Positions 1 through 64,000 of a stretch of 64,000 nt of DNA are shown one piece after another (position 1 is the stretch's first letter; every line of letters starts with the position of its first letter). The stretch is taken from the NCBI GenBank assembly GCA_025617745.1, contig CM046858.1, forward strand, positions 44,031,750-44,095,749, in the 5' to 3' direction. The DNA comes from Heliocidaris erythrogramma. Lineage: Eukaryota; Echinodermata; Echinoidea; Camarodonta; Echinometridae. Both the position numbers and the translations under genes were made by a program. The notes beneath the pieces are model-generated. The model saw nothing but the letters and a program-made list of their open reading frames with translations. It was not told the origin of the DNA and made no database searches.

Positions 1-361
1 GAACAGTGGACAAGGCAAAGTATCTGTAGAAGAAAATAGTGTTACCAAAAGGAAAACTCAATCATACACAGTGATTGATTTAGGAGGCACAACAGACCCT
101 TGCCCATTTAAAAAAAAAACCCATCGTGGCATACCTCAAGTGCACAACATAAAAGGTGCCCCCTGTTTGTGTCCATGTGCCCCCTTTCGAATATTCGATG
201 TTTTATCTGCAGTCATTCCCTTAACACACACATTTATTTACGCAATGATTAATGATAAGGAATATGTTTACATTGATTCATATAACCCTCAGCTATCCCA
301 ACCTTCCTCAAGAACAAAGCTACAAATGCAACTAAAGTAACAAACAAATAAACTGACTTAC
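1..361. other. CLCA intron 4, left edge
   Basis: This is intron sequence downstream of the last visible CLCA exon. I see no further VWA-coding exon on the minus strand here. Confidence 0.5.
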
Positions 362-604
362 ACTGTTCATACTACCGCTGATATCGAGCACAAGTACAAC
401 ACTTCTTACTGATGATAGCTGGATGACATCGAATATGGGAGTGGTGTTAGTGACAGGTTGGATACCATCCAGAAAGTCTGATGTCCGTTCTCTCATTACC
501 GTCCAGGCACTGTCTCCACCGCATTCTTTATTCATGAGGTTTGGTGCAAGGGGATTGTGCAAGTTATTTGGGTCTGAATGGTCGTCATCACAAAATTCCT
601 CAAT
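362..604 (-). CDS. CLCA: CLCA exon 4 (start of VWA domain)
   Basis: Acceptor TTTCAG|ATTGAGG, donor AACAGT|GTAAGT; 81 codons, phase 0 to 0. It codes for IEEFCDDDHSDPNN and continues to VVLVLDISGSM, the first strand and MIDAS loop (DxSGS) of a von Willebrand A domain. The MIDAS is intact although the protease motif upstream is lost. The next exon is off the window. Confidence 0.88.
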
Positions 605-618
605 CTGAAATATATATA

Positions 619-653
<35 letters not shown>

Positions 654-3600
654 TACTTGATAAAGCCCTAAGGGCTAAAATTAGTACTTCTACATTGTTC
701 ACGGAGTGTCATTTGTTGTTTGTTATTTACTTTTCATCTCCGAGCAGAACTTCAATTTTTGTACCCGACAACTGCATGTATGTAAGGGCATATATACGCG
801 GCTTCTCATTGTTCAAAACTCACCTGCCCCCGACAAAGGAATTAACTAATAAGGTAGAAGATTTGTTAATCTGTCGGACAACTGAATCTGGGGTCGCTGA
901 AACCATACACGGCCCATCTCCGTGGCCTAGTGGTTAAGGTCTCGGCGTTCTAAACCAGGGACCTGGGTTTGATTCCCGGCGTAGACATTTTCTCAACCCC
1001 CCCCCCCCCCCCCAAAAAAAAAAAAAACAACAAACAAACAGACAAACAAACAAACAAATTTTAAAAAAAAGTAAATATATATATAAATAAATAAATAAAT
1101 AAATGATAATAATGAAAGGGGAGCACAGCTCTTGTTAACTTTTATTTAAGCTTTCGCAATTAATTAATTCACAACACAACAATTGCCACTGTGTGTTCCA
1201 ACTGTCATTTCTCCCAACCTCTAGCTGTCCAATGTCATTAATGATTCATAACACTGTGTTAAAAAGGTATTCTGGAATTTCAACTGCAACACACAATGGC
1301 AATTGTTATGTTCTGAATTAATTACTGATACACACAGATTTTGTATCCTTGATTTTTCAAAAAGTGAAAAATCTAATTAAATATTCAGAGCAATATTTAA
1401 AACAAAATTATTCAGAGAAGCGTAATAAAACTTGCTCCCAATAAATGTTACATCCTTCAACTTTACAATGTAAAAACCTCAGACTGATACCAGGTATATT
1501 TTTTTAGTTATCAACGATCAGTAGTGTCCAAAGTTTTTTTTAACACCTTGTACAATGCAGTGGCGTGGAAATCTGATGATAAAATTCACAGGGAATTACC
1601 GAATGTATGTGAGCATCCTTGGTTCCAAAAAGCAGTGAAGCGGTAGCAGTCTGTCCACCATTGTCAGGAACAAAGCGACAATTGGGGTCATAACCACCAT
1701 TAGGATCACCCAAACATCGATGTCCATTAAGTACAACTTCTCCTTTGATCTTCAGAGAGCAGCGGGTTCCCTCTGGACCGACACCGGGTGAGTCGTAGGC
1801 TGGAGCACCACCACCCTTGCCGTCATAGTGCTCCTTGAACAGTCCCCAGCGATAATAAGCCCAATTTCGTACCAAGACACTGTCTAGTAACATAAAGGTG
1901 AAAGACATATAAAAATGCGGTATTACAAAACCATTAATGTTTTAGTAATATCCCGAAAATTTATTGATAATTAAAAGTCAGGGCAGAAGACATGTACATT
2001 ATGAATTATAAGATGGTGAAGAAGATGATGATGATTTTTTTTATGACGCTGATAGTGACAATGAAGATGAAAATGATAAAATTAGTGGTGATGAAGAGTA
2101 ATGGCATTAATAATGATAATCAATAAAAATGAATTCATCCGATTGAGCCCAACGAGTTGCAAACACCAGTATTGGTGTCATCCTTAACACAATTGCATTT
2201 TCATAAATACCTACCTGTGAGGCCAAACTTGTTTTCTCTGTACGTTGCATCTAGAATATATCGTGGTGTCATGTGCATCAGAGTTCCTTCCTTCCCACAT
2301 CCTGCAGGGTTGTCGACAAAGGGCTCATCATCAGGAAAGTTGTGCACGACTATGTTGGCAGACTGTAAGGTTTCGGTCCTAGCAAATTGGTACTGGCTCT
2401 GCAGGGACCAGGTGTTTGGGACCAGGATCTTGATGTGTTGCCAATAGACGTGCTGCTTGCTGGCTAGGTAGAGACGCTGAGATGCTGATGTGAACATCGT
2501 CTGCGAGAGAGAAGGGAGAGAGCATGAGAGAGATAGAGAGAAAAGGAGATAATGGAGGAGAGACGGGGAGGGAGGAGAGACGGGAAAAGAGGGGGAGAGA
2601 GTGGAGAGAGAGACGGGGAAGGGTTAAATTTATAAAATATTGTTCGCCTCAGCTAGTTCTATACACCTTGCTATTACTTCATAGCGACGATATGTACTCA
2701 TGATATAGTTAGAAATCGCGCGTAAAAAGTGGCATTTCTGGAGGATGTTCGCGATCATTGAAGTGTTCACGGATTAGACAAAGGGGGGATTTTGTTTTGG
2801 AGGAGAGAGAAATTTCGCACAAAAAAGGGTCATATTTTTATCATGTTCGCAAGCATGTGAATGTGTATGTACCCGTCTTTGCGAACATATGCATGTATGA
2901 TAGTTTTTATGTAGTGGCTAAGCCAAAAATAGGGTTATATATTTCGAGTCCAGTTTTATTACACGAAAGGGTCTGAGCCTTTCAAATTGAAATTTACGTT
3001 TACCCTTGTATATCATATTTACGAAAGCTGAGAATCTGCAGTTTATGAAAATGTACTCATTAGTGGCGGAATCGGGGGGGGGCCACTTCCGGCCCATGCC
3101 CTCCCCCTTTTGAATGAAAAGTGTACATTGTGCCCTCTCTTTTTTAAATTGTGCCCCCCCCCCCCCACCCACCCCCTTGGAACTGAAAAAAAAAATTTCT
3201 TTTTTCTTTTTTTTTTTTTTGCTTCTCAGGATAACCTTCTTTTTTTCTTTCTTTTTTTTTTGCTTGTCTGAGAATTTTTGGAGGAAGAGTGGACCCCAAA
3301 AATGGCATAAACTTTTTTTTCTTATCAAAGTATTATCTGAGATTTGTGCCCCCCACCCCCCCCCCCCCCTGTACAAAATCATGGATCCCCTCCTGTGTCT
3401 CATCATGATCACGTAATAGAATGTGAGTTTTAATGTGTTTTACAAAATTTCACCATCCATTCTATCGTCCCGTCCCATCGCGCTTTAAAAAAAGTCGTTA
3501 TTATACATAGTATTAGCATCGTCATCAGTCTCATGTTCGTTGTGCCATTGTTCTTCACTGTAAAGCTATTATATAAATGAAGGTATGCAGCATGTGGCAT

Positions 3601-5839
3601 TTCTTCTTTTTTGTCATGAGAATAAATTCTATCAAATTCCCCGTTGGCTCAGATCCATAAAGGGGTCATAATGTCAGTCTTTAGTCAATTATAGTCAATA
3701 ATCATGCTCACCTATTTTAATGTCGATTGAAATGGTCTATGTGGATTGCGTGATCTGGGAGGGGTAACCAATTGCTATTATCATGAACGTATTGCGTTTA
3801 TAGTACTTTACATGAGCTCTACAATGTGTCAAGAACATTGTTTTATGATCTGTGACAGATAAGCATACCGCTAAAAATCCGAATTATCTGAAATTATATA
3901 GGTTAATAGGTGAATGGGTGAAATATATATTTGGTTACTGTAATTTAACAATAAATACAGTACCTGATCATATTGGGCAAATCGCAATGTTAGATAATAA
4001 AAAGGCCGAGATCTCATTGTGTTTCATGAAGTGCAAATTGATTGTCAATAGGGTCAACAACTTGCTACAGACTGTCTGGTCGGCGATCGTATTAAGGGTG
4101 GGGATGCCTTGAACTGGAAGTTTTTTTCAAGGGGTATCTCCCAGTCCGGTGAAATTCTGAAGAAAAAAAACCCTTCCCATTTTCTTGCGCGGTTGCTGCA
4201 TCCACTCCCACGAAGAAATATATGTACTTTATCATATCAAGCAGCATTGCTAAAATGCAAAGTTTATTAAACGATATTTGATAGAGTACGAAACCATGAC
4301 AATGGTTTACGTTAATGGGGTGGGTGGGGGTAAGAAGATTTCCCCCACTCGCCGTAAATAAGAGAAATTGCCGCCCCTGATCTTAGGCCATACTGAGGGA
4401 CGTCACTAGACATAGAGGGGGTGTGGACTCTGGGTGTCCCCCCCCCCCCCCCACTCAAAATTGCTGTCGGCAAATGCACCTCCTCTGTCGGTAAAAAAAA
4501 AAGGAGGGGAAAAGGGAGAGGGAGAGGAAAGGAAAATGGAGAAGCGAGAAAGGAGAAAGGGGAATGGAAAGGAAAACAAAAACAAAAAAAGGGAAAGGAA
4601 AAGAGAAGGAAAGAAAAAGAAGGAAAACCGCTTCGCCTTCGCTCGCAAAAAGTTAATATTCGGGCAAACGCCCCTTCGGTAAAAGGCTGCAGCCCCGAAA
4701 AGTTCCGATATTCGAGCAACCACCCCTTCATTTTCGGGCAGCGAGGTGAGGTGTCAGAATGTCCACATATTTGGGCAGCGAGGTTCCCAGATAATTATGT
4801 AACTTCTGTATGTACCTTCTGTACACTTTCACGACAAACTGTTTATAAAGATTTGCTCACTTACTTCGCTCTCTCGCAAAAATTTAGAATTGAAAAGTTT
4901 ATATTCGGGCAAAAGGCGTCCCCTTTCGGCAATGGGGCTGCTGCCCACCTTCCCCGAGGATTTTCAAAGTTCCGATATTCGGGCAACGTACCACCACTTC
5001 ATATTCGGGCAGCGAGGAGCCAAAATCATGTCCACATATTTTGGGCGACGAGGTTCCTAGATAATTTTGTAACTTAGAACTTTGTGTAACTTTTGTACAT
5101 TTTCAATGCAAAAAGTTTTGAAATTGGGCTCTCTCGCTCGCCAAAATCTGGAAATTGAAAAGTTGATATTCGGGCAAAAGGCGTCAGCTATCTTGCGAAA
5201 ATGGGCCTGTATGATCAAGATCTCTGCATCTGTGATTTTCTTTTATTATTCTTTGGGGGATATTAGGGTGCAGCATTTTTGTCGGAAAATTTGGGTGTCA
5301 CACCCTAAAAACTTGTCAGCAAATTTGGGTGTCATCCCCCCCCCCCCCCCCCATTCAGAATGTTCTAGCAACGCCCCTGGAAATACAGTTAATATTATTC
5401 CCGTAAATACCCCAATCAATTTATTTCTTGTTTACTTTGAATAACATTCAGTTGCGGTTTCGGTTTATTGTTTCATATTTCACATTTACGGTGATTTTAC
5501 AATATAAACAATACAAACAATATAAATGGTACAAACAAGATAAATGGTACAAAAGAACATGAAATCTATTGTCAGAGAAAATAAAAGAAGGCGAGTACCT
5601 CATTATCTGTACATTTGCATGCAGTATTGACTGAAAAGACTGGGCTAAAAATAAATTATGAAATGCAAGTATCTCATTATTTACGACGGTATGATCTCAA
5701 TTGAAGGGTAACCTTTGGTTTACTATTATGTTTTTTAAACATCAGGTACTAATACATTTGTAAGAATGGTCTCATCTCCTTGCGATGATTTTGTACATTT
5801 GTTCCAATTTGCAACTGTATTTAATTTGGTATTACTGTT

Positions 5840-5871
<32 letters not shown>

Positions 5872-7635
5872 TATTATTTGTATTATTATGATGATGATTA
5901 TTACCATCAATCATCATGATCATCATTCTATTAAATTAATCTAAAAATTTGTAAAACATAAATTCATTTCCCAAGTCTATTATGATTACCTCGATGTTGT
6001 ATTAGCTACATGATATAGTGTTACTGCACAGAACAACTAAAATATATTAAAATTTTGCTTGCAAAAATAGCAAAGTTCCATATGCCTTGAATTTTCTCGA
6101 AATAATCAAGGCTTAGAACCCTCAAGGCCAAGGCTAAGCCTCGGCATACAAGTCCAAGTCCAAGGCATTAAAAAAACACCGGCCAGGCATCAAGGCACTA
6201 CAACACTGGTCATCGCTAATTTCTTCGTTGTCCTAGAAGTTTCAAAGATATACTGCGCGTTTCCAAAAAAAAGAGGAAACCCAAAATTCCTGTACATGAA
6301 CTATATGTCTACCGATAATGAAAAACATACCGTATGAAAGAGTAATTAAGAATCTTTTCAATGGTAACTTGTTTAGGTTTCCAGGGTCATGCATCACTGA
6401 ACACCATTGTCTTCAACGTTTTGTACAAAAATCTTGTTGGTTCACTTTCTTGTAAAACACAATAGGCATGATGTTAAAGCGATGCCTTTTGTGAAATTAC
6501 CCGAGAGCTTCAGTTCTCACTGTGGGTGATTTACTTCTTAAAATTTGTATTAATGAGATATTATTCACCCACGCTTCAGGATTTTTGCTTTGTAAAACCC
6601 TTTTCAGATAGGAAACATTTTGCAAAGAAGACAGTCTTGGTGAATTTTAACAAGGTTGCATGCAGAACAACCAGTGCGAACCAAAAGGATTGTAAGATCA
6701 CAAAGCAATGCAAATCAAAGACAAAGAGCATAAAGAAGGAAAATCAAAAACCCATGCATGTGAAGATTTGACTGTGCTGATTTTAAAAATGTCAGACTTA
6801 TTGTTAAAAAAAAAACACCACGATTTCTGTGCTCTCCGAGGACCTCACTTCTGCTTGGTCAAAGTAACAACTCGGTCCATGCATTGTGAAGTTCGTGAGA
6901 CTGTTTGTTAAGGCGTAAAATCAATCATTATGAGATTTGCTTACTGACGAATGGACATGAAGAGCAACCAGGCTAGTTAACAAAAACATTTAACCCAAAC
7001 CATGCCTATTATGTTTTAAAAGAAAGTGAACCAACTAGAATTTACATTTGATTTTGAAGAGGTATTCGCTAATGCATGACCCTCGAAACCTAAATTTTCA
7101 AAGTTAGGTTTCCTTTTTGTAAACACCCTGCAGATTAGTAGTATGCCTGTCATTCTCCAATTTCAGTACTTTATTGAGATATAATATTATAATAGATTGG
7201 TAGTAAGGTTGTCATTCTCCAATTTCAGTACTTCATTAATTGAGATATAATATTATAATATAGAAATGAGATAAACGTGATTCATAGGACAAAAGATGGG
7301 CTCATTGAAAAGCCATATTAAAACAGTCCTACAACTGATCACGTTTTCCAGTATAACTATGTTTGAATGAATGAATAGGTAAATAAATAGTTAAATGAAT
7401 GAATAAATAGATACAAATTTTAGAAATGAATAAGTAAATACAGTAAACTGATAAATATTTTTACTTTGAGATTGTCAGTGATGTTGAGATCTTCAGGGAC
7501 ATTCCCGTCGATTGCAATGAGAAGATTCGAGTACGCACCATCGCTCAGATTTATGGTATTCTTCTGGCCCACAACCACACCTTCCAGAAAGATCCCCAAG
7601 AGTAGAATCGTAAGAATCCTCCTTTTATATTCCAT
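362..7635 (-). CDS. CLCA: CLCA-family protein, 5' part (4 exons, runs off left edge)
   Basis: Partial gene for a calcium-activated chloride channel regulator (CLCA) family protein. In vertebrates these are secreted or membrane-attached proteins with an N-terminal zincin-like domain followed by a VWA domain; they modulate TMEM16A chloride channels and cleave themselves. Exons 7465-7635, 2215-2500, 1600-1883 and 362-604 join in frame (phases 0/1/0/0) into 328 codons. Visible order: signal peptide (hydrophobic run at residues 7-20), CLCA N-terminal domain with the Cys-rich 'RCSLKIKGEVVLNGHRCLGD' stretch, then the start of the VWA domain with MIDAS motif DISGSM at residues 321-326. These positions match the family layout. 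The HEXXH protease motif is absent: residues 158-162 read RNWAY. The rest of the VWA and the C-terminal domains lie beyond position 1. Family assignment is firm; which paralog is unknown. Confidence 0.9.
911..985 (+). repeat. tRNA-derived SINE fragment
   Basis: It contains a pol III A-box-like TGGCCTAGTGG (923-933) and a B-box GGTTTGATTCC (966-976) spaced as in a tRNA, but with no CCA end. It is followed by poly-C and poly-A runs. It lies in CLCA intron 3. A decayed tRNA-related SINE head is more likely than a functional tRNA. Confidence 0.6.
993..1104. repeat. Simple repeats (poly-C, poly-A, CAAA, AAAT)
   Basis: A poly-C run, poly-A, (CAAA)n and (AAAT)n tracts directly follow the SINE fragment, as the tail of a retroposed element would. 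Confidence 0.8.
1600..1883 (-). CDS. CLCA: CLCA exon 3 (degenerate zincin motif)
   Basis: Acceptor TTACTAG|AC, donor CATTCG|GTAATT. It opens with SVLVRNWAYYRWGLFKEHYD. In vertebrate CLCA1 the equivalent stretch is HEWAHLRWGVFDEY, where the two His, the Glu and the Asp are the zinc/catalytic residues. Here they are R, Y, N and K respectively, while the flanking W, A, RWG and F are kept. The Cys-rich segment that follows is intact. Confidence 0.88.
2215..2500 (-). CDS. CLCA: CLCA exon 2
   Basis: The acceptor is CTCGCAG|ACG and the donor CACAG|GTAGGT; phase 0 in, phase 1 out. It codes for the segment starting TMFTSASQRLYLASKQHVYW, which aligns with the CLCA region that reads like 'TEASTYLFEAT...' in vertebrates, and ends at KFGLT just before the former protease motif. 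Confidence 0.88.
4630..5215. repeat. Degenerate ~240-bp tandem repeat (ATTCGGGCA-rich)
   Basis: Two longer copies and one partial copy share blocks in the same order: CTCGCAAAAA, ATATTCGGGCAAA, AAGTTCCGATATTCG, TTCGGGCAGCGAGG, GTCCACATATTT, GCGAGGTTCC and AGATAATT. Starts are near 4634, 4867 and 5130. An open frame spans the copies but has no domain character and is taken as repeat-derived. Confidence 0.65.
5840..5872. repeat. (CAT)n microsatellite
   Basis: About ten ATC/CAT triplets in a row; intronic. Confidence 0.9.
6372..7092. repeat. 720-bp foldback element in CLCA intron 1
   Basis: The left arm (GTTTCCAGGGTCATGCAT, then GTTGGTTCACTTTCTTG and AATAGGCATGATG) is mirrored by the right arm (CATGCCTATTATG, GAAAGTGAACCAAC, AATGCATGACCCTCGAAACC). 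The arms are about 100 bp and diverged. No coding sequence inside; a non-autonomous DNA element. Confidence 0.65.
7141..7262. repeat. 60-bp tandem duplication
   Basis: GTCATTCTCCAATTTCAGTA and the following GAGATATAATATTATAATA occur twice in direct orientation. Confidence 0.85.
7465..7635 (-). CDS. CLCA: CLCA exon 1 (signal peptide)
   Basis: 57 codons, beginning MEYKRRILTILLLGIFLEGV and followed by the family-typical 'IAIDGNVPED' stretch. The ATG is followed directly by a basic n-region and a hydrophobic core, so this start is preferred. The donor follows codon AAA (CTCAAA|GTAAAA), phase 0. Confidence 0.85.
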
Positions 7636-7866
7636 CTTCCATTCATGTGATGTACCTCCGAGTATACGTCACAGGTGCAATACAGAGTCTTAAATGAATA
7701 CCTTCTTCCCCTTCTAATGCTTTTATAGTCTTAACGGTGGTGCATCTTATGTGGTAGCAAAATGAGATTTGATTCGTCGATAGGAAGACTATAAAATGTA
7801 ATCATTAATCAGTATGCACTGATCTAATATATCAAGAGCAAGAAAAGTTTGGGGTTGCATACATCA

Positions 7867-7994
7867 GGGGCCTGTAACATAAAGAGATAAATCAATCTTA
7901 CGATTGATATCAATCGTAAGTCTATGGCAAACCATGTACTGAAGAGTTAAAATTGATCGTAAGATTGATTGTATCTCTTTACGTTACAGGCCCC
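7867..7994. repeat. 128-bp MITE (GGGGCCTGTAAC termini)
   Basis: The terminal inverted repeats start GGGGCCTGTAACATAAAGAG and end CTCTTTACGTTACAGGCCCC, continuing into paired ATCAATCTTACGAT / ATCGTAAGATTGAT. Nearly the whole element can fold into a hairpin. It lies about 230 bp upstream of the CLCA start codon. Confidence 0.85.
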
Positions 7995-8229
7995 AGCTAT
8001 GATATTGAATGACTGGTTACACGAGCTACGAGCGATTTAGACTAGGGGTGCTGAGGGTAGACAGTTATGCCCACAAATTCGGAAAAGGCAAGCAAAGAAA
8101 CAACCAAACTATATCGCCACATCCTTTGGTTGCCTTTTCATCCCCAAGTTCTCAGTCAAGAAAATAATAATAATAATTATAATGATAATAACGATTAAAA
8201 AAAAGAAAATAATAATAATAATGAGTATA

Positions 8230-8239
8230 ATTGATAATG

Positions 8240-8294
<55 letters not shown>

Positions 8295-8300
8295 TAATAA
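8230..8300. repeat. (AAT)n microsatellite
   Basis: About twenty AAT units; surrounding ORFs are artefacts of this repeat. Confidence 0.95.
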
Positions 8301-8504
8301 AATGATTACAGTAATACCAATAGTAACTAGAGCACTCGGAGGGGGACCAGTCCGAGTACATGTATCCCCCGAACCCGTCACCCATCCCCAATTTGAATCA
8401 ATGTTGTGACTGAAATGGATAAAGTGGCTATTTGGGACCTCGGGTATCACTGCTGACAAATTTGACCTTTTTGTACTTTTGTCATTTTTAGTTGTTTTGA
8501 AATC

Positions 8505-8895
8505 GAAGGTGATCCGACAAAAACTGCAGCCGGTAGAGCGCTCACAAGAAATTCTTTACTATTTCTTTTAAAAATATGGTTACCATGGCAACCATGTCGA
8601 CCCCGCCCACACCAAAAACAATATGCGTCTTCATCTTACCATAATGCACCTCCATGCGAAATTTGGAGGTGATCCGACGAGAACTGCAGCCGGTAGAGCG
8701 CTCACAAGAAAATCTGTACTATTTCTTTAAAAATATGGTTACCATGGCAACCATGAGTCCGCCCACACCAAAAAACAATAGGCTTCTTCATCTTACCATA
8801 ATGCACCTCCATGTGAAATTTGAAGGTGATCCGACAAAAACTGCAGCCTGTAGAGCGCTCACAAGAAAATCTCTGCGGCGGACGCGGCGGACGCG
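8505..8895. repeat. ~158-bp tandem repeat, 2.4 copies, carrying X-box motifs
   Basis: The units start near 8505, 8665 and 8822 with GGTGATCCGAC, CTGCAGCC, TAGAGCGCTCACAAGAAA. The first two units also carry ATGGTTACCATGGCAACCAT followed by CCGCCCACACCAAAAA. GTTACCATGGCAAC (8579-8592 and 8738-8751) matches the RFX X-box consensus GTHNYYATRRNAAC. The third copy is truncated and ends in a GC-rich CGGACGCGG stretch. Confidence 0.85.
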
Positions 8896-9119
8896 TCGCG
8901 ACGATGCCAAATCCATAGTATCCCGGAACACTAGTTCGGGGGATACAATAATGATAATAGATAATAAGTATTCTTCTTTTGTTATTACCATTATTGTCTT
9001 TGTTATTTTTATTATTATCATTATTATTATTATTATAAGATAATACATGTAGTAATAATAACAGTAGTGATAAAAATGGATAAAAAGTTCATCACGTTTT
9101 TCTGCCATGGCTCCACAAT

Positions 9120-10015
9120 TCTTTGACAGGGGTTTCTCTTCAAAAGGTCACCACATTTTTACCGCCTTGTCACCCTACAATTGCTGACAAGTGACAAGGA
9201 AATAAAAAAAGAAAGATGAAAGAAATGGCGTCAGATTTTGGGTTCCTTTCCACTCCAAACGTTGCTGAAAGCACCCCCCCCCCCCCTCCCTCTCCCAAAA
9301 GACAGGAAATTGCCGTACCTATAAGAGTAGACTTACAGTGAATACATTTAATATCATTCCCGTAAAATCCCCGATGAATTTATTTCTTGTTTACTTTGAA
9401 TTTCATGAAATTACTATCTCTCGTATAATTATTAATCTTTGGTTTATGTTTTTTTATTATCAGATGCTTGATTAAAACATGATTTGTGAGGATGGTCCCA
9501 TATTGTTGCGATAAGTTTTTCGTTACCTAAAGGGTGTTAATGATTTAAAGTGTCAATATGCATAACCACGCCATTAATAAAAATAATAATAAGGGTAATA
9601 ATAACAATAAATTAATATTAATAGTAATAATTATAATAGATATTTTTCTTCTTAATATTATCATTATTTTCTTTATTATTATTATTATTATTATCATTAT
9701 TATCATTATTATCATTATTATCATTATTATCATTATTATTCTTATAAAATAAAACATGTAGTAATAATAATAATAATGGCTCCACATTTCTCTGACCGGG
9801 GGGGGGGGGGGAATGTCGTCATATTCGGGGTTACTTTTCAAAAGGTCACCACATTTTTAGCGCCTTATCGCGCTACAATTCCTGACAAGGAATAAAAATG
9901 AAAGTTGAAAGGAATGGCGTCACATTTGGGGTTCCTTTCCCCTCCAAACGTTGCTCCAAGCACCATCCCCCTCTCAAGCACTCCCCCGTAACACCCCGAA
10001 CAACATCGACAAGGG
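9120..10015. repeat. Two diverged copies of a ~200-bp repeat separated by AT-rich DNA
   Basis: AAAAGGTCACCACATTTTTA, then CAATTxCTGACAAG, AAATGGCGTCA and CACTCCAAACGTTGCT, occurs at 9140-9275 and 9839-9965. The DNA between (9340-9530) resembles the CLCA intron 1 segment at 5390-5800 (CATTCCCGTAAA, TTTATTTCTTGTTTACTTTG), so a larger block was duplicated. ATT/ATC microsatellites occupy 9675-9750. Confidence 0.6.
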
Positions 10016-10019
10016 CTGG

Positions 10020-11834
10020 GTATTGCGGCATCCTTTAGCATCCCCGAGCCCCGCCGAGCACCTATACGGCTCCCAGGTACGTAAGGAGAAGTAACAGGGA
10101 AAGCACGCTCTTGCAAGATGACAATAATAATTGGGGCATCAATGTTTACACATTTTCGAGCACGTATATCGTTAGTGATTCATATCAGACTCAGGAAAGG
10201 GCAAGACGGGTCCTAGTTGGCCCCCTATACTACAACGGAATTCTTTTAAAGGGCGCAGTTTCGTACCGTGGCCCGTGAACCAGTCGTTTAGGGGGGGCAC
10301 TGATGACTAGGACGCCACGAGACTAAATTCGGTGGAGATATTATAAAATGGGAGATAAAAGGCTATTTAATGAAGGGGGTATAAAAGGGTGTTGTGTCGT
10401 CTTCTTTTTCTCGTTACCTCCCAAATGAACTTTGTTTTTTCTTACATAAAATTATTACATGTATATCTATGTAAAATATACGAGAGGAAATCATATATGC
10501 AGCAGAAATATGGCATACAGGTTGGATATCAAGAAAACTTTTTTGCAATTCTCATATGGACATAGCAATATTATGCACAGAATTATACGTCATATGTGAA
10601 TGCCACCTGTAGAAACTATACGTGTGCTGTACGTGCGTTGACTGGCCTGTGGACTCCAGGGCCATGAAATAGTGAAGTTTACACGCATATAGATTCTTCA
10701 TAATTATATTCATATATAATAGGTGAGCTTATTCAAAGCTTTCATGTACAGTTTTGGTAGCAAAAAAGAAACTGGAACTGAGAACATGTTAAATTTAGTC
10801 TCATGTTGTCCTCCTTGTATCAAAAGATTTTTATACAAGATCATTTGGTATTCCATCACCATCCATGATTTGTAGTGAATATTAGTTTAATATCTGTAAG
10901 AAAAGCTAGATCACGGCAACATACTGGCCTACGCTAGGACCTTTCCACCCCGACGGCTTCCTGCAGAACAACTTCGGGGTTTCGCATGGACATAGCATGT
11001 GTGTCCCCATAGGTTTTACACGCGTGTATAGTGCTAGTGCACGCTGCCATTGTCGGGAGTTTACGTACCTTGCGCGGTATATAAATTATTTTTTTGCATC
11101 CCATTTGTGTAATATTCCACTTTAGGAGGTAAAATATTCACAGCATCTTAGCATTGCTAGTATCTTGCTATTTATATATTCAATATTTTGGGGGGCTTAC
11201 CAAAACTCTACATTACCTTTAAAAACCAAAGAATAAAATGTTTTTATATTATCAAGCATTGATACAAAATTAGTAAAGAGAAATAAGCACAGTGAATAGT
11301 AGGCCTACTCCTTGAAAGAAACAATAGATTCCACTGATGAAATTTAACTCCGTTATTTTCTAAACTTTTAACATTTTTGTGATGCATATTGATCGCAGTG
11401 CATGCAGTGTCATTTTCGGACAGGCATAATCATAAAGTCCCGGATCACCCGGTCGCCCCCCGCACCCACCCCCCCCCCCCCCCGAGTGGTGCGATGATCT
11501 TAAGAAATGAGAAAGAATAGGCCTATAGTCCAGGTTAAACCTATTGTTAATATGATGATCATAATCATCATCATCTCCTGTCAAAACTTCTGACAAAATA
11601 CAAATAAAACTGGTCTGTCCACACAGTTGCACTTTGTGAATATTTTTTAAACCGATTCAATAAAATTCAATTCATTTAAATTAAAAACCAATTCAGTTCA
11701 GTTCAATTTAATTCAACTCAATTCATTCAATACAATTCATGGTTTTAATTTATATCTTCATCATAGCGGCAGTCCGCCGAATTGTGAAAATAACGGAAGC
11801 TTCGTAGTCATATACAATTTTTGGCAAAATAGTA
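10020..11834. other. Intergenic DNA without recognised genes
   Basis: AT-rich DNA with a poly-C stretch near 11461-11483 and scattered short inverted repeats. I see no splice-bounded coding segment on either strand. Confidence 0.5.
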
Positions 11835-11869
11835 TAGGTTTTTGCCGTCATGTTCGTAAGTTGGCCGGT

Positions 11870-12130
11870 CAAATTCCTACTGTGTGCATTCAGTTTCGAG
11901 GATCTGGTTCATACACAGCCGTTTTGTCGTTCAAATTCATTTTCGAGCTTTCAAATTCGTTTTCCTGGCACTCAGTTCTAAATTTTTATCATTCAAATTC
12001 GCCAAAAAATGCACCAATTCGCAAAAGGTCATTCAATTTAGCACGAGACGAAAATGTATTGGCCAATAACATTATTCTAGCGTTAGAATTCATTTTGCGT
12101 CATTCCATTTAACACGTTAAGCGTTCAAAT
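11870..12130 (+). repeat. Left subterminal motif array of the transposon
   Basis: Repeated (G/C)NTTCAAATTC(G/A) units, e.g. GTCAAATTC, GTTCAAATTCATTTTCG, TTTCAAATTCG, ATTCAAATTCGCC, CATTCAATTTAGC, GTTCAAATTAGC. They match the inverted array at the right end. Confidence 0.75.
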
Positions 12131-12644
12131 TAGCAACTGAATTTCATCTAATGGTCATAATGTTATGATAATTTAGTAATTTTAACATTTGCTTGGACAA
12201 TTTCAGCACGCATGTACCAATTGTTTTCTAAATTCTCTTATCTTTGCATACTGTATGATTTTGAGTTTATTTTTGTAAGTTTCTTTTCAAATTGGATACA
12301 GGAGCTTCGCTATGAAGTTTTAACATACAACACAATATTTGGGATCTGTTTGTGTTCAGATGCTTATTTTTCAGAGAGCAAATCAATTTTGCCTTTGAAA
12401 ATTCATACACGTGCATTTTGTTCAATTTCTTTGTTTTTATAAATTGCTTATTTTCACATCCCGTGAATTTATTACATGAATACTCAAAGAATATAATTAT
12501 GTAGATATATATTTTGTATTTTTCATAATTTGCTTTACATTTGCTTTACATGTTAGGCAATGTTTTTCTTTGATTTCACATTTGTTTTCATTGGGTAAGG
12601 GGAATTATGTTTGACATTTGCATTTGAGTCCGGATCATAAGGGT

Positions 12645-13721
12645 TCAGCCATCTATTTCCTGGCGGTCAAGACATCTGGGGATGTAAGTCTGGGTGTATC
12701 TGTACCGGCGCATACACTTGTCTTTGGTGATGGCGTCGATGTTCCACCTTGCCACTTGCTGCACAAGACGTGTTCGCCCTTCATTCAAGGTCGCGTCCGC
12801 TTCGTCTGCAGCTGCCCTATCCCCTACCCGCTGCTGCCACTCAGCACGAGCCAAGTCTTGTTTGACGGCCGCCTTAAAGGCGGAGTGTGCCATTTCGGTG
12901 CAGTTGAGAAACGGCGAGTACGGGGGCAGGAGTTTCAAGCTGATCCGGGGTTCAACGTCAGCTGGGAGCTGGGCACGAACGTGTGGCCGGGCATTGTCGT
13001 AAATCAAGCAGATGGCCTCGTCTGCCGGGAACATGTTGGCACACTCTCGTGCTGTTGCAGCTAAGAAATCCTCGAACGATTCCCTCGTCGTCGTCTCGCT
13101 GGACACGGTGTGGTGGACGAGGCCCCCCTCTCCAGATACTGCAAATGTGATGTTGCAGTTTTTTTCCACGCTGACGGTTGACGACGCGACGAACAGGGGT
13201 GCCTCTGGCAGCTCTCCCAAAAGACCTCCTGGTCCAAATGTTTCAGCCGCACTCATCGATGTATACACAATGACTGACGACCCCTTGGGCCATGAACCAC
13301 TGTGCGTACTCTTGGCGCTTTTCCTTGGTTTGGGGGCATTTCTGGCATCAGGAACGTCTTCGGCCAGTTTGAGGGTTATCAGCATCCCATCAAGTGCCCT
13401 GGAGATAGATGTCACGGAAACGGCGGGCTTCTGGGGCAGGGAGGCTTCTAAGTCGCACTTCATTTGCAAAAGAATTGCTAAGGGATTGGCACCAATTATT
13501 TGCTGAAGACGGGCTCGCATGTCCTCAACCTTCACGTTGTTTGCTCCCCCTCTTTGCAATTTGTGACGTCTACCTCCCCTTAGGTAGGTAGCTACTATGG
13601 ATCTTTCAGTGCTCCTGTTGATACCCAGGGTGTCCGCAAGTTGCAGGTAATCTGCCTGATGTCCCTCAAATGCGTCAATAAGTATCTTCGTTTGAAATTC
13701 GCCTATATCTGACGCACGGCT
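12645..13721 (-). pseudogene. DDE transposase pseudogene (IS630/Tc1-mariner type)
   Basis: A decayed transposase. From 13721 downward the frame encodes a helix-turn-helix region (YLQLADTLGINRST), an 'SVTSISRALDGMLITLKL' linker typical of the family, and the catalytic core (LIYDNARPHVRA, LPPYSPFLNCTE). The second Asp and the Glu are separated by 33 residues. The first catalytic Asp is not in this frame. Between about 13335 and 13160 the homologous text (YAQWF, VYIDECG, NIWTRR) reads in another frame and carries a TGA stop at 13243-13245. The main frame resumes at the seven-T run 13159-13165. So two compensating frameshifts plus a stop break it, and no ATG is in frame at the start. The uninterrupted long ORF is therefore misleading. 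Confidence 0.85.
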
Positions 13722-13939
13722 TCATGATTATGCGACAAAGGTAGATAGAGATGTGAAACACAAGTGCACTGAACGATCACCTATGTTGCAATGGAAGATT
13801 CCTATATACTTGAACTATATAGACTTGAAGAAGAAGTCTTGCTTCATATTACCTGTAACAGCAGTTAATGTGCATCACAAAAGACGTTATTTTAAAAATT
13901 TAATTTCTAAAACAGAATGCACATGCGTAATATGCACAT

Positions 13940-14165
13940 GCGAATTTGAATGAACGCATTACGAATTCGAATGTCCACGTACGAATTTGAATGATCGAAA
14001 AGGCGCTCCCGGCGAGGTTGCGAATTTGAATGCCCTCGACGGGCATTTTAAATTGAAAGATGTTAATGCTAAATTACTTGACCGAAGTGCGAATTTGAAC
14101 GACTAACTTCATGGTGCGGATTTATTTTTCGAATTTGAATGACTTCTTTATTAAATTGAATGGCG
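13940..14165 (+). repeat. Right subterminal motif array of the transposon
   Basis: Repeated GCGAATTTGAATG-like units (GCGAATTTGAATGAACG, ACGAATTCGAATG, ACGAATTTGAATGATCG, GCGAATTTGAATGCCC, GCGAATTTGAACG, CGAATTTGAATGACT, AAATTGAATGG), inverted relative to the left array. Confidence 0.75.
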
Positions 14166-14629
14166 ACCTTGCGAAAATGACCGCAAAAACCTGTATAATC
14201 TACATAAACAGATAAGACAGCAATCACATTCAGATCATGAAAATGTAAATATCGAAATAGTGAAATATATGTGTTAAAAAATATACACCAAAATAATACA
14301 CATTATAGCCGGAGAAGATAGATTGAGGGAGAGAGAAATGCACTGAATGGTAAATATGGCAGTCAGATGCTGTAGCAATCAAAACTCGCTTTCCTATACT
14401 ATTCTTCCGGAAATATCGTTTTCCTCTCTAATACCAAGCACTTACCCTGGCCCGTAAGTTCAGAGTTACGGGGGGGGGGGAGTTCCTGTCTGAAAGAAAC
14501 AAGGGAAAAGTTATACCCGCGTACATCCGAAGAACTTCCCCGCGTATCTTCTCCACCTACTGAGGTGGAGAACTTAAGCCTAGTTCCCACTTGGCCGAAT
14601 TCAGAGGAATCTGAATACGAACCTCACGA

Positions 14630-14830
14630 TCCATATATTCGTATTGATCGTGTTAATCGTTGTCTAAGTTACGAATAGTTTACGACATACAAGACAAATT
14701 TACGACAAATTTACGACAAACAAGACAAAGTTACGTCGTGATTACGAAGATTCGTAAACAAATGTTACGAATATATACGAACCTTTAAGAAAGATTTACG
14801 AACTTGAACGAACATACACGAATAGTTTAG
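14630..14830. repeat. Cluster of TTACGA(A/C) motifs
   Basis: About fifteen ACGAA/TTACGAC-type hexamers in 200 bp, including two adjacent AAATTTACGACA units. No partner arm was found. It could be the subterminal array of a truncated DNA element. Confidence 0.55.
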
Positions 14831-16205
14831 GATGTTATACAATGTTATACACGTTCGGCACATTTCTAAAAAAAATAGCCACTAGTCAATATAGCTAAGT
14901 TATCATTTGCATACTAAACACAACAATGCAACAGTGAATTTTAGCATTTCTTGGTTGTGTTTTAAAGTGTGCTCAGTCCATGACATGACAATTACCTCTT
15001 GTGTTTATACCACAATTGACAACACATTTTGGTAGCAATAATGATGCTAATTTATTTTCAATAATGGATTTTGCAATTTCATATTTAGGAGGGTTGAACA
15101 TCGCATTTTTCCACTAAAATTGTGCTCACCAAACCGTGCAAAAAAACGAAAAGTGTCAAGATAGGTGCGAAGGGGTTTAACGATGGAAAAACAACTACAG
15201 CATTTGAACATACAACAGAATTCGCCCAGAAATGACTCTTGTCATTTAATATGTGCTCACTCATGCATGACTTGATGGATCAATCTCATTTTCACACAGA
15301 AGTTAGTCAATAATTGTAATTTATTTGTTATAAGTTATTTGTGACCTTTTCGTTAAAAGTAACGCCATTTTTCTTTAGGGGGAACTTATATTTTGTGTGT
15401 GTGTGTTTAAAGTATTTGCATTCAGTGGCGGCACCAGGATTTTTAAAGTGGGGGGGCAAATGGGGGGCAAAAGAAAATGTTTGGGGGGGGGCAGGGGCGG
15501 ATGCAGGAAAATGAAAGTCAAAATGTAGACCCGTATTTTGTTGGTCTCGCCAGCTTCTCAAAAAGTCGCTCAGTGGGGGGGGGGGGGGGGGGGAGGGGGG
15601 TGTAGGGACAAAAAAAAAATCTCGCCAAACTTCCAAAAAACGCTCAGTAAAGGGGTTATGGGGCCCAGTTTGCCTCCATAATTAGACAAGCAAGCAAAAA
15701 AAAAAACCCAAGAAAGATGGCGCCAAGTAAAAAAAAAATTTCCACCCTTTCATTATTTTTCACTCCGAAAATCATTGGGGGGGGGCAACTGGGGGGGGGC
15801 AAATGCCCCCCATGCCCCCCCCCCCCCCCTGGTGCCGCCACTGTTTGCATTACATATACAAATAACCTAAAACTACCCCTAATTCTAAAGAGAAAAAAAA
15901 TAGAAACATGCCTCTACGACTAGTGAAATAATGCATACCACCCACAAGAACCCATAGAGATACATACTAGTAACTATATTAGGCCTAATTAGTATGTACC
16001 TCTATGCAAGAACCACATCTCGCGTTCAATTAATGGCATGCATGCACCGTGCGCCTCAGATTTTTCTTTATTTGTTTTGCCAAGTGAAAGATACCTTTAA
16101 AGAACTAGTGCAACCAAAGAGTAGCTGCAAGGGGTTAAAATCAGACACTGGGATTCTACTTTTCTAGTGTCACTAAAGTCTAAAAGGGTGCAGACATCAT
16201 CGAAA
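14831..16205. other. Upstream region of ACAT1
   Basis: AT-rich DNA containing the foldback at 15423-15843. The sequence just before the ATG contains no TATA box that I can support. The transcription start site cannot be placed from sequence. Confidence 0.4.
15423..15843. repeat. 421-bp foldback with CAGTGGCGGCACCAGG termini
   Basis: Perfect terminal inverted repeats CAGTGGCGGCACCAGG / CCTGGTGCCGCCACTG, with long G/C homopolymers and GGGGGGCAAATG pairs inside. Related fragments sit at 3066-3400 and 24150-24360. Non-coding; open frames in it are spurious. Confidence 0.85.
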
Positions 16206-33458
<17,253 letters not shown>

Positions 33459-35555
33459 CGGGATGTGTGAGCCTTGGCTAAAAGACAAAGTTTCTCTGTT
33501 GAGAGCTGAAAGGGCGTTAATTCTGTTGTACATGTACATTGTGATGGTATGAGTGAACGCCATTCTGGCACTCAGCAGCAGACAAGTTTTCATATTCATT
33601 CTGTTATATGAGATGGGATTTCAATGATATTTGAAAGATATGAAATGAAGGAGAGAGAGAGAGAGGAAAGAAAGTAGAAGATAGATATAGTGGGGAAGGT
33701 CAATTGGGTAAAAGTGCATATTACATTAATATGTCTTTATGTACATTTCTTTTTCTGATTGGTGTTTGTCCTATGATGTATCATGCTTGTGTAAGGAAAA
33801 AAACAGAATCCTATTTTTCAGCCATCATGTTGAAACCAAAAATTCCTTACTTGCATTTAAAAATGCCTTTTGATATGCGCATTAAACACTGTTTCATGGA
33901 CTGGTAAAGACGTGAGGTTTTAAGTTGGCAATATGTGCACAAAAATATGACAGCTGTACATTGTGAATGTCTAAACTGATAACTCTATAATGAAGATAGA
34001 AAGATGGTATTTTGTACTCGTTTATTTATTTTTTCCTTTACTGAATGTAACTATTTTCTCAAAGAAAATACAATGGTTAAACCAAATTTATTTATTTCTA
34101 AATGTTTTCCTGTACATGTTGTTTTACATGTACTTCTTGGAACAACAACAATGAATTATAGGATGAATATTAGTGATCCTTTGAGAGTTTAATCTAATTT
34201 TGCTTTCATTGAGTTTTTTTTTAGAGTTAAAGTGACAGTAAACTAAGCTCCTAAATAGCGGCATCTTTTAACGTGATTTGAAAAGTTTCTGCGCCTCTCA
34301 TTTTCCCATCATGCCCCATTCTAGTTTGTAGAAGCTTAGAATACAATTTTCCTCATTTGCCAAGTCAAAAATAATAGTTTTAGATATGAAAGGTGCATAT
34401 TATCCAAACAACTTGTCAAAATTCAAAATAAAATTATAATCTTAATTTAGCAATCACTGTAATGTGGCACTGTTCTACCAGTTTAATGCCACTTTAAATC
34501 ATTTGAAATATTAAGGTTTTTTGTTTTTTTTGTTTAAAAGGTACATGTAGAATATGTTGAGTTTTATTATATTACTGGAGTCGCACATAGATTTGGGGTG
34601 ATTTCAGGAATTTGAGACATACATGTACTGAGAAGCCTGTGGCCTTGTTTCTGTTTTGATAGAAACATAGCATCGTATTAATGTTGCGAATCATCATCAG
34701 AATCAGCAGCATCATCATCATCGTCATTTTCATCGTCATCATCATTGCTGCTGTTGTGTGCGTGTATTCCATTTCTTGTTTCTGCTGAAATTTGTATTTC
34801 TAAAGATAGTCTGTGACAGAATTTGAATCCTAAGGGAGTGCTTTCTGGAGTCGCAGACTTGTCAAATTGTGTGCTCTGTTTGTGTATAGCCACTCATGAA
34901 TTTGTCGCTGGCCTCTTTACACGTTGTCAGCACCAAGGCCTACATATAAGTTACGCCAGTACATGAAACCAGCAACGATGATACAATTTATTTTTTAAAC
35001 TGGCCTGATAATATGTCATTGGATGCCTTTGTATGTGCAAAGTTTGCTCATTTGCTGAAAACAAAGCTACTTCGTCATTTTAAAATGGAATGTTGTCTCT
35101 TCTTTGCCAGTATTCATAGCTAAAGCTCAGCTGAGAAGACGCTGTGTTTACATGTATATTGAATTAATTTATTGCTTTGGGAGTATTCAGTGGTTTCCAA
35201 AAATATAATGTACATGTATAGCCTAGCATCATGTAGAATTAACTAGCAAGTCTTTTGAATACCTTTATGAATGCAGTTATTATGTATGTACATACACATC
35301 TGGCATATTTGCAACCTAACTAGTGCACTAGCACTGTCGCAGGTTTAAATCTTGAATTTACTCCCTGTTGTGTAGTCCTTGTCATAGGATCTGTAGGTCC
35401 CCTAAATAGCATACCATTACTCTTTGCGAAGGCACCAAGACACTGTATTATACTTTATAGTAATGTGGTTAATGTTTCGACCAAATTGCGAGAAGTACAA
35501 ATATTGCAATAAATGGATTCAGACAAGATATATTTTAAGATCACACAAATAAAGG
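33459..35555 (+). other. Probable ACAT1 3' untranslated region
   Basis: Non-coding DNA after the stop. AATAAA hexamers at 35508-35513 and 35548-35553 are followed by GT-rich DNA (GGTTTCTTTGGTATCGTTTT), so polyadenylation could be near 35570. An earlier AATAAA near 34428 is possible. A MITE-like inverted repeat (TTAAAGTGACAGTAAACT / AGTTTAATGCCACTTTAA) lies at 34225-34497. Confidence 0.45.
35508..35553 (+). terminator. Candidate ACAT1 polyadenylation signals
   Basis: Two AATAAA hexamers 40 bp apart upstream of a GT-rich stretch. Inferred only; no transcript evidence. Confidence 0.4.
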
Positions 35556-35688
35556 TTTCTTTGGTATCGTTTTAGTCATTTTCGATGAGGTGTCGTTTTG
35601 AGTTTGATAGCTGATAAAAGGCCAGCAGTTTATTTCTACTAAACAGCTGGTGAAATACATGTGTGTAACACGTATTGAATGGTACTTT

Positions 35689-35884
35689 CACCCACTCATG
35701 GGGTGGCATGCGCCTGTAATCCAGCTACCAGTGGAAGTTATAAACTGATTCAGCGGACCCAGGTTCGAGACCGAGTCACGTCTTTCGGATGGTGACGTTA
35801 AAGGTCGGTCCCAGACGTAAATAATCATATCTGATTGATACACGTCCTTAAAAACCCAATTACACACACACCCACTCATGGGGT
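35689..35884 (+). mobile_element. SINE with 7SL-RNA-like head, with 16-bp target-site duplication
   Basis: An exact direct repeat CACCCACTCATGGGGT at 35689-35704 and 35869-35884 brackets a ~164-bp insert. The insert starts GGCATGCGCCTGTAATCC then AGCTACC, closely matching the Alu domain of 7SL RNA (GGCGCGTGCCTGTAGTCC then CAGCTAC). It continues to CCCAGGTTCGAGACC, like the 7SL/Alu B-box region. The second half has TCTTTCGGATGGTGACGTTA and GGTCGGTCCCAGACG, resembling a central domain found in tRNA-headed invertebrate SINEs. The TSD shows a true retrotransposition event. Confidence 0.75.
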
Positions 35885-36310
35885 AGATTTTAGAAATGAG
35901 AACCCAAGAGAAGATGGAACGATCGAGGTTAAATGACAGAGAGATAGAGACAAAAACAATCAGTGAGAGAAAGAGATATGAGAAATGTAGGAACTCAGTT
36001 TTAACTGATTCATGCACATATATTTAATACCCTATTTTACTTTGGAAGTCAACTTTCTTCGAAGGTTAATTTCAATTTAAAGAACTAAAGCAGTGACAAC
36101 AAAGTATACAAATTGAGGCACCAACAACATATTTACTATAAACCTGTTTTTATTGCTGTAGTCAAAATTTGAATAAATAAATAAACTCTTTGGCACTATT
36201 ATACCAGTTCTGTACAATGTTCTACTCCATGTTACAAAAAACCCATATATACCAGTGCTATTAGATGTACTGCTTCAGAAGCAGATGCATGTAACAAAGC
36301 ATCCAAATAC

Positions 36311-36465
36311 AGTCAAACCTGCTTTAGCAACCACCTGTATAGAAAGACCACAATTTATGTTTCTCTTGAACAGCATTTTCAATTGAAACATGTATTAAAG
36401 GAACCTGTCCATAAAGACCACTTTTCTTGTCTCCCTTGAGTGGTCTTAATAGACAGGTGTCTTGG
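36311..36465. repeat. MITE family A, copy 2
   Basis: AGTCAAACCTGCTTTAGCAA, ACCACCTGTATAGAAAGACC, CTGTCCATAAAGACCAC and CTCCCTTGAGTGGTC match the family in reverse orientation. Confidence 0.85.
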
Positions 36466-37544
36466 TACATGTATATATAACAAACCCTTTAACCAATATA
36501 TCCTCTGTCTATTCGGTCTCGGTCTAGTTTTTGAATTTATATCAAACCTAACAAAAACTGAGCTTCAAAGTATAAAAGAAAAACAAGGAAATACAAATAT
36601 TTATAAAGTAACACACATACACAACAAAAGTGGAATGTAGCAAAGAGAACTACATGAAGCTCTGAACAAGGTTCTTTGTATGTCCTGTTCTTCCTAATCA
36701 CCAAAGGAATACTGATAAAAAAACACGAGTATAGTGAATACAGAAAACACACACAAAGAAAGGAAAGAAAAATTTTGAACAAAAAAAAACAATTATGATT
36801 CTACAAAGCTGGTCATACATGTACAGTAGTCATGGTGGTCAAAAATAATTTGGAAAGTAGAATGTTATCTGCTAAATACCGGAGAGCCTGGAGTCCTGCT
36901 GTGTGGGTAGATATGAATGCTAGACAAGAAACTGATATTGTGGCTTTTCTTTCATCTGTAATGGTGGTTCAGTATATTCATATGAAGAGTCTAATAAGTA
37001 ACATAATGTACAAATGAAATCAATTATACATGCTTGTCTGTTTGTTTGTTTTTCCATAGGAGAAAATGGTTATGACAATGACGTGTCGCCAAAAATAATC
37101 TTTGACTTAACTTGTACTGAATACAATAAGATTTTGGTTGGAATTATCTGCGTTATCACAGCAAAAGTACTATCATTCTGCATACCTCGAAATAAGTACC
37201 ATTCATGGAAGAATATGCAGTAAATATATTTATATATTCATATTTCTACAGAAATATTCAATATAGTCATAGTGATGAGTATTTATAATCCATTCTTAAC
37301 TCCAGTGGATTACCTTAGACAGTTAACTGTTTACAATATTAAAATTTTCAAATAAATTGCTACACCAACATGGATGCATTTTCCAAACACTGTAGAAAAA
37401 ATTCTCTACCCATACAAGTATCAACAAGATATCCACTTCAAAGCCTTTTCATCTCAAGCTCATGACACCTAAATGGAGACAGTGGTTGCCGCTGTAAGGC
37501 TCGTTCAAAAATGAAGCGTTTAACCGCCTCAAGAAAAAGGGGTT

Positions 37545-37960
37545 TTGAACCCTTTCAAGACAATTGACCACATTTTGTGGTTTGGCTCAACAACTTTTGA
37601 TTCAGAGCTCTAAAAAATATACCAGATGCATGAGTAGAAAGAGCAACAATTTCTGCACTTACTATGTCCATTTTTGTTGCATGACCATAATGCGTTTGAT
37701 GCCAGGAATTTTAACAATGAGAATAAGCTTTAAAATCTTTCAACTGGCAACAAATTGAGAGGTTCAAAATCATTGTTTTTCATCAAAATTGGCAATTTTT
37801 TCCAACTAATTGACAAAATATCTAACCATGTATATTGTTTTCAAAGACATTACACCTTATTAGAACCATGTAGAACTAAAAGAAAAATATTGTTGCCAAT
37901 TTGAAGAAAAAAATGATCAATTTAGCCCTGAAATAATTCCTGTCCTGAAACGGTTAAGTG
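37545..37960. repeat. Dispersed ~415-bp repeat, copy 1
   Basis: ACCACATTTTGTGGTTTGGC, TGCGTTTGATGCCAGGAATT, GAATAAGCTTTAAAATC and TGTTTTCAAAGACATTAC recur in the same order at 43565-43970. The ends (AACCCTTTCAAGACA / TGTCCTGAAACGGTT) form a weak inverted repeat. Confidence 0.8.
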
Positions 37961-38120
37961 TATTCGCTTCTCACTTCTGTATCTTTTAACACTGAGGTGA
38001 GTGAGCACATGTAGGACCTTTGTTGCGTCATCCATCCCCAATTGCCATCCATTTAGTACACAAACAAAAAATTGTGCCAATTTCTAAAGGCGGTACACCG
38101 CAGCATATGTGAACGAGCCT

Positions 38121-38272
38121 GGGCCCTGTTTCATGAAACTCGTTATCAATAATAAGTCACAATGATTGTTATAAGCTACTGAAACCGAGCATTTGATTGG
38201 CTGATAGCAAATTTGTCATAGATTTGTTGCAATTGTTATTGATAACAAGTTTTATATGAAACGGGGGCCCTG
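38121..38272. repeat. MITE family B, copy 5
   Basis: GGGCCCTGTTTCATGAAACT start and GTTTTATATGAAACGGGGGC end around a degenerate core. Confidence 0.8.
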
Positions 38273-39106
38273 TAATGGTAAAATTTTCATCTAATAAAAT
38301 TTTAATCTATGTAATGCTGATAATGTGTCTGCAATATCTGTCATAATAAGATTATATATATTTAATTCATATATAATGATATTCCTACTTATCAGTACAC
38401 ATTGAAGAAAAAAAATACTGACAAAAGACAATCACCAGCATAAAGCAAAATTCTATAAACATAAAATAAATTTCTATGAAATCTGTTCAATTTTAGTACA
38501 CCTATCTTCCTTGATCTAGAGATTCCAAAATGACTAATTTTTAATGTTTAATTTTTAATGTTTTTAATAAGCCTCTGGTAAACACTGCTAACCTGAGAAA
38601 AGAGAGAGAGCACATCGAAACAAAAAAATACAATACTAATATACACATATAAATCAAACAAAGTAACAGAACGTTCCTCTATACCACGTTTTCTACCAGT
38701 GAAAATAGCATACATAAACCAAACATTACAACAACAAAAAACATCTATTGACTGATACGCAATGTCTTTATAATACTGTACCACTCATGTACCAATCATG
38801 CACCACTCTGTGCTTTACATGTAGTATTACGCATTTGTCTTAACCAGTTGGCCACTGGAACCGGTTGGTCCCTGCATTAAGTCTATTAGAGTTAGATAAT
38901 TCAGTGGTCAAAGGGTTATTACGTGTATATCCATTTTCAAAAAGCACAATGCGCAAACATAGATGTTTCCTCTCAAGAAAGTTATATATTCTTAGTCCTT
39001 TGCTATGATTTTTTTCTTCTCATGAAAAATTCAAACTATTCTAAAGCACTGTCATCGGATTAATACCATATTTGTAAACAACCAACGACATGTTGTTGGT
39101 ACAGGG

Positions 39107-39276
39107 TGGTGCTTCATAAAGCTGCTCGTAAGTTACGCACGACTTTACGCACGACTGGTGAACAGTTCTTGTGCTAAATGATTGAGAAGCTGATTAGTAT
39201 AGCACCCAAGAACATGTTCCGGTTGTTCGTAAAGTCATTCGTAACTTTACGAACAGCTTTATGAAACACCCCCCAA
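39107..39276. repeat. 170-bp hairpin MITE
   Basis: GGTGGTGCTTCATAAAGCTG, CGTAAGTTACG pairs with CGTAACTTACG-like ACGAACAGCTTTATGAAACA and CCCCCC at the right end. Confidence 0.7.
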
Positions 39277-39885
39277 ATGACATTGATAAGTACATTCATG
39301 GCAAACTAAGAGATGAACTTCATACACAAATAATGATATATTAATATTCATCTCTGATAATCTCTTTCTGATAAATAATGAGTACTGGTACTATACACAC
39401 AGTCATGCTTATCTGAAGATGAAGAAAATACTCTAAGAGCCTTTAATGGTTACATATAGGTTTGCATATCTTTACTCCAACTGTCTTCTTCAAAATATAT
39501 TACTATTTCAGTATATCACCTGTACATGCACACAGAATGGCTTACAAAATATTATAAATAACTGGCGTGGTAAAAAAAGCAGGATTATAGTTGAAAGGCC
39601 CCTGTTTACATCCTATATGAAATCTATTGTAGCAATATATATTATCTACGGTGGTGTGTTAAGGCTGGAAAAGTGCTAATCTGAGGTTAAAGTTTGTGCT
39701 TTGAAAAGTAAAAAAACTTCAAGGACGTGCTCAAAAGCATTTACATGTCAAGAATCATCCCATATAAAACGAAGCGATTGAGATAGTTGTAATCACATGT
39801 ACACGTATGTACATTTAATCTACGTACATGTAATATAGAGTACTGGAAAATGACGGGTATAAATCTTACAGAATCAAATGAAACT

Positions 39886-40306
39886 TAAGCCCACCACCAC
39901 TATACGACCGGTTTGCGATCCGACTTTGGAAGAAAATGTAATTGCACTTGAATATAAACATTTAACACATAAAATATTTTTGATTTAGGTTCTAAATGGT
40001 CATAAATATACTAAAATCGAAAAATAAGGCCTATCGCGAGCTTTCTTGTCGGAGGAAAGGCCAAATCGGCTCCGAGTCGTAGTGACGTCAGAGCAATCCT
40101 ACAATTTTCTACGATTTGAAACTGATTTGGCCCTTATTCCGGGTACAAGTGTGACACCGCACCAAAACCCAATTTTCAGTATTGAAATTATTATCCAGAA
40201 CCTGAATCTCATAGATTTTATTTGTCAAGATGCTCATATTTAATGCTATTGCGATTTATTTCCAAAATCGGAACGTAGTCGATCGTATAGCGTGCGTTGG
40301 GCTTTA
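39886..40306. repeat. ~420-bp foldback
   Basis: TAAGCCCACCACCACTATAC and CGATCGTATAGCGTGCGTTG GGCTTTA are complementary with mismatches; GATCCGACTTTGGAA pairs with CCAAAATCGGAACG. Confidence 0.65.
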
Positions 40307-40974
40307 CACATATGGTTTTGATAGGAATGTTAAAAGAGGATAGTGAGATAATGGAATTTAGCTCATAGTCCCAACAACATACAGTCAATTTTTGCTAACA
40401 GAGTTGTGCCTTTCAGTGAATGGGATTTCCATCATCATCTTGGTAAGTTCATTTATATTTTGCTGGTCTAAATAACCTATCCAATGCATGATTAAACGAT
40501 TCAGAATGACTCAATTCTCTTGCAAGTCGGTCTCTTTTGAAATGCAATTCTAATATCAGAACTCAAGATTAGCTTAAAACGGGTTTCATCATGTCATTAT
40601 AAATGACCTGAAAAACTTGAAGATGACAAGGCAGTAGATACTCATCAGAACACTGGAATGCATATACATGTCAGTTTTACTACAGTCTTGGTAATATCTT
40701 GTGCATATAAACCACAGTATTCAAGCTACATTTTACATATGTAGACTAGTACTGCACATCTAAGGTACTGGAATGATACTTGAATGTTTTATTTTTATGC
40801 CCTTTAAGAAGAGCAATAATCTGGATTGTCTATGTCTATGGCCACGCAATCAAGTCAGATGCTAGTGGTAGATGTAACTGCTTGCATATTGATCAAAGAC
40901 ACTTGGAGATGTCCACACAATCTCAGGTACTTGTGATGAAAAGATATTTCTTCTATTCAAATTTTCTATTCCTC

Positions 40975-41110
40975 TGTTACTCTTTTACTTTTCATCTCTT
41001 GTTCTCTTCTCTCTCTCTCCTTCTGTTACTCTTTTACTTTTCATCTCTTGTTCTCTTCTCTCTCTCTCTCTCTGTGCCTCTCTCGGTCTCTGTCTCTGTG
41101 TCTCTCTCCA
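40975..41110. repeat. 58-bp tandem duplication and CT microsatellite
   Basis: CTGTTACTCTTTTACTTTTC and ATCTCTTGTTCTCTTCTC occur twice, followed by (CT)n. Confidence 0.85.
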
Positions 41111-41318
41111 TTATCTTAAATTCATCTCTTGTTCTTTTTTCCTCCCGTATGATATTTTTGCTTTTATCTGAAAGCTCTAAATCTTCTTCACTTCTTATTT
41201 AGAATGCAGTTAGGAATAGCATCTTCACATATTGGCCCACAGTCCCTTAATATGTAGGAATGTATCACATCTTTTCCCCGCAGAAGATACTTCAAAATGC
41301 ACAGACCTTTGTCTTTTC

Positions 41319-41566
41319 TCACTGAGTGATGCAGTTGGTGCCGCAGTCTTCTGTGTATTTATCCTTCAAAATGCATAGGCCCTGATATTTTCTCTCACTG
41401 TGTGATGTAGTGGGTGCCGACGTCTTCTGCATATTTATTAGATATGAAACTGATGGAGATAAAGTTGTCCCCTCACAACATAATTTACATGTACAATTGT
41501 AGGAATGTATCACATCTTCTCCCAGTAGAAGACACTTAAAAATGCATAGACCCTGATCATTTCCTC
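41319..41566 (-). repeat. Two tandem copies of the CEP85 terminal coding end
   Basis: Downstream of the real stop (41567-41569) the sequence coding for DKYAEDVGASCITQ-stop is repeated twice with following UTR. Copy B (41395-41439) reads NKYAEDVGTHYITQ-stop and copy C (41319-41363) reads DKYTEDCGTNCITQ-stop. Each is followed by the diverged block GATCAGGGTCTATGCATTTT / AGTGTCTTCTACTGGGA. Confidence 0.85.
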
Positions 41567-41739
41567 TCATTGAGTGATGCAGGAGGCGCCGACGTCTTCG
41601 GCATATTTATCTGAGACGAGACTTCGGAGGAGATCGATGTCCCCTCTCAGCTTCTGGACCTGTGTCAGCTTTGCTCGGATCACGCCTTCACTTCCTGATT
41701 CATCATCCTCGTCGACGTCAAATCCCATGGCTGATGAAG
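41567..41739 (-). CDS. CEP85: CEP85 exon 12 (C-terminus)
   Basis: Acceptor TTTGACAG|CTTC; codes for an acidic stretch DVDEDDESGSE and then KLTQVQKLRGDIDLLRSLV-SDKYAEDVGASCITQ-stop, the most conserved part of the family. Confidence 0.93.
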
Positions 41740-44700
41740 CTGTCAAAATGAAGTGTGCATAACAATTTAGATGCATGATTATACAGGTACAGCTACATGT
41801 GACGGGTTAAAACAGTTTTCTTGTGACCTGGATATAATTGTGATTCTACTGAATTTTTCTATTTGAATCAAAGAAAAATGGAGGCGTGAGTAGACTTTAT
41901 TTGATGACATGTTTAGCACAAGGCTAATCTGCCACAAGGTCCATTAAATTGTACATCAAACAAGTGTTACATGTACCTACAGGCAAATATTGTGGAGAGG
42001 ATAAATATTAACTTAACTTTCTATATCCAGGTTATTTTCTGATTTAATTTAAAGGAAAATGAGCCTAAGCCTAAGAGCAGGATATTTCTTAAATAGCCTT
42101 GCAATTTTTGAATATCCTTGTGGATATCCATGGTATACGTATATTGGTTAATTCACTTGACTTTCAATCAAGAAGGTGAGGGTTTGAACCCCATCCCAGC
42201 ACTAGTGTTCTTCAGCAAGGCATCAGTCTACTTTTCCCACTCTCCACCCAGGTGTAAATGGGTTCCTAACAAACAAGTAACTGACCATTCCACTCCAAGC
42301 AGGGTAATAATATTGGGGCACCAGGAGCATAGGGGTGTGATGGATGATGTATAATCTATACAATAAGTCACTATTATTGTCCAGATGTGATACCCCAGTC
42401 ACACCAAACTACATTAACTCACACCAACCGATAATCAATAGCTTGGCCATTAGTGGTAATGCACTATTGATTTTTTTTTTCCCCAGCCTTCCGTCAGTCT
42501 AGTACTGTAATTGCAGAAATATTCGCGTTACATTAATTTTCGCGAATTTCGCGCTATTTTCGGCGGGCGCGAATTCTAGAACACGCGAAAATATTAGCAC
42601 GATTTCTTATGCTTTTTTTTTAATGGACGCTGCATTGCGCGCTTCATCTGAATAATACATGTTTGAATCCAATTCACTTTAGAGTGCGTGTGTGTAGTTG
42701 TGTCTGTAGCCTGTAGCATGCATTTGAATGGACCGCGTGTGTGTGAAACAATAAATGGAGTTGCATTTTTGCGAGTAATTGTGCAGCGCGAATATGTTTG
42801 GGGGTAGCTCAGCGCGAAAATTTAATCACGCGAAAATAACAGCATTTACAGTAGTGTCAGACTTATCAGTGTGACTGGGGAATAAGATCGCTAGGAGACC
42901 AACTTACGTCTGAATCCGAGTAGTAGGGACACATTCGGCTCCTGACCCTCGGCCCTCTGATTAACGAGCTCTACTAGTCTCTGAAGCTCCTGGACACATA
43001 GACTAAGTTCCTTGACCAGCTGACCGGTGAAACGAGCCTTGTCCGAGGAGACTTGCTTCTCCAAGCTCTGGACGCTCTCCTGGAGGGAGAGATTGTGGCC
43101 GTAGAGCTCCTGGCTCTGGGAGGAAAGCTGTGAGAGTCATAGACACGTGATATTAGATGGGATCATTGACAAATCATTAGAAAACCATTGGCAAATTGAA
43201 GTCCACAGTGTAACCAATAGCTCAAGATAACCAAGAAACAAATGAATACTGAAATGGATTGTCCCGAAAATGAAACTGTAAAGAAATACTATTTGTGGAT
43301 AATTAAGGCAAGTTTTACTCTACATTTTTTTTTTGTTATCATAACCATTACTGTTTTATTTCTAAGAAAATTTATACACTATATACAAATGGGGTTTAAT
43401 CATATGCAATATGTCCATTGGAAAGATGTGCATAAAAAGAAATAGAAAAACAATAAGTTTACCTTACACCATGTATTAACGACAAAAATTAACAAGAAAA
43501 ATTAACAAGATGGCACTGGGGATACATAAGCTTTCTACAGGAGTGTATTGTTAAAACTGACACATTTCTTTAACCCTTTTGAGACAACTGACCACATATT
43601 GTGGTTTGGCTCAACGTATTTGTATTCAGAGCCTTAAAAATATACCAGATACATGATTAGAAATAGCAAACATTTTTGCACAGACTATGTCCAGTTTTCT
43701 TGCATGACCATATTGCGTTTGATGCCAAGAATTTTAAAAAAGGAGAATAAGCTTTAAAATCCTTAAACTGGCAACACATGAGAGGTTCAAAATCAATGTT
43801 TTTGTCATCAAAGTTGGCAATATTTGTAAAACTTTTCAACAAAGTTCCTAACCATGTATGTTGTTTTCAAAGACATTACATTTTATTAGAACCATGTAGC
43901 ATAAAAAGAGAAATATTTTTGTTACCATTTAGCCTTTAAATAATTCTTGTCATGAAAGGATTAACTGAACCTTTTACCTATCGCTAATAAAGGCTATTTG
44001 CAGCAACAAACATTTATGAATTAAAAATTAAAAGTTGCAACCTGATAATCTCAAAACATCAAACTTTTACAAATTAATTTCATTTTACAAATTTAAATGC
44101 ACATGAAAGTTTCCAGTTTTAAAGTTCTAGCATGATCCTGATCAAGAAAGGAAAGACAGAACCTCACCTCCTTCATAGATCTAGTGATATCACGGAGAGC
44201 CGATTCCTTGTTCTGGAGCTCCACCTTCAACGCTGTGATGACTCCTTCCTCCTGGAGGAGACGTGACTCTGTCTCTTGTAGCGCCCTCTGGTGTTCAATC
44301 TGGACCTTCTGCAGATGCCTGTGCTTGCTGTCTATCACCTGTAATCAAGATTTTCCAATAGAGTGATTTGACAATTTATAACAAACAAATAGTACATGCA
44401 TGAGACAACAATGATCTAGATTATAGTACAGATTCATATACAGACAACAATGATCTAGATTATAGTACAGATTCATATACAGTGAAACCCGTCTACAAAG
44501 ACCACTCAAGGGAGACAAGAAAAGCCGTCCTTATGAGCAGTTGGTCTTTATGTACAGGTTCCTTTAATACGCGTTTCAATGAGAAACACTTTTCAAGGGA
44601 AACAAAAATTACGGTCTTTCTAGACAGGTGGTCTTTCTATACAGGTGGTCGCTAAAGCGGGTTTCACTGTATTAAAGAGAAGGATGAGTTTTGGGAAAGG

Positions 44701-47700
44701 TGAAAAATAATTTGTGAGCTTTCTCATTCCTCTTATGTCAGTTTGGAAGAAGATCATATAGAAATGTCCCCTGAAAAGGATTGCTCTTTAACCCTAAAAG
44801 GCCGGGGGGGGGGGGAATCCACCCCCCCTCGACGTTTCTCGCGATAAATCCGCAACACGCAAAACAGTCGCCGCATCTTTTGAGACCAAATTCGTGATGT
44901 CCAGGCATGCGGTTCCGAAGTTACGCAACATTTCGTACTTGCACGTCAGACCGAAAATTGCTCAAAAACGTGATTTCATGTATAATTTCAATACAAAATG
45001 TGTTTTCAGCCAAAATTTAGAAATCTATATTTTTACATTTGCTGATTGAAATTAATTTATTTTAGGCTGTTTATGTTTGCGAAAGTGTCCCCGACAAATT
45101 TCATCCAAAAAACAATAAAAAAACAAAAAGTAAAAAAACAAAGAAATACATAAGAAATTTTAAATACAATAAAATACATAAGAAATCAATTTTGATTCCG
45201 AATTTTTTTCAAGTATATTTGCTAAGAATACTGGAAAGAGTGTCTAGACCAAAAATTAGCATATTTTTAGCTTTATTTAATGATTTAATGATTTAGAGCC
45301 AAATTTTGATTTCATGCATAAATTTGCATAATTAATTAATGTGCAAATTTTTCGCAGCATTTAACCAGACAGTTTTGTAGATTACGTTGTGGGTGACGTG
45401 CGTGCTGATTTTCGGCGTGATCGCACACGATCTTGTACAAGAAACAAAAACTTATGAAATAATTTGAACGGTCACGATTTACCTCTTAATTTACTCTTAA
45501 CCCTAAAAAGACTAGGGGGGGGGCCTTTTAGGCCTCCCCCCCTCGACATAAACTGATTATTTTGTAACGCTTAAAGATTTCGCGCTGCTGTTTCATGACT
45601 TTTTTTTTAGACTTTTGCGCAACTTTTGATACCAAATTTGCATGCCCCGCGTGTATGATAACAGAGTTATGTCATGTTTTCACAAGGCATGTCAAGAAAA
45701 ATTTGATATTTTGCATTCGTTTGTGTGTAAAGTCAATGGGGACTGGAATGAATATTACAGATACTGTTTTCAAACTATTTTTTCATATTTTCCAAAATAA
45801 GAATAAGATTAATTTGACTATGCATTCATGTATAAAACATAATGAACTATGTATATACCAAATTTGGTTGCAATCGGACAATCAACAGCCGAGATCTTGG
45901 GGGCCCTTTAGGCCCCCCCCCCCCCCCCAGTTTTTCCAGCCTCCAAAATACCCCAGTCTTTTTAGGGTTAAAGGAACAGAGGGGTAAGACTGATACATTT
46001 CAAAATACTGCATATTTCTTTATGAAATCATATACAATATAGTGCCATTAATGATCATCTGAAGATGTGTCTTCTAGTCACTTACCTTCTTCAGATGTTC
46101 CACGCTTGAAGAATGTCTTTTGTTCTCTTCTCTAAGGTGTTCAATATCTCCCCTGCTGCATAGCTCAAAATCAGTTGGGTCACCAGTCTCCTTTGATCCC
46201 AATGCTTTCTGTAGTTTAGACATCTCTTTCTTCATCCTGCAAAATTGCATAAAATGGTCAGAAAATGTCATATGAAGAAACACACCATCCTTAGAAGAAA
46301 AAGAAAATTAGCACGGCTTCAAACCAGCTTAATAACAGACCATCATTTAAAGGATAATGTAATCTGGCTTTATAGCAGGGGGCCGTTTCATCAGGTGTCT
46401 TGTCGGTGAGTTTACTGACAACTTTGCTCTCAACCAATCAGATGCAAGGATGTCAGGAGCTTATAACAGTTATTGTAACTTGTCATTGATGACAAGTTTT
46501 ATGAAACAGGGTCCTGGAATCTGTTTACCCTTGGTCCAAATTGAATGCAATATGGCCTTGTGGCATCACAGCAGAGTGATTTGCAAGGACCAAGATCAAG
46601 GCTAACTTGCATATATAACATCCACGTCATGACTGATTTATTAACATCAGGACCCTGTTTCATAAAACTTGTCATCAATAACAAGTTGCAATAACTGTTT
46701 GAGCTACTGAAATCCTTGCATCCGATTGGCTGAGAGCAAATTTGTTCGGTAAAAATCACTGACAAGACACTTGATGAAACGCCCCCAGAAGATACCTTTG
46801 TCATGAAGAATGAAAAAAAATTGCCTTAGGTATCCCCTTTTTTTGTGTGTGAAGTCCCCTCTGCTTGGTATCAACTCCAAGGGTGTTATGCACTGGTGAG
46901 CACCTTGGTTGCGAATTAACCCATAGACTACGTGAACCGGGTGGCTCCTGTATAAAGCCTATGAGAGTTAAAGAGTTCAGTAGCCAACGGGTTAATACCT
47001 TTCTATCTCAGCCTCTAGAGTATGCTTCTTTTCTTCAAGATCTGTTGACTCCTGTTTATTCCTATGAGCCTTCTGCTTGGCCTTGGAGAGAGATGCCTCC
47101 AGACTGACGATGCGTTCCCGTAGCAACCCCTCCTGCTGGCGTAGATCCCGGATGTGTTCAAAAGATGTTGTCAAGGAACAATGTTTGATGTTGTGGTTGC
47201 CGAAAAGACACGATCTCTTCCAAAGCACTCTAGCACTCAGTCTTAAAAAGATATTCACAAATTTATTTTACAGTAATGCTAGGATCAAACAACAACGATG
47301 ATAATGATCATAGTTGGGTTTGGTTTACCATATATAATAGAATCTGTATGTGGTTGGGAGAAAGCGTATGAAAAGGATGAGGTAATCAGTTGGCTCACTG
47401 CCATGAATACAATATGTAATCCATACTGGGTGCCCATCTCTGTTGACACTCTCCAGTGTGTATGGTTTTCACAGCAAGTCCAACAACCTATTGTTGAGTG
47501 GTATTGAATACAAAGATAGATTGCAATTTTCCTTGTCCAAACAATTAATTGAATGGTCATAATTGACACAAAAGGCATAAAGGCTCAATATAAACAGGAA
47601 ACATGATGGGGTAAACCACTTTTTTGCAAAAAAAGAACAAAATTAAACAATCCTGGAGGAGTTCTCATTTCTGTAAAATCTTGTAATACCTTACATAGAT

Positions 47701-50700
47701 CAGGGATTGGATGTACAGGGTATTACTGTGCACTGCTATGTATTTTTGAGCCCATATTGCCTCTTATCAATCATTTAAATATTCGCCTTTGCCACATCAG
47801 TTGTTTTTATGCAATTTACCTCCTCGTGTCTGAAAGAGAGCTTAAAAAGGGCTTGTGTCTTTAAAAAAAAAAAGGGGTACGGGTGATTTCTAAATGAAAG
47901 GATATCGTATCACAGCTCTCCTTGTACTCATCAGCCGTGGGTAAGTCATGCATGTATTTCTCTATCTTATTCAGTCTCTTCTTCAGCTTGTCATAGTCCT
48001 TCTTACTATGCAGCAGTTGACCTTTGACCTCCTGAAGCTCAGCCTCCTTCAGCTTCAACTGGAAAACAAGATGAAAGTGAAACCTATGTGAACAACAAAG
48101 CCTCACTGAATTGTTGTGTCAGTACCACATTACTTCACTCTACTGAGAACATCTTTATACGGTATCATGAGAAAAATAAATAAAACTTGCAAGAAAACAC
48201 AGAACATGAAAAATGACAATATTAGAGCAAGAAAAAAAGAGAAGAGACATGGGAGAGGTGGAACAAAGAGGATACAGAGATGGGGGAAGTGGTAGAAAAC
48301 GAAATATCTTATTAAGTTCTTATTTAGTTAAAATTCGACATCTATAAAAAGGACAGAAAGGGAGAGGGAGAGAGAGGGGGTGGGGAGAGGTCTGGAAGGA
48401 AGGCAGAAAAAAGCAAACAGCCACAATCCAGTACATACCTTTGTTTTGAGTTCATTAATAGTCATTTCATTGGTGAGTTGAGATTCCTCCACTTCCCTAA
48501 GGAACAAATGGGAAAAGGGCAATAATCCCATTACATGTACATGATAAAAGAATCCCATCTTATTACGCCAATATACATACACAAACTAGAATTTCATGAT
48601 TACATATATATTATTAGGACAGCATTCCTAGTCTTCCGACTGTAAACATAATTGTACCGTTTCCGAGTGAACACTGATGTCAATCATAGAAGCTCAGGCT
48701 GTAAAATGTTCCGGTTTATATAATTTCACAGATGACTAATTATTGCAAAGCTGACAACAATCATAATTCCACCTACCCTAATTTTCGGCTGAGTTGTTCT
48801 CCTTCAGCCATCTTAGCAGTAGAGACCTCCGCCAGCTGAGCTCTTAGAGATGCAATCTCATACTGATACTCCTGGGTATAGAGAGTATAATACAAAGAAA
48901 TGACATTCAAAGCAAAAATGAAACATGAACACTCTTATGACAAAAGCATGGAACTTTTCAAATGGGGTGATCATTATGCTCATCCACAATCTTTGATTCG
49001 ACAGGCAGAGGTTGACCAAGTCAAACCAAGTTTAAAGCTCAGAGCAAAAACCATGTCATCCTTCTACTCTCAGCATTACAATGTACATTTGGATATTCGA
49101 TATTAGTATCTCACCTGCATCTTAAGAAATAGCATATCTCCTTCATCCCTGGATCTAGTAAAGATGCGTTGCCTAGCGATATTCTCCTGCTCATCGTTCT
49201 GTTTCCTCAGATGCGCAATCTCCAGCTTTTGCCTGAAAAGATGATGCAATAAAAAACACTTGAATTCTTGTAACACCATGAAAACTGGCTTTAATTTTCA
49301 GGGCATATAAAAAGTACTATCAGCACAAGCTTCAATATGAATACATAAAATGTATCTTGTCAATTAAATTGCTTTCATAAGGCAAAGTACAGTAGGTAGT
49401 CAAATTGCAGTTGGCACAAAGGTCCATCAGAAACATATTCGACGCAGTCATTCAATTTTTCATGCCTTGCACTTTTACATACATTTGTACATGTTTTGAA
49501 ATAATTATAAAAAATATCACATATTACAAACACTAATCCAATCATTAAATTTGTGCTACTGCATAATGATCTAAAATTTCAATTACAAAAAAATAAACCA
49601 CGTGAATGACATGTCTAATGGATGTGTTCTTGGTGTGTAAGACCACTGTCCTAGCCTTATTTGTACATTCTCACACTTTTCCGCAGCATAGGTACATGTA
49701 TGTACAACATGTATGCACATTTTGTCATATTTTTCTTAAAAATACAGTATGAACAAATTATTTTGTTCATTTATTACATATTGGAAAGTTGGAAATAAAT
49801 GCTGAAAAACTGAAATTGAATTGAATTGAATTGAATTGAATTGAAGACTAAAAATTCCATCAAACTTTCAATAATTGAGTGATATGAGCCATGGGATGTA
49901 CACAAAAACAACTCTTAAATGTAAAGTATTTCGTGGTACATATACATGTATATGCTCACCTTTCAATAACAATATTCCTCTCATGAAGCATATTTTCCTT
50001 GGCCCTAATCAGTCCCTCCATATTGGTGGGCTCTGAACTCATCACCGCCCCATAACTGAAATTGGAATCTCCCACATGGTAGCCCATCCCTGCTGCATGC
50101 ATGGGCATATCATGGCCTGCTCCACTCCTACCAGAGGGGTGGTAAGCAGGGTTGAGTTGGAGGTGCTGCATCTGCTGCTGGAGACCAAACTGAGAGTCCA
50201 AGTTCTGCTGCCACTGGGATAAGTTCATCTTTGTGTGGAACGGGACCGGATTCCCTGCTGCCCTGGATCCACGACCCAAGTCAGAAGGTCCAGGATACTT
50301 GGAATAGTCCGGAGGACCATAACCAGAATCTCCAAATGCACTAGAGTATGATCGAGGGCTCTTGTTCATGGGATGTTGCAACACCTTGGAGTAGCTGGAG
50401 AGATGGGAATGATGAGATGCTGGGGACCGATGGGATGGGTTCTTTTCCATCAAGGTGGTATCAGGGACCATGTCTGTTTCATTGAGAGTGTTATCCCAGT
50501 CCAAAGGGAGGAACGTATCGTCTGGTTCCAGGTTCGATATCTTTGGGTCATTGTCGACAAAAAGGGCTGGATCGTGACCGTCTGTCATGGTGGTGACGTC
50601 TTCACTGCCATCACCCACACGAGCTCTTGGACTCATCTGCCTTTCTCGCTGTGGGGTTCTAATGTGGCTCCCTTTATAACAATGGACAATGTTGAAAAAC

Positions 50701-52008
50701 ATCATTAGAAATTTATCAAAGGGCACAAATTGCCCAAAATCTCCTCTGCATGTTACATGTAATTCCAAGTTAACTTTCGTGTGGCTTTATATGAAATCAC
50801 TTGTCTTTTAATCCTTTAATAAACATTTAAATGTATCATGGAGTTTTGGGCCAATTGTCTTCAGCCCATCAAGCGCCATCCATTCACAGAGTTTTAATAA
50901 CTCATTATTTGGGGGGCACAACATGGTGTATATTCCTTTGTTTGCATGCTTGCCTAACAAAGCAACAACCCCATATTGCTACCTACTGGAGCCGAGTAGG
51001 CCAAACTAAGTGCATAGATGACTCTGAGCCCATCTATCTTTCTGCTGATTTGAGGCATTTGTTTGTAAGATCCTACAAGAGAGATGGAAATGGAGACCTA
51101 CCATGTCTACCAACATGTCCGTTTGATACAGGTGAATAGTGACTGGGCTTGTCTAGCTGGTTGTTATTAGGAAGGACCTGGGCTACCTTGGGCTGACGAG
51201 TAGGTTCTGTAGGGACAGATAGAAAAAGACAGATAAACAGAAGAGAGACAGAGAGAAAGAGAAAGAGAGGGAGAAAAAGAGAAAGAGAAAGTGAAAGAGA
51301 GAGAAAGTGAAAGAGAGAGAAAGAGAGAGAGATAGAAAAAGAGAAAGAAACAGAGGAAGAGAGAGAGGAGATAAGAGAAAAACAGAATGTATGTACATGC
51401 ATATTGTGGTGCATTTTATAAAGGCAATTTACATTGTTCATGCTGGCGGGGGAAAGTAGATATCAAGTTACCAAGTTATCATTTGAAATGTTCCAAACAT
51501 ATTCAAGACAGATATTAATACCCAATCTATAAACACTTTTATTATCACTCTAAATTTGTACTTTTTTTTTTATGTACAAACCTCTAATTGGCTCTAAAAG
51601 CTATAATACAGTTCTGTAATTTTTCTACAAGCCCAACCATATCCTTGTACAGTATACGTGTACATCATGATAAATCATTCTGAATCATCATCCAACAGAC
51701 AAAGCAAACATATGGTTGTGACACTGATATTGTACAATTGTGGGCTTGCCCTTATTTTACCAGGAAATCTTGTCGTAAGTAAGGGTACTCATTTCAAAAT
51801 TCAATATCATACAGAATACATGTATTGCATGAATCATGTACATGTACATGTATCTTCTGACACATTCTACTCGAACCATTAATAGTACAATGCTCAATAC
51901 TAGTGTGTATTCTATTGACTGCAACTGAAAAACGATCACATTTTTGTACATTTATGATAAAGAGTGTTTCAAAAGTGTACATGTTTATTACAACATCCAC
52001 TAACTAAC

Positions 52009-52055
<47 letters not shown>

Positions 52056-54902
52056 TGGTATTAATATTGATCGTCTGTCAATTTTCAATACATATTCTGA
52101 CCAGATGTTTACAAAGCTTTAATTACGCCTACACATAACACAGCTCTAAAATATACAACAGTGCGTGAAAAACAGAATGCTTTTTTATATGTAGTACAGT
52201 ATGATTGATATATGTACATGTATGCTGATATCTGTAGTACATTGTACATGTACATGTAAATTATTTATATCGTCCATACAAATACAAGCTAAACAGCTCT
52301 TAATACAGGCGATGGTTTGATATACATGTACAAATACACACCCTTTTTAGAAGCAAGAAATACGTATAGCAAAGCGAATATCAGATGTTGTCAATTTTTC
52401 TAATTAATACAAACTTGCAGAATCATTACAACTTGTCATTCTGTTATAAAAGATCAATACTTCTCGTATGAAGTACAGGCAAGCAATCTGTACTTACACT
52501 GTACAGTACAGAAAACTAACATCGATTTAAAATGTATTATTTGAGACGGTATTTTTCTTGATCATCGAAAAGTAAAAATCATTATCTAATACAAGTATTC
52601 TGTTGGCCTACACCGAGTGCTTGGATTCGAAGATACAAATTAATAACCCATAGCAGACTTTCAGAGTTTTCTTATGGTCTTTATCACTCAGCTTTCACTC
52701 CTCAAATTGGCAATAATTATTCTATTTCCACTCCTACATGTATACATTTACATGTAAGTGAAAAAAAAATGTATGCTAAATGAACAAATGTAAATGAAAA
52801 TTGCAAAATTTAATGGGAAAATTGTCAATTTGTACACAAAAATAGTGATTATATATCACTATGCCCTGCCAATTTAGAGACTTTAATGTTTTATAGTATT
52901 AACAATTAAATCACTCTTATGTGAAGGCACAATGTACTGCATTACAAATACTGTAAAAGTGGTTTTTTTCGCGTACAGATACTTTCGCGGTTTCCATCGG
53001 TGCCGACTTTTTCGCGTGTGTTTAAATTCGCGGTCGGCAAAATCTGTGAATTCACAGTCAGCAAAAACTGTTTTTTAGCGCATGAATGAATTCTTTTGTT
53101 TTACTAGTAACATCACCAACATACTCCAGTACAATGACCACACAGGAGTTGACCTACATTGCACGGTATCGCTGTGTACCGCTGTGCGTGGCTGTGTGTG
53201 GCATGTGGCAATGCGCGGAATCTTCGTGTGTGTGCAATAGCGTTGTATGTGTACAGCGTGTAAGAAGCCGTAAGCTTTGCAAGCGGCGAGTTCAAAACAT
53301 TTCCTATCGTGGTTAATTTCGCGCGACTTTTCAAAACATTTTCGCGTGATGTTAAATTCGCGGTTCAATCTCAACACGCGAAAAGCGCGAAAATAAAACC
53401 ACCACGAAAGAAACCACTTTTACAGTAGACTTTTTTGGGGGTGATTTTTGCTCTATCTGCTCATGTATATTAAATGTGTACAAGCCTAGCATCCTGGAAC
53501 AAAAAGATGATGCAAAAACATTGCTACTGTAAAATGGAGACATTGTAGTGATGACAAGTTTCTGGGCTACAATGTACATTGTACAAGTACAGCCAAACCC
53601 GCTTTAGCGACCACCTGTATAGAAAGACCACAATTTTGGTTTCCCTTGAAAAATGTTTCTCTTTCAAACGTGTATTAAAGGAACCTGTACATAAAGACCA
53701 CCTGCTCATAAAGACCGCTTTTCTTGTCTCCCTGGAGTGGTCTTTATAGACAGGTTTCATACACATGTAGGGTGACGGGTCTGTACAATGTACCTCGCTA
53801 TCTGTAATGTTTAATAATCAGTGAATGATTATGACATGTTTCAAAGGTTAAGGATATTGACATAGAAGTCTGAATAAATAAACTAATACTGGTGTAATAC
53901 CTGTCTGTTCATCTCATATTATGATTATCTACTTCTCTTTGGGAGTTTTATGCAAACATTGAGGCAATGTACCAGCAGTGATTTATTGTACATGTACTTT
54001 GCATAGACAGAAAGGTATTCACAAATATACTATTGATGAGACCATAATTTGTTATTATATGACAAGCAATGCACATCTTTTACAATTTATGTAGCAAACA
54101 AAATGCCTTATGAAGTGTTGAATCCAATCAAAGTCCAAAAGAGGTGCTTACCTCACTTTATGCATTTAAAATTGCTTTAATCAATAAATTTTCTGCATGT
54201 GAATGTTATTAAATACATGGACATGTAGCCTACATTATGATTCCTACTTTAAAGCACATATCTCAACATTTTAAATTTGCTGTGATAAGAGAGATAGATT
54301 TTTACCCAAATTTATATCCTATTCTAGTTCTTGATCTAAAAAAATGTGGAAACAAGAAGTATGAAAAATAATGAAAGTTGATGAAACAAACATACATGTA
54401 AAAGCAACTACATGTATTCTACCCAATGAAATCACAAACAAAAATCACATAGATTGGACATTTTTAAAGATTAAAAAATGGTGTAAAATATATCTTTAAT
54501 TGAAATGTATGGATCAGACTACAGATGCTAGAAAAGAAAAAAAAATCACCATACATACATGAATAAATACATGTACATGCAGGCTTTCCAAATTCACACA
54601 CAATGAAAAGCAAGTCTTTAAAAGTTACCTGCAAAAAATTGCTCGTAATCACTTCCTTCATTGTCTGTCACTGTGGTAGCCGTCAATGGAAGTGAAATAA
54701 CTGATTCGTTGTCAAGTTCAACCTCGCCATCATCATCTAAACAGTACAAATCCTCCAAATTCTGGAGTGATCGGCTGAGATACTTCTGAAAGAAGCCCTT
54801 AGCTACGTCGCGATCAACGTCTCTACGATGGTCATCCTCGAGGAAGACGTCGGAATCGTCCCGATGCTTTCTCCGAGCGATTTTTCTCTTTATTGCACTC
54901 AT
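41567..54902 (-). CDS. CEP85: CEP85/CEP85L centrosomal coiled-coil protein, 12 exons
   Basis: Complete gene for the CEP85 family. Human CEP85 is a centrosomal protein that restrains NEK2 and binds STIL in centriole duplication. Exons, minus strand: 54629-54902, 51102-51206, 49960-50671, 49115-49232, 48777-48871, 48439-48496, 47906-48058, 46999-47153, 46086-46236, 44168-44338, 42908-43127, 41567-41739. All phases agree: 2385 nt, 794 residues (human about 762). Residues 1-350 are Ser/Pro/Asp-rich and probably disordered; about 350-720 are heptad-rich coiled coil. Family landmarks: KENMLHERNIVIER, EKYMHDLPTADEY, QEPNVSLLLGF and the extreme C-terminus KYAEDVGASCITQ. It is probably the single pre-duplication ortholog of CEP85 and CEP85L. 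Intron 7 is a U12-type AT-AC intron; the others are GT-AG. An in-frame TAA at 54906-54908 precedes the ATG. Confidence 0.93.
42110..42345 (+). repeat. tRNA-derived SINE
   Basis: TTAATTCACTTGACTTTCAA, B-box GAGGGTTTGAACCCC, CACTCTCCACCCAGGTG and AAATGGGTTCCT match the SINE at 26768. CEP85 intron 11. Confidence 0.75.
42393..42880. repeat. Outer foldback (CCCCAGTCACAC termini)
   Basis: CCCCAGTCACACCAA at the left pairs with GTGTGACTGGGG at the right. The element at 42503-42853 is nested inside, next to the right end. Confidence 0.65.
42503..42853. repeat. Nested element with TACTGTAA termini and TTCGCG-rich arms
   Basis: TACTGTAATTGCAGAAATAT, then TTCGCG and AATTTTCGCG, mirrored by CGCGAAAATAACAGCATTTA and CAGTA. 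Related to the larger element at 52949-53427. Confidence 0.8.
42908..43127 (-). CDS. CEP85: CEP85 exon 11
   Basis: Acceptor GACTCTCACAG? boundary at CAG|CTTTCC, donor TTCAGAC|GTAAGT. Codes for LSSQSQELYGHNLSLQESV, later FTGQLVKELSLCVQELQRLV and QEPNVSLLLGF, strongly conserved with vertebrate CEP85. Confidence 0.93.
43565..43970. repeat. Dispersed ~415-bp repeat, copy 2
   Basis: Matches 37545-37960 throughout with about 10-15 percent divergence by eye. Lies in CEP85 intron 10. Confidence 0.8.
44168..44338 (-). CDS. CEP85: CEP85 exon 10
   Basis: Acceptor GATTACAG|GTG, donor AAGGAG|GTGAGG; 57 codons, phase 0 to 0, coiled coil: VIDSKHRHLQKVQIEHQRAL onward to DITRSMKE. Confidence 0.92.
44403..44480. 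repeat. Exact 39-bp tandem duplication
   Basis: The unit starting AGACAACAATGATCTAGATT and ending ACAGATTCATATAC occurs twice without a mismatch, immediately before MITE family A copy 3. Confidence 0.9.
44480..44670. repeat. MITE family A, copy 3 (full length)
   Basis: Termini CAGTGAAACCCG and CGGGTTTCACTG, with tandem TCTTTATGTACAGG / GGTGGTC blocks. The best-preserved copy. Confidence 0.88.
44672..44793. repeat. ~120-bp copy of the 25600-25978 MITE arm
   Basis: TTAAAGAGAAGGATGAGTTT, TTATGTCAGTTTGGAAGAAG, ATATAGAAATGTCCC and AAAAGGATTGCTCTTTAA correspond to the reverse complement of 25855-25978. Confidence 0.75.
45496..45973. repeat. ~475-bp element with TTAACCCTAAAAAGACT termini
   Basis: TTAACCCTAAAAAGACTAGG at the left is mirrored by CCCAGTCTTTTTAGGGTTAA at the right, with G and C homopolymers inside each end. 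A related left end (TTAACCCTAAAAGGCCGGGG) is at 44787. CEP85 intron 9. Confidence 0.8.
46086..46236 (-). CDS. CEP85: CEP85 exon 9
   Basis: Acceptor TTTTGCAG|GATG, donor AAGAAG|GTAAGT; codes for MKKEMSKLQKALGSKETGD and onward to SVEHLKK. Confidence 0.92.
46378..46516. repeat. MITE family B, copy 6 (CEP85 intron 8)
   Basis: GGGGGCCGTTTCATCAGGTG and GACAAGTTTTATGAAACAGG arms around ACCAATCAGATGCAAGGATG. Confidence 0.85.
46649..46787. repeat. MITE family B, copy 7 (CEP85 intron 8)
   Basis: AGGACCCTGTTTCATAAAAC and CACTTGATGAAACGCCCCC with core CTTGCATCCGATTGGCTGAG; opposite orientation to copy 6. Confidence 0.85.
46999..47153 (-). CDS. CEP85: CEP85 exon 8
   Basis: Begins ATC CGG GAT directly after TTTTGAACAC, i.e. 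an AC acceptor. Codes for IRDLRQQEGLLRERIVSLEA and onward to LEAEIE; donor GAAAG|GTATTA. With this boundary, exon 7-8 aligns with vertebrate CEP85 from the LPT motif through the ...L-E-x-x-L stretch with no gap. Confidence 0.87.
47154..47905 (-). other. CEP85: U12-type (AT-AC) intron 7 of CEP85
   Basis: 5' splice site ATATCCTTT (47905 downward) matches the minor-spliceosome consensus exactly. TTCCTTGAC at 47170-47178 is one base from the U12 branch-site consensus TTCCTTAAC. The intron ends AC at 47154-47155, 17 bases after the branch A. No AG acceptor in the usable range restores the frame. Confidence 0.85.
47906..48058 (-). CDS. CEP85: CEP85 exon 7
   Basis: Acceptor GTTTTCCAG|TTG. Codes for LKLKEAELQEVKGQLLHSKK onward to YMHDLPTADEYKESCDT. 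Its 3' boundary is not GT: codon ACG is followed by ATATCCTTT, the U12-type donor. A GT eight bases earlier would give a phase that does not fit exon 8. Confidence 0.88.
48439..48496 (-). CDS. CEP85: CEP85 exon 6
   Basis: Acceptor TTCCTTAG|GGAAG, donor ACAAAG|GTATGT; codes for EVEESQLTNEMTINELKTK. Confidence 0.9.
48777..48871 (-). CDS. CEP85: CEP85 exon 5
   Basis: Acceptor TATACCCAG|GAG, donor TTAGG|GTAGGT; codes for EYQYEIASLRAQLAEVSTAK and onward to EQLSRKL. Confidence 0.9.
49115..49232 (-). CDS. CEP85: CEP85 exon 4
   Basis: Acceptor TTTTCAG|GCAAAAG, donor ATGCAG|GTGAGA; codes for QKLEIAHLRKQNDEQEN and onward to GDMLFLKMQ. Coiled coil. Confidence 0.92.
49810..49846. repeat. (GAATT)n microsatellite
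   Basis: Five to six tandem TTGAA units in CEP85 intron 3. Confidence 0.9.
49960..50671 (-). CDS. CEP85: CEP85 exon 3 (large disordered exon)
   Basis: Acceptor TATAAAG|GGAGCC, donor GAAAG|GTGAGC. 237 residues rich in Ser, Pro, Asp and Gln, with a QQQMQHLQLNP stretch like the LIRLQMEQMQLQ segment of vertebrate CEP85, ending in LIRAKENMLHERNIVIER at the start of the coiled coil. Confidence 0.92.
51102..51206 (-). CDS. CEP85: CEP85 exon 2
   Basis: Acceptor CCCTACAG|AACC, donor GACATG|GTAGGT; codes for PTRQPKVAQVLPNNNQLDKP and onward. Low-complexity, phase 1 to 1. Confidence 0.75.
51240..51380. repeat. GA-rich microsatellite
   Basis: (GA)n/(AGAGAA)n tract just upstream of CEP85 exon 2 on the coding strand it is CT-rich; it may act as an extended pyrimidine tract. 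Confidence 0.85.
52012..52051. repeat. (TC)n microsatellite
   Basis: About twenty uninterrupted TC units in CEP85 intron 1. Confidence 0.95.
52949..53427. repeat. 479-bp foldback with TACTGTAAAAGTGG termini
   Basis: TACTGTAAAAGTGGTTTTTT and AAGAAACCACTTTTACAGTA pair perfectly over 14 bp and then with mismatches, with many TTCGCG/CGCGAA blocks inside. Its GC-rich middle (53160-53290) gives spurious ORFs on both strands. Confidence 0.85.
53590..53763. repeat. MITE family A, copy 4
   Basis: CAGCCAAACCCGCTTTAGCG, ACCACCTGTATAGAAAGACC, ACCTGTACATAAAGACC and GACAGGTTTCAT; reverse orientation. Confidence 0.85.
54629..54902 (-). CDS. CEP85: CEP85 exon 1
   Basis: Starts MSAIKRKIARRKHRDDSDVF after an in-frame stop six bases upstream; donor TTTGCAG|GTAACT, phase 1. 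A very acidic second half (CLDDDGEVELDNE). It is not obviously conserved with vertebrates, so its place in this gene rests on phase and strand. Confidence 0.8.
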
Positions 54903-57900
54903 GATTTATTGTAGTCCCATTCATACAAAAATATGGTAATTCCTTTGTTCACAATGCTGAATCCACTAGATGTTGACTATGAATACCAAAAGTCGAAAAT
55001 TATCCAGATGCTGTTGTCAATTCATGTAGCACAAAGTTTTCCTTACGATGAATGCATCAAATTCCTATAATTTGTCAAATGAATATGAATCAATTCTGTC
55101 CTTTTTCAAAATGGCATCTAATATGGCGCAGTCAAACTAATGATTAAATCATTTTGGTTAATAAAACCATTAATGATGACTATCAGGAAACACTTCTATC
55201 TGCAGGGCAAGACTAAAACAATTCTCCAATGAGAAACAAACTTTTGACACAAGCTTTCAAGTTTATCGGATTCCGAACAGGCAACACTTTCGTTTCAGTA
55301 GCAGAAAGAGAATGATAACAAAATCAGTTCCTGAAAATACTATTAGCCCTAGCTGCATCACAAAGTTTAAGAGAAAAGGGCAATATATTCTGCATTCTTT
55401 ATACCACTTTTAATAGAATGTATACATGGGAAAGTGATATCAAAGTACCAACTATATGCCTTAATAACAGGAACACAACACTTGATCACTTGATATGAAA
55501 AGGGATGCCAAATCATGGTATATATTCCTGTTACCAAAGCAACCAGATGATGTCAAGCTCAAAGCACATTCAACCATTTCCCTAGAAAAAAGCGGAGAGG
55601 ATAATTACCATACCACAGAGGCTCACACAACATTGTACACATAGCAACTGCATATATTTCATTCCATGCATGTTGACATTACCGGTACTCTGAATGATAG
55701 ATCTGAAAATTATCAGATGACGGATATAATGGTGGAAAAGCTCTACAAAATGTGGCGTCATTTTTCACCTGACTGAGCATCTAAAATGGGGAAATGTAAT
55801 TCATCATTCAAAACAAATAGAATACATTGGTAATAGCCTTTAACATGCATACAGTGTGAGTCAATAAACAAGAAACCGAGATTCAACCCTAAATAATAAA
55901 TATTGTTGCAAGAAATACATGTTGATTTGATCTAATACTCACATTAAAGCCTATCATGTTTTCTTTAATTTGACACCTTGATGAATAAAATCCGACCATG
56001 GACAGCTGAACAGTAACATTTTTCCTGATTCATGTCAAATTTGCCTCTGCCCAATTTTAGAATGAAATGGATGGTCAACCCAAGGCTGGTTGAATGTCTC
56101 CATGCCAGCTGAATGCACTCACAAATAATGAAAGTAACTCCTGAAGACGATTCAGCTCAAACATGGACACAAGATTTTGGCATGTTTTTTTTTTTAATCG
56201 ACCAGTGCTCAGTCATTCATGATCGGATTTTGATGAACAGCCTATCACATAAAAAGAAGAAATCAGCTATCATACAATTAGAATACATTTCAGTGATTTT
56301 AATTAGTTTTGAAGAGATAATGGGGCTGGAATATGGGTTTCCTTTTTATTGACGCACACTATATACCAACTAGCAAATGGAAAGGTTGCAGATAATAAAT
56401 TTGGCCATGAACATTCCAGACACTTTCCACTAATCTGTCAAGGGAGCGATTGAAGTTTAAAATGAAACCAGTCAAGCGGGAAATGAAAATCTGAAATGCT
56501 GTCTTGATACACCACATTAGCACACTTTCTAATCCAGAAATATAATCTCTCCAAGGATTACATACATGTGTGTACATTTATATATTCCAAGCTTTGCATC
56601 AATGGCATACAAGCTGCAATATTAAAACAGGAAGCAGAAATGCTGCAGTTTACTAAAATAATCACAATTCCTCAAAGATATCCATCTTCAAATACAGAGT
56701 TGCACCAAGCAACACGGCTTCCCTTGGCCCTGAAAGTTTTAATTTGTCACAACTGGTCCAAAACTGTGTCTTCCATATCGAAAATACCCCATAGCCAAAT
56801 GATCTCTGAAGAATGACAGCTCAAGTGATATTCCACGCACATTTCTGCTGCATCCCTTAATAGCTCGGGGTAGCATTCATCTACACTGCTAAATTTCCTG
56901 CACAGACCATCCTCTTTATAAAACATGTAACAACTATGAATACATGTATATCCGCAAGTATACATACATGTATGTTTACAAATGCAGTAAAATAATTAAC
57001 ATCCAATCAACCCAAAGCCTGTGTCCAAGGTGTATTTTAATCAAGCTCCTGTGATCAACAAGGGAACAGAGACTGGATGAAGGCTGTCCATGGCTAGCCA
57101 GTCTGTGAGACAACTAATTAAAAATAACTCCACCAATCAATACCTCTCCATACACAATGCACAGTTCTGTACTCCAGTGCAAACCCACAGATACAATGGG
57201 ATATCATGAGCAGGTGAAAATTGAAAGAAAAAGAAGCCCATATCACAGCACAGTGCAGTGCCATTCCAGTGCCAAATAAGGAACACACAAAAATCAGCTC
57301 TTTCATAAATAATTCACAATGATAAATTGTTGTGTTCTAACTCAACTGCATTCGTAAAATAATGTACACCAAAAGGTACCAATCATCTTCAGTGCTATAT
57401 AATCACAGAAATGCAGTTCTTCTCCAGAAATTCAGAGCAGGCCATACAGCGGAAAAAGTTTTAGCCTTCTTCAGAATGATCAGTCTGAATAAACATTGTG
57501 ATTTATTCACCATGTGCACAAATGCCAATAACCTGTGTTGATAATGCCAGAAGCATTCATTTCATCATCAACACATCTGCAAAGACCTTCCTGGCGGTCT
57601 ATCTAACGGAAAGTGTTTGCATAAACAGGTATAGAATGATGACCTTCAAAATAAGATTCAAACCCATCTATTAAAGAAACTCATAAAACCAAGGGCATAA
57701 CATTTTTCAATAGATATCAGTTTACATGTACCTGTGAAAAGCTAGTCAAGTCATTGATTTAAAACCATTGAGCCCATGAAAACTTCCACCATGCATCACT
57801 TGCTTAATAATCTCAGAAGAGACAGTATTCCTCTCAAAGACACTCTACTCAATTTTCTTAACCCGTTCTGCGCAATGTACAATGTACATGTATGGCAAAT

Positions 57901-60900
57901 CTTGCTGAAAAAGGGAGAGCATTGATCATTTTTAGAGTCTTGGACCAAAATATTGTTTCTTGAAACAGAAACACATAATTCCATATTGAAGTTTATACTC
58001 ATGGAACACATTTCATACCCAATTTAACAAAGAAACAAATCACTATAAGCAGAAATTACATCTTGAAAGTTCATTTATGGTAAGAGTCAAAACTTGATGG
58101 CACGTATTATGTAAGGGGTTCAGGATATTCTACTACTACATAACCCATTGGTTGGCTATGACCATGAAGCTTCATGGCATGGAAATGGCTGACCACACTG
58201 AACGACAGGAGTAAACATGATCCATACACTATCAAAGCACCTGTATGAAGTGCAATATTGATTAATTTTCAACAATAAGCTTTAATACAGTAGACTTTGT
58301 GGTTTTAAACAATAGAACCTGTAGTCAGAAGACACATGACATTCAATCCATCTTTTGATCTTATAGTTCTGTCTGAGGCTGTGCATACATGTGTATATCT
58401 ACATGTACATGTAGTAATCATTTAATCAGAGTACATACTTGTAGTTGTAATATATTCACTATTACAAATGTACACAATACAATTGTATTCAGACAGTGAT
58501 TATTAAAACTGACTTTAATAAATCTGGCTGCAAGAAAAGTACTGCACAAACTGTTGTACAATATACTTTTAATGATAGAACCGGTCTCCCCTTTTCCTAA
58601 AAAACCTGATGTCCTTTCAGTACACATCTTGACAATTTTATCCTTGCATTAATAACCCAGACTATTAAAATTAATTTCTTAGACCTAATGAATCTTTTTC
58701 TCCTCATAAACAAACTGTGAGGGGATTAAACCTACAAATTTCAAGTTGATGAAGCCAAGTACTTTGAAAGCAGATTTCCCATGCCAGCTACATGTAACTT
58801 TAATTAGGATCAAAATCAATGACCTGCAAAGAAGGGAGATAATCTCTCCTATCAATCATTATGTTGCAACCATGGGTGAAGACTCTGTGGGATTAATCTA
58901 TCAAATCTCTACCAGGTATCACTTATCCAGTAATCCCCTTTCCTCTGTCCATTCCTGTTCGTTCACATTCGCATTATCTTTGATCATATACAGTAATCTC
59001 CATACTGCTAGGCAGACAACTTTGCCTACAATAAAACATCTAATACATGAGTAATGATTGAAATTTACATGTACATGTACAGCACATGTGTATCTGAAAT
59101 CCAATGAAGATATCAACTCACTATATGAATGTACAGGAAGTTTTATACTGATCTAAAAGTTGACAAGATTTGCACTTCTTCCACGAGCAATGCCACATAT
59201 CATCTGGCCATACATGTCTACATGTACATCTCTCATAAACTGCATGTAAATTATCAAGAAACCTGAAAACACATTGCCAGGAAAGAATGTTATCTTCTTT
59301 GAATCTGATTAAATCTTCATCATTTTTCCATCAGCAATCAGCACACTTGAAATCTTGAGGAATATCCATCATTCCTCGTTTGAAATCCATATTCCTCATT
59401 CCGCCCGACGTTCAACTCCAAAATCAACTAAAATGCACCGAATGCGGAGAGGCAGATCATTTCCTTCCAATCAATTCATTCAAATACCTAGTTCACAAAC
59501 GGTTTTATTAATACAAAAATGATTCACTGAAGATGATGCAAGGATGTGCAATTGATACCTAGAGAAAAGCTACGAGAATAATAGTCCTGCAGTTTCAAGA
59601 GCTCCTCTGAAATACTATGACCACTGTATGAAAAATATTGCTTTGTAACGTGTGTATTAAACTCATCCAAACTGCACATGCGGAGCTTGCTCACGGTCAG
59701 AATTTCAGCAGCTGTTACTAATGGAAAGCCTGCAGGGAAAGCGGCATTTAATTGATTTTCAACCTCACTATTTTCATATGTAGCACATTTCTACCACTCT
59801 ATAGAATATATCAATGCATAGATTTGTCTTTGGATTCAACAGTAGATGATTTGTCTAGGCACTGCTGATATTATACCATATGGTTTTGGTTAGTTATCAT
59901 GCATAATTTATGTACATTGTATGCTCTATGACGAAGAGTAAAGAGGGAGTGCATGTACATGACAATATCAAATCAAAATCATATAGACTTACAAATCAAA
60001 TTTTACATTCAGAGAACATGTGTAAAGGGGGATACTCCATTATGTACTGTGTAAGATGGGATTAATGTAGAATGTCAGTACAAAAAACAAACTTCACTCT
60101 GCTGATCTCTTCAAACTATGTGTGGGTAACCCATGAGGGTTTTTTTTCATCTGGATGAGTCATACTATAAATGATGAAAACAGCCATGCCATCAATAAAA
60201 CAAGCTGCACTGTAGAAGCTATGCGTATCCCTAAACAATATTGGCCTTAATGACTCTAAAATTAATAGACTCCCTGAAAACAACACATGCACCATACTCT
60301 TGTTGCTAAGCAACAGAGTGATACAATTTATTCCATTATAAATTCCCTGCAGAGTCTAGAGATAATGGGATTTCAGTTTCATCAGGAATAAATTGGTCAG
60401 TAATGAGTTGATGATGCAGTGCAAAAGGGATAATGTACACTACATGTATGTACATGTAGTTGCATAAATATGGTTTTCACATATATACATGTAATACTAT
60501 TACATTAAATACTGCTGGATTATGTGAAAATCAAATACAGAACATGTACATGGCACAGCATTTGCTGTTAAGTCCATTAAGTCTAATTATGTTAATACAA
60601 GCAAAAATGTATATGTAGATTAAGTACTTAATTTGCTTTGTCAAAAGCATTTTCATCCATGAATTAATATTTTATACAAGGGATACACATATACCTCTTC
60701 TACAATTCCATTATAAGGATAAGGGTAAATTTGAGTCTCAAGTTTTCAAAAAAAATATGAAAAATATCAAATCACATCTAAAGCTTTCAAAGAAAGATCA
60801 AATATACTACATGTACATGTATACTTTAACATATATACATTCATCCAATCACAAATGAATCAAGAAAACTACCGATCACAGACTTAAATTTCCAGACATG

Positions 60901-63680
60901 TAATGTGCAAAACTGGTAAACTAAAATTTACAATATTTTAACATTTTAAATTCCATGGGTACATGTAGGCAAATGAAGGTTTGCTAACAGTCAGAACTTT
61001 TTTCCAAATGTGCCACATCACAGCTCTTAATTCCTCGTCAGCACAAGATAAAGTATAGCAGCAAGAAGAGACACAGTGACAATCCAACACAAAAACTGCC
61101 ATTCTCCAATATATTGCAGAAAACTATTTCAAGCCTCTTCAGGATTCAGTTAATATCAGGAAAGTGCAATCTCCGAAAGGAAGGAGTAAAAAAACACAAT
61201 TTCCTCCACATGACAAAGCATTCCCAACATATTTAGAGTGTAATGTAGTACATACATATATGTACATGTATTTTAAGCAAGTTGTCTTTTCTGAAGTGAA
61301 TCTTTCAACTGATATGAATAAAGTGAAGACTTGCAGGAAAATGGGTTAAAACCCACACTGGTCAATGAAAAAATATGACAAACTGGACACTTGTACCTTG
61401 TGTCATTCTTTATCTGGAGGGAGATCGCGGTCCATGGCATGCGCAAGTATGACTCACTGATACCGCTCTCTCATCCATGCACCAATGCATCACTCTTCAT
61501 GGAACTAATGAAAACTGATGAACATGTAGCACTGATACGTCAAAAGCATGTTCTAAATTCACTCAGGGAGAAAATAAACCAATAGCACTAATCAAAGATG
61601 GATTGAGAAAGGGTGAGGAAAATGACATCATTGGTCCCCTTTGGTTGGGATGGGAGACACCACCCCTATGTGTCATTGGTACAGAGACAGTGTCATCTTG
61701 GACAGGTGACTCAAGGTTTTATATATACTCCCACTCAACGCCACATCAGTAGAAGTGAGTTGGCATCAGAAATTTCTTTTATACAAAACCTTTAAAAATT
61801 TTGCACAAATTAGCACAAATTACAAAACCTTAAAAGTAATTGTTCTATAAAAAGAACAAGTAACAATATTAACAAAAATATCTCAAATGGATTTATGATA
61901 GTATGAATACTGTATGATAACTGTGCAATATTCAGTAGGTCTTTTACACTTTCCAAAGAGTCAAAATATAAATATACAGGTATGTATGGATCATATAGGT
62001 AAAGTGGAAGGGGTAGGAGAAAATGGAAAGGTTAGGAGAAGATGGAAAGGGGATATATATAGAAAAAATGAGTGAAATGAAAAGAGCGATAATATTACAG
62101 AGATAGTGGACAGAAAAGGGTTATAAACAGAACATGAACAGAATTGTACAATACAAGAGAGAGATACAGGTAGAAAGTGCACGAGAGAGTGAGAGAGAAA
62201 GAGCTACATGTATAGATGAAGTGAGAGGGAATTTAATATTGAGAAAGACAGCAAAATATGAATAAGACTACAAATCATACATGTCCAAGAACATATAGGA
62301 CCTACATGTATCTATAACCATATGTCTTCAAATATTAGTCCAGGGAAGAACAAAAAACAAACAGATAATGCCAAATTCTTGAGCACTGCAATGTTGGCAA
62401 TATGGTTTCTTGTTGCTTTGATAATCTTTCCTTGATGGCAGTGATGGTGAAAATTTGAAATGCACTCCTTCTCTTCTATTTTCTCGTAAATAATCATGAC
62501 CAAGGTAATGAAGAGAACAAACACTCATCACTTCAAATTGAAAATCTTCAATATGGTTATCCAAATAACTCATCAAACCTTATCCAAAGCAAATTCAATT
62601 GAATCCTTGCTGAAACAAAATAAAATTGTTAATGAAATATCCTCAGGCTACTGTTAAAATTTAATGCAAAATAGATACAAAGATTATTCCATCAGTCTGC
62701 TCCATTCCAAAACCTGCCATATCTATCCTGTATCAAGTATGTATCAAAAATGAAATCCAATTTCAAGTAATCCAATATGTTCCAGACTTCTGTGTCCATT
62801 TGAATTGCAAATAGACACCTAAAATCGGTTGCCTGCCACACTGAACCTTTCTACAATCCAATAATTAGCTTACAGGAAAATCCATCTCCAGCTTCAATAT
62901 TCCAGAGTATATCCGATCTCTATTCACAGATGGCAATGGTGGCCTTATGCCCGCAGACGCAGGCTCGAATAACGCCACTTGAAGCACCTGTAAAAAAAAG
63001 CGCACTAAACTATCTACAGTATTTGCATAACAGAGATAGCTAAGGGTGCCCAAGAGCAAAGAGAGGAGACACTGAAGAGGCAGTAAAGTGCCATCCATGC
63101 TTGGGATTTAAAAAGTATAGCAAACATTTAATAACCAAACTCTTGAAGAACACTCAACTCTTCTGGCCAATGATTATAACTGATCATCACACAAAAGAGC
63201 CATTGCATAACCCAGTTCTTATACCAGGTTTTGGGTACCAGGATCTTTGTTTGTGCATGTCAATAATGGTGGGCTTGTATCAGGGTTATTAATTGTGTTG
63301 AAAGAATCCATTAGTTGTGTCTACAATTATGCAAATGTGAAGCCTGGTAACCTCTCAAGCAATATCTTATCAAAAACTATATAGTTTTTTGATACATTAA
63401 AGTCAAATTTTACTTTATACTAAAAATGTCAGCTTAGGACGAATGTGTGATAAATACAACTACATGTACATGTAAAATTATGTAAAAAAACAAAAAGATG
63501 TAATTCATTTGCATAAATTGCAATGTATATAGATGTAGATGGGGTTGTTTGTTTTTTGGGGGGAGGAGAGGTGTACCATGTATGCAGGGAACATTTCCCT
63601 GGTGTACATGTATGCATCCTCCAAAGATTTACGTCGATCTTCACAGAGACCTGATCCCACCCAACCTTGTATGGAACGAT
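54903..63680. other. 8.8-kb region upstream of CEP85 without recognised genes
   Basis: AT-rich DNA with many TACATGTA palindromes. I found no domain-bearing frame. A GC-richer patch at 62920-62990 has acceptor-like borders on both strands (see findings), but no partner exon was found. The CEP85 promoter should lie just above 54902; no core motif stands out. Confidence 0.45.
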
Positions 63681-63689
63681 AGTTGTCCA

Positions 63690-64000
63690 AAAATTTGAAA
63701 AACCTAGTTTATCGACGATAAACTAGGTTTTTCGCTGAGAATCCTAGATTATCGAATTGATAAACCTAGTTTTTCAACAACAACCCCGAATATCAAGCGA
63801 TAAACCTAGTTTATCAACCGAAATTTGATAAACCTAGTTTATCGAATTGAAAAACTAGGTTTATCGAATCGAAAAACCAGGTTTATCAAAAAAACCTGTG
63901 ATATCGGTCGATATTTTGGGTTCTGATAAACTAGGATTATCACATTTGATAAACCTAGTTTATCGAATTGATAAACCGGGTTTTTCAAAAAACCTATGAT
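63690..64000. repeat. Array of self-complementary GATAAACCTAGTTTATC units (cut by window end)
   Basis: About fourteen units with core (G/T)A(T/A)AAACCTAGTTT(A/T)TC or its complement in about 310 bp, spaced 20-25 bp by short linkers such as GAATT and AAATTT. Several units are perfect 17-base near-palindromes; others are degenerate (AATCCTAGATTATC, GATAAACCGGGTTTTTC). It runs off the right edge. Confidence 0.88.

Follow-up and report, generated by a model that had tools for sequence, protein, structure and literature searches.

Introns of the U12 type carry a 5′ splice site with the consensus ATATCCTT(T) and a branch site with the consensus TTCCTTRAY near the intron 3′ end. In the part of PMC7367187 used here, AT-AC termini account for 26% of human U12 introns and for 8-25% of those in the other tabulated animals with U12 introns, with the fruit fly at 47%, and phase 0 is reported to be a position that U12 introns tend to avoid. 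A preliminary description of the locus presented below had called AT-AC introns a small minority even among U12 introns, which does not agree with the human figure. The sections of a pan-eukaryotic survey on which we draw (PMC10639083) state that deuterostomes, except tunicates, have minor-intron densities like those of vertebrates, and that human and acorn worm have 127 minor introns in common in aligned genes. For human genes of the cilium and the centrosome, minor introns have already been discussed, with IFT88, IFT74, IFT80 and CEP41 as examples (PMC13216214, in the excerpt available). The intron described here likewise has a centrosomal host gene, of the CEP85 family, and CEP85 is not named in that excerpt. 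A literature search linking CEP85, CEP85L or CCDC21 to U12/minor splicing, with supplementary catalogues outside its range, retrieved no report, and the papers listed by broader searches showed nothing on CEP85. The names CEP85 and CCDC21 are absent from the main text of the study of the minor-splicing factor CENATAC (PMC8280824).

The window analysed, a 64-kb stretch of the Heliocidaris erythrogramma genome, contains on its minus strand a gene whose coding sequence is divided by an intron with AT at 47905 and AC at 47154 (Table 1). The upstream exon terminates ...GCTGTGATACG (...GATGAGTACAAGGAGAGCTGTGATACG) and the bases after its edge are ATATCCTTTCATTT; the downstream exon opens ATCCGGGATC (ATCCGGGATCTACG) and is preceded by ...TTGTTCCTTGACAACATCTTTTGAACAC. 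The intron begins with the 5′ splice site ATATCCTTT and ends ...TTTTGAACAC, and the branch motif TTCCTTGAC places the predicted branch A 17 nt ahead of the final base of the intron. The match to U12 signals claimed in the preliminary description holds, since the donor and the branch motif agree with the consensus at all positions and the AC end is present. The intron closes with a tandem ACAC, of which the second AC is the only one in frame with the 47905 donor. The first (47157-47156) lies 15 nt from branch A and has similar plausibility by distance, and its use shifts the frame; the second would be the one chosen.

A GT-AG intron precedes the upstream exon, which begins in phase 0, and a second one follows the downstream exon, which finishes in phase 2. 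These two neighbouring introns set the frame on either side of the AT-AC intron. Joining 47906 to 47153 was found to give a single open frame, ...DEYKESCDT|IRDLRQQEGLLRERIV..., which remains open from the exon at 49232 through the exon ending at 46086. The gene model comprises seven exons from 49232 to 42917, with the exon at 44338-44168, whose end was counted by hand, omitted from the joined frame. A further exon downstream is the probable last coding exon, as judged by its position, its frame and its likeness to the CEP85 C-terminus.

Table 1. Features of the CEP85-family gene and of its AT-AC intron (window coordinates; exons 7 and 8 as numbered in the preliminary description).
Feature	Coordinates	Strand	Basis
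Coding exon, GT-AG flanks	49115..49232	-	sequence + frame
Coding exon, GT-AG flanks	48777..48871	-	sequence + frame
Preceding coding exon, GT-AG flanks	48439..48496	-	sequence + frame
Upstream exon (exon 7), LKLKEAEL...DEYKESCDT	47906..48058	-	sequence + frame
AT-AC intron, 752 nt, phase 0	47154..47905	-	sequence + frame
U12-type 5′ splice site ATATCCTTT	47897..47905	-	motif; U6atac/U11 duplexes
U12-type branch site TTCCTTGAC, predicted branch A 47171	47170..47178	-	motif; U12 duplex
3′ splice site AC, second of tandem ACAC	47154..47155	-	frame with 47905 donor
Downstream exon (exon 8), IRDLRQQEG...EAEIE, phase-2 end	46999..47153	-	sequence + frame
Coding exon, supplies start of CC4 match	46086..46236	-	Pfam + frame
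CC4 exon VIDSKHRH...SMKE	44168..44338	-	Pfam + PDB match; end coordinate hand-counted
CC4/C-terminal exon LSSQSQELYGHNLSL...	42908..43127	-	Pfam match; end coordinate hand-counted
Probable last coding exon, ...DKYAEDVGASCITQ + stop	41567..41739	-	position + frame; coordinates hand-counted

Compared with the U12 AT-AC subtype as catalogued (Intron Annotation and Orthology Database; intronIC), the intron shows no difference in kind: it has the same termini, the 9-base donor, the branch motif and a short branch-to-end distance, and the cognate snRNA genes lie in the same genome. Its phase, 0, is under-represented among U12 introns, and the 17 nt from branch to AC are rather long relative to the typical range.

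The host gene was identified through its downstream exons, which matched the Pfam domain CC4_CEP85 (PF24555) with E=3.5e-22 (score 79 bits, cut-off 27.3) and the crystal construct of human CEP85 in PDB entry 5oi7 with E=4.4e-7. Neither Pfam nor PDB returned a CEP85 match for the exons flanking the intron, searched together with their neighbours, and therefore the identity rests on the downstream exons. By these domain matches the gene is a member of the CEP85 family, and the name given in the preliminary description is right at that level. The gene has the CC4 coiled-coil domain in common with CEP85/CEP85L (Pfam, human CEP85 PDB chain), and it is assigned to the family as a whole and to neither of the two vertebrate paralogues. 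When 281 residues of its protein were searched against the whole genome, five matches were returned, each falling on an exon of this same gene, and in contrast to the paralogues of vertebrates the gene appears, by the residues searched, to be present in a single copy. The same five matches included no retrocopy that would show the exon junction in the manner of a natural cDNA. In the STIL-binding part of CC4 (43127-42908, minus strand), human Q640 is retained and human E644 is replaced by G (own numbering, 5oi7 alignment); Q640 is named in the part of PMC5928214 used here.

The chance expectation of the two motifs was estimated for the whole window, both strands included. The donor ATATCCTTT occurs twice, at 22944 (plus) and 47905 (minus), as does TTCCTTRAC followed by AC, at 43008 (plus) and 47178 (minus). 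Only 47905 and 47178 form a pair in the correct order within 5 kb. In 150 first-order Markov simulations, the means per 64 kb were 1.43 donors, 0.67 branch-plus-AC sites and 0.13 pairs anywhere. If the motifs have to stand at these two exon edges, with about 60 donor positions and 40 branch positions allowed, arithmetic from the simulated rates gives a chance expectation of ~1e-7. The preliminary proposal of an AT-AC intron whose branch site lies 17 nt from its end was confirmed by the sequence, by the frame and by the only such motif pair within 5 kb in the window. We estimate a probability of about 95% that this stretch is an AT-AC intron of the U12 (minor-spliceosome) type, lying in a CEP85 gene that is seemingly single-copy in the genome. 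Judged from its sequence, it is very probably a real and ordinary representative of this type, and the transcript would be spliced from 47906 to 47153.

To compare this join with others, all in-frame, stop-free joins of the two exons were enumerated, giving 30 GT-AG, 59 GC-AG, 72 AT-AC, 84 AT-AG and 35 GT-AC joins. The earlier statement that no GT-AG choice exists in frame is therefore incorrect, although every one of the 30 alters the protein. Among them are the joins on which U2-type splicing with weak sites would depend. Such splicing would use a donor at 47927 (TGA|GTACAA), 47913 (GCT|GTGATA) or 47880 (CCC|GTACCC), together with an AG upstream of IRDL, by which residues are added, or an AG inside exon 8, by which residues are lost. 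These three donors near the exon end serve 11 of the 30 joins, and with a pyrimidine content of 0.69 the AG before 47241 resembles several acceptors in the gene model. However, all 11 joins were inspected and found to insert or delete residues, and the donors score only -3.2, 0.0 and -2.6 on a human donor matrix, on which seven other donors, including 54628 and 49959 in exons of putative membership in the gene, score 3.8 to 12.5. The other GTs in the upstream exon are only those at 48028, 48021 and 48006; the remaining 19 joins need one of these and therefore lose at least 101 nt of the exon. A variant of U2-type splicing with the better donor 48006 (5.3 on the same matrix) would cost 101 nt of exon 7. 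On the acceptor side, no AG was found near the edge of the downstream exon between those ending just before 47214, the nearest upstream, and just before 47135. A U2-type AG is thus absent from the exon edge, and no AG-ending intron can stop there. Because of this gap and the positions of the GTs, no GT-AG join keeps both exon edges, and residues are added or lost in each case.

The AT-AC join also ranked first of the 280 joins in the five dinucleotide classes when each was scored against a segment of human CEP85 of provisional sequence (93, compared to 73 for the best GT-AG join). The alignment with this segment is gap-free at the junction, as the preliminary description had claimed for vertebrate CEP85, with one gap further upstream. 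This top score is a lead and not a test, and a search of the literature for printed human CEP85 peptides that could confirm the segment found none. The GT-AG, GC-AG, AT-AG and GT-AC joins were rejected, as all scored below the AT-AC join on the provisional segment and the GT donors close to the end of the exon score very poorly. Weak U2-type sites would moreover leave both full U12 motifs without explanation, and we consider splicing through them very improbable.

Two U2-type introns flanking an unseen cassette exon within 47905-47154 would also dispense with a minor intron. An enumeration of exons of 20-250 nt with a donor score of at least 3.8 and a pyrimidine content of at least 0.5, weaker sites being dropped, gave 17 frame-specific candidates, the best at 47858-47820 (pyrimidine 0.94, donor 7.8). 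By eye, a 10-nt micro-exon with good sites, below the length limit, can be placed at 47829-47820 between CTCTCTTTCAG and GTAAAT, but alone it shifts the frame. The peptides of the candidates, again by eye, are unlike the flanking coiled coil. Any such exon would still need a strong donor towards the end of exon 7 and an AG at the border of exon 8, and both are missing. As neither edge has a good U2-type site, the cassette exons of 20-250 nt were rejected, and we regard this arrangement as highly unlikely.

The components that a U12-type intron would require were sought in the genome to which the window belongs (1.064 Gb, 26 contigs). Matches over the cut-off were obtained for U12 (11), U6atac (7, of which two match the model partially), U4atac (1) and U11 (5). 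The seven loci inspected out of 17 showed the stretches by which U12, U6atac and U11 are expected to pair. In calculations with short stretches, the donor ATATCCTTT formed a duplex of -11.1 kcal/mol with the genome's own U6atac and of -4.9 kcal/mol with U11, and no stable duplex (+1.2 kcal/mol) with a generic U1 stretch. The branch motif TTCCTTGAC gave -7.1 kcal/mol with the genome's own U12, compared to -1.1 kcal/mol with a short U2 stretch. Removal of the AT-AC intron by the major spliceosome is the least probable of the alternatives: such introns exist, and the available part of PMC8280824 speaks of 85 major AT-AC introns or related subtypes, but the donor and the branch motif are here full U12 motifs, and the U1 and U2 values, although obtained with generic or short stretches, also speak against it.

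In minor splicing of this intron, U11 and then U6atac would recognise ATATCCTTT, and U12 would pair with TTCCTTGAC, leaving branch A bulged out. The cut would fall at the AC 17 nt past branch A and join ...CDT to IRDL... in phase 0. According to the part of PMC8280824 consulted, CENATAC promotes the splicing of AT-AN minor introns in human cells, where its depletion affected 92% of A-type versus 24% of G-type minor introns. Three exon matches to CENATAC/CCDC84 over the cut-off were found on a single contig (C2). Two of the three matched stretches hold stop codons in a six-frame reading, and the locus is a candidate gene, whose product would presumably act at the AT-AC intron of CEP85. What was observed, all in one genome, are the splice sites with their reading frame, the membership of the gene in its family, the snRNA genes and the CENATAC exon matches.

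The intron represents a new and clear-cut case of a type that is already well known, and existing knowledge of minor introns is unchanged by it. It adds one entry to the U12 intron catalogues and corrects the model of a centrosomal gene that a predictor restricted to GT-AG introns would probably break. In this animal, it also provides a simple means of reading out minor splicing.

Several other features were noted in the window and the genome. Inside the AT-AC intron, at 47858-47820 (minus strand), cryptic U2-type mini-exons are possible: they would be framed by a good GT donor and by pyrimidine-rich AGs that stand before 47858 and, as judged by eye, before 47829. The intron after exon 8 contains nested inverted repeats (46379-46786, arms of 35-52 nt, 89-96%) that resemble a small foldback/MITE-type element. 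Beyond the 3′ end of the probable last exon, at 41322-41472 (minus strand), two further frames end in SNKYAEDVGTHYITQ and DKYTEDCGTNCITQ, near-copies of the tail DKYAEDVGASCITQ that look as if the tail had been duplicated. A 358-residue open frame at 12648-13721 (minus strand) has a DDE_3 transposase domain (E=2.5e-12). At 26291-28611 (plus strand), two open frames match the thiolase N-terminal domain, one over the cut-off and one below it, and this region is probably an acetyl-CoA acetyltransferase gene on the strand opposite CEP85. Elsewhere in the genome, 10 of the 11 U12 matches fall into two groups on contig C6 (C6:35735849-36367688), and all five U11 matches lie within 36 kb on contig C15 (C15:19734588-19770075).
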